NCBI GenBank assembly: GCA_016350165.1
Contig: CP066225.1
Location: forward strand, 2,356,001 to 2,420,000
From: Planctomycetota bacterium
GTDB taxonomy: Bacteria > Planctomycetota > Phycisphaerae > Phycisphaerales > Phycisphaeraceae
Reading direction: 5' to 3'
Length of the DNA stretch: 64,000 bases
Shown: positions 1 to 64,000 of the stretch, piece by piece
Layout of the letters: every line of letters starts with the position of its first letter
Numbering within the stretch: the first letter of the stretch is position 1
Notes under the pieces: model-generated
Told to the model about the DNA's origin: nothing
The model's database searches: none
Seen by the model: only the letters and a program-made list of their open reading frames with translations
Made by a program: the position numbers and the translations under genes

Positions 1-127
1 TAAAGCGCTATGCAGGAACCTACGAACGCGCACAAAAAAAACAACGACTCATCATAAACAAGCCGTTGCTTCATCATTCTATTATTCAGCTTCAACCCTA
101 TAACCGCACATTCAACCACTCAGTACA

Positions 128-328
128 TTATTCCCATGCACCAAACTTCGATGTCTTCCGAGAACTCACCCCATTCTCGCTCTCAACCTTCTTCGTTTTC
201 TGATCACGACCAAAATCGATCCCACCGCCCCAATCAAGCGTGCGCGTTTCCTTCGTATAACAACCTCCAAGCAGAAGCGTCATCGAAAACATACCCACAA
301 CCAACATTATGACCAAAAGATTATTCAT
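128..328 (-). CDS. small predicted lipoprotein
   Basis: Unrecognised 66-residue protein. From the chosen start the N-terminus is a hydrophobic signal ending in the lipobox LLGGC, with the lipidated cysteine at about residue 23. A short charged, polar mature part follows. The start at 328 is preferred over the upstream in-frame one at 355 because GGAG sits 8 bases before it and the signal peptide then begins properly. Probably exported and membrane anchored. No domain is recognisable and the function is unknown. It stands alone, with gene-free sequence on both sides. Confidence 0.6.
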   Translation of the reverse strand: MNNLLVIMLVVGMFSMTLLLGGCYTKETRTLDWGGGIDFGRDQKTKKVESENGVSSRKTSKFGAWE

Positions 329-581
329 CCTATGACTCCATTTCCAAGCACACATTGTACCACACCCACTCGCCCCTCCAAATAAAACCCCAAACCACCC
401 TTTCTAGACTCCATTCTCACCCTTCTGGTTTTAAGTATTTTCAGCACACGCCTTAAATACATACAACACATCACTCTCATTACGCCGACACCATATCATG
501 CGTTCTATACTTTTTCTCGCATAGTCCTTTTATTATGCGACCCTAATCCCAAACCCGACTTTACAGCCGCCTGAGTTGCCT

Positions 582-1448
582 ATGTCTCACTCACTCGACA
601 TTCACAAACTTGGCTCCGTCCCACCACAAGCCTTCGTCGACGCGCGCCTTCAGCTTCACTACGCCGCACAAATCCTCGCCGCAACCGCTGACCTGCTCAT
701 ACACTCTGAGCCCGACGACTCGCACACCGCCCTCACCTTCGACCCCGATCACAACGCGCTACTCACCCAACCTCTCCCTCAGAACTACCAACTCGCACTC
801 ATTCTCGACACGCCCCTCCTCATGCTCCTCGACTCGCAGCAAAACATCCTCGCCGAATCCCCTCTCATCGGCCTCACCCTCACCGAAGCCCTCGACTGGG
901 CCGATCATCAACTAAAACGCCATCTCCCCTCACCTCCTGAAAACAACATCCGCCTTCGCAACTACGACATGCCGCAGCACCCCATCTCCGATGGCGACAC
1001 CCCCTTCACCCTCAAACATCAAAACCATTTCACCGAAGTCGCCCGCTACTTCGCCTTCGCTCATCGTCTCATCGATCTCTTCACCAGACACATCCCTCAC
1101 ACCTCACCCATACGCACCTGGCCACACCACTTCGACATCGCAACACTCACATTCCTCGACCCCGACCTGTCTCCCGACCAGTCACGAACCATCGGCGTCG
1201 GACTCTCCCCCGGCGACCATCACATCACCGAACCATACATCTACATCACCCCATTCCCAACCAAAAACATCAACAAAAGCACGCTACCCACACCACCACA
1301 CCACACCACATGGGCCACCACCTTTCTCGGCGTAACCATCACCGCTACCGAATTCCTCGCCATCCCACACGAACACCGCATCCCAAACCTCATCGACACA
1401 CTCACCGACGCCTTCATCCTCAACCGCCAACTCCTCTCCAACCTCTAA
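582..1448 (+). CDS. DUF5996 family protein
   Basis: 288-residue cytosolic protein resembling the DUF5996 family of unknown function. The recognisable part is the WPHHFDIA motif near residue 180, followed by GVGLSPGDHHITEPYIYI around residue 210, which matches the histidine-rich and SPGD/EPY pattern I associate with that family. The N-terminal third (RLQLHYAAQILAATADLL) also fits. A TTG at 576 is in frame, but the ATG at 582 is the more likely start; the ribosome site is weak. Codons are extremely C-rich, like the whole + strand here. No operon partner is evident. Confidence 0.75.
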   Translation: MSHSLDIHKLGSVPPQAFVDARLQLHYAAQILAATADLLIHSEPDDSHTALTFDPDHNALLTQPLPQNYQLALILDTPLLMLLDSQQNILAESPLIGLTLTEALDWADHQLKRHLPSPPENNIRLRNYDMPQHPISDGDTPFTLKHQNHFTEVARYFAFAHRLIDLFTRHIPHTSPIRTWPHHFDIATLTFLDPDLSPDQSRTIGVGLSPGDHHITEPYIYITPFPTKNINKSTLPTPPHHTTWATTFLGVTITATEFLAIPHEHRIPNLIDTLTDAFILNRQLLSNL

Positions 1449-1471
1449 TACCTCCCCCCATCCCCTCCCAT

Positions 1472-1526
1472 AAAAAAATCAGCTTCATCCATCTCTATTC
1501 ATCGAATAGAAACAGATAAAGCTGAT
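1472..1526 (-). terminator. rho-independent terminator of the SPFH gene
   Basis: A 12 bp imperfect inverted repeat (1478-1489 with 1515-1526, one mismatch) encloses a second perfect stem TCTATTC/GAATAGA. On the minus strand the hairpin is followed by a T run (the A run at 1472-1478). It lies just beyond the stop of the SPFH gene and between two convergent genes. Confidence 0.7.
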
Positions 1527-1550
1527 CATCATTTGTCGTTACTCTAAAAC

Positions 1551-2681
1551 TTACTGCTTAGGCGACATCACCTGCTGTACTGATTTCATAAACGATTCAG
1601 ACAGCAAATTAACCTTCATATCCTGTGGCAAGTATCCGTCAATATTCTTAAACGCCTCAGCGATCTGCTTCGATATTTCAATCTTCACAAACGCATCAGC
1701 ACCCTCAACAGCATAAGCCTGCAAATTCAACTTCGTTGCCTCAGCCTCAGCCATACCCAAAGCCAGAATCGCATCAGCCTTCAACTCACCCGATTCCTTC
1801 TCTGCTTCAGCCGCCAAAACAACCTTCTTCTTGTCAGCTTCCGCCGCAAGCTCAACCTGCTTCGCCGATGCTTCCGCAGCTAGAACCTCCTGCTCAGCCT
1901 TCTTCTCATACTCAAGAATACCAACTTCCTTATCACGCCTCGCCTCAACCAATGCCTTCTCATACTGCGCCTGCGCCTCAGCCTTAACCTTCTGAGCCTC
2001 AGCCATCGCAGCCTTTTCTTCCTCAACCATGCGCAACTGCTTCTGAGTCGCAACCTGTCTCGCCTTGATCTCACCAATATATTCAGGATCAAGCGAAATC
2101 TTCTCAATCACAAAACTCTCAACAATAATACCCTGCAAACGCATATTCGAATCCGCAGCAGACAACCTTTCAATAATCGACTTCTGCAAATCCACCAACC
2201 CGCTACCCGAATACGCTTCGATCGCAGTTCGTGTCGTCGCTTCATCCTTCACCGCACGCATCAGCTCAGGACGCACAACCTTCTCAACGATCGCTTCACG
2301 AACCGTCTTATGTAGATGCACAACCTTCGCCGGATCAATTCGCCATCTCACATTCATCGAGATCGTCATGTCCTGCCCTTCTTTAGACTGAACACGATAG
2401 CTATCACGACGACGACCTTCACCAAACTCAGCCGTATTATCCAAGTCATTCATCACAAAGATCTGACTCGATACGTCATACGTATAAATCTTCTTCATGA
2501 AACCCGGAAACAAAATATATGTCTTAGGCGCCAACGCCTCATCCTCAACACCACCCGACCATGTCTCCATCACACCAATCTCATTACCGCGTACCGTCTC
2601 GAAATCAAACATTAAAAACGATATCGCAATCAGAAATAGCGCAACAATACCGACCGTTGCTAATGTAAACCATGCTTTCAT
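1551..2681 (-). CDS. SPFH/band-7 (prohibitin-like) membrane protein
   Basis: 376-residue membrane protein of the SPFH superfamily, which builds membrane-associated oligomeric cages. One N-terminal transmembrane helix (about residues 5-27) precedes the band-7 domain (about 28-200: ETVRGNEIGVMETW, WRIDPAKVVHLHKTV, IEAYSGSGLVDLQKSI, GIIVESFVIEKI). A long Ala/Glu/Lys-rich coiled coil spans about 205-310 and ends in a short hydrophobic, Gly-poor tail. The order matches flotillin/HflK-like proteins. The 80-residue membrane protein 73 bases upstream on the same strand is probably co-transcribed. The precise client is unknown. Confidence 0.85.
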   Translation of the reverse strand: MKAWFTLATVGIVALFLIAISFLMFDFETVRGNEIGVMETWSGGVEDEALAPKTYILFPGFMKKIYTYDVSSQIFVMNDLDNTAEFGEGRRRDSYRVQSKEGQDMTISMNVRWRIDPAKVVHLHKTVREAIVEKVVRPELMRAVKDEATTRTAIEAYSGSGLVDLQKSIIERLSAADSNMRLQGIIVESFVIEKISLDPEYIGEIKARQVATQKQLRMVEEEKAAMAEAQKVKAEAQAQYEKALVEARRDKEVGILEYEKKAEQEVLAAEASAKQVELAAEADKKKVVLAAEAEKESGELKADAILALGMAEAEATKLNLQAYAVEGADAFVKIEISKQIAEAFKNIDGYLPQDMKVNLLSESFMKSVQQVMSPKQ

Positions 2682-2754
2682 TTTAAATATCTACCTTTCC
2701 CAGAATGAAAATTCTTTCACCCAGTTAGTTACAAAACCAATCGTCCCGCCCTGA

Positions 2755-2997
2755 TTATTTCTTACGACGTCCCGCCATATACAAGAACGTACACGCCGCC
2801 ACATATAACAGTAACACCACCATCAGCACCGGCAGCATCATCATCAGCATCCTGATCTTCAGCACCGCTGCGCCCAATAACACCAATACCCACAACCCCA
2901 GCAATCCACTCACCACCCACCAATTCAAAACCCCGCCCCCAAGCTTTTTCTTAGGCACATACTCAATCACTTCAGGTTCATCTTGCTTCTGCTTCAT
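2755..2997 (-). CDS. small two-helix membrane protein
   Basis: 80-residue unrecognised protein with a charged cytoplasmic N-terminus (KQKQDEPEVIEYVPKKK) and two hydrophobic helices at about residues 26-46 and 50-73. It ends in the positive tail GRRKK. A GGGAAG ribosome site lies 8 bases before the ATG. It directly precedes the SPFH protein gene on the same strand (73 bases), suggesting an accessory membrane subunit of that protein. That role is inferred only from position. Confidence 0.65.
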   Translation of the reverse strand: MKQKQDEPEVIEYVPKKKLGGGVLNWWVVSGLLGLWVLVLLGAAVLKIRMLMMMLPVLMVVLLLYVAACTFLYMAGRRKK

Positions 2998-3218
2998 ATC
3001 ATTCTTCCCGAAAACAAAACCAGACGCTCATCCCCTCACCAACCTTATAACCCCAGCATACACAACAATTTCAACTTACGCACCACCCCCCACCCCAACA
3101 TTCCCACCATCGCACAACACACCACCCAATCCTCCCATTCCTGCAACCATTTCTAACAAAAAGCTGAAATTTCACTCCCGTCATACCGTCCTTATCTATA
3201 ACCACATAAGGACGCCAC

Positions 3219-4433
3219 ATGCCCGACCAGACCCCGCAATTCAAAACCATCACCACGCCTCTCAACCCCACCTCCACCTTCACCTACAAAATGCTTTGGC
3301 AGACCCGCCTCAAACGTCTCCGCAAAATCCTCAAATACACCTTCATTTTCTTTCTCACCATCACCCTCCTCATCACAGCCTTTTGGCTCACCAACTACAT
3401 CCGCGCAAGACACGCCTTCAACAACATCGCCCACTACCGCACCGGCGATCAAATCAACCAACACTACGACCAACTCGCCAACACCGAACGCGCCGCCTCC
3501 TACACCCAAGCTCTCCTCGAACTCGACACAGCCTACGAACTCACCGACAACATCAGTCTTTTTGACCGCCTCGCCACACATCAATTCAGCCTCATCACAC
3601 CCACACCCCCCGAAATTCGCGCTCGCATCGATACACTTCTCGATCGCAACCAAGAAGCCATCAAATCTCTCATCACCCACAACAACCTCGGCCCAATCCG
3701 TTTCCAACACGATTACAACGCGCCAACCGCCAAAATCCCCTACCTCGACCACGTCCATGAAATCGCTTCCCTTCTCACCCTCAAAATCCTCATCCATTTC
3801 AAAGACAATCATCCCGAACCAGCACTCGACACCACTCTCGCACTCATCCAATACGCCAAATCCCTCCAGCACGATCCCCACGGCTTCAGCCAAACAATGG
3901 TCAAATACCTCCACAACTATTACATCCCCACAATCATCGACGCCATCTCTCAAACCCACCCCTTTACATCCGATCAAATCAAACAAATCCAAGATGCATA
4001 CGCCGCGCACCCATACGACCCCCGCGCCGCAGCCTACGACATGGTCCTCGCCCAACAATTCATTTCCCTTCAACACTTCGAAAACGAGCCCCGCTTTCAA
4101 CTCCCCCTCTCTCATCTCCCCTTAACCCGTGACCTTGACCACATCGAAACCATCCGCTTCTTCGACACCATCTTCACCCAATTGCAAAACCAAAGCGACG
4201 ACTTCAGCTGGATCTACGATTACTCAGAAACCATCCGACCATACCACCACATCGCTCGTGAAGCTTCATGGCTAGTCAACATCGACTTCAATCAAAAATT
4301 CTACAAATCTCACAACCACATCCTCTTCTCCCTCGCCGCCGAGCGTTACTACCTCGACCACAACAACACCCCCCACGAAACCGACGCCGACCTCGTCCCC
4401 ACCTACCTCAAAGAACTCCCAACCGAAAACTAA
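3219..4433 (+). CDS. membrane-anchored protein of unknown function
   Basis: 404-residue protein. A basic stretch (about residues 28-38) precedes one transmembrane helix at about 40-59, so the remaining ~340 residues should lie outside the cytoplasm. The large domain is helical in look, with many Tyr, His and Leu, resembling hypothetical planctomycete proteins with no assigned function. AAGGA six bases before the ATG supports the start. Its last four bases overlap the 3' end of the convergent transposase gene. Strongly C-rich codon third positions follow the local + strand bias. Confidence 0.7.
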   Translation: MPDQTPQFKTITTPLNPTSTFTYKMLWQTRLKRLRKILKYTFIFFLTITLLITAFWLTNYIRARHAFNNIAHYRTGDQINQHYDQLANTERAASYTQALLELDTAYELTDNISLFDRLATHQFSLITPTPPEIRARIDTLLDRNQEAIKSLITHNNLGPIRFQHDYNAPTAKIPYLDHVHEIASLLTLKILIHFKDNHPEPALDTTLALIQYAKSLQHDPHGFSQTMVKYLHNYYIPTIIDAISQTHPFTSDQIKQIQDAYAAHPYDPRAAAYDMVLAQQFISLQHFENEPRFQLPLSHLPLTRDLDHIETIRFFDTIFTQLQNQSDDFSWIYDYSETIRPYHHIAREASWLVNIDFNQKFYKSHNHILFSLAAERYYLDHNNTPHETDADLVPTYLKELPTEN

Positions 4434-4909
4434 TCACAATGAAACCTCCCCCACCTCGCGCCCTTATGCTTAGGCAAATATACAGTTATTAGATGCTCAA
4501 AATGCTCACGATCTTTTACCTGTTTACGACCCCCGCCCTTACTAAACCATTCACGCTTCCAATACGCATCATTCAACGCTTTCGTCATCGCCGTCTTCAT
4601 TGATTTTCGCATCTTCAACCAATCTTTCTTCTCATCACGCCAACCAATAACCACATGGACATGCGTTTCATCACAGCTAAACCCATAAAATTCAGCCTCT
4701 AACCTCTCACATGCAACAGCACAAATATCCAACAACAACCATTGCTTATCACCATCAAATCTCACCACTTCCATCCTCGCCTGCGAGCGATAACTCTCCC
4801 CCATCCACTCATCTTTCGACAACACACCCTTTCCTCTGCGCACATACCCCGCTTCTCGATCAGGCATCCAACTCCCATACGCATGAAACGTAAACAAGTA
4901 TACCGCCAC
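4430..4909 (-). CDS. Y1/HUH transposase, REP-associated (RAYT-like)
   Basis: 159-residue protein of the IS200/RAYT-like Y1 transposase superfamily, single-strand DNA nucleases that use a HUH motif and a tyrosine. The opening VAVYLFTFHAYGSWMPD is typical of a planctomycete branch of this family. THVHVVIG (about residues 83-90) is the HUH pair, and a tyrosine in LITVYLPKHKG near the C-terminus is a candidate nucleophile. I chose the GTG at 4909, preceded by GGAGG, over a TTG at 4927. A REP-type hairpin lies about 95 bases upstream and five more are scattered in the window, the classic RAYT/REP arrangement. It is a lone gene without IS ends that I can define, so probably domesticated or REP-mobilising rather than a complete IS. 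Confidence 0.75.
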   Translation of the reverse strand: MAVYLFTFHAYGSWMPDREAGYVRRGKGVLSKDEWMGESYRSQARMEVVRFDGDKQWLLLDICAVACERLEAEFYGFSCDETHVHVVIGWRDEKKDWLKMRKSMKTAMTKALNDAYWKREWFSKGGGRKQVKDREHFEHLITVYLPKHKGARWGRFHCD

Positions 4910-5001
4910 GCTACCTCCAGAATCCAAATCTCAAACTCGCAACATTAATCAATGAGCTACAACAAAATAACTGCTAAAACCACACGATCTCTACAAACTC
5001 A

Positions 5002-5037
5002 AATAGCCGCGGACCTACGGGCCGCGGAAGCCTCATC
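5002..5037 (-). repeat. REP-like hairpin 1
   Basis: Read on the minus strand this is GATGAGG, a 9-pair stem with one mismatch around the loop GTA, then GCGGCTATT. It shares flank, three-base loop and CTATT tail with the other REP-like elements of the window. It sits just upstream of the HUH transposase gene. Confidence 0.7.
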
Positions 5038-5086
5038 CCCCCCCACCTCCCTCACCCCGCACGACCACACCATATTCCCTTTACCT

Positions 5087-5142
5087 CTAATCATCTATTA
5101 GACGTACTAACCATCGATTAGATTCAACTAATCTACGGTTAG
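5087..5142. repeat. three tandem CTAAY-N5-RTTAG palindromes
   Basis: Three 15 bp imperfect palindromes start at 5087, 5107 and 5128, that is every 20-21 bases or two helical turns: CTAATCATCTATTAG, CTAACCATCGATTAG and CTAATCTACGGTTAG. They lie between the end of parB and the transposase promoter region. Regular helical phasing suggests a protein binding array. Single copies recur at 24520, 27772, 35305, 41364, 46251 and 58477. Confidence 0.6.
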
Positions 5143-5178
5143 ACCAAAAACTAAAACCCTTTAAAATCCAACGAAAAA

Positions 5179-6648
5179 CTACTCAAACTTCACACCCATC
5201 CGCCCAAGCAATTCATCAAACTGGTCCAGCGAATAAAAATCAATACTTAGCGTACCGCTCCCCTTCTTACGCCCAGGCCGAATCTTGATCTTCGTCGATA
5301 ACTGCTCAGACAAATGCTTCTCAAGATCCGCCATATACGCCGCCTTGCGAACCTTCGCCTCTTCCTGCTTTGACTCTTTCTCCTCACCCTGCTCAGCCCC
5401 TGCCCGGTTCAACTTCCTCACCTCCATCTCCATCCGTCTCACCGACCAAGCCTCAGCCACAGCCTGCTTCGCCATCGTCAACTGCACCACTTCATCTTCG
5501 ATCCCCGCAAGCGCTCTCGCCTGCCCCATCGACAATTCCCCTGCCCTGAGCATGCCACGAACATCTTCACATAAGTTTAGTAATCGCAAATGGTTAGTGA
5601 CTGTCGCGCGTTCAACACCCACGCGCTTCGCCACCTCTGAATGGCTCAAACTAAACACATCCGCCAGCCGCTTAAATGCCTCCGCCCTTTCAATCGGGTT
5701 CAGATCTTCACGCTGCAAGTTCTCGATCAGCGCCCACTCCGCCATCTGCTCATCATCAAGCTCGCGCACAAAGCCCGGCATAACCTCCAACCCCGCCAAT
5801 TGTGCCGCCCGCCAACGGCGCTCACCCGCCACCAACTCAAATTCAATTTCCCCCTCATCCTCCCCACCTGTCACCTCATCCAACCGCCGCACAATAATCG
5901 GCTGCATCAACCCGTCACGCTTAATCGAATCCGATAAACCCCGGAGCGCCTGCTCATCAAACTCACTACGAGGCTGATACCGGTTCGGCTTAATCTTCCC
6001 TACACCCAAATACCGTAGCCCCATCTCATGACCAACCTCATCATTGCCGCCCGCTTCACCATCCACCATCTCAGCATTATCAGACCCAACCTCACCATCA
6101 CGATCCGCCACTTCCTCAACAACTTTCTTCACCACATCCTCCCCATCACCCGCCGCAATCTTCTCCGCCGCGTTATCGGCCTCAATAATCTCGTCCGCAC
6201 TCACCATCTTCACCACACCAACCTCAACCACAGGCGCAGCCTCAGCCACCTGCTCCGCCACAACCTTCACCTTCTCATCCCCACTTTTCACCTCTCCCTG
6301 CTCCTCAGACACATTTTTATCACCCTCAACACCAACTTCCACCGCCTCAACCTTCGTCAACTTCTCTTCTTCCACAAGCGCTCCACGTGAAGCGCTCTCC
6401 TCTACACCCTCCACAGCCTTCACTTCATCACCCTGCTCGACCTGCTCCACCCCCTCAACTGCAGGCGCATCCACAGCCTGGATCTGCTCTTCCTTCGTAG
6501 CAGTCTTCACCTCAGAACTGACAACCTCTTGAACCTCTTCCTCCACCTTTGCATCTTTATCCGAAGAAGGCGGCTTCACATCCACCGGCTTCGCCATCAA
6601 ACTACTCAAACCTCTTCCCAATCGCGATGCACGCTTCTTCGCTGCCAT
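5179..6648 (-). CDS. parB: chromosome partitioning protein ParB
   Basis: 489-residue ParB, the CTP-dependent clamp that loads at parS and spreads to organise the origin region. The N-terminal KKRASRLGRGLSSLM is the ParA-stimulating peptide. Residues ~20-208 are an extraordinary acidic Val/Glu/Ala/Asp-rich linker. The ParB/Srx domain starts near 210 (KIKPNRYQPRSEFDE) and carries the CTP-binding GERRWRA (about 275) and ENLQREDLNPIE (about 309). The HTH spans about 335-358 and a C-terminal dimerisation domain ends the protein. The start at 6648 has AAGGAG 9 bases upstream; an ATG-less extension to 6684 is rejected. One parS-like site lies inside the linker coding sequence and four more upstream. 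No parA is adjacent, which is unusual. Most ParBs are near 300 residues. Confidence 0.95.
   Translation of the reverse strand: MAAKKRASRLGRGLSSLMAKPVDVKPPSSDKDAKVEEEVQEVVSSEVKTATKEEQIQAVDAPAVEGVEQVEQGDEVKAVEGVEESASRGALVEEEKLTKVEAVEVGVEGDKNVSEEQGEVKSGDEKVKVVAEQVAEAAPVVEVGVVKMVSADEIIEADNAAEKIAAGDGEDVVKKVVEEVADRDGEVGSDNAEMVDGEAGGNDEVGHEMGLRYLGVGKIKPNRYQPRSEFDEQALRGLSDSIKRDGLMQPIIVRRLDEVTGGEDEGEIEFELVAGERRWRAAQLAGLEVMPGFVRELDDEQMAEWALIENLQREDLNPIERAEAFKRLADVFSLSHSEVAKRVGVERATVTNHLRLLNLCEDVRGMLRAGELSMGQARALAGIEDEVVQLTMAKQAVAEAWSVRRMEMEVRKLNRAGAEQGEEKESKQEEAKVRKAAYMADLEKHLSEQLSTKIKIRPGRKKGSGTLSIDFYSLDQFDELLGRMGVKFE
6378..6395. promoter_or_regulatory. parS-like site 1 (inside parB)
   Basis: GCGCTCCACGTGAAGCGC, a near-perfect 18 bp palindrome on the CACGTG core that defines parS (canonical TGTTTCACGTGAAACA). 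It falls in the region encoding the acidic linker of ParB. Confidence 0.65.
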
Positions 6649-6779
6649 AACCGTTGCTCCTTGCAAACTGCAACACCCGCTCACGCAGCATCACAGCATC
6701 CGTACTCATGTAATTAAAGACCCCGCCAGTTTACCGCCCCCCTTATTCTTCATTCAAGTACTTACTCAGAACATTTCCC

Positions 6780-6788
6780 TTATCCACA
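6780..6788 (+). other. DnaA box
   Basis: TTATCCACA, an exact match to the strong DnaA-binding 9-mer. It is a single copy in the gene-free parS region. One box alone does not define an origin. Confidence 0.45.
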
Positions 6789-6875
6789 CCTCACAGATGA
6801 TTTAGAAGCTAAAACCACCAATCTTCACGCTTTCCATTCCAAATCTGCCCTTCCCAAAATCCAACTTTTCTCAAA

Positions 6876-6893
6876 GCGCTCCACGTGTAGCGC
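6876..6893. promoter_or_regulatory. parS-like site 2
   Basis: GCGCTCCACGTGTAGCGC, an 18 bp palindrome with one broken pair around the CACGTG core. It has the GCGCT/AGCGC arm type also seen at 6378 and 7570. Confidence 0.6.
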
Positions 6894-6953
6894 ATTTTTA
6901 AAAGTGACAAACCACACACTCAAACCTCAAATCACTCAATTCCTACAACTGAC

Positions 6954-6993
6954 AATAGCCGCAGAACCGCGTTTGGCGGAAACCTCACCTCTC
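6954..6993 (-). repeat. REP-like hairpin 2
   Basis: On the minus strand GGTGAGGTTTCCGC leads into an imperfect stem with loop GCG and ends GCGGCTATT. It matches REP 1 in its GATGAGG/GGTGAGG lead, three-base loop and CTATT tail, with two stem mismatches. Confidence 0.6.
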
Positions 6994-7151
6994 ACACACA
7001 AATCATCAACCCAACAAAACCCACCAAAAACAAAAACCCCAAACCTGTAAAATCCCAACAGAGCAGGGCAACTCAATTCCTCAAAACCCAAATCCCAAAA
7101 ACTAAAACTCACCCAATTACACGAAATCTCGCGCACCGCACCACCACAAAA

Positions 7152-7169
7152 ATGTTCCACGTGGAGCGC
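7152..7169. promoter_or_regulatory. parS-like site 3 (hybrid arms)
   Basis: ATGTTCCACGTGGAGCGC: the left arm is the canonical-type TGTTCCAC and the right arm the local GGAGCGC type, so it combines the two arm flavours seen in this cluster. Confidence 0.7.
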
Positions 7170-7400
7170 ATAAATAAAAATTCTCCAACTCCCAACCTGC
7201 GCTCCACGCTCAAAATATGCGCAATTACCGGACTGAACCTTGTTTTACGCCCGATAAACACCGCTCATTCCCAACTGATCTGCGCTCGCGCACATGCTGC
7301 ACCCCATGATCGGCGCTCCTCCCCGGTTTTCCCTTACCTATTCTCTCATCCACTCATCCATTTCTGGGCAACCCCAACAACACGCTTCGTAGCAACGAAT

Positions 7401-7416
7401 TGTTCCACGTGGAACA
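7401..7416. promoter_or_regulatory. parS site 4 (canonical)
   Basis: TGTTCCACGTGGAACA, a perfect 16 bp palindrome differing from the consensus parS only by the symmetrical T-to-C change next to the core. This is the best match to a bacterial parS in the window, about 0.75 kb upstream of the parB start. Confidence 0.85.
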
Positions 7417-7569
7417 TATCTTGCGCATCAAACATCCTGTATCACATAACCAGCCTCTCAAAACATCACGCTGCCACATCACCTCACCCTCCAATTACCA
7501 AATCAAACCACCCACAATATCCCTTCTCAATACCCAACAATCTTCCCCAGCTAAAACTCAATCCACCAC

Positions 7570-7587
7570 GCGCTCCACGTGGAGCGC
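7570..7587. promoter_or_regulatory. parS-like site 5
   Basis: GCGCTCCACGTGGAGCGC, a perfect 18 bp palindrome on the same CACGTG core with the GCGCT arms used by sites 1 and 2. Confidence 0.7.
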
Positions 7588-8021
7588 TTCACTAGTCCAA
7601 AAAACATCATGATTACAGGACCCAAACACCAACACATCCTTAAACTCTAATAAGAGCAGGGGACACACCACACATCAATCTACCCCAAACAATAAAGAGT
7701 ACACCTCCAAACAATCCCAACAGTAATCTTCAAATCCATTCAGCACACATCCCCAAGCTGAGGCCGATAATGCCTTCACTATCACACTTCCCATCAACGT
7801 CCACTTTTAGTTACACACTCTCTCAGAAACCCTCGCTTGCCGCACAAACACTTTGCTTCACATGGCGCGACACCAAAACCATCAACCAAATTAAAAAAGT
7901 GAATCTGCATACAGGTAGATTAGGACTAACACAGGAGATGGAGCAGAAAAGCAAAAATACCAATGTGAGGATTGACGGCCGTGAGAAAGAAACGGATGTG
8001 TAATGAGGAGTGGTGAGAAGC

Positions 8022-8053
8022 GGAGAGGGGGAAGAAAAAAAGGGGGGGGGGAA
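8022..8053 (+). other. polypurine tract with G10 run
   Basis: Thirty-two consecutive purines, including a G5 run, an A7 run and a G10 run at 8042-8051. It lies just after the strand-composition switch and before the histidine kinase gene. G-tracts of this length can form quadruplexes and are prone to length variation. The function is unknown. Confidence 0.4.
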
Positions 8054-8244
8054 TGGGATCAAATTACCTATTTTAAAAAGTGCACCTTATTCCGCATAAC
8101 TCCGCATAAGCGATGCAGAACCGCCATCTTCATTGCCGATACACCTTAAGTAAACATCTGTGTTTTGTGCTTCAAATCGCGTGATCATCTGATTTTCAAT
8201 CTCACGACAGCACACATAAGCAAACGCAAATAGACACAAGCAGC

Positions 8245-9264
8245 ATGAACCCCAACGATTCACAACCTCAAACACCACAAACAGTTACACCTGTCACCGC
8301 AGGCAATACATCCGCACGTCCTGACATCCAAAGCATCGAGCAACTGCTCGAACATTTAAACTCGCTTGAATCTCACATCAAAGGTTTACAGGAAGGGCTC
8401 GCCCATTCACATCGTCTGGTGACCCTAGGCACAATCACCTCAATTATTGCGCATGAGTTTAACAATCTGTTGACGCCGATTATCTCGTATACACAGCTCG
8501 CGATGCTGAATCCTGAGGATGTCGCGCTCGCACAAAAAGCGAATGCAAAGTCCCACGAAGCCGCATCCCGCGCTGCACATATCGCCAATTCCATGCTGAA
8601 CTTCGCACGCCAGGAAGATGAATCAGCGCGCACAGCTGAGCTGAACGAAGTGATCGAATCAACGCTTGCTTGCATGGCAAGAAAGCCTGAAAAAGACAAT
8701 ATTGATTTGCAGGTGAGGGTGCCGGACCGGGACGGGAGTGGGGTGCGGGTGCTGATTAATCCGACCCATTTGCAGCAGGTTTTGCTGAATCTTATCCTCA
8801 ATGCACGTAAAGCTTTATGTTCATTGGGTAAGCGGGGCGGGCGGATAAATATCAATGCGACGACACTGAATCAGTCGGTTGTGATTGAGGTCGCGGATAA
8901 TGGGCCGGGGATACCGTCGAAGATTCTGGAGAATCTTTTTGATGCGTTTGTGACTTCACCAACGAGCGGGAAATCCTGTGACCGTAATGAGTTAAGTAAC
9001 GGAGCAGGGGTGCAGAGCGCGCATGAAAATGATGCGAATGATACAGGTGAAAATGGGGTTATAGTCGGCCGCGATGCGTGCATGGGCGGCGATGATCAGG
9101 CGGCTGTTGGTCATGGTGCGGGCGCGAAGGGGACGGGTTTAGGGTTGTATATTTGCAGGCAGCTAATTGAACAAGCTGCTGGTACTATTGCAGTTACGTC
9201 AGAAGAGGGGCAGGGCGCGACGTTCACGATTACGTTGCCTTTGGCGGTGGAGATCCTGGGTTAG
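8245..9264 (+). CDS. soluble sensor histidine kinase
   Basis: 339-residue orphan histidine kinase with no membrane segment and no recognisable sensor domain. A short coiled coil (about 30-60) leads to the H box [12 protein letters not shown] with phospho-acceptor His70. The N box [10 protein letters not shown] (about 180), G1 box DNGPGIP, F box NLFDAFVTS and G2 box [13 protein letters not shown] follow. Between the F and G2 boxes, where the ATP lid is usually short, about 50 extra residues rich in Gly, Asn, Asp and Ala are inserted. No response regulator is adjacent. The ribosome site is weak. The last third is more G-rich than the first, across the strand-bias transition. Confidence 0.88.
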
Positions 9265-9955
9265 TGGGTGATGAGGTTCGTGGTGTTGAAGTCGGGTGGT
9301 TGCGGTTTTTTAAGTTTTAGCTGATTGATTTAGTGGTTTTGCCTGTCAAAATCGAGATTTTTGTGCGCGCGTTTTGCGCGGAAAGCGCGCATGATTTAAG
9401 AGTATTTTACGGACCTAATGGTGCTTATCTTGTTATTTGGCAATGTGTTAGGTTGTGATTGGGCGTAAAAACAGAAATGGGCGAAAATGAGCTGAAATGA
9501 ACGAAAAACGATGAGAAATGGCCAAAGAATGGCGCGGTTTGGTTGAAAACGAGTGAGAAAACCAAAATTGTATCTTTTTGTGCGCGCTAATGATCGTTTT
9601 TGCTATCTCGCGATGAAATGCGAACCAGGAAGATGAGTTTTGATTCCGAGATGCTTCAACAGCAGAGCTGAGAAATGGTTCCTGACACTTCAAGTTAACC
9701 TAACACCTCATGTCAGCATGACACCCTGTGTTAACCTAATACCCTGTTTTAACCACCTTTTCTGCACAAATAATAATAAAATACAAATCATTGAAATTTA
9801 AATTCTACCGCGATATTGTCGTATTAGTCACAGGGTATACCTTAAATCTTTTCAATAAACGTTTAAATCTAATCATTGTTTCTGCAAACTATTTCTTCCT
9901 TGCAGTCGCTATCCGTATAGGCAAAAACAACATAAAAATAGAGAGATTTACTCCA
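9265..9955. other. intergenic region with GC palindrome and short repeats
   Basis: No gene is supported in these 690 bases. A TGCGCGC/GCGCGCA inverted repeat (9364-9391) with a GC-rich loop follows the kinase gene but lacks a T run. Near 9695-9753 the short motif TTAACCTAA-ACC repeats, ending just before the leader of the surface protein gene. GTGCGCGCGTTTTG at 9363 recurs inverted near 35.56 kb. An in-frame extension of the next gene back to 9791 is possible but lacks a signal peptide. Confidence 0.4.
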
Positions 9956-12900
9956 ATGGAAAATGTAACAAGGTATCAAACCGCTACATTGCTAGCTGCA
10001 TTTTGCGCGATGTCATTAACCAACATCTCCCATGCCGCTGGCTTCGAAGAAACTTCACCTAATACGCATGATTACAAACTTAATACGGGCGTAGAGCCCT
10101 ACCTGGTCCAAACCACTGGTAACAACATTATCAATGTGGGACAAAATATCACAGGCACCGATCCTAATTCGCCACATCAGGTCGATTTTACTGGCAACAA
10201 TACTGGAGCTTGGCTCTACACATATCACCCTGCAACGATCAACTACGACGGCAAGGTCTCGATCAATACAGATAAGGCCACGTTTCAAGCTTTCTCAACT
10301 GGATCGGACAATGCGCTTACAATCAATTTCTCAAATACAGCCTTACTACAAGTTACAAGCAGCGGGTTAAATACTCGAGGCTTTAATCATTCAGGGACAG
10401 GTCATCTGAACTTTAGCGATTATGCAGGCACACTTCAGGTTCAATCTGGATATGACAGTTCAGTGGGCAGCCTGGGTACTTACGGCATTTACGCATATAA
10501 AGGTGACATCAACTTCGATAGCATCGCCCAGACTGGGATCATTAGCGCAATTAGCGACAGCGATCAGACTGCTGCCATGTTCTCTTGGGGCGGTGACATC
10601 AATGTAAACGGCAGCTTTGCTGGACAAGTTAACACAATTTCAAGCGGCATTAATGCACACGGTTTCTATGCCCTCAATGACCTAACTATTAACAATGTCA
10701 GCAGTAGCAGCGATGTAAACGTCTCCGGTCAATACAACGTTCGGGGCATTAATGCGCAAGTTGGTACTTTATCTATCACCAATGATTTCGCTGGTGACAT
10801 AACGATCAAGGCAGACAAAATCAATGATCCAAGTCATGGCAAATATCTGAGATCCTCAGCTATGGCTCTTGCTGGCAATTATGGTATTAACATCGGTGGC
10901 TCTATAACAGCTGACAGCACCATTTCGGTTACCTCCGATGGTAATTCTGCCAATGCTTTGAACTCGTGGAGCAGCGATATCAATATTGCAGGCAGTTTGG
11001 CTGGCAAATTACTCATTCAAGCAGGCAATAAAAACGCACTCTCCAACGCATACGGCCTTGATGCAAAAGGTATTTCACTCGGCAGCATGGCTGATACTGG
11101 CTATATCCGAATTAAGGCAGATGGTGGTCTGAACAGCGGCATCAGAGCCAACACTAACGATATCGTTGTAGCGGGCAGTATCGCTGGTGATATTGATGTG
11201 CTATCAAATGGCTATGCAAACAGCGGCATTTCCGCATACCATAACTTTACTGCGGATTCCATAGCCTCAACCAGCCAGATCAAAGTCACTGGCAGCAGCA
11301 ATGTCAAAGGTATTGAAGCAGCCTGGGGCAATCTGAATGTCACAAATGATTTTGCTGGCGACATCACTGTTACTTCTGACCAGAATACAAGCGGAAGCTA
11401 CGCCCAAGCATACGGTTTGTTTGCTTATCAAGATTTAACGATCGGCAACCTGACCGATGCAAGCACGATCTCAGTCGTGGGTGCTAGATGGGACGTCAAT
11501 GGCTTGTACGCAGGCAACGATGTAACTATCGGCAGTTTGGCAGGCAATATCAACGTCGAATCTGGCAGCTCGCATGCTCGCGGAATTTATGCCAAAAAGA
11601 AAGTTATACTCGACGAAATCGCGGATTCGAGCACAATCAAAGTCAAGGGTAACGGCTTGTATGCTTATGGCATCATTGCTGGCGACCAAATCTCCGTTGC
11701 AGGCGATATCGCAGGTGATATCATCGTTGAATCAGAAGGCAACGTAGTTCATGGCTTAAATGCGCACAACGGTATCACCGCAAATGCTGTAACCGAAAAT
11801 AGTCGTATTGATGTTTCAGCGATCCAAGGTGGTTGTGGCATCATCTCTGGTAACGGCAGCGTAACAATCAATCAAGATTACGCAGGGGATATCATTGTCA
11901 ATAGCAGCGACATGAAAGCCTACGGCATCACTGCAGCTCAAAACATCACCATGAATTCGCTGACTGAAGACAGTGAAATCCTTGTCTCTACACCAAACAA
12001 CTACGCTTACGGCTTGCAAGCAAGCAATGGTACGATCTCAATCAATAATGAACTGAGCGGTTCAATCAAAGTTAAGGGTGCTAACGTTGTATACGGTATC
12101 TACGGCAATAACCTCAACATCAATAACATCAAAGGCACTGTCTCCGCAGTTGCTTCAACCCCAAATGCTGCAACCGCTGCAATTTTCTCTTCAGGTTCTG
12201 GTGACGACTTTGTTGCCCTTGCTACAGGCGCGAACATTGTTGGGAACATTAATCTCAACGGAAACACCAGCGAAGGAAACAAAGACACACTGACTCTCCG
12301 TGGCACTGGCAGCTTCAACTATGACCTTTACAACATTGAAACGCTGAATGTCGAACAAGGCGATGCCCATACCAAAGATCACACTTGGCAACTCAACCTT
12401 GCGAGTCAGGATGCAGCTGGGCTGAACCGTTTCGTCAACACAAACATCAATCACGGGCTCTTGTCAGTGAATGAAAACTTCAGTACTGAAAATCTCACCA
12501 TTCAAGAAAACGGTGGCCTTGCTTTCACGCTGACAAATCCAACTGATGATATTGCATTTAATGTCACTCAAGATGCTGCCCTCTCAGGCACACTGAAAAT
12601 CGCTAATTTTGATAACACATCAATTACCAATTTCGACGACCAATACACTCTCATTAACGCAACCAATATCACCGGCATGTTTGATAACATCTCAGATACT
12701 CGTCTTGATTACCATACAAGACTAGCTGTGCTATATCAGACGGATAAAGTGATCGCTCAAACTGCACTCGTTGGCGATATTGACCTTAACGGTACTGTTA
12801 ATGAAGCTGATGCAACGATCCTCGCGGGTTCATACGGACAGACTGGCCTCTACAGCTGGGCAACCGGCGACATTGATGGTGATGGTACTGTTGGATATTT

Positions 12901-13081
12901 CGATGAATTACTGCTCGCATCTCATTTTGGTATTAGCGTCAGCTCATTGGATCCGCAAGCATTCGATGCTGCTGCAAACTCACAAGCGTACTTCGAATTT
13001 AAGAATGTACCCGAGCCATCGTCTCTCGCATTGCTAGGGATGGCTGGTATGCTCTTCATCAGAAGACGTTCAGCATCATGA
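9956..13081 (+). CDS. large repeat-bearing surface protein with dockerin repeat and PEP-CTERM tail
   Basis: 1041-residue secreted protein. A signal peptide (LLAAFCAMSLTNISHA) is followed by about 800 residues of degenerate beta-solenoid-like repeats built on AGDI-V-S-G-A-GI-A and SI-S-I-V-G. About residues 935-1000 carry a dockerin-like pair of calcium-loop motifs (DIDLNGTVNEADATIL and DIDGDGTVGYFDELLL). The end is a PEP-CTERM signal: VPEPSSLALLGMAG, hydrophobic stretch, RRR, which in known systems is cut by an exosortase. The start at 9956 is favoured because the signal peptide begins there. Base composition is balanced, unlike its neighbours. Function is probably structural or adhesive. The terminator at 13134 ends its transcript. 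Confidence 0.85.
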   Translation: MENVTRYQTATLLAAFCAMSLTNISHAAGFEETSPNTHDYKLNTGVEPYLVQTTGNNIINVGQNITGTDPNSPHQVDFTGNNTGAWLYTYHPATINYDGKVSINTDKATFQAFSTGSDNALTINFSNTALLQVTSSGLNTRGFNHSGTGHLNFSDYAGTLQVQSGYDSSVGSLGTYGIYAYKGDINFDSIAQTGIISAISDSDQTAAMFSWGGDINVNGSFAGQVNTISSGINAHGFYALNDLTINNVSSSSDVNVSGQYNVRGINAQVGTLSITNDFAGDITIKADKINDPSHGKYLRSSAMALAGNYGINIGGSITADSTISVTSDGNSANALNSWSSDINIAGSLAGKLLIQAGNKNALSNAYGLDAKGISLGSMADTGYIRIKADGGLNSGIRANTNDIVVAGSIAGDIDVLSNGYANSGISAYHNFTADSIASTSQIKVTGSSNVKGIEAAWGNLNVTNDFAGDITVTSDQNTSGSYAQAYGLFAYQDLTIGNLTDASTISVVGARWDVNGLYAGNDVTIGSLAGNINVESGSSHARGIYAKKKVILDEIADSSTIKVKGNGLYAYGIIAGDQISVAGDIAGDIIVESEGNVVHGLNAHNGITANAVTENSRIDVSAIQGGCGIISGNGSVTINQDYAGDIIVNSSDMKAYGITAAQNITMNSLTEDSEILVSTPNNYAYGLQASNGTISINNELSGSIKVKGANVVYGIYGNNLNINNIKGTVSAVASTPNAATAAIFSSGSGDDFVALATGANIVGNINLNGNTSEGNKDTLTLRGTGSFNYDLYNIETLNVEQGDAHTKDHTWQLNLASQDAAGLNRFVNTNINHGLLSVNENFSTENLTIQENGGLAFTLTNPTDDIAFNVTQDAALSGTLKIANFDNTSITNFDDQYTLINATNITGMFDNISDTRLDYHTRLAVLYQTDKVIAQTALVGDIDLNGTVNEADATILAGSYGQTGLYSWATGDIDGDGTVGYFDELLLASHFGISVSSLDPQAFDAAANSQAYFEFKNVPEPSSLALLGMAGMLFIRRRSAS

Positions 13082-13133
13082 TAGATCGTGAGCGTTATCT
13101 CATTTTTTAACCGCTGACAAAAATAACATGAGT

Positions 13134-13166
13134 AAAGGTCGAAGCTTTCACGCTTCGGCCTTTTTT
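13134..13166 (+). terminator. rho-independent terminator
   Basis: GGTCGAAGC pairs with GCTTCGGCC (one G-U pair) around a five-base loop, followed by six T. It lies 50 bases after the stop of the surface protein gene. Confidence 0.85.
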
Positions 13167-13245
13167 ATGAAGTCGGCTGCTTTTATTGCGATATACATGA
13201 TTACTCAAGTATTATTCAAGTTTAGTTGATACGTGAGGTATAGAT

Positions 13246-13359
13246 ATGACTAAAGATTCGGTGAGTGCGAAATTGGTGATTGAGAATGCGTTGGTTGCGT
13301 CGTTGCTGGCGAAATGTGGGATGTTAAATCATGTTTCACTAGAACGTATCGGTTATTGA
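13246..13359 (+). CDS. short ORF, possibly a truncated gene
   Basis: 37-residue frame MTKDSVSAKLVIENALVASL... starting with ATG after GAGG at a good distance. Its last ten codons run through the ~21 bp GTTTCAC repeat at 13330, and a REP hairpin follows 26 bases after the stop. The frame may be the remnant of a longer gene cut by repeat insertion, or not coding at all. Function unknown. Confidence 0.3.
   Translation: MTKDSVSAKLVIENALVASLLAKCGMLNHVSLERIGY
13330..13350 (+). repeat. single copy of the GTTTCAC...CGTATC repeat
   Basis: ATGTTTCACTAGAACGTATC matches the core of the repeat arrays at 35331-35453 (inverted) and 39924-40042 (same orientation). Here it is alone, followed about 35 bases later by a REP hairpin. 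Confidence 0.7.
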
Positions 13360-13385
13360 ATTTTGCGATGAGGTGGAATGAGGGG

Positions 13386-13417
13386 GTGGGCACGGCGAGC
13401 GTGGCTCGCCGGCTGTT
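13386..13417 (+). repeat. REP-like hairpin 3
   Basis: A perfect 8 bp stem CGGCGAGC/GCTCGCCG with loop GTG, preceded by GTGGGCA and followed by GCTGTT. It is nearly identical to the element at 39383. Confidence 0.75.
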
Positions 13418-13483
13418 GTTATAACTGCATGTTGATGACGTACTGCTTTTAAGGGCTTGAGTGTTTGCGAGGTTGATTTACGT

Positions 13484-13909
13484 ATGAGTGAGAAAATGAA
13501 CGTTTTATTGAATTCACGAAAAGCGGCTGTTTGGCGATTGAGCGTTTATGTGCTGACTATGTTTGTCGTGGTACCTGTGTTTGATGGATACTTGATCGAT
13601 TACCTTCGTGAACAAGAGATTATCAGCAATTCATATTTTCTGGACAGGATTTTAAGTGTCATGCTTGTTGCGACCGTTATTGCCATATTCATGTTGCAAT
13701 GGGGGATGGCGATGTTTATCTGGTCGGTGCGGTTGGTGGATGATGAACTGAAGATTAGATATTGCAAGCAAAAAGGTGGACGGTGTGAGATTGAAATGGA
13801 TGAGCGGTATGCGAAAGGTCGAGAGTATCGGGCGAAGCATTGGTGGTACGTGCATGCAGAGGAGATGGAAAAGATGATTTTGAAGATGAGGGATGTTCGA
13901 GTTGGGTGA
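13484..13909 (+). CDS. two-helix membrane protein of unknown function
   Basis: 141-residue unrecognised membrane protein with two hydrophobic helices (about residues 18-37 and 55-80) and a charged cytoplasmic C-terminal half rich in Lys, Arg, Glu and Met. The ATG at 13484 with an upstream GAGG is preferred to the TTG at 13457. No domain or partner is recognised. It ends 60 bases before the convergent zinc-ribbon gene. Confidence 0.6.
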   Translation: MSEKMNVLLNSRKAAVWRLSVYVLTMFVVVPVFDGYLIDYLREQEIISNSYFLDRILSVMLVATVIAIFMLQWGMAMFIWSVRLVDDELKIRYCKQKGGRCEIEMDERYAKGREYRAKHWWYVHAEEMEKMILKMRDVRVG

Positions 13910-13970
13910 GAGATGTGTTTGAGTAAGTTTGGTGGCTACTTGTGCTGTCGTTATTGCTTTGGTTGATGGA

Positions 13971-14630
13971 TTATTTATAGAAACGGTTAGCGATTTTGTT
14001 GTTGAAGGTGATGAGGGTGAAGCTGATGAAGATTTTGAGGATGAATGGGATGTAGTCGAGAGCTGCTTGATAAGTTGTATTTAAGGTTCTTTGTGTGAGT
14101 TGCCAATCACCTAATCTAACGAGGTCTACGGCGATGTCGGTGATACTTGTGATGAGCAGGTAGAGGCCGAGGATGAAAATGGTGATCGAAACGATGGTAT
14201 GAGGGGTGAAATTGATGTTTGAAGTGAAAACCTTGTCTTTTTTTGTGAATGTCGTAGCGATTCGAGGGGCGAAGTAGAAGAGGATGGCGAGAGTGACGGC
14301 GGGTATGACACGACTAAAGATGATATTGACCCATTGGGAGGAGCTATAGGCTGCATCGCTAGCGAATAATGAGTATGGGGTATAGATGATGACCGTGAGG
14401 ATGGTTGGGAGGTAGCGGAAGCTAAAGATGAGGAAGAAGGCGAGGCGGAGGATGAGTGTGACGAATTCTGTTTGTGAAGTTGATTGGCTGAGTAATAGTG
14501 ATTGCTGAATGGGGAGGCCACATTCGGGGCAGTTTTGGTCGGTGGTGAGTGTTTTGAGTTGGTAGTTGCACATGCAACAATGAAGGTCGTAATTGATGGT
14601 GGTTGTTGATGAGGTTGAGGTAATTGCCAT
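13971..14630 (-). CDS. zinc-ribbon polytopic membrane protein
   Basis: 219-residue protein. About residues 18-40 form a zinc ribbon, CMCNYQLKTL...CPECGLPIQ, followed by four or five hydrophobic helices. It is a paralog of the product at 18874-19620, which has the same ribbon (CNYPLKSL...CPECGTPIQKS) and the same membrane topology. The open frame continues much further upstream, but that part is the out-of-frame reading of another gene; the ATG at 14630 places the ribbon at the same distance from the start as in the paralog. Such ribbon-plus-membrane proteins are common and uncharacterised in planctomycetes. Confidence 0.7.
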   Translation of the reverse strand: MAITSTSSTTTINYDLHCCMCNYQLKTLTTDQNCPECGLPIQQSLLLSQSTSQTEFVTLILRLAFFLIFSFRYLPTILTVIIYTPYSLFASDAAYSSSQWVNIIFSRVIPAVTLAILFYFAPRIATTFTKKDKVFTSNINFTPHTIVSITIFILGLYLLITSITDIAVDLVRLGDWQLTQRTLNTTYQAALDYIPFILKIFISFTLITFNNKIANRFYK

Positions 14631-14694
14631 GATTGCGTCCGGAAGATTGTGGTGAGGGAATTGGTCATCATTGTAGTGGGTTAGCGAGGGATGA

Positions 14695-15170
14695 TTAATT
14701 GCCAAAGAAGTGGATGATGATGTGCTTGGTATCGGGATCGTCGTCGTTGATGTAGATATCGAGTTGTGGTTGAGATTCGCTGATGGTGAGATGACGGCAG
14801 TTATCCATGGAATATGAATTGAAGCTGAAGTTCTTGTGTGTTTGACAATGTCCTGATGAGAGGATGTGCATGGATGCGATCCATGTTTCGGTGCTTTGGG
14901 CTGATAGGTCGAATTGTAATTCGGTGATGTACTCGCGGAAGGTGTTGAGTTTGTAGAAGGTGTATGTGGGTTTGAGTGATGAGGCATGCCGACGGTGTTG
15001 CTGAAGTCGGTGAGATGATTTTGGGTGATATCGGTGTTTGTGAGTTCAAAGTCTTTTGCGAACATGAGGGTGGTGACGGCGCATGAGGTGAAGCATGTGC
15101 CGATGAGGAGTATGGGGGTGAGAAACAGGAAGAGGATGACCAGAAGGGTAACTTTAAAATCTCGACTCAT
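14695..15170 (-). pseudogene. frameshifted gene for a small exported protein
   Basis: From ATG 15170 the frame encodes a hydrophobic N-terminus (MSRDFKVTLLVILFLFL), then FELTNTDITQNHLTDFSN, a sensible protein. Near 14975-14995 that frame becomes Pro/Ser/Thr/His low-complexity sequence, while the -1 frame takes over with plausible protein (LKPTYTFYKLNTFREYIT, then ETWIASMHILSSGHC) and stops at 14695. The parts fit one ~155-residue membrane-anchored or exported protein broken by a single-base change, by sequencing error, or by ribosomal frameshifting. No slippery heptamer is evident. No family is recognised. Confidence 0.55.
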
Positions 15171-15317
15171 AGGGATGCGATGATAAGGTGAATGAAGAAG
15201 ATAAGGAAGTATTGTGTGGTCGCAATAATGTGAAAGCGTGTGTAAATTTAAGCGGTGGTGGGAGATGGGGTGATGTAGGATGAAGGCAATGTGTGAATGG
15301 GGAGGGGGAATGCGCAT

Positions 15318-15327
15318 CTATATATAG
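15318..15327. promoter_or_regulatory. CTATATATAG palindrome (copy 1)
   Basis: GCATCTATATATAG lies 25 bases before the start of the hydrolase gene and upstream of the divergent frameshifted gene. The same ATCTATATATAG 12-mer occurs at 19710 and 50322, each time in a promoter-sized gap. Confidence 0.4.
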
Positions 15328-15351
15328 TTCCGATATTTGAAGGAATGTGTG

Positions 15352-16650
15352 ATGAAGAAGAGCTTTCGGATGAAATGGGTTGCGCGTTTGTTTGCAATGG
15401 GTTGTTGTCTGATGGTGGCGACGAATGCGATTGCTAACCCGAAGGATATTCAGGCTGCGTGGTCAATTGGTAGTGGGAATGTTGAGAAGATTTACGATCA
15501 GTGTGATGCGAATATCAAGAAGGCGATGTCGGCAGCACAATTGAAGGCTGCACTGGATAAGGAGATGAAGGGGCTGGGTAAGTTTATTGAGGTGGGGCAA
15601 ATGGGGACGCAGCCGATGGGGAATGGGATGGTGATGAGCAGGGCGACTTGCAAGTTTGCGAATGGTGAGGGGACGATCACGATTATTCGGAATGGGAAGG
15701 GTGAGATTGCTGGTTTGCATTTTCAGAAGCCTTGGAAGGACGCGGGGTATGTGGATGCAAGCAAGTTTGATGATATTGAAGTGAAGGTTGTGAATGGTCA
15801 ACGTGAGATGGGTGGGACGTTGAGTTTGCCTAAGGGAGTTGGGAAGTGGCCTGCGGTTGTGTTGGTTCATGGAAGTGGGCCCCAAGATCGTGATGAGACT
15901 TTTGGGCCTACGAAGATGTTTAAGGATTTGGCACATGGGCTTGCGAGTCATGAGATTGCGGTGTTGCGATATGACAAGCGGACGTTTGTTTATCGAGAGA
16001 AGTCGTTTGATGATATGACGTCGTTTACTGCGAATGATGTGGTGACGGATGATGCGGTAATTGCGCTGCAGTTGTTGAAGGATTACAAATCGATTGATTT
16101 GGAGAAGGTGGGTGTGATTGGTCATAGTCTGGGTGGGTATATGGGGCCTCGGATTGTGGAACGCGCGGAGGCTGAGGGTGTGAAGATTGGGTATTGGGTG
16201 TCGATGGCGGGGACGAGTTTGCGGCTTGAGGATTTGGTTGTGATGCAGATTGAGCGGATGGCTGCGAAACAGGCGGGGAACCCGATGGTGAAGATGCAGT
16301 TGGATATGGTGAAGGCAGCAAAGAAGCAGATTCAAGATCCGGAGTTGACGGCTGATGATACGGTGATGTTTTTGGGGCAGGGGTATCCGGGTGAGTATTG
16401 GTTGGATTTGAGAGACTACGAGCCGGTGAAGAAGGCGGATGAGTTGGGTAAGCCGATGCTTGTGCTGCAGGGAAAGAAGGATGACCGGGTTTTCTATGAA
16501 GAGGATTTTATGAATTGGGACCGCGGGTTAAGAGGGAAAGAAGATGTGCGGATTGTGGTTTATGACGAGCTTGGGCACATGTTTATGAAAGGGGAACATG
16601 TTGATCCGGTGGTGATTGATGAACTAAGTGGGTGGATTAAGGGGAAGTGA
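15352..16650 (+). CDS. exported alpha/beta hydrolase with DUF3887-like N-terminal domain
   Basis: 432-residue secreted serine hydrolase. The signal peptide ends around ATNAIA-NP. Residues ~30-130 look like a DUF3887-type domain (small alpha/beta, often fused to these hydrolases). The hydrolase domain follows: oxyanion region VLVHGSGPQDRDE, nucleophile elbow GHSLGG, acid in VLQGKKDDRVF and the catalytic histidine in ELGHMF. An esterase or peptidase activity on an unknown substrate is expected. AAGGA seven bases before the ATG fixes the start at 15352 rather than the TTG at 15337. It is a lone gene with strongly G-rich codons. Confidence 0.88.
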   Translation: MKKSFRMKWVARLFAMGCCLMVATNAIANPKDIQAAWSIGSGNVEKIYDQCDANIKKAMSAAQLKAALDKEMKGLGKFIEVGQMGTQPMGNGMVMSRATCKFANGEGTITIIRNGKGEIAGLHFQKPWKDAGYVDASKFDDIEVKVVNGQREMGGTLSLPKGVGKWPAVVLVHGSGPQDRDETFGPTKMFKDLAHGLASHEIAVLRYDKRTFVYREKSFDDMTSFTANDVVTDDAVIALQLLKDYKSIDLEKVGVIGHSLGGYMGPRIVERAEAEGVKIGYWVSMAGTSLRLEDLVVMQIERMAAKQAGNPMVKMQLDMVKAAKKQIQDPELTADDTVMFLGQGYPGEYWLDLRDYEPVKKADELGKPMLVLQGKKDDRVFYEEDFMNWDRGLRGKEDVRIVVYDELGHMFMKGEHVDPVVIDELSGWIKGK

Positions 16651-17114
16651 GGCTGGTAAGTTTTGGGATGATGATGCGACAACGATGTGAATGATTGGGC
16701 GAATTCTGGTCTAAAAAATGTGTATTGGGGCGATCAAGCGGGTTTTTGATTGTGCGTACTGGTTTGGTTCCTGCACGCCTGGGTGTTGCGTTGAGGGGTA
16801 TTTAATGTATATTGAGGTTCATTCTCAATACCAAAGGAAGCGGGGTGGCTTGGTTTATTGGGAGTGATGATGAGGGAGGAGAGTTTGCGCGTAGGGGATG
16901 GGTTGGGCACGTGAAATTGGTTGAGAAGAATTCAAAATGAAGGATGTGAGGGAGATTTTGAGGAGAAAAGGGATTTGGAAAAGGTTTGGGAAGTTGAGAG
17001 TTGAATGAGAGAGGGGAGGGGGCTGGAGAACAATGCGTTTTGGGTGGGGTGGATTGAGTATTTTGTGGTTTGTTGTTTTGGGAGAGCAAGCGAAGTCGCG
17101 CGAGGATGATGAAA
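16651..17114. other. gene-free leader region before the peroxidase gene
   Basis: 464 bases without a convincing gene; only 20-35-codon frames are present. The notable feature is the Fur-like box at 16813. The sequence is very G-rich and A-rich on the + strand. A long 5' leader of the peroxidase mRNA is possible. Confidence 0.4.
16813..16827. promoter_or_regulatory. Fur-like box
   Basis: TGAGGTTCATTCTCA fits the 7-1-7 Fur consensus TGAGAAT-N-ATTCTCA with mismatches only in the left arm, inside a longer inverted repeat TATTGAG/CTCAATA. It lies about 290 bases before the start of a di-heme peroxidase gene, a heme/iron-demanding product. The regulator is inferred. Confidence 0.45.
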
Positions 17115-18368
17115 ATGAAAAGCCTGTTGTTGAAAATGATGCTGCCTGTGGCGGTGGGTGGTAGTGTGATGTTGGGTTTTGGGAGTGTGAATGGTGAGGG
17201 TGAAGATGGTGGTTTGTTTGGGAAAATTGAGAAGCCGTTGATATCAACGACGGTGAAGGGGTTTGTTGCGGAAAGTCGGATGGATAAGCGGCCGAAGTTG
17301 AGTGCTGAGGAATATGCGGTGTTGGCGGATTATTTGAGGGAGGTTTATGGGAAAGATGTTGGGGAATGGCCTCGCGGATTGGTAGATGAAGGGGTTACAT
17401 ATATTGAGATGGGTGAGTTGCCGAGCACGCCCTACCCTGAAGATAACTTGCCGAGTGAAGAGAAGGAACGATTGGGTAAACAGCTGTTTTTTGATGGACG
17501 GCTGTCTGGACCTGGTCAGATGTCGTGCGCATCCTGTCATATTGCAGATTTGGGTTGGGCGGATGGTCGGTCAAGGTCGTTGGGTCATGGCGCGAACATG
17601 TTGGTGAGGAACACACCGACGATGTTGAACTCGGCTCACAGTAAAAAGCAGTTCTGGGATGGGCGCGCGGATACGTTGGAGGAATTGGTTGTTGCGGTGC
17701 TCACGAATCCTGATGAGATGAGTAACACGGTTGAAGAGGTTGTTGAATCAGTGAAGGAGATTGAGGGATATCGCGCGGGGTTTGCGACGGTGTTTGGTGA
17801 TGAAGAAGTGACGATTGATCGGATTGCGAAAGCGATTGCGACACATGTGCGAAGTATTGTGAGTGAGCCTTCAAGTAAGTTTGATAAGTTTTTGGGTGGT
17901 AAGCATGATGTGATGTCAGATTCAGCGGTGAGAGGATTGCATCTGTTTCGGACGGATGCGCGGTGTATGAACTGTCATACGGGCCCGCTTTTGACGGATC
18001 AGAAGTTTCATAACTTGAATCTGGCTTACTACGGCAGGAAGTATGAGGATTTGGGCCGATATAACGTGACGGGTAAGGCGGAGGATGTTGGGAAATTTAA
18101 AACACCTTCACTGAGGAATGTTGGGCGAACGGCGCCTTATTCGCATGCTGGCTTTTTTGATTTGGAGGGGATGCTGAATATGTATAACGCGGGGATGCCA
18201 ACGGTGAAGCGGAAGAATGGGCAGGAGGACGATCCGCTGTTCCCTGAAAAGGATGCGTTACTGAAACCATTGCACTTGAATGATCAGGATTTGGCTGACT
18301 TGAAGGCGTTTTTAGAATCGCTGACGGAGAGAAGGCGAAGGGATGTAATGCCTGAGCTGCCGGAGTGA
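17115..18368 (+). CDS. di-heme cytochrome c peroxidase (MauG/CcpA family)
   Basis: 417-residue periplasmic di-heme protein that in characterised relatives reduces hydrogen peroxide with electrons from small cytochromes. Signal peptide KSLLLKMMLPVAVGGSVMLGFG. The first heme site is CASCH (about residue 137) and the second CMNCH (about residue 286). Conserved surrounding motifs are KQLFFDGRLSG, RNTPTMLNSA, FWDGRADTLEEL and KTPSLRNVGRTAPYSHAG, the last near the distal methionine/histidine region. ATG codons at 17106, 17109 and 17115 compete; 17115 has GAGG at the best spacing. A Fur-like box upstream suggests iron-dependent control. Confidence 0.9.
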   Translation: MKSLLLKMMLPVAVGGSVMLGFGSVNGEGEDGGLFGKIEKPLISTTVKGFVAESRMDKRPKLSAEEYAVLADYLREVYGKDVGEWPRGLVDEGVTYIEMGELPSTPYPEDNLPSEEKERLGKQLFFDGRLSGPGQMSCASCHIADLGWADGRSRSLGHGANMLVRNTPTMLNSAHSKKQFWDGRADTLEELVVAVLTNPDEMSNTVEEVVESVKEIEGYRAGFATVFGDEEVTIDRIAKAIATHVRSIVSEPSSKFDKFLGGKHDVMSDSAVRGLHLFRTDARCMNCHTGPLLTDQKFHNLNLAYYGRKYEDLGRYNVTGKAEDVGKFKTPSLRNVGRTAPYSHAGFFDLEGMLNMYNAGMPTVKRKNGQEDDPLFPEKDALLKPLHLNDQDLADLKAFLESLTERRRRDVMPELPE

Positions 18369-18376
18369 TGAAGCGG

Positions 18377-18877
18377 TTATTCGATCTCATCCCAGAATTG
18401 ATCAACTTCATCATCGAATATGTTCAACTCACCCGTTTTTATGCTGTGCAATCGTTTTTTTGAATAACACGGTTCAAAGCTATCTGCATGCTCATCTAGA
18501 AAACGGTAATAGAGTTGTTTGGCTGAAATTTTTCGATGCGGGCAATCAACTAAGCTTATATCGATTGGATAGTCAGCAAACGAAGACGTGTTCAGTTTGA
18601 TCGTACAAGCAAGATGCGATGTGAAAGAAAGCTCGAAATCACCTACATCAACGAGCAAAAGTTCAAGTGCTGATGGATTATGCGAACCTTCAATATAGAT
18701 ACGTGCAGCCGGTTCTGCTCCGAAGTGCTGGATGAAATTATCTTTGATGAAAGCTGGTGAAATGATTTGGATTTCACGTATGTACGCATCATCCCAATCA
18801 AAACCAGTCGTTAGCTGATTGATTTGTTCCGATGTGTTATTGAATTTAATCCAATTTACAGATGTTTGTTTGTTCAT
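18377..18877 (-). CDS. protein of unknown function in zinc-ribbon operon
   Basis: 166-residue soluble protein with no recognised domain. It is acidic at the C-terminus (FDDEVDQFWDEIE) and contains a DWDDAYIREIQIISP-like segment and beta-rich stretches. Its ATG overlaps the stop of the upstream zinc-ribbon membrane protein gene (ATGA), so the two are translationally coupled and probably act together. It converges with the peroxidase gene, nine bases apart. Confidence 0.65.
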   Translation of the reverse strand: MNKQTSVNWIKFNNTSEQINQLTTGFDWDDAYIREIQIISPAFIKDNFIQHFGAEPAARIYIEGSHNPSALELLLVDVGDFELSFTSHLACTIKLNTSSFADYPIDISLVDCPHRKISAKQLYYRFLDEHADSFEPCYSKKRLHSIKTGELNIFDDEVDQFWDEIE

Positions 18878-19620
18878 GATGCGTTTGATCCTCTGTTGGT
18901 ACCTGCGGTTCTGAGTTTGAAGATGACATGAGTGATTGTATTACGGCCAATGATGAGGTAGTTGCCAATGATGATCTGGATCGTTGGTGAAATGAGTTCA
19001 TAAGTGCTATTACCAAAAACCGGTATATACATATCATGAAGTTGTGTTGTATCTGGCCCAATAGCGAGGTTACGGTAGGTGAGGCCGTATATGACTTGAA
19101 CGAGATTGATGATGGCAGTGATGCAAACATATGAGCCGAGAAGTGCGAGCCCAATACCGAGGATTTCGTTTGCGTTCAGGTGTGGGTTGATGGAGACGTA
19201 GCCTTTGGGTTTGAAAAGCTTTGTCGTGATCGACGGTGCATAAATGAAGAGTGTGATGAAGATGATTGTTTCGAGTGAAAGTAGTGTGCTGTAAAGGAAA
19301 AATTCGGGCCAAGAGACGCTCATATCAACCACATTCATTATTGATGAGGGAAGAATCAATGCGGCAAGACCTGCGATGATTTGGATATGAAACGGCAGCA
19401 TGTAAACCATCAAGCAGTAAATGATGAGTAAACGTAGTAGTATTGTGGTTAAACTGTGCTGCGTTGTGAGGTAATGAGAATTGATAGATTTTTGAATGGG
19501 GGTGCCACATTCAGGGCAGTCGCCTTTGGGCTCGAGCGATTTAAGTGGGTAGTTACAATTTTTGCATGCAATGTTTTCTGTGTTAGTGAGATTGGGTAGC
19601 AGAGTTGAATTATCTGACAT
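18874..19620 (-). CDS. zinc-ribbon polytopic membrane protein (paralog)
   Basis: 248-residue paralog of the 13971-14630 product. The N-terminal zinc ribbon CKNCNYPLKSL...CPECGTPIQKS is followed by about five hydrophobic helices. It ends in a polar tail. The first gene of a two-gene operon with the 166-residue protein downstream (four-base overlap). The function is unknown. An ATCTATATATAG palindrome lies about 90 bases before its start, as in the region upstream of its paralog. Confidence 0.72.
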   Translation of the reverse strand: MSDNSTLLPNLTNTENIACKNCNYPLKSLEPKGDCPECGTPIQKSINSHYLTTQHSLTTILLRLLIIYCLMVYMLPFHIQIIAGLAALILPSSIMNVVDMSVSWPEFFLYSTLLSLETIIFITLFIYAPSITTKLFKPKGYVSINPHLNANEILGIGLALLGSYVCITAIINLVQVIYGLTYRNLAIGPDTTQLHDMYIPVFGNSTYELISPTIQIIIGNYLIIGRNTITHVIFKLRTAGTNRGSNAS

Positions 19621-19709
19621 GGTGTGGTTCCGGAAGAATGTGATATGTTTTGTAATGCATTGTAATAATGTTAAATAAATGGGTGGTAATGAATTTTTTG
19701 TAGGTGCAT

Positions 19710-19719
19710 CTATATATAG
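19710..19719. promoter_or_regulatory. CTATATATAG palindrome (copy 2)
   Basis: GCATCTATATATAG in the divergent gap between the zinc-ribbon gene (left) and the 131-residue protein gene (right). Same 12-mer as at 15316 and 50320. Confidence 0.4.
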
Positions 19720-19764
19720 ATACAGTTGTGGTGAAAGGTGAATTGATGAGATGGAGATATTGAT

Positions 19765-20160
19765 GTGAATGAAATTGCTGTGGTATTTGCGGACATTTCA
19801 TATGAGCTGATGTGCGAACTTGAAAGTAAGATGCATGTTTGGATTTGTTTAACAAAACAGAACAAACGTATTGTCGATTTGTTTTGGCAGAACAGGGTTG
19901 ATGGACAGGGCGATGATGATGTGATGGGGATTGGTGGTACAACAACATTTGAGGTTTTTGAGATTGATCACGAAGATGATTTGTGCGACTTGTTAGATGA
20001 AATTTATCAACATCACTGCGGATATGGTATGGACCCCAAACTTCATGCGATACAGCTTGTGGGGATTGATGCGACTGAATCACTTCGTGAGATATTGCGA
20101 GACTATGACTTCACGCAATTTAATAAGAATAAAATTGGTTTTCGGGCTGTAAATGTTTAG
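19765..20160 (+). CDS. small acidic protein of unknown function
   Basis: 131-residue soluble protein with a likely GTG start; GGAG lies 8 bases upstream. It is rich in Asp/Glu, with two histidine-bearing segments (IDHEDDLCDLL, EIYQHHCGYGMD) that could bind a metal, but no domain is recognised. Its stop overlaps the 3' end of the convergent aldolase gene by four bases. Confidence 0.55.
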   Translation: MNEIAVVFADISYELMCELESKMHVWICLTKQNKRIVDLFWQNRVDGQGDDDVMGIGGTTTFEVFEIDHEDDLCDLLDEIYQHHCGYGMDPKLHAIQLVGIDATESLREILRDYDFTQFNKNKIGFRAVNV

Positions 20161-21212
20161 ATCGTACGGGCGGCGGTGATGGGTTTGATGTCTTCGATGA
20201 ATTCATCGATGTCGGATTCCTCGGTGTCCCAACTGGTCATGAGACGATATTGGCGAGGTTCGAGGAAGTTGTAGAAGAGCCACCCTTTTTCTAAGAGAGT
20301 TTCGGCTTCGTCTGGCCAAAGTTCGACGAAGAGTGAGTTGGCTTCACGTTTTTGAAGAATGCGCACATCGGCTTCAGCAATTTTGTTTTCGAGTAGCTCG
20401 GCCATGGCGTTGGCTTTCGCTGCATAACGTAGTGCGACATCATCACGGAGCAGGCCTAACCATTGTGCTGAGATGAAGCGGCCTTTGGAAACAAGTTGGG
20501 CCATCTGTTTGCGAAGGTATTCGGGGATGAGTTCATTTTCTTGCGGATAGTCAAAGAGGTAAGCAGCTTCACAGATCATGCCGCCGATTTTTGTGCCGCC
20601 TAGTGAGAGCGCGTCGGGGCGAATGTGTTTGATGAAAGTTGGTGCATCGATGCCGAGGGTGATCAATGCGTTGAATAGACGAGCGCCATCGATGTGAAGT
20701 TTGAGGTTGTGCTCGTCGGCAAAATCACGAATGGCTGCGAGTTCTTCGAGTGAATAGACGGTTCCGAGTTCGGTGACCTGGGTGACAGAGATGACGGTGG
20801 GTTTGACGCCGTGAATGCCGTGGACACGGTTCATGATGGATGCGGCGTGATTGAGATCAATTTTGCCGAAGTCGCCTGTGAGTGGGAGGAGTTTGAGATG
20901 GCCTGTGAGTTCGGGGGCTGCACATTCATCGGTGTTCATGTGTGAGAGTTCGTGGCAAAGGACTGCTTCCCAAGTTTGACAGAATGAACTGAGGCAAAGG
21001 ACGTTGGCGCCGGTACCTGTGGGAACGAATTGGATGTTGTCGGTGTCGCCGTTGCCTCGTCCAAGGAATCGCGCGATTTCAAGTTTGGCGTTTCGTGTGA
21101 TCTGATCTTCGCCATAAGCAGGAGCATGGTTGGTGTTGGCACGGAGGATCTGTTCGATGACTTCACGAACAATGGGTGCGTGATTGTCGGAAGCGAATTG
21201 ACGTTTGGGCAT
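20157..21212 (-). CDS. ltaE: threonine aldolase / beta-eliminating lyase
   Basis: 351-residue PLP enzyme of the threonine aldolase family (fold type I), cleaving L-threonine or related beta-hydroxy amino acids to glycine and an aldehyde. Family signs: the opening FASDNHAPI, VPTGTGAN, HINTDE-like HMNTDECAA, the LHIDGARLFNALI block and the PLP lysine in LSLGGTKIGGM. AAGGA eight bases before the ATG supports the start. Length is normal for the family. It has no operon partner. The gene symbol is by family only; some relatives prefer other substrates. Confidence 0.85.
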   Translation of the reverse strand: MPKRQFASDNHAPIVREVIEQILRANTNHAPAYGEDQITRNAKLEIARFLGRGNGDTDNIQFVPTGTGANVLCLSSFCQTWEAVLCHELSHMNTDECAAPELTGHLKLLPLTGDFGKIDLNHAASIMNRVHGIHGVKPTVISVTQVTELGTVYSLEELAAIRDFADEHNLKLHIDGARLFNALITLGIDAPTFIKHIRPDALSLGGTKIGGMICEAAYLFDYPQENELIPEYLRKQMAQLVSKGRFISAQWLGLLRDDVALRYAAKANAMAELLENKIAEADVRILQKREANSLFVELWPDEAETLLEKGWLFYNFLEPRQYRLMTSWDTEESDIDEFIEDIKPITAARTI

Positions 21213-21353
21213 ATGTGTGATCCTTAAAATGCGGCTTCTACTTAGTGAGGGTAGGGGGTAAGTCGTGCTGATTCCATATGGGCCAGCAAGTCGGCCGATA
21301 TATACTTGTGTTATCGACGCTTATTTCATTTCGCGGACAATTGGAGTCATGTG

Positions 21354-23123
21354 ATGCTCAAGAGTTTTATGGCTGGTGTGATTGTTTTGGCAAGTAATTT
21401 GGTACTGATGGGGTGTGGAACGAATGTACCTGAAGCGGATGTGACGTTTATATCGGGAGCAGGGCATAACACACTGGACCCGCAGCGGATGAGTTGGGTG
21501 CATGACTTTCGGGTGGCGCGGTCGTTATATGAGACGTTAGTGCGGTATGACTTTGCGAAGCAGGTGATCGAGCCGGGCGTTGCGGAGCGCTGGGATGTGA
21601 GTGAGGATGGAAAAACGTACACGTTCCATATCAGAACAGATGCGAAGTGGTCGAATGGTGAGCCGATTAAATCGAGCGATTTTTACTATGCGTGGCTAAG
21701 AGTGTGTACACCTGATCAGGCATCGGATTACTCAGAGTTGTTCTACCCGATCAAAGGCGTGCGCGCGTTTTACAATTGGCGATTAGAACAGATCTCAAAC
21801 TTTGCAACTGAAAATCCGAATGGGAATCAGGAAGTTGCGGACCAGTTGTGGGAGCAAACGAAGCAGCGGTATGCGGATACGGTCGGCGTGAAGATGATTG
21901 ATGAGCGTACGATTGAGGTTGAGTTGGAACGTCCGACGCCATACTTTTTGGAGTTAGTCGCATTTATCACGTACGTGCCAACCTATCAGCCTGCGATCAT
22001 GGAAAACTCTGCGATCAATGCTGATACAGCGACGTTTGTTTTAGACCCAACTTATTGGAGTGATCCGAAACGTTTAATTACGAATGGTCCCTATGTTTTG
22101 AAAAAACGTGCGTTCAAACAGTACATGCTTATGACGATGAATGAGCATTACTGGAATAAGGGTGCGATGAAGAATCAGTCGGTGCTTGAAAGAATCATTG
22201 AGAATCCTGAAACAGCATTGCGGACGTATGAAGACGGACGTGAGGGGATTGATTTTTGGCCTGACGTACCGACGGCTGGTTCGATTGCAGAGCTTTTAAT
22301 TAGTGCGTCTGATTCCGGACAACGTAATGATGTACACACGATTAAAGCTGCTGGTACTTACTTCTACAACTTCAACTGTATCAATCCACGCACGCAGGAA
22401 GGTAATGAGAATCCATTGCTTGATCCAAGGGTGAGAAAAGCGATGGCGATGGCGATTGATCGAAACTATCTGGTTAATCGTGTGACGAGAATTCATCAGC
22501 CGATTGCGAGAACGTTTGTGCCACCGGGGTCGATCGCTGGTTATGAAGCACCGGTTCAAGATGGTCTGACATTCAGTCCCGAACAAGCTAATGAGTTACT
22601 TGCTGAAGCTGGTTATCCAAATGGGCGCGGCTTCCCAACGCTGACCCTGCTCTATAACACAGGTAATCTTCATGAACAGCCAGCACAGGCAGTCGTAAAA
22701 ATGTGGGAAGACAATCTTGGCATAAAAGTGAACCTGCAAGGCATCGAAACCAAAGTATTCGGCGATCGCTTGAAGAACAAGGAATTTGATATCTCAAGGG
22801 CAGGGTGGTTCGGCGACTACCCTGATCCAACAACTTTCCTCAATAAACTCGCAGCTCACTCGAATAATAATGATGCCGGTTGGGATAACAAAGAATATAA
22901 CGACTTGCTCACAAAAGCTGCTGACACGGTGAATCATGAGCAGCGATACAAAGTGCTTGAGGATGCAGAAGCTTTGATGGTGGAGCAGGCGCCGATGGCT
23001 TTGATCTATCAGTACATTCAGATTTATTTGTATGACGAGAGCCGCGTAAAGGGGCTTTCCGAGCAGGAGAATGCATGGAACAAGTATTATCTGGAGTACA
23101 TCTGGGTCGAGCCAAGCAAGTAA
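21354..23123 (+). CDS. oligopeptide ABC transporter substrate-binding lipoprotein (OppA-like, copy 1)
   Basis: 589-residue SBP family 5 solute-binding lipoprotein for peptides. Lipobox LVLMGCG gives Cys at about residue 22. Family blocks are LDPQRMSWVHDFRVARSLYE, WRVSEDGKTYTFHIR-like (WDVSEDGKTYTFHIR), NGEPIKSSDFYYAWLR and a C-terminal RAGWFGDYPDPTTFLNKL. GGAG upstream fixes ATG 21354. It is about two-thirds identical, by eye, to the next gene, a clear tandem duplication. No permease or ATPase gene is adjacent; an OppB-like permease lies 7 kb further on. The first part has G-rich codons and the last third shifts towards the C-rich usage of copy 2. Confidence 0.88.
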   Translation: MLKSFMAGVIVLASNLVLMGCGTNVPEADVTFISGAGHNTLDPQRMSWVHDFRVARSLYETLVRYDFAKQVIEPGVAERWDVSEDGKTYTFHIRTDAKWSNGEPIKSSDFYYAWLRVCTPDQASDYSELFYPIKGVRAFYNWRLEQISNFATENPNGNQEVADQLWEQTKQRYADTVGVKMIDERTIEVELERPTPYFLELVAFITYVPTYQPAIMENSAINADTATFVLDPTYWSDPKRLITNGPYVLKKRAFKQYMLMTMNEHYWNKGAMKNQSVLERIIENPETALRTYEDGREGIDFWPDVPTAGSIAELLISASDSGQRNDVHTIKAAGTYFYNFNCINPRTQEGNENPLLDPRVRKAMAMAIDRNYLVNRVTRIHQPIARTFVPPGSIAGYEAPVQDGLTFSPEQANELLAEAGYPNGRGFPTLTLLYNTGNLHEQPAQAVVKMWEDNLGIKVNLQGIETKVFGDRLKNKEFDISRAGWFGDYPDPTTFLNKLAAHSNNNDAGWDNKEYNDLLTKAADTVNHEQRYKVLEDAEALMVEQAPMALIYQYIQIYLYDESRVKGLSEQENAWNKYYLEYIWVEPSK

Positions 23124-23462
23124 TCAAGTGAAGCGGGCATGTGAGCGGCTAGTGATTTCCTGCGATGCTAATACTGTCACATCTATTTAATCGTATATTC
23201 TAAAAGCAGTTACGTGCTACATGTGCTATTTTGCTACGTATGTCCTAGCAAAGATCTGTCCATTTGCACTGTGATCTGTTATATAATGATTCACTGAATG
23301 GTTTTGGAGCGTATCGCGCACATACACGTAAAGAATTAGACATTGGCCAGGGATGGAGCAGTGGTGTCGGTCATTTTGTCTTAACTGTATCAGAGCCGAT
23401 TTTACTTTTCATCAAAGCGAAGTCATCGCGAGCGCTATATTTATCACCACTGGAGCACTTGA
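23124..23462. other. intergenic region between the OppA paralogs
   Basis: 339 bases without a gene. A TATAAT hexamer (23282-23287) with TTGCAC nearby at too short a spacing is the best promoter candidate for copy 2. The + strand changes from G-rich to C-rich across this gap. Confidence 0.35.
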
Positions 23463-25229
23463 ATGATGTTGAAACAAACTCTCGTCGCTGTCCTTCTGGC
23501 TTGTATCACTTTGATCTCAGCTGGTTGTGGCTCCGGCACGCCTGAAGCAGATGTCACCTACATCTCAACTTTGGCGCACAGCTACCTCGATCCACAGCGC
23601 ATGTCATGGTTGCACGATATCCGTACCGCTCGCAATCTTTACGAGCCATTGGTGAAGTATGACTTCGTGAACTATAAAGTTACGCCAGGTGTTGCTGAGA
23701 AATGGGAAGTCTCTGACGATGAACTGACCTACACTTTCCATCTTCGCAAAGATGCAAAGTGGTCCAACGGTGACGCCGTCACTTCCGCTGATTTCGTCTA
23801 CGCATGGCGACGCGCAATGCTCCCCGACCAAGCTGCTTCATACTCAGAACTCTTCTTCCCAATTAAGGGTGCAAAAGAATTCTTCAGTTGGCGCTCTGAG
23901 CAAACAAAACAATTCGCGAAAGATTATCCAGGTGGCTCGCAAGAAGTAGCTGACAAGATGTGGGCTGAAACTGAAACGAAATTCAACGAACTTGTTGGCG
24001 TAAAAGCACCTGATGCTAATACCGTCATTATCGAGCTTAAGAAGCCAACCCCATACTATCTTGAACTCATCGCATTCATCACCTACGCACCAGTTCATAA
24101 AACTTCCGTTGAAGCAGTAACATCGATCAATTCTGATTCTGGCATGGTCATCACAGACTCAAGTTACTGGTCCACGCCAGAAATGGTCGTAAATAACGGC
24201 CCATACCAAATCAAGCAACGCAACTTCAAGCAGTTTCTTCTTATGACCGCCAACCCACACTACTGGAACAAAGGCGCGATGAAGAACCAATCACTGCTCG
24301 AACGCATCATCGAGAATCCTGAAACAGCCCTTCGCACATTCGAAGACCCACGTGAGAACATCGACCTTTGGCCAGACGTTCCAACCTCGGGTTCACTCGC
24401 TGAAATGCTTGTTAACTCAGCACAAAAAGGTGATCGTAAAGACGTTCACGTTGTTCAAGCAGCAGGCAACTATTTCTACAATTTCAACTGTACTGCCAAA
24501 ACAACTGAAAACGGTGAGCCTAACCCTCTATTAGACGCACGCGTCCGTCGCGCACTCGCAATGTCTATCGACCGTAAATACATCGTTGACCGTGTCACAC
24601 GTTTACACGAACCAATCGCAAAAACTTTCATCCCACCGCACGTGATGAAAGACTATAACTCACCATTAGATAGAGGCCTCACCTTCGATCCAGAGCAAGC
24701 AAAAACACTGCTCACAGAAGCTGGCTTCCCAGAAGGTAAAAACTTCCCATCACTCACCCTCCTCTACAACACAGGTTCATTCCACCAGCAACCAGCTCAA
24801 GCAGTTGTAAAGATGTGGGAGGAAAACCTCGGTATCCAAGTCAATCTGCAAGGCCTAGAACCTAAAGTTTTCGGCGACCGTCTGCGTCGCAAAGATTTTG
24901 AAATCTCACGTGCCTCATGGTTCGGCGATTACCCAGACCCAACCACATTCCTCAACAAACTCGCGATTGATTCAAACAACAATGATACGGGATGGGACAA
25001 CGAACAATATAACGAACTGCTCAAACAAGCTGCCAACACGATCGACGTAGACAAACGTATGCGTCTTCTCGAACAAGCTGAAGGCCTCATGCTCGAACAA
25101 GCGCCAATGGCTCAACTTTTCACATGGATTCAACTCCGTCTCTATGATGAAAACAAAGTCAAAGGCTTCAAGGAACAAGACAATTCTTGGAACACATACG
25201 ACTTCTACAAAATCCACGTCGTAAAATAA
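23463..25229 (+). CDS. oligopeptide ABC transporter substrate-binding lipoprotein (OppA-like, copy 2)
   Basis: 588-residue paralog of the preceding gene. Lipobox LISAGCG; blocks LDPQRMSWLHDIRTARNLYE, WEVSDDELTYTFHLR, NGDAVTSADFVYAWRR and RASWFGDYPDPTTFLNKL align with copy 1 throughout. Divergence is spread along the sequence, so the duplication is old. Codon third positions are C-rich, opposite to the start of copy 1. GGAG is seven bases before the ATG. A strong terminator follows at 25251, so it is transcribed without the next gene. It probably binds peptides or murein peptides, delivered through a permease encoded elsewhere. Confidence 0.88.
   Translation: MMLKQTLVAVLLACITLISAGCGSGTPEADVTYISTLAHSYLDPQRMSWLHDIRTARNLYEPLVKYDFVNYKVTPGVAEKWEVSDDELTYTFHLRKDAKWSNGDAVTSADFVYAWRRAMLPDQAASYSELFFPIKGAKEFFSWRSEQTKQFAKDYPGGSQEVADKMWAETETKFNELVGVKAPDANTVIIELKKPTPYYLELIAFITYAPVHKTSVEAVTSINSDSGMVITDSSYWSTPEMVVNNGPYQIKQRNFKQFLLMTANPHYWNKGAMKNQSLLERIIENPETALRTFEDPRENIDLWPDVPTSGSLAEMLVNSAQKGDRKDVHVVQAAGNYFYNFNCTAKTTENGEPNPLLDARVRRALAMSIDRKYIVDRVTRLHEPIAKTFIPPHVMKDYNSPLDRGLTFDPEQAKTLLTEAGFPEGKNFPSLTLLYNTGSFHQQPAQAVVKMWEENLGIQVNLQGLEPKVFGDRLRRKDFEISRASWFGDYPDPTTFLNKLAIDSNNNDTGWDNEQYNELLKQAANTIDVDKRMRLLEQAEGLMLEQAPMAQLFTWIQLRLYDENKVKGFKEQDNSWNTYDFYKIHVVK
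24520..24534. repeat. CTAAY-N5-RTTAG palindrome
   Basis: CTAACCCTCTATTAG followed by ACGC, inside the second OppA gene where it encodes NPLLD using the codons CTA TTA. Same 15 bp pattern as the trio at 5087. Confidence 0.4.
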
Positions 25230-25250
25230 GCCTATAAATTAGCTATAAAC

Positions 25251-25292
25251 CACAGAGCCCATGACACACGTCATGGGCTTTGTGCATTTTTA
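25251..25292 (+). terminator. rho-independent terminator
   Basis: A 15-pair stem with one mismatch (CACAGAGCCCATGAC with GTCATGGGCTTTGTG) around loop ACAC, followed by CATTTTT. It lies 22 bases after the OppA copy 2 stop. Confidence 0.9.
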
Positions 25293-25375
25293 ACATTTCC
25301 CTATAGACCCATCGTTTCGATGCACATACCATAATTCCGTTGTCATTCATGCTGAATACCCAACGGAGAAATATC

Positions 25376-25957
25376 ATGTCAGCTAAAAACATCCTCATCC
25401 TTGCCGGCGACTTCGTCGAAGATTACGAAATCATGGTTCCCTTCCAAATGCTTGTGATGATCGGACACAATACCCACGTTGTCTGTCCCGACAAGAAAAA
25501 AGGTGATACGATTCGCACCGCTATCCACGACTTCGAAGGCGATCAAACCTATACCGAAAAACCCGGCCACAACTTCGCGCTCAATACTTCCTTCAAAGAC
25601 GTAAAACCTGATGATTATGATGCGCTTCTTATCGCAGGTGGTCGCGCTCCCGAATATATCCGCCTTAATGATCGCGTTCTCGAGATCACGCGTCACTTCG
25701 CAAACGCTGAAAAACCAATCGCCGCCATCTGTCACGGCATTCAGGTCCTTACAGCCGCCAACGTCGTTCGTGATTACACTCTCACCGCATACCATGCTGT
25801 CAAACCTGAAATCGAACTCGCTGGTGGCAAATACATCGAAATCCCCATGGATGCAGCCCACACCGATCGCAACCTTGTCACCGCTCCAGCTTGGCCTGCT
25901 CACCCTGCCTTCATCAAGCAGTTCCTCGACTTACTCGGCACGACGATTACCCTATAA
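25376..25957 (+). CDS. DJ-1/PfpI family protein
   Basis: 193-residue class I glutamine amidotransferase-like protein of the DJ-1/PfpI superfamily (deglycase, protease or chaperone-like in studied members). Residues 1-20 give the first strand (NILILAGDFVEDYE, with the conserved Glu), followed by ALLIAGGRAPEY. The nucleophile elbow AICHG has the catalytic cysteine near 116, and a PAWPAHPAFIKQFL tail matches YhbO/PfpI-type proteins. GGAG eight bases before ATG 25376 supports the start over 25340. It probably acts in stress protection. Confidence 0.88.
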   Translation: MSAKNILILAGDFVEDYEIMVPFQMLVMIGHNTHVVCPDKKKGDTIRTAIHDFEGDQTYTEKPGHNFALNTSFKDVKPDDYDALLIAGGRAPEYIRLNDRVLEITRHFANAEKPIAAICHGIQVLTAANVVRDYTLTAYHAVKPEIELAGGKYIEIPMDAAHTDRNLVTAPAWPAHPAFIKQFLDLLGTTITL

Positions 25958-25986
25958 AAATAGCAACTAAAGCTTATAATACGTTT

Positions 25987-27141
25987 ATGCCAATCAAAAC
26001 CAAATATTGCCTAAGCTGGTGCCTACTGTTTCTCGCCTTCACACTATCCCTCGGCTGTACCTCTTCTCAAATCACAAAACCCCAAACACAAGCTTACCAC
26101 CAAGCAAATAAACTCTTTCATCAAAAACCGCAATGGATGGGCGCTGATGCAGCAATCTCAATCCCTCTTTCAACCAATCGCACAATCTGGCTTTTTGGCG
26201 ACACCTTCATCGCAACTTCACCGTCTAATCAGCGCAAAGAGTCGACTTTAATCCGTAACTCCATCGGCATACAGAATGGCCTCGATCCTCGTAACGCAAC
26301 CATCGATTTCTTTTGGGATAAGCAAACCAACACCAAGCCTGAAGCTTTCTTTCATGACCAAAACAAAGATCCACATAAAGCATGGTACTGGCCCGGCAAC
26401 GGTTACCGCATCAAAAACGGCCCTCTGATCATCTTCCTTTACGACATGACTATTACCGATGCGCAGCCACCCTTCAACTTTGCTCTCTCTGGTTACACTC
26501 TTGCAATCATCAATAACCCCGACGAAACGCCGGATAGATGGAATATGCAAATCAAACACGCTCCGCCAACTAACACAAAATTCATCCCAGCATCCGCACT
26601 CATTAAAGACAATCAACACCTTGTTGCGCTCACGATAAAAACATCACCACCTCACGCAGCAACACTTGTTCGTTATCCGATTAACGATATTGCAACCGGC
26701 AATACAAATCATGCGCAATGGTGGTTAGGTAATATGCTTGGCTGGATTGATCAAACAAAACTTAATGGACGCGAACCAGCAATCGTCATCGACGACGCAG
26801 CACCTGAAAGTTCACTTCATTACGACTCAACAACAAAGCAGTACATCCACATCGCATCCTACGGTTTTGGTGAAACAACCATTGGTTACCGCACATCTTC
26901 CGCGCTCACCGGCCCATGGTCAAAGCCAACCATGATTTTCTCGCCACCTGAAGGCGCAGAAGAAAACATCTTTGTTTACGCTGCAAAAGCGCATCCTGAA
27001 CTAAAAACCGATCAACCAAATCAGCTTCTCATAACCTACGCAACCAACAGCATGAACTTCGCTGACATCTTCAAACCTGAAAAAGAAAAGACGCTTTACT
27101 ACCCTCAGTTCGTCATCACCACGATACCGCAGAAACAGTAA
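25987..27141 (+). CDS. lipoprotein with DUF4185-like beta-propeller
   Basis: 384-residue exported lipoprotein (FTLSLGCTSS lipobox). The mature part resembles DUF4185/five-bladed propeller glycosidase-like proteins: WMGADAAISIPLSTNRTIWLFGDTFI, YWPGNGYRIKNGPLIIFL, SSLHYDSTTKQYIHIASYGFG and TSSALTGPWSKP. These match the repeating blade pattern of that family, probably acting on polysaccharide, though no activity can be assigned. The start at 25987 gives a proper signal peptide. Its 3' end overlaps the convergent HAD gene by 26 bases. Confidence 0.75.
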   Translation: MPIKTKYCLSWCLLFLAFTLSLGCTSSQITKPQTQAYHQANKLFHQKPQWMGADAAISIPLSTNRTIWLFGDTFIATSPSNQRKESTLIRNSIGIQNGLDPRNATIDFFWDKQTNTKPEAFFHDQNKDPHKAWYWPGNGYRIKNGPLIIFLYDMTITDAQPPFNFALSGYTLAIINNPDETPDRWNMQIKHAPPTNTKFIPASALIKDNQHLVALTIKTSPPHAATLVRYPINDIATGNTNHAQWWLGNMLGWIDQTKLNGREPAIVIDDAAPESSLHYDSTTKQYIHIASYGFGETTIGYRTSSALTGPWSKPTMIFSPPEGAEENIFVYAAKAHPELKTDQPNQLLITYATNSMNFADIFKPEKEKTLYYPQFVITTIPQKQ

Positions 27142-27769
27142 CGCTACCCAAATCTGTCGCAACCCAATCCGCACCAGCCGATCTAAGCGCTGATTCTTCA
27201 AAGCTTGTCATTAATCCAAGTACCTTACACCCCGCAGCTTTCCCTGCTTGCACACCTGCAACCGCATCTTCAACAACCAGACAATCTTCATACTTTTCGC
27301 CAAGCATATCAGCTGCCTTAATAAAACATTCGGGATTCGGCTTATGCTTCGTCACATCCGATCCCGTCACAACCACTTCGAATTCGTCCCACTTCAAACC
27401 AATTTGCTCAAGATTCGCTCTCACCTTGATCACATCTGCCGAACTCGCAACAGCCACTTTTAACCCTTGTTTTTCTGCCTCATTTACAAACGTTCTAACC
27501 CCCGGATAGGCTGCAAGCTTCCCTCTAATCATCTCAATATAATTTTGATACGTGATCCCTTTATCTGCTTCAAGTTCCAGCGCGACACCATACTTGTTAG
27601 CAACTCCACCAATAAAACTCGCTTCACCCGTCCCCGTAAACGGCAAGAAATCCGTCGGCTGCACCTCAACCCTATACTTATCCTTAAACATCTTACTCGC
27701 AGCCTGAATAATGAACGGCTCACTATCACACAACACGCCATCCATATCAAAAATGATTGCACGTATCAT
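27116..27769 (-). CDS. HAD-superfamily phosphatase / beta-phosphoglucomutase-like
   Basis: 217-residue HAD hydrolase of the subfamily that includes beta-phosphoglucomutase and sugar phosphatases. Motif I FDMDGVLCDSE has Asp8 and Asp10, motif II is VAVASSAD, motif III is the lysine in KHKPNPECF and motif IV is VVEDAVAGVQAG. The cap lies between about 18 and 85. It starts 30 bases after the glycogen debranching gene on the same strand, so it probably shares its transcript and could act on a glucose phosphate. The 3' end overlaps the convergent lipoprotein gene. Confidence 0.88.
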   Translation of the reverse strand: MIRAIIFDMDGVLCDSEPFIIQAASKMFKDKYRVEVQPTDFLPFTGTGEASFIGGVANKYGVALELEADKGITYQNYIEMIRGKLAAYPGVRTFVNEAEKQGLKVAVASSADVIKVRANLEQIGLKWDEFEVVVTGSDVTKHKPNPECFIKAADMLGEKYEDCLVVEDAVAGVQAGKAAGCKVLGLMTSFEESALRSAGADWVATDLGSVTVSAVSW

Positions 27770-27771
27770 GC

Positions 27772-27786
27772 CTAACTCCTGATTAG
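27772..27786. repeat. CTAAY-N5-RTTAG palindrome at a ribosome site
   Basis: CTAACTCCTGATTAG in the 30-base gap between the debranching and HAD genes. On the coding (minus) strand its centre supplies the AGGAG ribosome site of the HAD gene. It is followed by the GATTAGATTCAA string also found after the second palindrome at 5107. Confidence 0.4.
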
Positions 27787-27799
27787 ATTCAAAATAAAA

Positions 27800-29962
27800 T
27801 TACTCTTTGCCTTTTTCAATCATCATCAACACGCGTAACACTTCACTGATCGACCATGCTTGCGCCCAGCAACCCACAGCACGATGCGAGTAAGCTGCTT
27901 TCACACCTTCAATCGGCTGTGCTTCAAAAATCTCATGCAACTGACCAACACCTTTACCCAAAACTCTTTCACACAACGGCTCAATCACCGCATATGCTTC
28001 TTTTCTCGACTTTTTACTGAACTTACCAGTCCTCAAAATTCCCTCAGCAAACGCACCAATCGGCCAAGGCCAAATCGTTCCCTGATGATAAGCTTTATCA
28101 CGATTGAACTGATTCCCCTTGTAATAACGCTCATACTGAACATTATCTTCACTCAACGTACGCATTCCAACTGGCGTCAATAATTTCTCTCTCGCCACTT
28201 CTAACACGCGCTTAGCCTTCGTCATCGGAAGTGGTGAGTAAGACAACGAAACCGCAAAAACCATATTCGGCCTTATTGCACTATCCTTATGCACATGCCC
28301 ATTCTCGCCAACATGCGCACAATCAAACAAGCAACCAACATCTTCACGCCAAAACAAATCAACAAAACTCTTCTTAACCTGCTTGGCTAATTTGTTGTAG
28401 GCAGTCGCATGTTCAGGCATCTTCGCATCACGCAAAGTATCCTTCAAACTCATTAGCGCGTTATACCAAAGCGCATTAATTTCAACAGCCTTCCCCCATC
28501 GTGGCGTAAATGCAACGCCATCACGCTTCGCATCCATCCACGTCAACTGAGAATCCGGATCACCCGCACTAATCAATCCATCCTCTTCCATCCGAATATT
28601 AAAGTCCGTCCCCTCACGATAAGCCTCGACAATTTTCACACATGCCTCAGCTAACCATTCCTTCCAACTCTTCTTATCACCCGACAGCTTCACATACTCA
28701 ACCGCTGCATGCACAAACCAAAGCGAACCATCAACCGTGTTGTAATGCGCCGCCTTATCGTCATAGTCATCAAACAGGTTCGGCACCAAACCATGATGAA
28801 TAAACCTAGCAAACGTCTGCAACGCGCCCTTCGCTTCTTCAAATCGGCCTGTCGTTAGCATCAAACCCGGCAGCGCAATAAACGTGTCCCTACCCCAATC
28901 AGCAAACCAAGGGAACCCAGCCAAGATCGTCGACAACTTCTCATCACCTACCCAACGATCAACCACAAAATCATCCGATGCAATCGCAAAATTTTTCGCA
29001 AGCTGCTTCGTCAGTTCCTTATCACCAACAATGCTCTCGCCCTTCTTCCCATCTTTCTCTAGCTTCGCAGCAATCTTCGCAAGATGAGCCTCACGTTCTT
29101 CAACGCTCTGGTTCGGCTTAACAATTTCCTCACCCAAACCAATCGTCACCGTCACTTCATACGCTTCTTCACGACTAACCGCGCGCCGCATCTTCTCCTG
29201 ATCCAACTCAACCGTGAACATACCCGGAATGAAATAATCTTCCTGATCTCCCAAACCACGATCGCGCTCAACTCGGTAGTAAATGTGGTACCACCAATCC
29301 TGCGCCTCACCAAACCAACCTTCACTAGCCTTCATTGTCACCGTCGTACCCGCACGCTTTACACGCAGCACTTCACCCTCGCCCTCAACCACAGGCTGCT
29401 CTTCATCATCATGCTTCAACAACTCATGAAAATCGCGAATCAAAACCATCGGCGCCAACTGCAACACACCACCCTCAAACCCCTCTTCATCAAAACCCCA
29501 CATGCGGTACGTCACCGTCACCGCCTGTTCTTTCCAATGCAGATTCACTCGCTTCTCAAATCGCACACCACCCCAAGCATACTCCCAGCCAGCATCCAAC
29601 CCGCGCTCAAATTTCTCCAGCATATGCACACCTTGCGGGGCATAAACCGTCGCTTCACAACCCTCATCACGAAACTCGCATGTCGTCAGCTCAATCGATT
29701 GCGTCGCTTCATTCTTCTTCCGCAGATCCATCCGTTCAATCATCTGCGAAACAAGCAACTCGCGACCCACAGGCGGATGATTGCACGCGCAAAGCAATCC
29801 ATGATATCGACGTGTATTACAGCCAATTACCGTCCCACTACTAAACGCCCCCGTCCCATTACTCAACAACCACTCCTCACCAATCATCTCACGCACACCA
29901 CCCTCAACATCAAACTCATGCGTCACCCATCCCTTTTCCGTCTGATTCATGACTTCGCCCAT
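27800..29962 (-). CDS. glycogen debranching enzyme (amylo-alpha-1,6-glucosidase type)
   Basis: 720-residue enzyme. The N-terminal glycogen-debranching N domain (LLSNGTGAFSSGTVIGCNTRRYHGLL, about 30-60) and the C-terminal six-hairpin GH133 domain (FPWFADWGRDTFIALPGL, then GDPDSQLTWMDAKRDG and YHQGTIWPWPIGAFAEG) are both complete. It removes alpha-1,6 branches from glycogen or related glucan. AAGG seven bases before ATG 29962 supports the start. It is co-directional and close to a HAD phosphatase gene. A glycogen-binding domain protein at the right edge of the window may belong to the same metabolism. Confidence 0.92.
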   Translation of the reverse strand: MGEVMNQTEKGWVTHEFDVEGGVREMIGEEWLLSNGTGAFSSGTVIGCNTRRYHGLLCACNHPPVGRELLVSQMIERMDLRKKNEATQSIELTTCEFRDEGCEATVYAPQGVHMLEKFERGLDAGWEYAWGGVRFEKRVNLHWKEQAVTVTYRMWGFDEEGFEGGVLQLAPMVLIRDFHELLKHDDEEQPVVEGEGEVLRVKRAGTTVTMKASEGWFGEAQDWWYHIYYRVERDRGLGDQEDYFIPGMFTVELDQEKMRRAVSREEAYEVTVTIGLGEEIVKPNQSVEEREAHLAKIAAKLEKDGKKGESIVGDKELTKQLAKNFAIASDDFVVDRWVGDEKLSTILAGFPWFADWGRDTFIALPGLMLTTGRFEEAKGALQTFARFIHHGLVPNLFDDYDDKAAHYNTVDGSLWFVHAAVEYVKLSGDKKSWKEWLAEACVKIVEAYREGTDFNIRMEEDGLISAGDPDSQLTWMDAKRDGVAFTPRWGKAVEINALWYNALMSLKDTLRDAKMPEHATAYNKLAKQVKKSFVDLFWREDVGCLFDCAHVGENGHVHKDSAIRPNMVFAVSLSYSPLPMTKAKRVLEVAREKLLTPVGMRTLSEDNVQYERYYKGNQFNRDKAYHQGTIWPWPIGAFAEGILRTGKFSKKSRKEAYAVIEPLCERVLGKGVGQLHEIFEAQPIEGVKAAYSHRAVGCWAQAWSISEVLRVLMMIEKGKE

Positions 29963-30327
29963 GCTGCGACCTTTCCTGATCGTCCAATCTATTTTTTTTA
30001 GTCTTACCAATCACGCATCAACCCAGCAGCCGCTTACACTCTTATCGGCTACCCTCGCCCCCTCTCACACCACATTCCGTCATATACCAAAGAAAATCCC
30101 ACACCATACGCGACTTTCTTCACCACCCCTCCCATCTTAACACCGCACCACATTGCCAACACAATAACGCCCACAACCTGAAGAGCAACTCCACGTCAAA
30201 AACAAACCAATTTCTCACCAATTCGTATCGCTCAGCTACCCCACTTCACCACCACACATGAACATCATTCACCCTCACAAGCAACCAATCCACTCGCCAC
30301 CCCACGCCTACTTCCTGGGGGGAGGAA
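29963..30327. other. gene-free interval
   Basis: 365 bases between two minus-strand genes. I see no gene, hairpin or repeat that can be supported. The sequence is C-rich and A-rich on the + strand and presumably holds the debranching enzyme promoter. Confidence 0.4.
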
Positions 30328-31254
30328 TTACGTCAGATCAATCCGCGGATCAACCCATGCATACGCAATATCAACAACCAGATTGAACAGCACCAGCATG
30401 CTCGCATACGTCAACACCACTGCCAAAATCAAAAACTGATCCTTATTCAGCACCGCATTCACAAAGTGCTCGCCCATACCCGGGATATTGAACACCTTCT
30501 CAATCACAAAGCTGCCCGTCATCACACTCGCCGTAGCAGGCCCCAGATAACTCACCACCGGCAAGTACGCCACCTTGAGCGCATGCTTAAACAGAGCCTT
30601 ATTTCGACTCAATCCCTTCGCCCGAGCAGTTCTCACAAAATCGCTACTCATCACATCCGCCAGTCCCAAACGCACTAGTCGCGCGATATACGCACTCGGC
30701 ATCAACCCCAGCGTTATCGCCGGCAAGATCACCTGATCAATCCGTCCCCATCCACCCGTCGGGAACCAATGCAACATCGTCGCAAACAAAACCAAAAACA
30801 CACTACCCACCACAAAGTTCGGCAAACTCACCCCCACCAAAGTCAAAGCCATACTACTGAAATCCAAAAACGTCCCCGGCTTCAGCGCGCCAATCACCCC
30901 CGCTAACGTCCCCAAAAACACAGCAACAACCATCGCCGCAGCACCTACCTGCACACTCACCGGCAAACTCTGGCCAATAATCGAACTCACCTTCTGGTCC
31001 TGATAAAACAAACTCGGCCCAAAATCAACCTTCGTAAACACATTCTTCAAATACGTCGTTGCAAAATTCCACGGACTATCCAAGTTGTACTGACGCTTCA
31101 TCGCCTCAACCACCTCAGCAGGCGGCCGCTTACCACTCTCCGCATTCTCCAAAGGATTCCCCGGGATCACCCAAACCAACACAAACGTCACCAAAAAAAC
31201 CACCGACACAATAATCGGCAACTGCAATAACCTATATACGATCAGTCGAAACAT
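30328..31254 (-). CDS. oppB: peptide/nickel ABC transporter permease (OppB/DppB)
   Basis: 308-residue inner-membrane permease with six predicted helices. The opening FRLIVYRLLQLPIIVSVVFLVTF, WVIPGNPLE, the loop ending in FGPSLFYQDQKV, the EAA-type cytoplasmic motif YIARLVRLGLADVMSSDFVRTARAKGL and the end VDIAYAWVDPRIDL are diagnostic of OppB/DppB. The usual partner permease (OppC) and ATPases are not next to it in the window; more could lie elsewhere. The OppA paralogs 5-9 kb away are plausible partners. Confidence 0.92.
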   Translation of the reverse strand: MFRLIVYRLLQLPIIVSVVFLVTFVLVWVIPGNPLENAESGKRPPAEVVEAMKRQYNLDSPWNFATTYLKNVFTKVDFGPSLFYQDQKVSSIIGQSLPVSVQVGAAAMVVAVFLGTLAGVIGALKPGTFLDFSSMALTLVGVSLPNFVVGSVFLVLFATMLHWFPTGGWGRIDQVILPAITLGLMPSAYIARLVRLGLADVMSSDFVRTARAKGLSRNKALFKHALKVAYLPVVSYLGPATASVMTGSFVIEKVFNIPGMGEHFVNAVLNKDQFLILAVVLTYASMLVLFNLVVDIAYAWVDPRIDLT

Positions 31255-31412
31255 AAGCGCCTATCAATTATCCAAACCAAAGCGCACCCGCTGCTAAGTC
31301 TCAGCCAAGCACACTCTTAAACACTTCTTCTATAACTCAGTTCACCAATTCTAACCACCACCACCTACATTCACCACCCTATTCTCCCACTCATCTCCAT
31401 CTACACACCTCA

Positions 31413-32063
31413 TCAAGGCTTCTCATCATACCCATCACGCATCGGCTTACGCTCAAAATCAAAATTCTCAACCTTCTTATTCTCCTTCTTCCTCACCGCT
31501 AACAGCCCAATCGCCCGCTCATTCAGCTCCTCAAAACGCTTCGCAAATCCCTGCAACTTGTTTCTTCGCTTATCACTCAATTCAATATTCGCAATCCCCT
31601 CACACAACGCCGCCATATACTCCAACCCCTTCGCCTGACTCAACACCATCACCAACTCACTCCGCGCTTTCTGTCCTCCCAATATTGACTTCCTCGTACG
31701 CGTCTCAATCCATTTCCGCGCCCAAACCTCGACCTCAGGCATCCCTGCCGCATTCATCCTCACACCATTACTCGCCAACGCCTTCTCCACGCTGTCCAGC
31801 CATTTGTCCAATTCACCTGCCGCATCACTCACTTCACTCAGCAGCTTCTCCACCTCAGCCTCATAACTCTTCACCCACGTAATCATCCCCACCTCTTTCT
31901 CCTGCCCCGCAATATGCTTCAGCAAGCTATACCCACTCGCCAGCGATTCCGCCCGCTTCGTCCCCGCCACCGGCTCACGTCGCAGAGGATTCGTAAAACA
32001 TCCTCCCAACATCATCAGCACCATCCCCATCACCACAATTGTCACACTTTTCTTCTGATTCAT
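31413..32063 (-). CDS. lipoprotein with helical domain, unknown function
   Basis: 216-residue lipoprotein. The lipobox is VLMMLGGC with cysteine near residue 22. The mature part is highly helical and charged, with coiled-coil-like stretches (EVEKLLSEVSDAAGELDKWLDSVEKAL; NKLQGFAKRFEELNERAIGLLAV). I chose ATG 32063 because it places the signal peptide at the N-terminus; a GTG at 32093 has a better ribosome site but would add an acidic extension. No family is recognised. Confidence 0.6.
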   Translation of the reverse strand: MNQKKSVTIVVMGMVLMMLGGCFTNPLRREPVAGTKRAESLASGYSLLKHIAGQEKEVGMITWVKSYEAEVEKLLSEVSDAAGELDKWLDSVEKALASNGVRMNAAGMPEVEVWARKWIETRTRKSILGGQKARSELVMVLSQAKGLEYMAALCEGIANIELSDKRRNKLQGFAKRFEELNERAIGLLAVRKKENKKVENFDFERKPMRDGYDEKP

Positions 32064-32414
32064 ATCTTCATCTTCGTAATATCCATCACTCACTCATCAA
32101 CATTCCTCATCTCTTTCCCTCTCCTCCTCCCATTGACTCATCATCCTTGCGCATATGATCTCCCAATAGTCGTTGTCGATCCAAGCCAATCGCGGTTTGC
32201 GTGATCAACCCCCCATATGAAACCGTTCAAGTTTCGCCAGCAGTTCAATGTTATGACCTGCTTTTCTCGAAACGACCCATTGGTCAACGAAAATTTAATT
32301 TCGCAAAACGCATTCAAACCCTCGCTCGCCTCGACAACACCGAGTCAAACATAACGGGACTGATAATCAGTCAGCCCACACAACTTTATTTACTACTTTT
32401 AGGAGTCATTAAGT
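32064..32414. other. divergent intergenic region
   Basis: 351 bases between divergent lipoprotein genes. An open frame from 32201 overlaps the next gene and is not protein-like. No clear regulatory site was found apart from the AGGAG ribosome site at 32401. Confidence 0.35.
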
Positions 32415-32900
32415 ATGACCAGCTCCTTACCTAAATTCACCAGAACTTTCCTCGCATGCCTCCTTACCGGAGCGCTCGCACTATTCACCATCTCCTGCGC
32501 TGCAGACAATTCAAACAACTCATCCTCATCAAACGCAGCCCCCGATTCATCCGCAATCGATCAGCAAGGGGATAACAACAACGGCGCCTTCGCCCCCGGC
32601 GACTCCGCCTACTACGACACACCTCAACAAAATGCTGACTCACTTAACTCGCAAAACCAACCTGATCCAGGCGATCGAGCCATCCCCGGCAACTCACCCT
32701 ATGACCAAACACCTCAACAAAACCGTAACGATGCAAACTCACAAAATCAGCCCTATCAAGGCAATGAAGCCACCCCCGGTGAATCTCCCTACTACTCAAA
32801 CCCTTCTGATAACCAGTCAGATCAAAACAACATGAACGACAACCAAATGCGTGACACCCAGCAATCTCAAGATAACGATTCAGACACCGGCTGGTGGTAA
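32415..32900 (+). CDS. repeat-containing Asn/Gln/Asp-rich lipoprotein
   Basis: 161-residue lipoprotein (lipobox LFTISCA). The mature part is disordered and rich in Asn, Gln, Asp and Ser. It has three imperfect ~30-residue repeats, each carrying Pro-Gly-x-Ser-x-Tyr followed by TPQQN and N-SQNQP: FAPGDSAYYDTPQQN, IPGNSPYDQTPQQN and TPGESPYYSNPSD. AGGAG nine bases before the ATG supports the start. The next gene encodes a second lipoprotein with the same kind of Pro-x-x-x-Tyr units, so the two probably form a pair. Function unknown; possibly a cell-envelope spacer. Confidence 0.75.
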   Translation: MTSSLPKFTRTFLACLLTGALALFTISCAADNSNNSSSSNAAPDSSAIDQQGDNNNGAFAPGDSAYYDTPQQNADSLNSQNQPDPGDRAIPGNSPYDQTPQQNRNDANSQNQPYQGNEATPGESPYYSNPSDNQSDQNNMNDNQMRDTQQSQDNDSDTGWW

Positions 32901-32939
32901 TCACACACTCCCCCTTACAAACAACAACTTTGCACCTCA

Positions 32940-32966
32940 CGCCCTCCCCAATTCGGAGGGCGTTTT
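32940..32966 (+). terminator. rho-independent terminator
   Basis: CGCCCTCC pairs with GGAGGGCG around a seven-base loop, followed by TTTTCC. It separates the two lipoprotein genes. Confidence 0.85.
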
Positions 32967-33033
32967 CCTTCATTAAGCCCGCCCCATTATCACCCGACCT
33001 CTATCCAGTCCCCTATTACGGAGTTACTTCATC

Positions 33034-33381
33034 ATGCGTACCTTCCTTTTCATCACGCTCACCCTCTCCATCCTCCTTCTCACCTCAGCCTGCGAATCCA
33101 CCCCCGAAACCAAAGCCTCTCAAGAGCGCACCGCACAAAACTACGCGCCTGGCAAAGGTGAAAAGGAAATCGTTCCCAACAACTACGCATATGAATCCCA
33201 ACCCGAAGCCATACCAGACGCAGACAAGTCCACCGCCCCACCATACGAAGGCTCCAAACATCCCTTCCCAGAAAACTTCCCATACTCAGACTACCAACCC
33301 CACGACCCAAACCCCAACGATGCACCTCCCCCCTCACAAGGCAAACGCAATATCGACCCCGAGGATTACCCTTACCAGTAA
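33034..33381 (+). CDS. short Pro/Tyr-rich lipoprotein
   Basis: 115-residue lipoprotein (LLLTSAC lipobox). The mature part is disordered, with recurring Pro-x-x-x-Tyr units (IVPNNYAYESQP, FPENFPYSDYQP, DPEDYPYQ) that echo the repeats of the preceding lipoprotein. GGAG lies ten bases before the ATG. It has its own promoter space after the terminator at 32940. No family recognised. Confidence 0.7.
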   Translation: MRTFLFITLTLSILLLTSACESTPETKASQERTAQNYAPGKGEKEIVPNNYAYESQPEAIPDADKSTAPPYEGSKHPFPENFPYSDYQPHDPNPNDAPPPSQGKRNIDPEDYPYQ

Positions 33382-33497
33382 CCTTTCACCGAAATAACCA
33401 GCCACACATCCAAGTTCCACCCATACTGACCGCTACAATTACCTTGCACACAGCAGGCAATAGCGATCTGTAACTCTATCCATCAACGGAGCTTACG

Positions 33498-35312
33498 ATG
33501 TTTACCTCCCGCCTGACCGCCGCCCTCGCCCTCTTCCTATCCCTCTCATTACTCACCTCGCTCTCCGCTCAGCCCCCCTCTCACCCTCACCCCGAATTCA
33601 ACCACGATCTCAACCCCATTGCCTCATCCACCAACCAATGGACCGGCGTCGCCGTCTCCAACAACTCCCGCATCTTCGTCAACTTCCCATACTGGTCCGA
33701 CAACGTCCCCGTCTCCGTCGCCGAGATCATCGACGGCAAACCAGTCCCATATCCCAACACCGATTGGCAAAGTCGCTCCTCCGATTCACCCCACTTCATC
33801 GCAGTCCAGTCCGTCTTCGTCGATGACAACGACAACCTCTGGGTACTCGACACCAACAACCCGCTCCATCAAGGCGTTCAAACCCCAGGCCCCGTCCTCC
33901 ATCAATTCAATCTCCAAACAAACACCCTCACCAAATCCTACACCTTCCCCTCCACAGCCTACCGCCCCAACTCCTACTTCAATGACGTCCGCATCGACAC
34001 CGACAAACAAGTCGCATACATCACCGACTCAGGGCAGGGTGCCATCGTCGTCCTCAATCTTCAAACAAACTCAGCTCGCCGACTCCTCGACACCTCCCCT
34101 TCAACCCAACCTGAAACCGACTACCTCATCATCAACGGCAAAAAGTGGTCCAACTCCGTCGCCTCCGACGGCATCGCTCTCACTCCCGATAAACAATACC
34201 TCTACTACATCGCCCTCACCGGCCACACCCTCTACCGCATACCAACCTCAGCCCTACTAGACACCACCCTCTCTGCCAAACAGCTCAATGATAAAGTCCA
34301 AACCATCATGGCCGTCCCCGCAACCGATGGCATGCTCTTCGATAATCAAGGCAACCTCTATCTCGGAGGCCTCGAAAATAACGCCATCAACATCATCAAA
34401 CCCGACGGCAATCTCTTCCAACTCATCCAATCTGCCGAAATCAAATGGGCCGACTCATTCGCAAAAGATCCCAAAGGCCATATCTTCTTCACAACCTCAC
34501 AAATCAACCTCCCTCCTGACCAACGCGAAAACTATATGGTCTATGCATTCAACCCACCTCAACTCCTCGGCCGAACCGCCGAACCTCTCAATAGCATCCT
34601 CATCGCCGTAACCTCACACCCAACCCTCGGCAACACCGGCAAACCCACCGGCTACTTCCTCTCCGAAGTCTCCCACGCTTACTACACTTTCAAAGCCGCA
34701 GGCTTCAACGTCAAATTCGTCTCACCCCAAGGCGGAACCGTCCCCGTCACCGGCAAAGATACACAAGACACCTACAACATCCGTTTCCTCAATGACCCCG
34801 ACGCACAAGCCGCAATCAAAGAAACACTCTCACCTCAACAAGTCACCCCACACCATTTCCGCGCCATCTACTACGCCGGAGGTCACGGCACCATGTGGGA
34901 CTTCCCAGACAACAAACCACTCCAGGACATCGCCACCAAAATCTATGAATTTGGCGGCGTCGTCTCCGCTGTCTGTCACGGCCCCGCAGGTCTCGTCAAC
35001 ATCAAACTCTCAAACGACCAGTACCTCATCTCAGGCAAAGAAATCTCAGCCTTCACCAATGAAGAAGAACAATCCATGAATTTGGATAACGTCGTTCCCT
35101 TCCCATTGGAAACCAAACTCAAAGAGCGCGGCGCCAACTTCCGCAAAGTCGATAACTTCCAACCCATCTCCGTCACCGACGACCGAATCGTCACCGGCCA
35201 AAACCCAGCCTCCGCCCTCTCCGTCGCCGAAGAAACCGTCCACCTCCTAAAAGCCCCACCATCCCACACCCTCCAACCAACTCAACCAAAACCATCCCCA
35301 CCATCTAACTAA
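33498..35312 (+). CDS. secreted MRJP/yellow-like propeller fused to DJ-1/PfpI domain
   Basis: 604-residue exported protein with two domains I recognise separately. A signal peptide (LFLSLSLLTSLSAQ) is followed by a Major Royal Jelly Protein/yellow-type propeller (about 30-360): WTGVAVSNNSRIFVNFPYW, VQSVFVDDNDNLWVLDT, YFNDVRIDTDKQVAYITDSG and NSVASDGIALTPDKQYLYY. About residues 370-590 are a DJ-1/Hsp31-type domain (ILIAVTSHPTLGNTGKPTGYFLSE, GGHGTMWDFPDN and AVCHGPAGL with the nucleophile cysteine). I know the two as separate proteins; the fusion is unusual. Its stop is overlapped by a CTAAY palindrome. Codons are very C-rich. Confidence 0.85.
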   Translation: MFTSRLTAALALFLSLSLLTSLSAQPPSHPHPEFNHDLNPIASSTNQWTGVAVSNNSRIFVNFPYWSDNVPVSVAEIIDGKPVPYPNTDWQSRSSDSPHFIAVQSVFVDDNDNLWVLDTNNPLHQGVQTPGPVLHQFNLQTNTLTKSYTFPSTAYRPNSYFNDVRIDTDKQVAYITDSGQGAIVVLNLQTNSARRLLDTSPSTQPETDYLIINGKKWSNSVASDGIALTPDKQYLYYIALTGHTLYRIPTSALLDTTLSAKQLNDKVQTIMAVPATDGMLFDNQGNLYLGGLENNAINIIKPDGNLFQLIQSAEIKWADSFAKDPKGHIFFTTSQINLPPDQRENYMVYAFNPPQLLGRTAEPLNSILIAVTSHPTLGNTGKPTGYFLSEVSHAYYTFKAAGFNVKFVSPQGGTVPVTGKDTQDTYNIRFLNDPDAQAAIKETLSPQQVTPHHFRAIYYAGGHGTMWDFPDNKPLQDIATKIYEFGGVVSAVCHGPAGLVNIKLSNDQYLISGKEISAFTNEEEQSMNLDNVVPFPLETKLKERGANFRKVDNFQPISVTDDRIVTGQNPASALSVAEETVHLLKAPPSHTLQPTQPKPSPPSN

Positions 35313-35319
35313 CGATTAG
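35305..35319. repeat. CTAAY-N5-RTTAG palindrome
   Basis: CTAACTAACGATTAG followed by ACCCA; it overlaps the stop codon of the propeller/DJ-1 gene and lies 12 bases before the inverted repeat array. Confidence 0.45.
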
Positions 35320-35330
35320 ACCCAACTAAC

Positions 35331-35453
35331 GACACGCTATAGTGAAACAACTAACTCACTAACGAACACTTATCTTCCAAAGATACGCTTCAGTGAAACA
35401 ACCAACCCAATAACGCACAGCTTTCTTCCGACGATACGCTTTAGTAAAACAAC
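35331..35453 (-). repeat. array of three ~51 bp repeats (left, inverted)
   Basis: Three copies of GATACGCTNNAGTGAAACAA start at 35331, 35382 and 35433, exactly 51 bases apart; the third has GTAAAACAAC. The two 30-base spacers agree at 21 of 30 positions. Read on the minus strand they give TTGTTTCACTNNANCGTATC, the same unit as the array at 39924-40042; the spacer with GAAGAAAGCTGT also recurs there (23 of 26 bases). The array lies 460 bases upstream of the GNAT gene. Confidence 0.85.
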
Positions 35454-35916
35454 CTCGCCTCACCCCTCAACCCCCAAACCACCTGACGAACCTCATCCCT
35501 CAATGGCCCGCCCGGCCCCATAGAGGGCCCTACAAAAAACAAAATCCCAAAAACCAAACAAAACGCGCGCACATCCACACACACTTTTTGGTTTTTGGCC
35601 CTAAAACCAACAAAACCTCTTTATTTCCAGCACTTTTCTACCTATTTCCAACCATTTGCCCCTCATATTGAACCAGTTTCAAAATAGCCAATTTCACCGC
35701 TTTCATGCGCGCATCTCTTCAGCCATAACAACAGTAAATCAATCATTTTCAAAAAACTGACCCCACGATTATCCCACTTATATATCACCACTTATAAAGA
35801 CTAGCCGCGCGCACAAACATGAATCCGCGCACACAAAACCGACGCCACATCCCTAGTTATGTACACGCTGCACACGACATTTTCAGCAGCTAAACAAAAC
35901 CGTCGGGAGCAAACAA
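35454..35916. other. leader region of the terminase/GNAT locus
   Basis: 463 bases without a gene. A perfect 12 bp inverted repeat (CCAAAAACCAAA at 35547, TTTGGTTTTTGG at 35587) could form a hairpin with a 28-base loop. A 9-base direct repeat CCACTTATA occurs at 35774 and 35788. GCGCGCACA strings recur at 35563 and 35806, and GTGCGCGCGTTTTG is shared, inverted, with 9363. Probably contains the GNAT promoter. Confidence 0.4.
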
Positions 35917-37083
35917 ATGTGCGCAACAAATTCAAAACTCACCAACAACCAAAACAAAACGACAACTCAAGCGCAATCCCAACTCTCACACCGCTTTAAC
36001 AACCTCACACCATGGAACGTCCTCAACCAAATCCGCATCCGCATAGGAACCATGGCCGACTATCACGCGCTTAGTCATTTTCACTACCGCTCAGCTCGCC
36101 CCGGCGCTCCAACTCGCATCCTCGTCATGGAACACATCAGCACACAAAAACGAAACCAAACAAACAATTCCGATCTTGCATCTCTGTCACACGTGACCAC
36201 CAGCACCGCCTACCGTGCGTTGAAAGCACCCACTAATTCATCTGCTACAAAGACACGCGCGCAATCCATTGTAGGCGTGCTGGTTGAGTCACTCCCCGCT
36301 CTCTCTTGTTCACTCCGCGACTATGCGCTGGATAGACGATACTGCTCGCCCCTTTCGCTTCGCCAACGAGCCAAACTCCTCAACAAAGAAATGCGTTGCA
36401 TCTCACGCGTCGTCATTCACCCCCAATACCGCGGCCTCTCTCTCGCCGTCCACCTCGTCCAACACGCATTAACCACTGCAACTACAAGATTTACAGAATC
36501 ACTCGCCGCTATGGGTCAAGTAAATCCCTTCTTCGAACGCGCAGGCATGACCCCCTACGTGCGTTCACCACACGAACACGATGCCCGCCTAACTGCTGCA
36601 CTGCAAACACTTAATATCACCCAAACCGATCTCGTTCGCGCACAACACGCAGCCAATCTCATCAAAAATCTCCCAACCCCTGAAAAAACATGGATCACAT
36701 CCGAGCTTTCACGTTGGCACCGTCATTACGTTCGTACCGCGCACAAAAACGAAGCGATCTCAACAGCAGCCGATCACACAAACCCACATAACAAGCAATC
36801 ACAACTTCTCACATCCTCACACCTGCAAACCATGCTCGACCTCGCCCGTAAGCGCTTATTTTTCAAACCCATGTACTACCTGCACATCAACCAATCCGCC
36901 ACGCCACTGACCATGCAAGACACACAAAACCACACTCCCACCAACCCCACATTAGCACATCGCTCGCCCCTCAATTCAACCCACTCAACCACCCCACCCG
37001 CGCGCACAGAAACAACTCCAATCCAAACCGGCTACCCAACTTCGGGGAACAAATGTGGATCGCTCGTGAACACTGTTGCATAA
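35917..37083 (+). CDS. GNAT-fold protein, possibly Mom-like DNA modifier
   Basis: 388-residue protein. Residues ~45-60 are DYHALSHFHYRSARPG, and about 160-185 are RCISRVVIHPQYRGLSLAVHLV, a GNAT motif A with the acetyl-CoA-binding R-x-x-G loop (QYRGLS). The segment ending in FFERAGM is GNAT motif B-like. An HYR motif near the N-terminus and the genetic company of ABC ATPase, ParB-fold and terminase genes recall the phage Mu Mom group of GNAT-fold DNA-modifying enzymes; that assignment is inference. The N-terminal ~35 residues and the last ~75 are low-complexity and possibly disordered. GGGAG seven bases before the ATG supports the start. Codons are C-rich, unlike the genes downstream. Confidence 0.7.
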   Translation: MCATNSKLTNNQNKTTTQAQSQLSHRFNNLTPWNVLNQIRIRIGTMADYHALSHFHYRSARPGAPTRILVMEHISTQKRNQTNNSDLASLSHVTTSTAYRALKAPTNSSATKTRAQSIVGVLVESLPALSCSLRDYALDRRYCSPLSLRQRAKLLNKEMRCISRVVIHPQYRGLSLAVHLVQHALTTATTRFTESLAAMGQVNPFFERAGMTPYVRSPHEHDARLTAALQTLNITQTDLVRAQHAANLIKNLPTPEKTWITSELSRWHRHYVRTAHKNEAISTAADHTNPHNKQSQLLTSSHLQTMLDLARKRLFFKPMYYLHINQSATPLTMQDTQNHTPTNPTLAHRSPLNSTHSTTPPARTETTPIQTGYPTSGNKCGSLVNTVA

Positions 37084-37301
37084 CTTCAACACGCATCAGA
37101 AATTACCGAGTTTCGACCACCATCTAAGACGCACCTAGCGATTTCTTATCTCTTGCTCTTAAACAACTTACATAACACGTGACAACAGTATGTCAGGCTC
37201 ACCGGCGCACAAACGCCACTCGAATTGACTCAACCTGACTCAGATTGTTGAATGGATGATATACCTAACTTTTTACGAACTTATTCAGTGAGGCAAAGAC
37301 A

Positions 37302-37751
37302 ATGATACAGCTGCGCAGCGACATAAATCGCATAGAAGACAGTGACTTACGCATCGACATGATGCAGCAGACAGATGAACTGCTCGACCGCTCGCAGCAC
37401 CTACCCACCGGCGACCGCGTTTTGCTCGAACAGGTGATGCGGTATGGGTTTACAGCAATGGAGATCAGCCGATTGTCGGGCTGCTCACCCAGCACAGTTC
37501 TTCGCAAGGTTAAAAAGCTTCAATCCCGTTTGTGCGACCCGATGTTCCGGTTCGTGACGGAGAAGGAAATCCTGATACCGCGAGGACTTAAGGTGACAGC
37601 CCGGCTGATCTTCGTTGATGGACTCAGCATGAGCAAGACAGCGGAAAAACAAAAAATCTCGATGCACGAAGTGCGTAAACGCGTTGCGAAAATCCGCATG
37701 CTTGTTGAAGCACACAAACAGGTCAGTAGCGCAGGTAAACGTTTGTGTTAG
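37302..37751 (+). CDS. helix-turn-helix protein, sigma-70 region 4-like
   Basis: 149-residue protein built of two HTH-like segments. VMRYGFTAMEISRLSGCSPSTVLRKVKKLQSRL (about 45-78) looks like sigma region 4 or a FixJ/Lux-type HTH, and FVDGLSMSKTAEKQKISMHEVRKRVAKIRML (about 108-138) is a second. No catalytic motif. It is probably a DNA-binding regulator or recognition subunit of the GNAT/ABC/ParB/terminase set. GAGG precedes the ATG. It stands 218 bases after the GNAT gene and 121 before the ABC gene, in the zone where strand bias turns from C-rich to G-rich. Confidence 0.7.
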   Translation: MIQLRSDINRIEDSDLRIDMMQQTDELLDRSQHLPTGDRVLLEQVMRYGFTAMEISRLSGCSPSTVLRKVKKLQSRLCDPMFRFVTEKEILIPRGLKVTARLIFVDGLSMSKTAEKQKISMHEVRKRVAKIRMLVEAHKQVSSAGKRLC

Positions 37752-37872
37752 TGCATGCTTGAGATTGTTTGGTTTTGTGCGAGCAGTTTGTCCGGTGAGA
37801 TGGTGTGTGGGCCCCATTTCTGATTGCGGTAAGTATTACGAATTAACGAGTTAACAAGACGGGAGTCTAATC

Positions 37873-38640
37873 ATGTGTTTGACGGTGGCAGTCAACAAAA
37901 CGGTAACAACGGCGGCGGAGGCGAGTGAGAATGTATTGCATGTCGCGTGCATGTTCGGCCTTGGCGTTGACGAACATCGCGAAGAAGTGATCGTACCTGA
38001 AACATCGATTCCCATCCCAGCGGGGCAAGTGGTGTATATCACTGGCGCGAGTGGGAGCGGTAAATCTACTATCTTGCGCTTAGTCAAAGAACGTCTAAGC
38101 GCTGATAAGTCGGTGCACTTAATTGATTTCGACGACATGAATTGCGTTGATGATGCTACGGAATCTGATGCGAGTATTGTCGATGGTTTTGGCGAAGCGC
38201 CGCTGCGAGATGTGTTGCGGTGGCTGAGTATTGCAGGGCTAAATGATGCATTTGTGATGCTGCGAAAACCGCGTGAACTTTCAGATGGTCAGCGGTACCG
38301 GTTGAAGTTAGCAAAAGCGATTGGCGAAGCTGAATCTTTAAATGCGGAAACTGATGAGATTAAACAGGTTGTGGTTTTGGCTGACGAGTTTGGCGCGACA
38401 CTTGATCGTGTGACTGCGAAGGTGATTGGGAAGAACATTCAACGATGGGTGAAGGGGAGTTTGAATGGTATGGGCTTGCGGTCGGAAGATGAAGAAAAGG
38501 TAGGCGTAACACTTGTGGTTGCGACGACACATGATGATTTAATGGAGGCGTTGGAGCCGGGCGTGTTGGTGGAGAAAGGACTGGGGGGTGAGATTGGCGT
38601 TTTTATGCGTGAAAACAAGTGTGAAAGAGCAGGTGAATGA
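37873..38640 (+). CDS. ABC-type ATPase (non-transporter)
   Basis: 255-residue soluble ABC ATPase domain with every hallmark: Walker A GASGSGKST (58-66), signature LSDGQRYRLKLAKA (136-149), Walker B VVVLADEFGATLDR (166-179) and switch histidine in VVATTHDDL. The Walker A-to-signature spacing is short, and no membrane domain or transporter partner is nearby. The preceding N-terminal ~50 residues include a CMFGLG segment. Its stop overlaps the start of the ParB-fold gene (ATGATG/TGA), so the two are translationally coupled. It presumably powers a nucleoprotein reaction rather than transport. GGGAG seven bases before ATG. Confidence 0.88.
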   Translation: MCLTVAVNKTVTTAAEASENVLHVACMFGLGVDEHREEVIVPETSIPIPAGQVVYITGASGSGKSTILRLVKERLSADKSVHLIDFDDMNCVDDATESDASIVDGFGEAPLRDVLRWLSIAGLNDAFVMLRKPRELSDGQRYRLKLAKAIGEAESLNAETDEIKQVVVLADEFGATLDRVTAKVIGKNIQRWVKGSLNGMGLRSEDEEKVGVTLVVATTHDDLMEALEPGVLVEKGLGGEIGVFMRENKCERAGE

Positions 38641-39284
38641 TGAATGAACAGCGACGAATTCATGTAAAACGATTGGTAGCGCATCCTTTAAATAGTAATG
38701 TGATGTGCGATGAATTGTTTGGGAAGTTGAAGGAGCGAATTAACGAGACGGGGAATTACCCGCCTGTTATTGTAAGGCGGATTGAGAAGAGAGATGGTTC
38801 TATTGGCAAGTTAGATGTTGCTGGTCAGTGTTATGAGATATTAGATGGACATCATCGAGTGCGAGCTATTCGCGAGTTAGATGAGCGATTTGTTGAGTGT
38901 GTGGTTTGGGATGTTGATGATGAAGAAGCGTTGCAGTTACTTGCAACATTGAACCGGCTTAGTGGTGAAGATGATGTGAGTAAACGCGCGAGGTTGGTGC
39001 GTGAGCTTGCGAGTCGGATGGATGGCGATGGTATACGAGAGAGGTTGGCGCGGATTTTGCCGGAGGATCGCGAGGGGATTGGAAAGCTTTTAGTTGTGGC
39101 GGAAGAGAGAGTGAAGATGAGGCGGCCTCGGGTTGAGAGTGATTTGCCTGTAGCGGTGCATTTTTTCCTTAAAAATACGGATAAAAAGAAGTTGGAAGCG
39201 CGGCTAAAGGAAGTTGGGGGGACGCGTGAAGAGGCGCTGATGCGGTTGTGTGAGATTAGTTCTAGAAGCGTTTTGGATGCTTGA
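38637..39284 (+). CDS. ParB/Srx-fold nuclease-like protein
   Basis: 215-residue protein with a ParB N-terminal (ParB/sulfiredoxin) fold. RRIHVKRLVAHPLNSNVM..ELFGKLKERI gives the first block, YPPVIVRRIE the second, and YEILDGHHRVRAIREL the GERR/GHHR-type nucleotide-binding motif (71-75). The ALQLLATLNRLSGEDD segment corresponds to the ParB NLNR region. No HTH for parS binding is obvious; the rest is helical. This makes it a phage- or mobile-element-type ParB-like protein, distinct from the chromosomal ParB at 5179. Coupled by a four-base overlap to the ABC ATPase. It may act as CTPase or nuclease. Confidence 0.85.
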   Translation: MMNEQRRIHVKRLVAHPLNSNVMCDELFGKLKERINETGNYPPVIVRRIEKRDGSIGKLDVAGQCYEILDGHHRVRAIRELDERFVECVVWDVDDEEALQLLATLNRLSGEDDVSKRARLVRELASRMDGDGIRERLARILPEDREGIGKLLVVAEERVKMRRPRVESDLPVAVHFFLKNTDKKKLEARLKEVGGTREEALMRLCEISSRSVLDA

Positions 39285-39382
39285 AGGGTGTTGATGGGTC
39301 GTTTGCCCTAGGTGATGCAAGCAAGGCGAGGGATGGTAATTGTTACAGACAATGTCATTATGAGGCGTGAGTGGTTGTGCGG

Positions 39383-39415
39383 GGTGAGCACGGCGAGCGT
39401 GGCTCGCCGGCTATT
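39383..39415 (+). repeat. REP-like hairpin 4
   Basis: GGTGAGCA, then the perfect 8 bp stem CGGCGAGC/GCTCGCCG with loop GTG, then GCTATT. Stem, loop and lead are identical to those at 13386. It lies between the ParB-fold gene and the small-terminase-like gene. Confidence 0.75.
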
Positions 39416-39439
39416 TAAAATTAGCTGGAGGTTTCGTTG

Positions 39440-39907
39440 ATGGTGAAGCGGATTGGTAAGTTGAAGCGGCGGGCGCTGATTGAGGATTTGGTGGATGCGA
39501 AGCATGACCTTAAAGAATTGGGGGAACGATATAACCTGCAAGTGGATGAGCTGGCGGAGTGGGCGGGAGAGGGGGAGAATGCGCGAACGCTGGCGGGACT
39601 TTGTTTTTTGGCGGATATGCAGACGCAGTTGATGTTATCGCGGTACCGATTACTGGCGGCGGATCGACTGGTCAGATTGGCGACGGGGGATGATGGGGAA
39701 GCGAGTGCTGAGGTTTCGAGGAAGGCGTGTGTGGATCTGCTGAAGATGGATTTGAAGCGAGCAGATGGGGGCGGAGTTGTGCGTGATGTGATGGAGGATG
39801 GGGATGGCTCTGGAGATGAGGCTAAGCGCGAGTTAGATATTTGGGACATGGGTGAGATGCGACGGCTGCTGTATGGCACGCCTGATGGTAATGGCCCCAA
39901 TCGTTGA
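39440..39907 (+). CDS. small terminase-like / HTH protein
   Basis: 155-residue protein placed directly before the large terminase. About residues 8-45 (KRRALIEDLVDAKHDLKELGERYNLQVDELAEWAG) look like the helix-turn-helix that small terminase subunits use to recognise pac/cos DNA. A central helical region carries a conserved-looking QLMLSRYRLLAADRLVRLA segment, then an acidic, Gly-rich stretch and IWDMGEMRRLLYGTPDG. TGGAGG nine bases before ATG 39440 supports the start. Assignment as TerS rests on the HTH and position; no sequence-wide match is claimed. Confidence 0.55.
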   Translation: MVKRIGKLKRRALIEDLVDAKHDLKELGERYNLQVDELAEWAGEGENARTLAGLCFLADMQTQLMLSRYRLLAADRLVRLATGDDGEASAEVSRKACVDLLKMDLKRADGGGVVRDVMEDGDGSGDEAKRELDIWDMGEMRRLLYGTPDGNGPNR

Positions 39908-39923
39908 GGTGAGGCGTGGGGGA

Positions 39924-40042
39924 GATGTTTCACTAAAACGTATCGTTTATCTTTTATATGTGAGTTTGGCGAGGTTGTTTCACTTTAGCGTATCGTCTGA
40001 AGAAAGCTGTACGTTAGTGGGTTGTTTTCACTATATCGTATC
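39924..40042 (+). repeat. array of three ~50 bp repeats (right)
   Basis: Three copies of TGTTTCACTNNANCGTATC at 39924, 39974 and 40021 (the last has one extra T), spaced 50 and 47 bases. They are in the opposite orientation to the array at 35331-35453, so the two arrays form inverted repeats around a 4.5 kb segment. The array occupies nearly the whole gap between the small terminase-like gene and the terminase gene. TGTTTCAC equals one half of a canonical parS. Confidence 0.85.
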
Positions 40043-40117
40043 GTTGATTTTAATTATTACGTTTGGGTTTAATTAGTTTTTGATTGTGCTGATTAAGTTG
40101 TCTTAGAGAGGGTGTCT

Positions 40118-41923
40118 ATGCGCGGGTTAGAGATGAGTGTGGTAAAGAGTTGGGGGCGGTTAGGGCAGTTGTGGGCGGTGCGGCCGATGGATGAGGAAGA
40201 GTTGCATCTATTTATTAAGGTGGTTTTGGGGTTGGATGTGCCTCGGGAGGTAAGAAGTGATGGAAATGATGCTTGTTTTGAGTATGTGAAGTGGGCATAT
40301 TTTGAGGGATCGACGGCTTGTTTTGATGATGGAAATAGAAAATGTAAGGTGGGGGAGGTTTGTGGGGTGAGAGATTCCGGCGATCACGGATCGCCGACTA
40401 TTGGAGTTGCAGGAGATGCGTTTAATGGTTGGTTAGATGATACGAAAAACAATGCGTTGCAAGTCAATGGGGGGATTGGAAGTGATGATGTGACGCAACA
40501 GGGGGGAGACTGTGTTGTTTGGGCGAATCGTGGTGGGGGGAAGACGATGTTGGGAGCGGTGGTGACGCTTTTAGATCTAATGTTTAAGCCGGGGATACAG
40601 GTGCGGATCTTGGGTGGGTCGTTGGAACAGTCGGGGAGGATGTATGAGCATTTGTTGGCGTTATTAGAGAGACCGATGCTGAAGGGGATTGTGAAGGGGG
40701 AGCCAACGCAACGAAAGATTGAACTTGTGAATGGGAGTCGGGTTGAGATTTTGGCGCAGAGCCAACGGTCGGTGCGCGGGGTGAGGGTGCATAAATTACG
40801 GTGTGATGAGGTTGAAGAATTTGATAAGGATGTTTGGGAAGCAGCGCAGTTGGTTACACGTAGTGGGTGGTGCGGTGATGTTTGGGTTAAGGGGAGAGTG
40901 GAAGCGCTTTCGACGATGCACCGGCCGGGCGGGTTGATGGGGAAACTGGTGAGTCAGGGGTGGAAGGTTTTTCGGTGGAACGCGATTGATGTGATGCAGC
41001 TGTGTGATAGACGGTGTCATAAAGGTTGTTCTTTGTGGGAGGATTGCAAAGGTAAAGGGCAAACGGGGCATGGTTTTATTGGTGTGGATGATTTGATGGA
41101 TCAGTGGCGACGAACGAGTAGCGGGACGTGGGATAGTGAGATGATGTGCAAGAAGCCTCGGATGGATGAGATGGTTTATTCGATGTTTGAGCGGGAAAAG
41201 CATGTAAAGAAAGTGCTGGGGACTCGTGCGAGTGCTGTGGAAAACGCAAGCGAAGTCCTTGAAAGATGGGAAGATGGTTATCGCCAAGGTGGGGTGGGGG
41301 AGGTTGTGAGGGATGAGCGCGCCGATCGTAGATCGGCGGCCACTGGCGTTGCAGAAGATTTGTCTAATGGTGGGTTAGAGATTGCTAAGTATGTTATTGG
41401 AGGAATGGATTTTGGGATTCGGAGTTTGGCGGTTGTGTTAACCGGGGTGGTGCATGAAGTGGGTGATGGGAAGCGTATTGTGCATGTTGTGGATGAATTG
41501 ATGATGGGTGGGGTGCGATTGGATGGTGTGATCGATAAATGGGAAGTTGAGATGTCTAAGCGTGAGATAGAATGGCCTCGCTGGATGGGTGTTGATCCTG
41601 CTGGGATGGCGCGGAATATGCAGACAGGTGTGAGTGATGTGACGGTGCTTAAGGGAAGAGGATATGAGGTGAGGGCGCAGCGAGTGAGGATAAAGGAAGG
41701 GATTGAGTTGGTCAGGCGGATGCTTGATCGTGGTGAGCTATTTGTACATCCGAGGTGCGTGGGATTGATTGAGGCGATGGAGGGATATCATTTTGATGGG
41801 AAGCATGGGGGTTGTGATGAACCGGTGAAGGATGGGCCTGACCATGCGTGTGATGCATTGAGGTATATGCTGCAGAATTTGTTGGCGGGGTATGGGAAGA
41901 AGATTGAGGCGCGGATATATTGA
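40118..41923 (+). CDS. terminase large subunit-like protein (TerL)
   Basis: 601-residue protein with both terminase domains intact. The ATPase has Walker A ANRGGGKT (136-143) and Walker B KLRCDEVEEFD (about 228). The RNase H-fold nuclease has acidic residues in GGMDFG (about 430), MGVDPAG (about 493) and DGPDHACDALRY (about 570-580). Between them is a four-cysteine cluster, C-x3-C-x3-C-x5-C (about 296-310), that could hold zinc or an Fe-S cluster, unusual for a terminase. Two ~30-residue stretches (76-108 and 394-424) are translated REP-like elements. GTG 40112 is possible; ATG 40118 has AGAGGG upstream. No capsid, portal or protease gene follows, so it is not part of an intact prophage here. 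Confidence 0.9.
   Translation: MRGLEMSVVKSWGRLGQLWAVRPMDEEELHLFIKVVLGLDVPREVRSDGNDACFEYVKWAYFEGSTACFDDGNRKCKVGEVCGVRDSGDHGSPTIGVAGDAFNGWLDDTKNNALQVNGGIGSDDVTQQGGDCVVWANRGGGKTMLGAVVTLLDLMFKPGIQVRILGGSLEQSGRMYEHLLALLERPMLKGIVKGEPTQRKIELVNGSRVEILAQSQRSVRGVRVHKLRCDEVEEFDKDVWEAAQLVTRSGWCGDVWVKGRVEALSTMHRPGGLMGKLVSQGWKVFRWNAIDVMQLCDRRCHKGCSLWEDCKGKGQTGHGFIGVDDLMDQWRRTSSGTWDSEMMCKKPRMDEMVYSMFEREKHVKKVLGTRASAVENASEVLERWEDGYRQGGVGEVVRDERADRRSAATGVAEDLSNGGLEIAKYVIGGMDFGIRSLAVVLTGVVHEVGDGKRIVHVVDELMMGGVRLDGVIDKWEVEMSKREIEWPRWMGVDPAGMARNMQTGVSDVTVLKGRGYEVRAQRVRIKEGIELVRRMLDRGELFVHPRCVGLIEAMEGYHFDGKHGGCDEPVKDGPDHACDALRYMLQNLLAGYGKKIEARIY
40346..40437 (+). repeat. REP-like element A inside the terminase gene
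   Basis: A 92-base in-frame segment with an 8 bp stem CGGCGATC/GATCGCCG, loop ACG and tail ACTATT. Downstream GTTGCAGGAGATGCG...TAATGGTTGGTTAGA matches element B at 41286. It encodes VGEVCGVRD...GVAGDAFNGWLD. Confidence 0.75.
41286..41379 (+). repeat. REP-like element B inside the terminase gene
   Basis: A 94-base in-frame relative of element A with stem CGCCGATC/GATCGGCG, loop GTA, then GTTGCAGAAGAT and CTAATGGTGGGTTAG (41364-41378), itself a CTAAY-N5-RTTAG palindrome. It encodes VGEVVRDER...GVAEDLSNGGLE, similar to the peptide from element A. Confidence 0.75.
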
Positions 41924-42105
41924 GATGTTTTGCTGAAAAACTGCGGCTATATAGGAAGTGGGTGGAGATTTGTTGCTTAATGGGATGATTGTCTGTTGGT
42001 GTATGGGGGTGTGATGGTCTAAGATGTGTAGCTTGTGTTTTAGAGTGTGTTTTCCGAGGGGAGGATGTGATCAACTGGTGGGCGGAAGTAATTAAAAGGT
42101 CTAAC

Positions 42106-43059
42106 ATGCATTACTTTATGTTTTTGTTTGTTTGTGTGGTCTGGGGGACGAGTTTCATACTGATGAAGTATGCGAGTGTTGTGTTTGAGCCACTGACGGT
42201 GGGGGGTGGTCGTGTTATGGGTGGCGCGATTTTTTTGGCTTTGATGTTGGGTACGGTGGGGTGTTTGAAGAAACGCCGTGAGCGTGGGGTAAGGTTTGGT
42301 GTTATTGCGAAGAAGCGTGTGCGGTTTATGTGGAAACGGCATGGGCTGGGATTATTGATACCTGCGTTTATTGGTTTGGGTTATCCGTTTGCGATGCAGC
42401 CTTATTTGATTGGCAAGTACGAGAACAGTTCATTCTTTGGGATGATGATGTGTTTGGTTCCGGTGCTGACGATTTGTGCGAGTGTGGTGATGCTTGGTGT
42501 GTGGCCTCGGATTAGAGAGATTGTTGGTGTGATTGGTGGTGGCGTTGGGATTTGGATGTTATTTGGTGATGCGGTGGAGAGGGATATTACGATTTTGGAT
42601 TTTTGTTTCGCGGTGAGTGTTCCGCTGTGTTATGCGGTGAGTAATACGTTTGTGAAGAAGAAATTGGGCGAGTTGCCGCCAGCGGTGTTGGGCGCCTGGG
42701 CATTAGGTTTGGCGGGGATTGTGATTTTGCCTTTGGGATTGGGAAGTGAAACGATGACAATGGGTACGGGGTTGCAGATCACGTGGGCGGTGATGTGTAT
42801 TTTGATTTTGGGTGTCATTGGAAGTGGATTGGCGATGTGGATGATGTATGAGATGGTGCAAAAGAGGGGGCCACTGTTTGCGGGAATGGTGACGTATTTG
42901 GTTTGCGGCTTTGCAGTGATCTGGGGATGGGTTGATGGTGAAGAGGTAACGAGTGGGCAGTTGGTCGCGTTGGTGGTGATCTGGGCGATGGTTGCGTTGG
43001 TGCAGTGGCCTGCAAAAAAGAAGGCTGCAGTTGAAGCGGATGAGATGATTGGGGTTTAA
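42106..43059 (+). CDS. DMT superfamily (EamA-type) transporter
   Basis: 317-residue inner-membrane protein with about ten hydrophobic helices in two repeated halves, the EamA/RhaT-type drug/metabolite transporter pattern. FLFVCVVWGTSFILMKYA is the typical first helix, GGGRVMGGAIFLALM is in the second, and PLCYAVSNTFVKKKLGELPPAVLGAW opens the second half. AAGG just before ATG 42106 supports the start over the long upstream extension. Substrate unknown. Ends two bases before the convergent thiamine-binding protein gene. Confidence 0.88.
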   Translation: MHYFMFLFVCVVWGTSFILMKYASVVFEPLTVGGGRVMGGAIFLALMLGTVGCLKKRRERGVRFGVIAKKRVRFMWKRHGLGLLIPAFIGLGYPFAMQPYLIGKYENSSFFGMMMCLVPVLTICASVVMLGVWPRIREIVGVIGGGVGIWMLFGDAVERDITILDFCFAVSVPLCYAVSNTFVKKKLGELPPAVLGAWALGLAGIVILPLGLGSETMTMGTGLQITWAVMCILILGVIGSGLAMWMMYEMVQKRGPLFAGMVTYLVCGFAVIWGWVDGEEVTSGQLVALVVIWAMVALVQWPAKKKAAVEADEMIGV

Positions 43060-43061
43060 GG

Positions 43062-43364
43062 TTAATTTTGCAATTTGGTTTTGACGGAATCGATCTTGTC
43101 CTGCATGGATTGTGAGCGATCGGTGCGGGTGCCGAGCTTGATGGTGGTGTTGATGCGTGGTGCGCCCATGTCGTGGATGGCTTGATGGCATTCTTTGACG
43201 GCGGTCATGACGGTATCCCAAGGGCCTTCGACGTTTGTGCCGTAGGCGTGCATGGTGTGGGAGAGGTTGTATTTTTCGAAAATGCGCTGTGCTTGAGTAA
43301 CGTATTTTGAGACGGAGACGCCGACGCCCATGGGGACGATGCAGATGTCGATGATAACGTTCAT
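43062..43364 (-). CDS. MTH1187-type thiamine-binding protein
   Basis: 100-residue cytosolic protein of the MTH1187/YqgV (Thiamine_BP) family, a ferredoxin-like fold that forms tetramers and binds thiamine or its pyrimidine. Signature segments: MNVIIDICIVPMG, SKYVTQAQRIFEKYNLSHTMHAYGTNVEGPWDTVM and PRINTTIKLGTR. AAGGAG precedes the ATG. It may salvage or buffer thiamine together with the adjacent DMT transporter, whose 3' end it faces, but they are convergent, not an operon. Confidence 0.92.
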   Translation of the reverse strand: MNVIIDICIVPMGVGVSVSKYVTQAQRIFEKYNLSHTMHAYGTNVEGPWDTVMTAVKECHQAIHDMGAPRINTTIKLGTRTDRSQSMQDKIDSVKTKLQN

Positions 43365-43414
43365 GGTTTTGCTCCTTTATGTGGTTACTGAATTGTAGAT
43401 GGGGAGAGGGAATG

Positions 43415-43447
43415 AAAAAAGCCCGCACTTTTGGAAGTGTGGGCTTT
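43415..43447 (-). terminator. rho-independent terminator
   Basis: AAGCCCGCACTT pairs with AAGTGTGGGCTT around TTGG; on the minus strand a T6 run follows. Ends the PEP-CTERM protein transcript. Confidence 0.88.
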
Positions 43448-43472
43448 GTGGCTTTGCAGGTCGGTATGTGTG

Positions 43473-44330
43473 TTAGTTGTGGGCGTATTTGCGACGGATT
43501 AGGAGGGGGAGCGTGGTGAGAGTAAGGAGTGCGAGGGATGTTGGTTCGGGGATGATGAGGTTGAGTATCGCGTTGGTACTGACGAAGTCTTGGCTGGAGA
43601 TCAGCGATTCGTTGAGGTCGATGGAGAAAGCGGAGCCATCGTTGAGTGTGCCGGCAAGTGTGGCACCGCCGCGTATTGTGAGTTCTGTGGGAGAGGCGGA
43701 GAGGCCGAGAATGGGTATGCCGTCTAACGAGAAGTCAGAGCCGATGAGGTTGGTGATGCCGTCTTGAAGATTGATGGATGAACCGAAGGTTCCGCCGGCG
43801 ATATTGGCGATGCTGTCGTTGTTGACGCTAAAGTTATTACCAAAGGTTCCACCGGTGATATTGAGGATGCCGCCGGGGCGTGCTGCGAGGTTGTTTGCGA
43901 ATGTACCGCCTGAAATATTGACGTTGGCATTAGCATCGAAGCTGTTACCGAAAGTTCCGCCGGAGATATTGACGGTGGAGTTATTTAAAGCTCTGAAGAG
44001 GAAGTCGAAGTCACCTCCGGTGATGGTGACGTTGCTGCTGTCTGCAGTGAAGAAGCTGAAACCGATGTCGCCGCCGGAGATATGGGCATCACCGCTGATG
44101 GTGGCATTGAAGCCGAGTGTACCGCCGGTCATGATGAACATGCTGCCAGCATCAGAGATGAAGAAGCTATCAACGGTGCCGCCGTCGGAAAGTGTGAGTG
44201 TGTCGCCAGCGGCAATACTGGATGGTGCAGCATCAGGTGGTACGTTGTAATTGATAGCGTGTGTAAATTGGTTGAATGATAGTGACAGAGCGATCGCGCT
44301 GAATGCGCATAATGATTGCATGGCTTTCAT
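43473..44330 (-). CDS. PEP-CTERM protein with GGTFG repeats
   Basis: 285-residue secreted protein. A signal peptide (LCAFSAIALSLSFNQFTHA) is followed by at least six imperfect ~22-residue repeats centred on (I/V)-x-GGTFG-N (NISGGTFGNSF, NISGGTFANNL, NITGGTFGNNF, NIAGGTFGSSI), a likely right-handed beta-helix. The C-terminus is a PEP-CTERM signal, IIPEPTSLALLTL, then RRK, destined for exosortase cleavage. GGAGG eight bases before ATG supports the start. Probably a surface or matrix protein. Confidence 0.85.
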   Translation of the reverse strand: MKAMQSLCAFSAIALSLSFNQFTHAINYNVPPDAAPSSIAAGDTLTLSDGGTVDSFFISDAGSMFIMTGGTLGFNATISGDAHISGGDIGFSFFTADSSNVTITGGDFDFLFRALNNSTVNISGGTFGNSFDANANVNISGGTFANNLAARPGGILNITGGTFGNNFSVNNDSIANIAGGTFGSSINLQDGITNLIGSDFSLDGIPILGLSASPTELTIRGGATLAGTLNDGSAFSIDLNESLISSQDFVSTNAILNLIIPEPTSLALLTLTTLPLLIRRKYAHN

Positions 44331-44483
44331 CTGTTCTCCTCCCTCTGATAACCAGAGTGGTTTTTTGAAATGATCCTACGCTGTGTAATTTACCGCGAAC
44401 ATTTAAGAGACGTAAATATCTTTTTGTTATTTTGTTCGATATTTGGTTTTGTCGTAGCAGAGAAAATGAGGGGGTATTGAATG

Positions 44484-44512
44484 AAAAAGCCCGAGTTTTG
44501 AAGCTCGGGCCT
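44484..44512 (-). terminator. rho-independent terminator
   Basis: GCCCGAG/CTCGGGC stem with an eight-base loop, followed by T5 on the minus strand. It lies 75 bases after the Old Yellow Enzyme stop. Confidence 0.85.
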
Positions 44513-44587
44513 ATTGGTTTTACAGATATGTGAATGTGGGTTTTTAATTGTTACTTGTGAGAGGTGAGGGTTGATGAGTTGTTGGGG

Positions 44588-45706
44588 TTATGCGCTGGGT
44601 TGAAGATTGAGTTGGGGCGTGGGTGCGGATTGGATATCAACGCCTTGTGAGAAGAAATCGGGAGTGAAGGGAGTGATTGGGATGTTCTGTGCGAGTTTTC
44701 TAGGCCAATCGGGGTTTGTGAGTGCACCCAGGCCGATGGAGATGAGGTCGGCGTGTTGTTCGGTGAGGACTTGGTGTGCGAGGGATGGGTCATGGAGCCC
44801 ACCGTTGGCGATGACGGGGAGGTTAGTGAGATCGCGGGCGAGTTTTGGGAGTGATTGGTTGTCGCGGGTGAATGAGTCGGTGAAGAAGCCATTACCTTCA
44901 CTGGCGAAATGGATGTAATCGGCTCCGGCTTGTGCGACGGCGGGGAAGATGATGTTTGCATCTTGGGCGCCATTGGGCCAGAGGTAGTTGAAGTCATTGA
45001 CTTTGCCTTGTGAGAGTCTGACGCCTGTGATGAAGTTTTGGTTTGTGGCTTGTTTAATTGAATGGATGATTTCGATGGTAAGCCGGATGCGGTTTTTTGG
45101 TGTTGAGCCGTAGTGGTCTTCTCGGGTGTTGGTGTAGTCAGTTATGAATTGATCGAGAAGATAACCATTTGCGGCGTGCACTTCGATGCCGTGAAAGCCT
45201 GCATCTTGAGCGCGTTGTGCGGCGAGGGTGAAGGTTTGGATGATACTGTCGATTTCGTCGAGGTTGAGTGCGTGTGGTTTTGGGAATGGGGATTGGTGTT
45301 TGCTGTAGCCGGGGAGGCCGCGACGGAGAGGTTGGATAGCTGAGGGAGCGCGGGTGTTGGAAAGATGTTGGGAGAGAGCGCCGGCATGCATGAGCTGAAG
45401 GATGATTTTTGAATCTGTTTGTCGGATGGCTGAAGCGAGGTTTTGCCAGGCTGATTGTTGTTGTTTTTTGGTGATGCCGGGCTGGTTGGGATAGGCTTGT
45501 GAGAATTGCCGATCGGTGTAGGCGCCTTCGGTGATGATGAGGCCGAATTGGCCTTGCGCGAAGTTGAGGTAGTAGTCGGTCATGAGGTTGGTGGGGACGC
45601 CGTCACCGAGGGTGCTGACGCGTGACATGGGCGCGATTGCGGCACGGTTGATAAGTTGGTGTTGGCCGAGTTTGAATGGTTTGAGTGCTGGGTGATTTGT
45701 TGGCAT
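44588..45706 (-). CDS. NADH:flavin oxidoreductase (Old Yellow Enzyme family)
   Basis: 372-residue FMN enzyme with the TIM-barrel OYE fold, reducing activated double bonds at NAD(P)H expense. RAAIAPMSRVS starts the barrel, LQLMHAGALSQ gives the FMN-contacting region, GIEVHAANGYLLDQFITDYTNTREDHYGST is the family signature with the substrate-binding His-x-x-Asn, and IANGGLHDPSLA binds FMN phosphate. AGAGGA supports the start. It is divergent from an HxlR-type regulator, a common pairing in which the regulator responds to electrophiles and controls the reductase. Confidence 0.92.
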   Translation of the reverse strand: MPTNHPALKPFKLGQHQLINRAAIAPMSRVSTLGDGVPTNLMTDYYLNFAQGQFGLIITEGAYTDRQFSQAYPNQPGITKKQQQSAWQNLASAIRQTDSKIILQLMHAGALSQHLSNTRAPSAIQPLRRGLPGYSKHQSPFPKPHALNLDEIDSIIQTFTLAAQRAQDAGFHGIEVHAANGYLLDQFITDYTNTREDHYGSTPKNRIRLTIEIIHSIKQATNQNFITGVRLSQGKVNDFNYLWPNGAQDANIIFPAVAQAGADYIHFASEGNGFFTDSFTRDNQSLPKLARDLTNLPVIANGGLHDPSLAHQVLTEQHADLISIGLGALTNPDWPRKLAQNIPITPFTPDFFSQGVDIQSAPTPQLNLQPSA

Positions 45707-45901
45707 GGTGTGGTCCTCTATTGATTAAGTTGAGGGAACAATTTAGCCTGTTACTACATTTGATATAAGTATGCACTTTTATGTTAGGTACATACAGAAA
45801 TGATACTATTGGATTTTTGGGGATTGGTGAGGGGTTTTTAGGTGTTGTTAATGCGTATAGCTGAGGTGGGCTGGTGTGGATAATGAAGAAAGGTGAGCAG
45901 C

Positions 45902-46261
45902 ATGGCAGAGCAAAAAGCGTTAGAGGTTGCGGTTTTGGAGATTGAGGATGCGTGTCCGACGGAGACGGCGTTGGATGTGATGGGGGGGAAGTGGAAGGGG
46001 ATGATTTTGTATCATCTTTGTGAAGGTACGAAGCGTTTTAATGGGTTGATGCGGTTGTTGCCGGGGGTGACGCAGCGGATGCTGACGAAGCAGTTGCGTG
46101 AGTTGGAAAAGGATGGGATTGTGCACCGGAAGGTGTATGCGGAGGTGCCGCCTCGGGTTGAGTATTCGTTGACGGTGTTGGGTAAGAAGTTGAGGCCGGT
46201 TGTGAAGGCGCTTGAGGATTGGGGTGAGGTGTATTTGAAGGAACATGCGTCTAATCGATGA
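45902..46261 (+). CDS. HxlR-type winged-helix regulator
   Basis: 119-residue MarR-like regulator of the HxlR family. [22 protein letters not shown] (about 15-36) with the family cysteine at the N-terminus, [35 protein letters not shown] (recognition helix) and [18 protein letters not shown] are diagnostic. AAAGG eight bases before ATG 45902. Divergent from the Old Yellow Enzyme gene across a 195-base gap containing an AGTATG...CATACA inverted repeat (45769-45796) that could be its operator. Cys-based sensing of electrophiles or disulfide stress is known for relatives and inferred here. Confidence 0.92.
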
Positions 46262-46265
46262 TTAG
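46251..46265. repeat. CTAAY-N5-RTTAG palindrome over two stops
   Basis: CTAATCGATGATTAG; its left part ends the regulator gene and its right part supplies the stop of the convergent gene. The reverse complement, CTAATCATCGATTAGACGC, is nearly the same as the first two copies at 5087-5121. Confidence 0.5.
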
Positions 46266-47305
46266 TTGCCTTGAAATTCTGTTTGGTACTCGTTCCATTT
46301 TTCCGAGGTCATTTGCCACTCGCAGTAGATGGCGATTCCTTGGTAGTTGGGTGGCAGCTTTTGAGCTGGTGCGAGTGTTTTATTGATGGTGCGGATGGAA
46401 TTGGTGATATTTTCGATGTCGGGGTTGTGGTAGTCAACATGTGTATCGTCATACGCGGGGACGCCGAGGATGACTTGGGAGTTGGGTGACCATGAGAGGA
46501 TTTGATCGGTCCAGTTGGCGATGACTTGCTGATAGATTTTGCGGTAATTGATGGATGTGTCGTACATCATAGGAACGATCTGATCGACGCGCGAGTCGAT
46601 TTGTTTGTAGTAATCTTCGTCCCAATGAAGGTCTGGATGAGGATGCCAAAAGGTTGGTGGTGGGTATGCTGCGACGGAGAGGATTTTGTCAGAGGGCATG
46701 GCGGCTTTTAGTTCGGTGAGTAGTGTGAGGAAGTCGGTGTTGCCTGTTGGGAGGGGTTCGATGTTGAGGTGTAGGCCTGCGAAGGTGGGGTATGTTTCGA
46801 GGAGCTGAACTGCTGATGCGATGAAGCTTGCGCGCCACTTGGTTGAATCGATTTGGCAGTTTTGTTCGAGGACGCCGCCGATCCAAGGGAGGACTTTGAA
46901 ATCGAAGCCTTGGGCTGAAGAGATTGAATTGTTGAGGAAACGTGCGGTTTGTTGGTGATCGACTGAGGGGATTGGGCCGAGGGATGAAGCTGGGCAGAGA
47001 TGTGGGTAGAGGTAGGTGATGTTGTGTGATTTGAGTTTGCTGAAGAGGTCGATGATTTTGTCGCGGTCTCTGAATTTTGTTTTGTCACGTTTATTGCGAG
47101 CGAACCATGCATCATCACCGAGCCAACCGTGTTGAAGCCAGATTGCGTTGGTTTGCTTGTCGAAACGGCCGTCGGTGTATTTAGAGCTGGGGTTCCAGAG
47201 TAGGTATGCGATTGTGAGGATGAATGGAATGATGAGCCAAAGAATGATGCGCTTAAGTGGTGGTCGTTTGAAGAAGCTTGATTTGCTTTGCCCAACTGAT
47301 GACAT
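46262..47305 (-). CDS. membrane-anchored GH18-like TIM-barrel protein
   Basis: 347-residue protein. Basic N-terminus, one transmembrane helix (about 19-37), then a barrel that resembles family 18 chitinase-like hydrolases. ITYLYPHLCP, KVLPWIGG, FAGLHLNIEPLPTG (the position of the DxxDxDxE catalytic signature, here LNIEP, so only the terminal Glu is retained), VAAYPPP, VDQIVPMMYDTS and VILGVPAYDD. It is probably a degenerate or unusual glycosidase acting at the cell surface. It abuts the convergent regulator gene with no spacing. Confidence 0.65.
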   Translation of the reverse strand: MSSVGQSKSSFFKRPPLKRIILWLIIPFILTIAYLLWNPSSKYTDGRFDKQTNAIWLQHGWLGDDAWFARNKRDKTKFRDRDKIIDLFSKLKSHNITYLYPHLCPASSLGPIPSVDHQQTARFLNNSISSAQGFDFKVLPWIGGVLEQNCQIDSTKWRASFIASAVQLLETYPTFAGLHLNIEPLPTGNTDFLTLLTELKAAMPSDKILSVAAYPPPTFWHPHPDLHWDEDYYKQIDSRVDQIVPMMYDTSINYRKIYQQVIANWTDQILSWSPNSQVILGVPAYDDTHVDYHNPDIENITNSIRTINKTLAPAQKLPPNYQGIAIYCEWQMTSEKWNEYQTEFQGN

Positions 47306-47426
47306 GTTATTGATTATACTTTGAGGTGAATGATGTGGGTATGAAAAACAGAATGAGTTATGTGCGTGTCGTTTATATAATAGATGTTATTTGAGTTATG
47401 GTGGGAGACTAGTTGGAGATTTTCCG

Positions 47427-47843
47427 GTGGCAAAGATTAGTTGTAGAAAAGTAAGTATTTTGTGGTGTCTTGCGAAAGTGATGCATGCGACCTTCGCTTT
47501 GATATTGGTTTACACGATTGGTGCGATGGGTTTGTCTTCTGCGTCAGAAGAGGAGCGTAATGGTTGGTGGTGGATTATATTAGGGCTTGGTGTTGGCATT
47601 AGTTTGCTGATGGTGTGGTTTCATTTGCGGTTCACACGTAAAAGGTTGGCCCAAAAAGATGATGAGATGTTGGAGCTGATTGAAAACCGCGCGGAGGCGG
47701 GGCTGGTGCTGATTGGTGTCTGGTGGGTTATATTGGGTTGTGTGTCGCTTGGTTGGATTGAAGGTTCCTGGCATATTATGGTCTATCTAGTTTCTTTACT
47801 TTTGAGTACTCTTTTTATGTATATATTTGCGCTTGGGGATTAA
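47427..47843 (+). CDS. four-helix membrane protein of unknown function
   Basis: 138-residue membrane protein with about four hydrophobic helices (ATFALILVYTIGAMGL, WWWIILGLGVGISLLMVW, LVLIGVWWVILGCVSL, IMVYLVSLLLSTLFMY) and a basic loop FTRKRLAQKDDEML. No family recognised. A GTG at 47427 with GGAG eight bases upstream is the best start; TTG 47391 and ATG 47481 are alternatives. A terminator hairpin overlaps its stop. Confidence 0.55.
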   Translation: MAKISCRKVSILWCLAKVMHATFALILVYTIGAMGLSSASEEERNGWWWIILGLGVGISLLMVWFHLRFTRKRLAQKDDEMLELIENRAEAGLVLIGVWWVILGCVSLGWIEGSWHIMVYLVSLLLSTLFMYIFALGD

Positions 47844-47873
47844 AAAAGCCCGCACTTTGGAGTGTGGGCTTGT
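47844..47873. terminator. bidirectional terminator
   Basis: AAGCCCGCACT pairs with AGTGTGGGCTT around TTGG, with an A run on the left and T-rich sequence on the right. It serves the membrane protein gene (+) and the HD-GYP-like gene (-). Confidence 0.8.
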
Positions 47874-47901
47874 TGTGTTTTGGATGTTGGGGCTGGTTTG
47901 T

Positions 47902-49110
47902 TTACCAGACTGAGGCGAGGGAGGATTGGGCGGTGAGGGATTGTGGACGTGGGAAGTTGAATTGTGTGACGTCGTGGTTCTCAGCTTCAGCGACATAGAG
48001 TTCGTTGGGTTGACCTGCGAGATCGATTTGTGGGCCGGTTGGTGGGTCTTCGTCGTTAGGATCGATGGTTGCAGGATTAGGAATGATCTGCACGATTGGA
48101 CGACATGGGGTTTGTGTGTTGTGATCGATGACGACAGCATGGCGGTTGTCTGAAAGTTTAACAACGGAGCCTGGTGCGTATGGCGGTACGACGTCGAGGA
48201 GAGCTGCGAGGATTTGCGGATCGAATTTTGATGCGAGTGGGTCTTGTGAGATAGCGCGAAGCGCGAGGACGGTGGGTTGTTGAGGCATGTTCTGAGGATT
48301 GCGAAGTCGGTCGAATTGCTCAGCGACTGCAACGAGACGGGCGAAGACGTGGATATTCTTGCCTTCGAGGATGGGGATGTCTTTGCCAGCGTAACCGGAG
48401 CCGTCGTAGCGTTGATGGTGATTGAGAACAATGGTTGCAGCGGAGGGATCAATTTGGCCACGGACTGCGCGGAAACCGAGGAGTGGGTGTTGCTGAAATT
48501 CCGGGTCAGTTTCTTCGTTTGTTTCCTGATAGTGTGCGAGGACTTCTTCAGGTAGCTCTTTGAGCCCGATGTCGTGGAGCATAGCACCAAGGCCGAGGTT
48601 GGTGACTGTTTTGGCACGAGCTGGGTTAACGTGCTTGCGTTCTTTGACGAGGTAACCTTCGAGTTTGAGCGCGAGCAGGAGTGAGATGTAGGTGGTTGCG
48701 GAGGAGTGACGAAGGAGATCGTCGGGTGAATCGGTGAGGTCGCCTAGGAAGAGGGAGGAGGTTGGGTTTGAGATGACGGAATCGACGAGTTCGGCGACAT
48801 TGGTGAGATAGGTGTTGTAGTTGAGTTTGGCAGCGGCTTCGGTTTGAAGCTTTTCAAAGGTGTCAGTGATAGCGGTGACGACTTCCTGCTGTGCCTGGAG
48901 TTTTGAGTTATCGATGAACTTGTCGAGGAAGTCGAGGGCAGGGTAGCGAACCCAGATATTTTTGACGCCTGAATCGGTGAGCTTACGAACGATTGAATCT
49001 GAGAGTTTAAAGCCGGCTTTTAGGAGTGTACGGGAAGGGACTTGTGGGTTCTGGACGGGCAGGGCGAGGGCCATACCATCGCGAGCTTCGTGTATGTCGA
49101 TACGGAGCAT
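47902..49110 (-). CDS. HD-GYP-type domain protein (c-di-GMP phosphodiesterase-like)
   Basis: 402-residue cytosolic protein. An N-terminal ~130-residue domain (LRIDIHEARDGMALALPVQNPQVPSRTLLKAGFKL) is like the DUF3391-type region before HD-GYP domains. The HD-GYP core follows: LGAMLHDIGLKELP, HPLLGFRAVRG, IVLNHHQRYDGSGYAG (HHxxxDGxGY, with Ala in place of the Pro of GYP) and IHVFARLVAVAEQFDRL. The last ~100 residues add a Pro-rich tail. Hydrolysis of cyclic dinucleotides is likely but the GYP motif is altered. ATG 49110 is preceded by GGAG at ten bases. Confidence 0.85.
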   Translation of the reverse strand: MLRIDIHEARDGMALALPVQNPQVPSRTLLKAGFKLSDSIVRKLTDSGVKNIWVRYPALDFLDKFIDNSKLQAQQEVVTAITDTFEKLQTEAAAKLNYNTYLTNVAELVDSVISNPTSSLFLGDLTDSPDDLLRHSSATTYISLLLALKLEGYLVKERKHVNPARAKTVTNLGLGAMLHDIGLKELPEEVLAHYQETNEETDPEFQQHPLLGFRAVRGQIDPSAATIVLNHHQRYDGSGYAGKDIPILEGKNIHVFARLVAVAEQFDRLRNPQNMPQQPTVLALRAISQDPLASKFDPQILAALLDVVPPYAPGSVVKLSDNRHAVVIDHNTQTPCRPIVQIIPNPATIDPNDEDPPTGPQIDLAGQPNELYVAEAENHDVTQFNFPRPQSLTAQSSLASVW

Positions 49111-49497
49111 AAAGTGGGTCTCCAACCTCTTGATTATGAAACTAACATCAATGGGCTAGCGTATTGGGATGGTGTGAGCTTTGATCACAGAGAGTGAGGA
49201 GCCACGAGAGAACACGCTACCCATTATCACATTCAGCGAAACATAACGTGAATGATTTGCACCCCTATATCATGGGATTCGGTGTAATTGGGGTGGGACT
49301 TAATTGAAATGGGGGTTTAGTCGTGCTGAAGTGAATGTAAAGTTGACCAGTTGCTTGGCGTAGATGTTATAAATGCTACAGACGGTACAGATGGCCGCTG
49401 ATTGATTTTCGATTACTTGCGTTAAACTATTGTATAAACGGATATTACAATTCAGACATTTTCAGGTTCATTTTATATTTGAAATGATTGATGAGAA
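49111..49497. other. gene-free interval
   Basis: 387 bases between two minus-strand genes. No gene, strong hairpin or repeat is supported. Presumably the promoter of the HD-GYP-like gene lies here. Confidence 0.35.
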
Positions 49498-50061
49498 TTA
49501 GCGCAGGGGATGAAGGTTGTTCTGTTGCCTAATGCGGTTGACTGATTCGAAGGCGCGAGGTGCGTCTTTGATGAATTTGATGAGTTGCGAGGTGGAGATG
49601 TTGAGGATTTTAGCGGCGGGGCCTGGGTTGTATTCGAAGGGCGCGAGAACATCGAGCGCTTCAGCGAGGAGCGCGGGGAAATCGTTGTGTTTTGGATTGC
49701 ATGCAATGCGCTTGGATTTGCAACGTGATTGCCAAAGGGATGAGGAGCGATATGAAGGGAGTTCATCGGGTTGGTTTGGGGGTGGTGAGGTGATGTCTGG
49801 GGTGGTGCGATGGTCGATAGCGAGATTGAGTCGAAGGCGGAAGAGGGCAACTTTTTGGTTTTCAGCCTGTGAACGGCGCTCGGATGCTTGGGCGAGGATG
49901 TTGGTGGGGTTATGAGTGATGCGGATGGCTGTTTCGACTTTGTTGCGGTGCTGCCCACCGGGGCCTGAGGCGCGTGTGCGTTCGATTTTGCACTGTTTAA
50001 GAAGTGCATCGGGATCGATGGTGGCGGGGTGGGGAGAATGTTGTGGTAAATCGGTTGCCAT
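49498..50061 (-). CDS. peptide chain release factor-like protein (RF-1 domain)
   Basis: 187-residue protein with the GGQ motif of class I release factors: RASGPGGQHRNKVETAIRITH (about 28-49), followed by a variable basic region and RCKSKRIACNPKHNDFPALLAEALDVLA. It lacks the stop-codon recognition domains, as in ArfB/PrfH-like rescue factors and the planctomycete release factor-like family. It probably hydrolyses peptidyl-tRNA on stalled or damaged ribosomes. Ribosome site weak; no operon. Confidence 0.82.
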   Translation of the reverse strand: MATDLPQHSPHPATIDPDALLKQCKIERTRASGPGGQHRNKVETAIRITHNPTNILAQASERRSQAENQKVALFRLRLNLAIDHRTTPDITSPPPNQPDELPSYRSSSLWQSRCKSKRIACNPKHNDFPALLAEALDVLAPFEYNPGPAAKILNISTSQLIKFIKDAPRAFESVNRIRQQNNLHPLR

Positions 50062-50321
50062 GTGCTTATGGTATCAGGTTGCATGGCATTGGGATTGGAG
50101 TTTGTGATGTTGTTTGCGAGTTAATTCGTGCTAAATGAATATGATTAAACGTAAATTAAAGGGTTGGGACAGAACAATTTAAGAATAAAAAAGGTATAAA
50201 AGGGGAATGAGAAAAGTTGTTGGGTTTGTGGGACGAAATAACTTTTACGGTTTATAAGATTAATCTGAGAGTGTTTAGTTTTTTGATTGTACGCGGGTGA
50301 GTGCGAGTTGAAATAAGTTAT

Positions 50322-50331
50322 CTATATATAG
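50322..50331. promoter_or_regulatory. CTATATATAG palindrome (copy 3)
   Basis: TATCTATATATAG about 20 bases before the proposed protease start. Same 12-mer ATCTATATATAG as at 15316 and 19708. Confidence 0.4.
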
Positions 50332-50351
50332 TTGATGGAAGCTGGTGCAGA

Positions 50352-51287
50352 TTGAGCGAGCAGGATCAAAAGCAATTTAATCATTCGGGTGGTGATGGGA
50401 AAGCGGATGGCGCGATCGATCAGTTGGATGAATTGATGGGGAGTAATGAGTGGATACCGCGGTTGTTGCCGTTTGTTTTTTACGTGGCAATGCTGATGGT
50501 GATTGATGCGGGGACGGAGTATGTGGGGCTGGGGATGTACCCATTTTTGTATGTGCTGCAATGTGGTTTGGTATTGTGGCTACTGATCCGATATCGAAAA
50601 CTGTTCCCAGAAATGAATTGGAAATTTCACTGGCTGGCGATCCCGACGGGTTTGGGATTGACGTGGGCGTGGGTGAAGCTGGGTGATGTGATGACGGGGG
50701 TTGATCCGTGGTTCAGTTACGTGAGCTTGAATACGGAGCATCCATTTGCTGAGATGAAGGCGAATGCTGATGGTGTAGAGGATGGAATGAATTGGTGGCT
50801 GATGCTGTATTACAGCTCAATCAGCTTGCGATTATTGGGGATGTCGATCGTTGTGCCGATGTTTGAGGAGCTGTTTACTCGGTCATTGTGCTTACGATCA
50901 CTGCATAGTGGGAAGAGTACCTGGTTGGGCTTGAAGCAGTTGGCGCATGATATGCCAATTTTGGGTGATTGGTACATGCATACTGAGAGCGGTCGGAAGG
51001 CCAGTTTGGAGAAACCTGCGTTTACGACTGAGTTCGCGAGGACGGCTTTGGGTAATGTGAGCGTGTTTGCGATCTTTGCAACGACGGTTGTGTTTATGTT
51101 GTCGCATGTAATGAGGGATTGGCCGGGCTGTATTGCGTGTGGCGTGGTTTGGTGTTTGATGATTGCGATGACAAATCGAAAGGGTAAGAAGCAGTATGGT
51201 TTGGGCCCTGTGATCTGGTCGCATGGGATTACGAATGCTGCATTGTGGGGATATGTTGTGTGGAGCGGACGGTGGGAATATATGTAA
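50352..51287 (+). CDS. CPBP-family intramembrane metalloprotease
   Basis: 311-residue polytopic membrane protein of the CPBP (CAAX-protease and bacteriocin-processing) family. The active-site motifs are present in order: PMFEELFTRSLCLR (EExxxR), FMLSHVMRDWPG (F-x-x-x-H) and WSHGITNAALW (H-x-x-x-N). Relatives occur next to exosortase/PEP-CTERM systems, which fits three PEP-CTERM substrates in this window, but no exosortase is seen here. The start is uncertain: TTG 50352, GTG 50301 and ATG 50436 are all possible; 50352 leaves the CTATATATAG element upstream. Confidence 0.82.
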   Translation: MSEQDQKQFNHSGGDGKADGAIDQLDELMGSNEWIPRLLPFVFYVAMLMVIDAGTEYVGLGMYPFLYVLQCGLVLWLLIRYRKLFPEMNWKFHWLAIPTGLGLTWAWVKLGDVMTGVDPWFSYVSLNTEHPFAEMKANADGVEDGMNWWLMLYYSSISLRLLGMSIVVPMFEELFTRSLCLRSLHSGKSTWLGLKQLAHDMPILGDWYMHTESGRKASLEKPAFTTEFARTALGNVSVFAIFATTVVFMLSHVMRDWPGCIACGVVWCLMIAMTNRKGKKQYGLGPVIWSHGITNAALWGYVVWSGRWEYM

Positions 51288-51503
51288 GCTGGACTTGGGG
51301 AGGTGCGGTTAGAAATGAATGGAATTGAACGCTGTGCGGAAGTACAGCGTTTTTATTTGTGGATTAGGTGAACGGTATTCAATAAATGGGGTGGATTTAG
51401 CGTTAATTTAGGTAAATTAGCATAGAAATGGGCTTTTTTTCGGACTTTGTAGGGGGTAATGGGGTTTCGGGGAACTGCGATTGGGTTTACAATTCTCGTT
51501 GTC

Positions 51504-54365
51504 ATGGAGGACAATCGCACACAAGACGCTTTGGATGAGCTTGCTGATCTGTTTTTAACAGGCATATCTGCAGGGGGACATACTACGGACACAGATGAGG
51601 TTCGTGGTGAGATTCATGAAGTAGCAGAAGTTAGTGAGGCTGAGAATATTGGAGTCGATGCGGTATCGGCGGAGGTTGTTGTGCGCGAATATGGTGAGAA
51701 GGCAGAGACGATGTCTAGAGAAGAAGAAAACCAGGCTGTGGGGGTTGAAGTATCTGAAGGTGAGGTTGCTGAGAGCGGCGTTCCTCAGCCACGTTATGGT
51801 GCGGGCCGAAGTGGGATGGTGAAATTGCGTCCTAAGCCTGCAATGATGAAAAAGAAGGATGAGGGGTCGGTGATACGTGTGCCGGGTGGCGCTCCGAAGC
51901 CACGTGTTGATAGTGGGAATGATGAAGAGAAGACAAACGAGGGGAACAGTACAGCTGAGCGGATGTCGGAATTGATTGCTGGGATTGCACCGGTGGCAGG
52001 AAACGAGAAGGTATCAGTTGCAGGACGAATTGGTGGTGAAGAGATTTTAGAAGGTGCAATTGAGGATGCACTGGATGTTATTGAGGGTGTGAAGGAAGAA
52101 GTAGTTGAAGAATCTGGGGAGGTGGTCCTTGGGCTAACTGAGGAGACGGTCAATGATTTGAACGTTGATGCAGCAGAGGTTTTGGAGGAGGATGTCGCGC
52201 ATAAGCAGGCGCAGTTTGATGAACTGCATGAGGAACTGCAGCGTGCGGACGAACAGGCGGGGCTACTTGAAGGGAAGATTGAAATGGGCGGGGTGAATGA
52301 AATTGAAGAGAAAGACGAGGTCGCACTGGATCAGGATCAGTACGAGCAGGCGGGGGAACAACTTGTTGCGGAGCAAGTGTTGGAGGTTGTGAGTGGGGAG
52401 GAAGAGGATGTGGTTGTGGCTGAGCGTTTAGAGGATTTTGATGATGTGGCGGTGGATGCGAATGAGATAGAGGAATTGGTTGGTGTTTTGGACATGGAGG
52501 TGGATGGTGAGCGGGTGGATGAAGAAGATGAGAAAGAGCGGGGTGCTTATGTCGAGTCGGTGTATTTGGGGAATTTGCCGGGCGTGAGCGGACCTTGGTT
52601 GACGCAGTATGCACAGTTGGTTGCCCAGGAAGAGGGCGCGGTTGTGGTACTGCATGTTGATGATGGTCAGGTTGATGCGGAACTGGTTGAGCCGATTGTA
52701 GTAGGCAGGCGAGGAATTGAGGCGAGAGAGCCTCGACGTGTGATGGCGAAAGATGCTATTGGCGCGGATTTGGTTGAGGTATTGGATGAACTGCTGACGA
52801 TGCCGAACCCGGTGCGCACGATTTTGGTGCATCTGGATGAAGGTGTGGATCAAGATGCATTTAAGCGTGGCGCGATTATCGATGATGTGACGATGTGCTG
52901 CGGTGCGGATGACATGGCAGTGATGAGTGTGATCCAGAAGCTGAGAAATTTGGCGGATGCGGATCGTAACCGGATTGCTCAAAAGCAAGTCGGGCTGATG
53001 ATCATGGGTGCTGATGAAGAGCATAGCCGTAGCGCGGCAGCAAAGATCAGCTCGCAGATGACTGGGGAATTAGGATGCGATGTTCAGCTTGCAGGTTGGC
53101 AGCAGCAAATGATTCCTGTGAGTGTGACTCAACTGGGGTCATACTTGGGAACAACTGAGCAATGGGAAAATGTGAGAGAGTATTTGATGGGGTTGTCACT
53201 TCCGAAGGCAATGGAAGTTGAAGCTGAAACGATCACGGTTTCAGATGAGCAGCCTTATGATGGTCATTTTGCAGAAGCGGGGCCGATTGAGACGGCAATG
53301 ATGTCTGAAGTGAATGAGGTTGAACAGGACGAAGTTGTTGTGGCTGCTGAAGAAGAGCAGTTGCATGAAATGGAAGTGTCTGTTGTGGGTGATAAACGCG
53401 TGCTTGCTGAGGAAAGTGAGGATGGCGAACTGACCGATGCTGAGGCAGCTGCGCTCTTTGCTGCTGAAGTAAGGGCAGAGCTTGCGGAAGCTGGGGATGA
53501 GGTGAAAGTAGAAGAAATGATCAGCGCTCAGGTCGATAAAGAAGTAGCTGAGGAAATCGCGGCTGATGTCGATGTGGCTGAGTTGGTGACGAGTGGTTTG
53601 GAAGATGTGAAGGTTGAGCAGCGTAAAGGATCATTGTTCAGCGACATGCCGAGCATGCAACGCGAGCCGATTGTTACTGCGGAACCTGTTGAGGTTGTAG
53701 AAGTTAAAGAAGAATCCGCAACAGTCGTGAGTGAAGTACCGGCACCGAAATTTTCTGAACAGCCTACTGTTCAGGAAGTTGAAGTGAGTGAACCTGCTGT
53801 AGAAGAAGTGGACACGAAGATTGAAGTCTTGAAGGAACCTGAAGTCGTGAAACTGGTTCAGCCTGTGGTGCCTGAACCAGTTGTGAACGCTGAAGAGCCT
53901 GCCGTTGAAGCAGATGAATTTACACTAGCTGAGATCGTAACGGGTATGAACGGCGTACTTGCAGGTGGAACGATACTTGAAGCGTACTGCCCGAAGCAGC
54001 CAGAAGTTGAGTTTGTGCTAGATCAGGAAGGTGGGTTGCACCTGCTGGCAATGCACGATTCGAAGGACAGTGTTCAGGTCGCAAGTTTGGATCAACAGCG
54101 TCAGATCGACGAAGCGAACATGCAACGTACGGTCATGAATTTGCTTGAAGTGAAGCAGTGGGCTGAGGAGCATGCTGAAATTTTGGCGATGACCCAGCGA
54201 CAATTACGGTTCAACGATCAACCAGCCAAATTACACCTGTTCACAGATCGAGCTGATCTGGGGACGAAATTGATCACACGATTTGAGGGTGATCTGAAAC
54301 TGCACTTATTGCAGGTCATTGAAGTTGGAAACGATGCTACGGTGTTCTGCACACCACTTAATTAA
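51504..54365 (+). CDS. very large acidic protein with degenerate MinD/ParA-like core
   Basis: 953-residue protein dominated by Glu, Val, Ala and Asp. Two long disordered acidic arms (about 20-345 and 575-800) flank a folded centre at about 350-575 (VYLGNLPGVSGPWLTQYAQLVAQEEGAVVVLHVDDG, LLTMPNPVRTILVHLDEG, QKQVGLMIMGADEEHSRSAAAKISSQM, LGSYLGTTEQWENVREYLMGL). The strand-helix order looks like a MinD/ParA or SRP-type nucleotide-binding fold without a Walker A loop. A second folded part ends the protein (about 800-953: LHLLAMHDSKDSVQVASLDQQRQID, FTDRADLGTKLITRFEGDLKLHLLQV). The fold call is inference. The amino acid style matches the acidic linker of ParB. The start is uncertain (ATG 51459 also possible). 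Confidence 0.6.
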   Translation: MEDNRTQDALDELADLFLTGISAGGHTTDTDEVRGEIHEVAEVSEAENIGVDAVSAEVVVREYGEKAETMSREEENQAVGVEVSEGEVAESGVPQPRYGAGRSGMVKLRPKPAMMKKKDEGSVIRVPGGAPKPRVDSGNDEEKTNEGNSTAERMSELIAGIAPVAGNEKVSVAGRIGGEEILEGAIEDALDVIEGVKEEVVEESGEVVLGLTEETVNDLNVDAAEVLEEDVAHKQAQFDELHEELQRADEQAGLLEGKIEMGGVNEIEEKDEVALDQDQYEQAGEQLVAEQVLEVVSGEEEDVVVAERLEDFDDVAVDANEIEELVGVLDMEVDGERVDEEDEKERGAYVESVYLGNLPGVSGPWLTQYAQLVAQEEGAVVVLHVDDGQVDAELVEPIVVGRRGIEAREPRRVMAKDAIGADLVEVLDELLTMPNPVRTILVHLDEGVDQDAFKRGAIIDDVTMCCGADDMAVMSVIQKLRNLADADRNRIAQKQVGLMIMGADEEHSRSAAAKISSQMTGELGCDVQLAGWQQQMIPVSVTQLGSYLGTTEQWENVREYLMGLSLPKAMEVEAETITVSDEQPYDGHFAEAGPIETAMMSEVNEVEQDEVVVAAEEEQLHEMEVSVVGDKRVLAEESEDGELTDAEAAALFAAEVRAELAEAGDEVKVEEMISAQVDKEVAEEIAADVDVAELVTSGLEDVKVEQRKGSLFSDMPSMQREPIVTAEPVEVVEVKEESATVVSEVPAPKFSEQPTVQEVEVSEPAVEEVDTKIEVLKEPEVVKLVQPVVPEPVVNAEEPAVEADEFTLAEIVTGMNGVLAGGTILEAYCPKQPEVEFVLDQEGGLHLLAMHDSKDSVQVASLDQQRQIDEANMQRTVMNLLEVKQWAEEHAEILAMTQRQLRFNDQPAKLHLFTDRADLGTKLITRFEGDLKLHLLQVIEVGNDATVFCTPLN

Positions 54366-54405
54366 TTATGGATACAGTGTGGGGGAAGTTTCATATTGGA
54401 TCATT

Positions 54406-54434
54406 AAGCTGCTTTTTATAGGCAGCTTTTTTTA
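54406..54434 (+). terminator. rho-independent terminator
   Basis: AAGCTGC pairs with GCAGCTT around a nine-base loop, followed by T7. It lies 41 bases after the large acidic protein stop. Confidence 0.85.
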
Positions 54435-54592
54435 TGGGCGAACCGGGAAGGTTGAAGCAAAAAATAGGGGGTGAAAAATGGATGAATTGATGGGATTGCA
54501 GACGATTGGGGTAATGGGGAAAGGATGAAAGCCCTGCAAAGAGGGTAGAAATCAGCATGGTGAAAATTGAGTTTGGGAGACAGATCTGGTTG

Positions 54593-54608
54593 CGTATCAC
54601 GTGATACG
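54593..54608. promoter_or_regulatory. perfect 16 bp palindrome CGTATCACGTGATACG
   Basis: A perfect palindrome with the CACGTG core shared with parS; it agrees with canonical parS at 12 of 16 positions. It lies about 100 bases upstream of a small zinc-ribbon gene. Could be an operator or a divergent parS. Confidence 0.45.
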
Positions 54609-54710
54609 TGTGGTGTGTTGATGAGGTTGCGCACGAGTGATCAGCGGTGGGTCTTCGTGTGCGGCTTTGGGTGTGATGGCTTTGATCATCAGAAGTGGTT
54701 GGTTAGTACG

Positions 54711-54917
54711 ATGCGTGATGTACTTGAGTTGTTGGTAATGGGTGGTTTCATGATCATGCTGCTGGGTGCGGTGCATGCGTGGCAGCTGCGTCGCCGATTG
54801 GCAGCGAAAGGGATCGTGCAATGCCCGCGATGTGGTGAGCAAATGGGTAAGAGTTTGGTGGAAGAAAAGAGACGCTGCAGAGAATGTGGGTGTAGATTAC
54901 AGACATCTGGCGGGTGA
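54711..54917 (+). CDS. small membrane zinc-ribbon protein
   Basis: 68-residue protein: one transmembrane helix (LELLVMGGFMIMLLGAVHAW, about 4-23), basic segment RRRLAAKG, then a zinc ribbon CPRCGEQMGKSLVEEKRRCRECGCRL. It is short and unrecognised. The open frame extends upstream to 54567, but that part is not protein-like and runs over the palindrome at 54593. The chosen ATG lacks a strong ribosome site. Confidence 0.5.
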   Translation: MRDVLELLVMGGFMIMLLGAVHAWQLRRRLAAKGIVQCPRCGEQMGKSLVEEKRRCRECGCRLQTSGG

Positions 54918-55134
54918 TTGAATCTCCAAAAGCTGGGCTGACGAGGCTGAAATAGGTGCCAAAATGGCAGCGTAAAATCGGATTTTGACGCGTAAATGCT
55001 TGTGAGTAGCGATTTTGAGCCAATACAGGGGTTTTGGTACCTGAATTTATGGCGCGCTATTTGCTTCAATACTGTTGCTGGCTGCATATGCTGCAAGGTA
55101 GCAGTGAATGCCAATCGGCCCATTGAGGTATTGC

Positions 55135-56136
55135 ATGAGCGTGAAGTACAAAGATTATTACGAGACACTGGGTGTGAAGCGAGACGCGAGCGCTGATGAG
55201 ATTAAGCGCGCATTTCGTAAGTTAGCTCAGAAATATCACCCGGACATGAACAAAGACGCTGGGGCTGAAGATCGATTTAAAGAAATCAACGAAGCCTACG
55301 AAGTCCTCGGCGATGCTGATAAACGTCGCCGCTATGATGCGCTCGGTGCAAACTGGAAAGCTGGTCAGGATTTCAGACCACCTCCAGGTTTTGAAGGATT
55401 CGATAACGTTCACTTTGGTGGCGGCGGTGGTGGGTTCAGCTCTGGTGGTATAAACGATTTCTTCGAATCACTATTTGGTACGCGCGGAGGAAGCGGTGGC
55501 GGCGGTGGGTTTGAAGAAATGTTCCGTGGCGCTGGTGGTATGGGGGGCGGCAATCCATTTGGTGGTGGTCGTCCACAATCTGCTGCTGCGATGAAGGGGC
55601 AAGATGTTGAGTCGGAAATCACTGTCACACTCGAAGAAGTTTTCCATGGTGGCAGTAGACAAGTTGGCCTTCAGATGCCAGGCGGCGGCCATAAAACTAT
55701 CGAAGTGAAGATCCCCAAGGGCATCACGGATGGCAAAACCATTCGTCTTATGGGTCAGGGTGGACCTGCTCCGATGCAAGGTGGCACGGCTGGTGATTTG
55801 AGACTCAAACTTCGCATCATGCCGCACGGTCAGTTTTCTGTAAAAGATCACAATTTGATCAAGCAGCTGAAGATTAGGCCAGACGAAGCAGCGCTTGGCT
55901 CTAAGGTTGATGTGAATACACTTGATGGTGATGTCACACTCAACATTCCGGCCGGCGCTCAAAGTGGACAGAAGATGCGTCTCAAAGGTAAGGGCTTGCC
56001 GACCGGTAAAGGTGATGCTCGAGGCGACATACTGCTCGAAATACTGGTTGTGATTCCAAAGGATCTTACCGACGAGCAAAAAGAAGCATTCGAAAAGCTG
56101 GGCGAATCACTCAAAGATTTCAACCCACGTAATTGA
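55135..56136 (+). CDS. DnaJ-type co-chaperone without zinc finger (CbpA-like)
   Basis: 333-residue J-domain protein. J domain at 4-70 ([35 protein letters not shown], with the HPD loop that stimulates DnaK). A long Gly/Phe-rich linker spans about 80-165. Two beta-rich C-terminal substrate-binding domains follow ([65 protein letters not shown]). It has no CxxCxGxG repeats, so class II. GAGG eight bases before ATG. Directly upstream of clpB with a 143-base gap, fitting a stress-protein pair that feeds clients to the DnaK/ClpB disaggregase. Confidence 0.95.
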
Positions 56137-56279
56137 TTCATATAATAAAAATTTTAATTAACGACATTACACATGTAATTACACACAAACTCTTATTTGG
56201 TTTTTTGTCGTTTGTCTTACTGCTAATAATTCTGGGGCATGAAGATACGACGGTTGAGTAGAGAAAGGGAATAGGCAAT

Positions 56280-58901
56280 ATGGATATCAATAAACTGACA
56301 CAAAAAAGTCAGGAAGCATTACAAGCAGCTCAAACTGAAGCGAGCAGGCATGGTCACGTTGAAACAGATGTGATTCATCTTTTATGCGCTTTAGTAAAAC
56401 AAGATGGTGGTCTTATACCGCGCCTATTTGAACGTCTTGGTGTTGATCAAAATATACTGGTTGATGAAATCGAAGGCGAGATCAAACGTAAGCCACGTGT
56501 GAGCGGACCTGGCATTGAACCGGGCAAAGTTTACGTGTCACAACGCCTAACACAATTACTTGATAAAGCAGAGCAAGAAGCAAACCGCTTGAAGGACGAA
56601 TATGTTTCGACTGAACATTTACTCCTTGCAATTCTTGATGAAAAGAATAGTGAAGAAGCAAAATTACTCGAAACGAACAATGTAAACCGTGATGTCTTTT
56701 TGGCAGCACTTACACAAGTACGTGGTAATCAGCGTGTAACAAGTGCTACGCCTGAAGGCACATACGAAGCACTTGAACGATACGGGCGAGATCTTGTTGC
56801 TGCAGCCAAAGCAGGAAAGATGGACCCGGTCATTGGCCGCGATGACGAGATACGCCGTACAATTCGGATTTTGTCACGTAAAACAAAGAACAATCCAGTA
56901 CTCATTGGTGAGCCGGGCGTTGGTAAAACCGCAATCGTTGAAGGACTTGCACAGCGCATCGTACGAGGCGACGTACCTGAAGGTTTGAAAAACAAAACCA
57001 TCTTCTCACTTGATTTAGGCGCGCTCGTAGCTGGTGCTAAATACCGCGGCGAGTTTGAAGAAAGACTCAAAGCAGTTCTAAATGAAATCAAGGAAGCAGC
57101 AGGTCAGATCCTTCTGTTTATTGATGAGCTTCACACAATTGTTGGTGCTGGTAAAACCGATGGCGCGATGGATGCGGGCAACTTACTCAAACCAATGCTT
57201 GCACGTGGTGAACTTCACTGCATCGGTGCAACGACTTTAAATGAATATCGTCAGTACATAGAAAAAGATGCGGCACTCGAACGTCGCTTTCAACCTGTTG
57301 TCGTAGATCAACCAACTGTTGAAGATACAATCTCAATTCTGCGTGGCTTGCGTGAACGCTTCGAAGTCCATCACGGCGTTCGCATACAAGATAACGCACT
57401 AGTTAGCGCTACAACTTTAAGTAATCGTTATATCACCGATCGCTTTCTACCTGACAAAGCGATTGACCTTGTTGATGAAGCGTGTGCGATGATACGCACT
57501 GAAATCGATTCAATGCCAGCGGAACTTGATGCGATAACACGTCGCGTTATGCAGCTTGAAATTGAAGAAGCAGCACTCAAAAAAGAAAAAGACTCGGCTT
57601 CTAAGACGCGTTTAGAAGCATTGCGTAAAGAACTCGCTGATGCAAAGCATCATGCGGAAACCCTTCGCGCACAGTGGGAAGCGGAAAAGGGCAGTGCGGA
57701 TAAACTAAAAGATCTTCGTGAAAAAATTGATGAAGTAAAGATTCAAATTCAACAAGCAGAACAAGCCTATGATTTGAATAAAGCAGCCGAACTTAAATAC
57801 GGCCAACTACCTGATCTCGAAAAGTCACTTGCATCACTTGAAAAGCACGAAGATATAGAGCAATCTGAAGATAGTTCTGAAACATCATTGGTACGTGAGG
57901 AAGTCACTGAGGAAGAGATTGCCGAAATCGTCAGCAAATGGACCGGCGTGCCAGTCACTCGACTCGTTGAAACTGAACGTCAAAAGCTTTTGCACTTAGA
58001 TGAAGAATTGCATAAACGTGTCATCGGTCAAAACGATGCCGTACAACTTGTTGCGGATGCTGTGATTCGTGCGCGTGCTGGCATCAAAGATCCTAAACGG
58101 CCCATAGGCTCGTTTATATTCCTCGGCCCAACTGGTGTCGGCAAAACGGAGCTCGCTCGCGCTCTCGCAGAATCACTCTTTGATAGTGAAGATAATATCG
58201 TGCGAATCGACATGAGTGAGTATATGGAGAAGTTTGCCGTCTCACGTTTAATCGGTGCGCCTCCCGGCTATGTCGGTTACGAAGAAGGCGGGCAACTGAC
58301 CGAAGCTGTCAGACGCAAACCATATTCTGTTGTTCTATTTGATGAAATTGAAAAAGCACATCCTGATGTATTTAATGTGCTACTTCAGATTCTCGACGAT
58401 GGTCGCGTGACAGATTCGCAAGGCCGCACTGTCAATTTTAAAAATTGCGTCATCATTATGACCAGCAACATCGGATCTAATTATCTATTAGACGATGCTG
58501 GCTCTGGTGCAGGCGAGATCAGTGACCATGCTCGTAACAGTGTGATGGCTGAAATGCGAACTCACTTTAGACCTGAATTCTTAAACCGTGTTGATGATAT
58601 TGTGATGTTCAAGCCACTCACACTTTCCGAGATCGAAAATATTGTCGATCTGCTCATTAGCGATATTCGTACACGCTTAGCTGAAAGACACATCACACTT
58701 GAACTTACAGAAACCGCAAAAAAATATGTTGCAGAACAGGGTTTTGATCCGGTATATGGCGCAAGACCACTGAAGCGATATTTGCAGCATGAAGTTGAAA
58801 CAAAACTTGGTCGCGCATTGATTGCCGGTGACGTGACTGATGGCCACAAAATTATCATCGATGCTAATGAGGATGAAGGCTTGAAGTTAAAAACAGAATA
58901 A
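56280..58901 (+). CDS. clpB: ATP-dependent disaggregase ClpB
   Basis: 873-residue Hsp100 disaggregase, full length. N domain (1-150, [31 protein letters not shown]), AAA1 with Walker A GEPGVGKT and the pore-loop [14 protein letters not shown], ClpB-specific coiled-coil middle domain (about 410-530, with the long Glu/Lys heptads), AAA2 with GPTGVGKT, Walker [17 protein letters not shown] and the second pore loop GYVGYEEGG. The ClpB-type middle domain and lack of an IGF/L ClpP loop separate it from ClpC/ClpA. It rescues aggregated proteins with DnaK/DnaJ. A terminator follows. Confidence 0.97.
58477..58491. repeat. CTAAY-N5-RTTAG palindrome inside clpB
   Basis: CTAATTATCTATTAG followed by ACGA, encoding NYLLD with codons CTA TTA. 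It differs from the first copy at 5087 by one base over 18. Confidence 0.35.
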
Positions 58902-58932
58902 CGGAAGTACGGATTCCAAAATTAAAATTATA

Positions 58933-58959
58933 AAAGGCGCCAAATCGGCGTCTTTTTTT
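58933..58959 (+). terminator. rho-independent terminator
   Basis: AGGCGCC pairs with GGCGTCT (one G-U) around AAAT, followed by T7. It lies 32 bases after the clpB stop. Confidence 0.88.
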
Positions 58960-59134
58960 GCTTTATCCAAAATATATCTTATGCCTCCTTTTTGAACAGT
59001 CGATCCGTGAATTAGAGAAACGGCAAGTCCGGAGGGTTGTACTTGTCTATGTACGTTACGCAAACAAGTTCACAAACGAACATTAACGTATCCGCTGAGT
59101 CACCGGATCAGCGATGAATCGAAGGGAGAAGAGT

Positions 59135-59938
59135 ATGAAAAATACACTACTAGTAAGCGCATTCACATCTTTAGCTATAACAACCGCAGCCAATGCCGAT
59201 GTACTCATTGACTTCTCAGATATGAGCAATGTCAGCTACACGGCATCACCAGCACTCAACAGTTTTACCAGCAATTTCGATGCTTGGGGTGTTTATAATT
59301 TTGCTTCTGGCGCACCAAGAATGTCTGACCAATCTGCAACTGGTGGCACTGTAGGCCTAATCTCAAGTTACGACAACAATCCATTCTTTGGCATCGTTGA
59401 TTCTATCAATAACGATACCACTCAACCTCCTACCATTGAATTCGCAATCGATATCAGTGGTGCTGAGAGCATATCCTTCTCCATTGATATGGGGGCTTAT
59501 GGTGGATTTGAAGAATCTGGCAGTAGCTTTGATTATGTCAAATGGCAATACAATATTGATGGCGGCACAACAAAAACACTGTTTGATATTAAACCGATTG
59601 ATGAAGAATCCGCTACTTACTATTTCGACAACGGCTCAACAGTAGACATCGGAAGCCCTCTTTCATTTATCGACAGCGAAACAGGCGAAACAGTCATACT
59701 AAACAACGGCTACCGAAACATATCTGAACAAACGGGTGGCTTAAACACCTATAAAACTGATATCGAAGGCACTGGTGAAACACTCTACATTCAACTGATT
59801 GCACGTGTCGATGGCTCGAAAGAGGTATACGCATTCGACAATCTTGAAGTGACTGTCGCACCAGAACCAGGCAGCACAAGCCTTGCATCTCTCGCACTTT
59901 TACTTATGCTCACCAGACGGCAACATAAAACGGCATAA
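59135..59938 (+). CDS. PEP-CTERM protein
   Basis: 267-residue secreted protein. Signal peptide (LLVSAFTSLAITTAANA-DV), then a beta-sandwich-like domain (IEFAIDISGAESISFSIDMGAYGG; ETLYIQLIARVDGSKEVYAFDNLEVTV) of the kind found in DUF4886/carbohydrate-associated PEP-CTERM proteins. It ends APEPGSTSLASLALLL followed by TRRQ, a PEP-CTERM exosortase signal. GGGAG six bases before ATG 59135 supports the start. Surface or matrix role inferred; no catalytic motif. Confidence 0.8.
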   Translation: MKNTLLVSAFTSLAITTAANADVLIDFSDMSNVSYTASPALNSFTSNFDAWGVYNFASGAPRMSDQSATGGTVGLISSYDNNPFFGIVDSINNDTTQPPTIEFAIDISGAESISFSIDMGAYGGFEESGSSFDYVKWQYNIDGGTTKTLFDIKPIDEESATYYFDNGSTVDIGSPLSFIDSETGETVILNNGYRNISEQTGGLNTYKTDIEGTGETLYIQLIARVDGSKEVYAFDNLEVTVAPEPGSTSLASLALLLMLTRRQHKTA

Positions 59939-60363
59939 GCACTAACATGACTTTTATTTATTTTTTCTAATATCAATTTACCCTTCTTTGCTGCATTGTT
60001 TAAAAGCAGCAAAATACGCGTATTGATACATGCAAAACGTAGATACCATCTACGAAATATGTTAAACTGATCGTCCGACAATTGATCACCGACTTCCGGA
60101 TAGGCATTGAAAGCCTATCTTTTTCTTTGCAAACAAAAGTCACATTTTTATTAATTGTCGGAACTATGTCTGCTTAACAGACAACACATATCTCCGGAAT
60201 AGGGCTAAGCGAGCTGATTGATAAGTTGGAGTTAGCTAGAACAGCTTAAGCAACAATCTACAGCTATTTTCATTGAGAGAAGAATACCCCAAATGGGTTA
60301 ATCGGAAGAAGAGATGTATGCGCGTGCATGCTGCCCATGCGGGTTTACTGGTGAGATGATACG
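59939..60363. other. intergenic region before the pseudopilin cluster
   Basis: 425 bases without a gene. Besides the terminator at 60096, a 9 bp inverted repeat CCGACAATT (about 60076) / AATTGTCGG (60153) encloses it. The rest, with several short palindromes (GGGTT, CATGCGCGTGCATG), presumably holds the promoter and leader of the first pseudopilin gene. Confidence 0.35.
60096..60127 (+). terminator. rho-independent terminator
   Basis: GATAGGC pairs with GCCTATC around ATTGAAA, followed by TTTTTC. It is 160 bases after the PEP-CTERM gene stop. Confidence 0.85.
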
Positions 60364-61338
60364 ATGAAAAACCAAGGTACTCGTAAACGTCGTTATGGCT
60401 TTACATTGATCGAATTGCTTGTCGTTATTTCGATTATTGCATTGCTTATTGGTATTTTGCTTCCTGCTCTAGGCGCTGCTCGTCGAACTGCTCAAAAAGC
60501 AGTTTGCCTTTCGAACCTTCGTAGTGCTGGCCAAGGCCTCGCTATCTATGGCGCTGACAACAGAGACTGGATCCCTGGCCCAAATACCAGTGGTATGCAC
60601 CTGAATGACTCAAAATTCGACAACGGTGAAGATGAAGGCTCAACCTCTCCGCTTCAAAACTTCGATTGGATCTCCCCATCACTCGGCAACTCCATCGGGC
60701 TGCCTGATGATGCTGCCAAACGACTCGAATCCATCTTCACAAACGATTTCCGCTGCCCAACCAACGACGCTATCTATGACAGCCAATACGGCTCCGGTAT
60801 AACACCTCCAGGTGGTACACAAGATCTCGTCATTAACAGCTACTCTGCAATTAGCCAATTCATGGTCGCTCCTAAGTCTGGCGATGGCAAAATCTACATC
60901 CGTGGCTGGATCAACAGTGAAGTTCAAGTTCCGGAATCATACGACAGCCGCCAAGACCTTGTCGGTAACGCAACCGCAAAAGTCTGGGTTCTCGATGGTG
61001 CTCGCTATGTAGACAACAGTTCTGGTGAAGTCACATTTAACGCATTCCCACGCCAGTTCGACGGCGGCAACTATGCTTCATGGGGCCCTGCAATGTCTCG
61101 CGTTGTTCGTAATGGTAATCCATACAAACGCGTCACCGATCAAGAACAAATGAATGCTGAGAAATTCGCATACCGCCACAACGGCGCAGTCAATGCCGCG
61201 TTCTTTGATGGCCACGGCGAATCCATGACACCTGAAGAAGCGGAACGTGTTGAACACTACTTCCCAGGTGGCTCAAAAGTCCTCAACACCTCAAACCTCA
61301 ACGATGATTCTGTCGAAGTCGGCACAATCATCAACTAA
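60364..61338 (+). CDS. pseudopilin-like protein with C-terminal H-x9-DG (copy 1)
   Basis: 324-residue type II pseudopilin-like protein. Prepilin-type N-terminal signal [30 protein letters not shown] (about 12-40): cleavage before Phe and methylation are expected from the family. A long globular domain follows, with the C-terminal signature RHNGAVNAAFFDGHGESM that marks planctomycete DUF1559-like secretion-substrate proteins. It belongs to a very large family in planctomycetes, probably secreted or assembled on the cell surface. Close paralog of the next gene; both have YGADNRDWIPGPNTSG. Confidence 0.85.
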   Translation: MKNQGTRKRRYGFTLIELLVVISIIALLIGILLPALGAARRTAQKAVCLSNLRSAGQGLAIYGADNRDWIPGPNTSGMHLNDSKFDNGEDEGSTSPLQNFDWISPSLGNSIGLPDDAAKRLESIFTNDFRCPTNDAIYDSQYGSGITPPGGTQDLVINSYSAISQFMVAPKSGDGKIYIRGWINSEVQVPESYDSRQDLVGNATAKVWVLDGARYVDNSSGEVTFNAFPRQFDGGNYASWGPAMSRVVRNGNPYKRVTDQEQMNAEKFAYRHNGAVNAAFFDGHGESMTPEEAERVEHYFPGGSKVLNTSNLNDDSVEVGTIIN

Positions 61339-61449
61339 TCTCTCTCTTCTCAAACCCTCAGTATGATCTCAAATTAACAATAATTAGGTTTTTGTTAGTG
61401 TTTATGACAATCGCCTAACACAAATTATTGAAAAACTAATCTCTCACCA

Positions 61450-61479
61450 GGCTCGGACGTCATGTCCGGGCTTTTTTTT
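61450..61479 (+). terminator. rho-independent terminator
   Basis: GGCTCGGAC pairs with GTCCGGGCT (one G-U) around GTCAT, followed by T8. Between pseudopilin copies 1 and 2. Confidence 0.85.
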
Positions 61480-61605
61480 GCAACAATTTTTTTGTATGAT
61501 TGTCTCTTGCGGCACTACCGGGGCTTTAGCCGCCAATGACATGTGATATCAATATATGAACGGGCTAAACACGTCATAAGGTTCGTAAGAAAAAAGGAAC
61601 GGATT

Positions 61606-62589
61606 ATGAGAAACGAGAGAACCCTGTTTTCAGGTGGTGGCATGCAGCGCGCTTTTACTTTGATCGAGCTGCTCGTGGTCATTTCTATTATTGCTTTGCT
61701 CATCGGGATCTTGTTACCTGCACTTGGGGCCGCACGCAAAACCGCACGTAGTGCTGTCTGTCTATCCAACCTCCGTAGTGCCGGACAGGGCGTTGCGATC
61801 TACGGTGCCGACAACCGCGATTGGATCCCTGGTCCAAATACCAGCGGTTTTGATCTTACTGACGGTGGTTCTGTAAGATCAACTTCAACCAGTCCATTAC
61901 AAAACTATGACTGGATTTCACCTTCACTTGGTCACGTCATCGGCTTACCTGATGATCCAGCTGAACGTCTAGAAGCAATCTTCCTTACTGATTTCCGTTG
62001 CCCCGAAAATGATGCAACATATGATGCACAATTCGGCTCTGGGATTACTCCTCCAAATGGTATCGAAGGCCTTCTTATAAACAGCTATTCACAAGTCATT
62101 CAGTTCGTCACAGTGAAACAATCAGATGCTTCTGGCACACCTAAAGCATACCTTTCATCTTGGGTTGAATCTGAAATCGAACGTCCCGATGGATATGATA
62201 GTCGCATCGAGATGGTCGGTAACGCATCCAATAAAATCTTCGCTCTTGATGGCGCACGCTACGTCAATAAATCAACCGGCCAATACACTTTCAATGCTTT
62301 CGAAATTCAGTACAGCGGTGGTAACTATGGCACTTATGGCCCCGCTCTCTCCAAACTCGTGAGCAATGGTAATCCATACAAAGACGAATCCGCTCAGGAA
62401 CAAGAAAATGCGAAGAAAACTTGGCGTCACAATAATGCTGTGAATGCAGTATTCTTCGATGGTCACGCAGCATCACAGACCAAAGAACAAGCACGTATGG
62501 TTGAAAAATACTTCCCAGGTGGCTCGAAAGTCATCGACATGTCAGAGTTCTACGACGACACACTCGAACCTGGCGACATCATCAACTAA
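61606..62589 (+). CDS. pseudopilin-like protein (copy 2)
   Basis: 327-residue paralog of copy 1, sharing the N-terminal [28 protein letters not shown] signal and the conserved block YGADNRDWIPGPNTSG and the C-terminal WRHNNAVNAVFFDGHAAS signature. Identity by eye is roughly 60 per cent over the whole length, so a tandem duplication. AAGGAA before ATG 61606 supports the start rather than the long upstream extension. Own terminators on both sides imply separate transcription. Confidence 0.85.
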   Translation: MRNERTLFSGGGMQRAFTLIELLVVISIIALLIGILLPALGAARKTARSAVCLSNLRSAGQGVAIYGADNRDWIPGPNTSGFDLTDGGSVRSTSTSPLQNYDWISPSLGHVIGLPDDPAERLEAIFLTDFRCPENDATYDAQFGSGITPPNGIEGLLINSYSQVIQFVTVKQSDASGTPKAYLSSWVESEIERPDGYDSRIEMVGNASNKIFALDGARYVNKSTGQYTFNAFEIQYSGGNYGTYGPALSKLVSNGNPYKDESAQEQENAKKTWRHNNAVNAVFFDGHAASQTKEQARMVEKYFPGGSKVIDMSEFYDDTLEPGDIIN

Positions 62590-62614
62590 GCAATTATGTA
62601 AAACTAAACTTTCA

Positions 62615-62642
62615 AAACCCAGCCTCAGTGCTGGGTTTTTTA
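62615..62642 (+). terminator. rho-independent terminator
   Basis: AACCCAGC pairs with GCTGGGTT around CTCAGT, followed by T6. Between pseudopilin copies 2 and 3. Confidence 0.85.
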
Positions 62643-62801
62643 ATTGCACAAATTTGATACGAATTCGGTACCAAAACGCTTTTTTGCGTTGTTAATTTAT
62701 TGTAAAATCGCCCGAACCGGAAAAAACGGAGATTAATCTATTATTTCAGTATCTGAGCTTAACAATACATATCTAGAAAAAGCTCACAAAAGGAGTTCAA
62801 C

Positions 62802-63581
62802 ATGAAAAGCCAAATGACCACAAAGTCAGGCGGTCACACGCATCACGCATTCACCTTGATTGAATTACTTGTTGTTATTTCTATCATTGCATTACTTATT
62901 GGAATCCTTCTGCCTGCTCTTGGGGCAGCAAGAAGCGCCGCTCGCGATATGAGTTGCAAAAGTAACATGAGACAATGGGGTATAGCCTTGCATGTCTATG
63001 GCGTCGACAACAAATCCTTCATGCCACTGCCCGGCAAACGATACGGAGGCGACCCAGAACTTAATGGGCAAAACTCAAACACCTCACCCGGTACTTGGAT
63101 CAATGAACTGCCACCGCTCGTAGGCTACAAAAAATATGGCGAAGTCTTCCCCGGAACCGCCGTCGATATCGAAGAAGTTTATGACACCGAATCGATCTGG
63201 TTCTGCCCTCAAAAATCAGCCATGACCGATAATTTCATGTCCGGCAGCCAAAAGAACGGCTTCCATTACGGTATGAACACCGTCCTCGACGGCACAGGTA
63301 AATTCAAACCAGCAAGTGGTCTCAGTAAAAACCGTTTTATCAATATGGATATTATTAGAAATACAACGAGCACTGTGTTTCTTACAGAACCTTATGGCAA
63401 CATCGAATACACATACCCTGGCAACCTTGACTGGACTCGCCACCAGGAAGCCAAAGTTCAGATCACTTTCATGGACGGTCACGTCGATATCTTCGAATCG
63501 AAAACTGGCGCTAATGTCGTAACAGCGACAAAACCTTACGTCGTTAATGATGAACTAAATCTAATCTGGGGCGTCTGGTAA
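62802..63581 (+). CDS. pseudopilin-like protein (copy 3)
   Basis: 259-residue pseudopilin-like protein with the same N-terminal signal [30 protein letters not shown] and then [16 protein letters not shown]. It is a shorter and more diverged member than copies 1 and 2. The C-terminus carries [19 protein letters not shown], corresponding to the H-x9-DG signature. AAGGAG precedes the ATG. A bidirectional hairpin follows its stop. Confidence 0.85.
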
Positions 63582-63601
63582 ATCACCCAGCATACACGCA
63601 C

Positions 63602-63631
63602 AAAAAAAGCCACTCATATGAGTGGCTTTTT
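63602..63631. terminator. bidirectional terminator
   Basis: A perfect palindrome AAAAAGCCACTCATATGAGTGGCTTTTT shown by arms AAAAAGCCACTCAT and ATGAGTGGCTTTTT. It lies between pseudopilin copy 3 (+) and the convergent glycogen-binding protein gene (-). Confidence 0.9.
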
Positions 63632-63650
63632 CATTCAATTTTTCAACTCA

Positions 63651-64000
63651 TTAAACTGGTGCCGCAACCTGATCAAACAACGCGACGTTATTCAAATCGC
63701 CATATGGATTTGTTTCAACAATGTCATTGTATGGGTCCTGTTTCCATTCACCATCATAAACCAGGCGGTAGCGATATCGCCCCGGTGGAACCTTAACCAC
63801 TGCCTGCCAAATCCCAAGATTCGCATCACGCGACATCGGCGTCTTCGACGGATTCCAGTCATTAAAGTCAGCCGCAATCGCCAAGTTACCCGCAACATCG
63901 CTCGGCTGCACAAACAACAAACCGCGTGATGTTGATCTAACACCATAGATCTTCGCCAACTTAGCCTTCAGACGATCCTGATCCGAAATTTCCTCAGCAC
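63651..64000 (-). CDS. glycogen-binding domain protein, CBM48-like (3' end, partial)
   Basis: The reading frame runs off the right edge, so only the last ~115 residues are visible. They form a CBM48/AMPK-type glycogen-binding domain: VRSTSRGLLFVQPSDVAGN, IAADFNDWNPSKTPM, GIWQAVVKVPPGRYRYRLVYDGEW and DPYNDIVETNPYGDLNNVALF. The conserved Asn-Asp-Trp and YxYR-Y binding residues are present. Such modules sit on glycogen-branching or isoamylase-type enzymes and on regulatory proteins; the rest of the protein decides which. Fits the debranching enzyme gene elsewhere in the window. Confidence 0.85.
   Translation of the reverse strand, partial: AEEISDQDRLKAKLAKIYGVRSTSRGLLFVQPSDVAGNLAIAADFNDWNPSKTPMSRDANLGIWQAVVKVPPGRYRYRLVYDGEWKQDPYNDIVETNPYGDLNNVALFDQVAAPV

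Follow-up and report, generated by a model that had tools for sequence, protein, structure and literature searches.

In-frame REP-type palindromes and associated repeats in a terminase gene of Poriferisphaera

The terminase locus

We analysed a window of 64,000 nucleotides from the single-contig genome (5,234,020 bp) of ZRK32, putatively assigned to Poriferisphaera heterotrophicis. The closest genome found, with which it is compared throughout, is that of KS4 (contig of 4,291,168 bp), putatively P. corsica. Coordinates refer to the window unless marked as genome positions. The features within the terminase gene are:

40118..41920, plus strand: TerL, large terminase subunit, 601 aa (PHROGs, Foldseek, KS4 comparison)
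40356..40416, plus strand: REP copy 1, GGCGATC stem, in frame, encoding EVCGVRDSGDHGSPTIGVAGD (covariance model 70.9 bits, BLAST, translation)
40378..40396, plus strand: hairpin of REP copy 1, 8-bp stem and 3-base loop
40421..40437, plus strand: E2-like palindrome after REP copy 1, imperfect, TTTAATGGTTGGTTAGA, not matching the strict E2 pattern
40451..40506, plus strand: in-frame copy of E3, the third repeat of the mosaic at site 1 (HMM of KS4 E3 copies)
41302..41358, plus strand: REP copy 2, GCCGATC stem, in frame, encoding EVVRDERADRRSAATGVAED (covariance model 60.6 bits, translation)
41320..41338, plus strand: hairpin of REP copy 2, 8-bp stem and 3-base loop
41363..41379, plus strand: E2 palindrome after REP copy 2, TCTAATGGTGGGTTAGA, exact pattern match (genome 2397363)

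The TerL frame, for which a GTG at 40112 is a possible start, matches terminase families in PHROGs (best 3.2e-14) and has no match in Pfam or NCBIfam. Phage TerL structures are the top PDB matches of its model in Foldseek, and RGGGKT, DFG, DPAG, and DH, which we take to be the ATPase and nuclease motifs of TerL, are invariant across an alignment of 66 sequences. Judged from its sequence, the 601-aa ORF is predicted to have the TerL fold, with a Walker A ATPase and an RNase H-like nuclease. It contains no stop codon or frameshift and remains open through both REP copies, in agreement with the original prediction that two inserts leave the frame open and are tolerated by an intact-looking terminase.

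Between 35917 and 43059, TerL is accompanied by GNAT-like, sigma-like, ABC-type ATPase, ParB-like, and TerS-like ORFs and is followed by an EamA transporter ORF. Three copies of another short repeat, TTTCACTnnAACGTATCGT, lie just 5′ of TerL (39917-40044); this repeat also adjoins many of the REP copies whose surroundings were inspected. TerL homologues are present in 151 of the 298 genomes of the class. Of the TerL loci of 80 relatives (flanks of up to 2500 bases), 61 have the ATPase, 32 a TerS-like, 29 a ParB-like, and 22 a sigma-like gene, and none has an EamA gene; the neighbourhood may be a conserved nonphage terminase locus.

Over 480 codons of the TerL core, ZRK32 and KS4 differ with dN of 0.148 and dS of 1.06 (dN/dS ∼0.14), and the core is under purifying selection. 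This value bears on the reading that TerL is decaying and, as a gene no longer required, can tolerate inserts. Such decay would fit the lack of a portal- or capsid-like gene among the neighbouring ORFs inspected and the EamA-type transporter that follows, but the low core dN/dS, the retained ATPase and nuclease motifs, the uninterrupted frame, and the retention of the neighbouring genes in KS4 leave it very improbable.

The REP family and its gene-borne copies

The two units within the TerL frame (40348-40437 and 41293-41379) are 76% identical. Both are in frame, and both hairpins have stems of 8 bp, which are perfect, with a 3-base loop; the frame and the hairpin dimensions are as originally described. 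The further claim that these are the same hairpins as those of the extragenic REPs in the window holds as to kinship; the stem at 13393 and 39391, however, is a different one, CGGCGAGC. The REPs of the window outside TerL are:

4988..5047, minus strand: REP adjoining a RAYT-like gene (covariance model; genome 2360988-2361047)
6939..6999, minus strand: REP outside TerL (covariance model; genome 2362939-2362999)
13375..13431, plus strand: REP outside TerL, GGCGAGC stem (hairpin fold and covariance model)
39373..39429, plus strand: REP between the ParB-like and TerS-like ORFs (hairpin fold and covariance model)

A BLAST search of the source genome with TerL copy 1 gives 42 matches at E ≤ 10, which include copy 2; 26 of these are at E < 0.01, counting the query itself. 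Another locus matches copy 1 at 89% identity (E 1.9e-18). By using a covariance model built from 27 aligned copies, which match by construction and include both TerL copies, we found at least 149 REPs in the genome (135 at E ≤ 0.01), a floor because 150 candidates were scored. The same model gives 28 matches in KS4, 14 of them at E ≤ 0.01. In the 27-copy alignment, which folds into a hairpin with a stem of 8 bp and a loop of three bases, three of the eight stem pairs are changed on both sides. Stem variants of the family include GGCGATC, GCCGATC, GGCGAGC, and GCGGAGC. The TerL units are therefore members of a genome-wide hairpin family, as predicted, and the many relatives outside TerL speak against a simple tandem duplication. 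Among the 136 best copies, the tag beside the hairpin is ATAG in 54, GTAG in 12, TTAG in 11, and CTAG in two, with none found in 57 by the pattern used. The family is a high-copy short palindrome within the ranges that Table 1 of PMC3733652 gives for the GTAG REP superfamily (stem 5-13 bp, loop 2-20), and it is mostly intergenic by our judgment of gene-borne copies.

That judgment was made by inspection of stop-free frames and not with a gene caller. A codon-usage score for the REP surroundings was rejected because TerL itself scored low, and the frames were therefore inspected instead. When a combined flank of 150 codons or more is required, 21 stop-free frames span a REP, on 19 of the 149 copies. 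Four of the 149 were judged to lie inside real genes: two in TerL, one in a gene for a permease-like membrane protein, and one antisense in a 525-codon frame; in the remaining frames one side is short or looks noncoding. The antisense copy (L152, genome 3471386-3471445) is located within a membrane-protein-like ORF, with the cysteine pair CPNC on one side and CPECGH on the other, and both sides of it score as coding by codon usage. The view that REPs are normally intergenic is thus borne out, and calling coding copies rare is fair for this genome, although in-frame REPs as a kind have been published, in passages of PMC3733652 on intragenic copies. The frame shared by the three same-strand coding REPs was set aside as weak evidence, 61 of 124 anchored copies being open in that frame; on the strand concerned, neither copy 2 nor the permease-like copy has any other open frame, and copy 1 has one other.

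E2 and E3, the further parts of the composite

Each TerL unit had been described as a single element of ∼93 bp with a shared downstream part. The unit is instead a composite: a REP followed by a separate 17-bp palindrome, E2. The downstream part does exist, but it is a dispersed palindrome in its own right and is imperfect at site 1, where a third repeat, E3, had been missed. In the window alone the E2 palindrome occurs twice against 0.32 expected, a weak result that is settled by a 446-kb set of ZRK32 sequence. There, the strict pattern TCTAAYN5RTTAGA occurs 25 times, compared with 1, 0, 0, and 0 in four random sets; the 446 kb were chosen largely around REPs, and REP neighbourhoods are favoured by design.

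For E3 we used an HMM of 25 KS4 copies judged noncoding, drawn from 30 loci; the gene-borne copies L224, L227, L235, and L239 were omitted, as was L242. Of the 25, nine (L213, L214, L216, L219, L221, L226, L228, L233, and L241) lie in stop-free frames of 143-171 codons that were judged nongenic. The best match of this HMM in the 446 kb of ZRK32 is window 40451-40506, with an E-value of 1.3e-7, whereas the best E-value on 10 random sets of local composition is 0.13. KS4 TerL matches with an E-value of 7e-7, and KS4 has 37 matches at E ≤ 1. Three more ZRK32 matches pass the inclusion threshold, one in an AddB-like gene and two directly after REPs. A whole-genome BLAST search with the E3 of ZRK32 TerL gives one other match at E < 0.1 (0.0149 over 21 bases), and by this test E3 is not an amplified family in ZRK32.

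Read in the frame of the gene-borne copies, only one of 22 KS4 E3 copies (L229) is open over 18 codons. Three of the 25 first came out open; L231 and L234 (open) and L230 (closed) were excluded since they had been anchored on an early tandem match. In 15 of the 21 closed copies a stop codon directly precedes the last three codons. There is a stop in the repeat core in 18 of the 22 and none in the core in four; L219, L221, and L228 are closed only by stops 5′ of the core. We infer that E3 originated as a DNA repeat, of which stop-free forms entered genes, and not as a protein repeat that leaked out.

Comparison with relatives and origin of the inserts

Our first TerL alignment comprised 30 TerLs, of which 14 were inspected as aligned rows and L040 was followed up to its stop, with linker detail at site 1 for all 30 and at site 2 for 18 relatives. 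A second set of 80 loci had a TerL frame in 74, of which 65 were aligned, the nine others being partial or near-duplicate. The original estimate of ∼30 added residues is too low: The site-1 linker is 66 aa in ZRK32 against a median of six and a maximum of 58 in the 65 relatives, and the site-2 linker 64 aa against a median of 14 and a maximum of 48. The latter includes ∼25 extra residues 5′ of REP copy 2 (41213-41286) that are mostly gapped in KS4. The insert residues are not shared as conserved protein by TerL relatives; such sharing would have refuted the original reading. We recognised neither a target site nor a target duplication.

A few TerLs outside the genus also have long linkers, of 58 aa at site 1 and of 48 and 45 aa at site 2. 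The site-2 expansion in G090 (EAGILPAS, L039) was dropped as a REP, there being no hairpin of ≥8 bp. In L042, of another family of the same order, a hairpin with an 8-bp stem and 3-base loop is present in the site-2 linker (TerL residues 322-328) and may be due to chance. Long linkers in other TerLs, together with the G-rich TerL strand, are what one would expect if the linkers had grown by slippage or tandem duplication at the coding level, their likeness to REPs being chance in G-rich coding DNA. This explanation is already strongly disfavoured, and we give it hardly any weight, in view of the 89% match of copy 1 to another locus, the number of covariance-model matches in the genome, and the margin by which the TerL E3 outscores the random sets.

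KS4 TerL has no site-2 insert. Its site-1 linker repeats the ZRK32 order of hairpin, E2-like palindrome, and E3, but the hairpin belongs to a different family (stem 9, loop 3). This KS4 hairpin type, with paired stem changes, is also found elsewhere in KS4, at least at L101, L355, L358, L361, and L363, partly at L099, and imperfectly at L174 and L176. The start of the E2-like palindrome, AATGCGCCTAA, occurs in KS4 both in the TerS-like gene and in TerL (L171:15790 and L171:16259). An empty site 1 was found only in other genera and never within the genus. Since the site-1 linker is long and contains E2-like and E3 elements in both species while the hairpin families differ, the hairpin was gained or replaced in at least one of the two lineages since they diverged; and since KS4 has a different repeat in the same linker, scattered repeats became (predicted) protein linkers more than once.

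Similar differences are seen in other genes (the labels permease-like, AddA-like, and AddB-like are ours). The ZRK32 permease-like protein (555 aa, no Pfam match) carries a REP-bearing stretch; its KS4 orthologue, one frame of 530 codons, aligns to query residues 1-37 and 81-551, the two parts being separated by 12 bases, and reads LSARQKGGKKIGFVQW in place of that stretch. From such sequence comparisons, absence of the insert from orthologues can be stated against KS4 for TerL site 2 and the permease-like gene, and for TerL site 1 against other genera only. The KS4 AddB-like gene (L337), part of which lacks a Pfam match, has in-frame repeat cassettes, E3 included, at three places, and ZRK32 AddB-like retains E3 relics at two of these, the second of them weak (HMM E 0.21). 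In KS4 AddA-like (L364), E2-like and E3 elements lie in frame before Walker A; ZRK32 AddA-like is without the insert. A KS4 Hsp70-like protein (Pfam HSP70) has an in-frame E3 in a loop of varying length among relatives, and both species have a second Hsp70 copy.

An AlphaFold2 model of TerL on 66 sequences has a mean pLDDT of 83.3 and a pTM of 0.80, with pLDDT ≥90 in 412 of 601 residues. Values below 50 occur at residues 73-126, 371-375, 391-419, and 593-601 and cover most of both inserts. The inserts thus fall in predicted linkers of low pLDDT, which answers the structural question raised with the original prediction, though low pLDDT is partly expected here because almost no aligned relative covers them. 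In the site-1 linker (57 aligned codons, alignment uncertain) dN is 0.59 and dS 1.20.

These values and the choice of genes bear on whether the inserts are functional linkers under selection, with repeats recruited to lengthen or tune the linkers of DNA-end-handling enzymes (TerL and AddA/AddB-like). The targets do recur, TerL and AddB-like being struck in both species and AddA-like in KS4; KS4 AddB-like has its cassettes at three places, and PMC3733652, in its account of intragenic REPs, includes repair genes, recBCD among them. We nevertheless regard selection for function as rather unlikely, since dN in the site-1 linker is about 0.59 against 0.15 in the core, linker sequence and length differ between the sister species, the AddA-like insert of KS4 is absent from ZRK32, and Hsp70-like and permease-like genes are also struck. 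By far the most probable explanation, in our view, is that REP-type palindromes inserted in frame within the TerL gene and were kept because they lie in disordered linkers and left the frame open; the added peptides would then be near-neutral.

In RAYT/REP and REPIN systems, REPs flank a Y1-like transposase gene, and comparable genes in ZRK32 would be candidates for mobilising the REPs:

4430..4927, minus strand: RAYT-like Y1 transposase paralogue, 165 aa, HVH and YLPKH motifs, candidate mobiliser (ORF, motifs)

A second such gene, elsewhere in the genome (L033), encodes a 161-aa Y1-like protein that also has HVH and YLPKH, is 50% identical to the window paralogue, and, like RAYT/REP systems, is flanked by a REP on each side (genome 2273210-2273266 and 2273761-2273817). 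In contrast to those systems, both proteins score below the Pfam cut-off of 23 for Y1_Tnp (17.8 for L033 and 16.7 bits for the window protein), and the hairpin tag is ATAG more often than GTAG. Neither protein has a match in NCBIfam, and PDB searches with them gave no convincing relative. Both are putatively labelled RAYT-like from motifs and from the flanking REPs. The best Y1_Tnp match of the genome (L031/L032) in our reading looks like a remnant of an IS200-type TnpA and not like a RAYT; at L031 (genome 680223-680581) it contains a stop.

Several features of the TerL inserts have counterparts in the sections of PMC3733652 on intragenic GTAG/CGTC REPs. In-frame copies are described there from several species, including two REPs within a single gene, and two Xanthomonas species are reported to differ in the REP present at roughly the same place in recB. 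Flexible linkers are proposed as a reason for tolerance, and Planctomycetes are named among the carriers of these families. As there, the elements here are short hairpin repeats that are mostly intergenic and in some cases in frame within genes; they differ in having a terminase as host, in the joining of a REP to other repeat families in fixed order, and in the different hairpins at one composite site in sister species. The same source mentions Rickettsia palindromic elements, in-frame palindromic repeats in genes likely to encode functional proteins; by that description our elements resemble them in being inserted in frame and differ in phylum. The open-access literature searched yielded no description of a terminase with REPs or of a hairpin-E2-E3 composite. 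In-frame REPs are already known; what is new, within that literature, is the fixed order of the mosaic and the presence of different hairpins at one site in the two sisters.

A bolder and rather doubtful possibility is that the ordered composite of unrelated repeats (hairpin, E2, and E3) is a linker module spreading in Poriferisphaera and entering loops of TerL, AddA-like, AddB-like, and other proteins. Variants compatible with coding would always enter in the same reading frame, with later exchange of the hairpin; if this is true, dispersed repeats would be a continuing source of new disordered protein linkers.

The terminase joins the known hosts of in-frame REPs, and the same protein loops are used by unrelated repeat families. 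Annotators should bear in mind that a long linker predicted with low confidence in these proteomes can be repeat DNA. Each species has empty sites that are filled in the other (KS4 at TerL site 2 and in the permease-like gene, ZRK32 in the AddA-like gene), and in this pair of sister species, both cultured if the putative names hold, one can trace at orthologous sites how mobile repeats turn into protein sequence.
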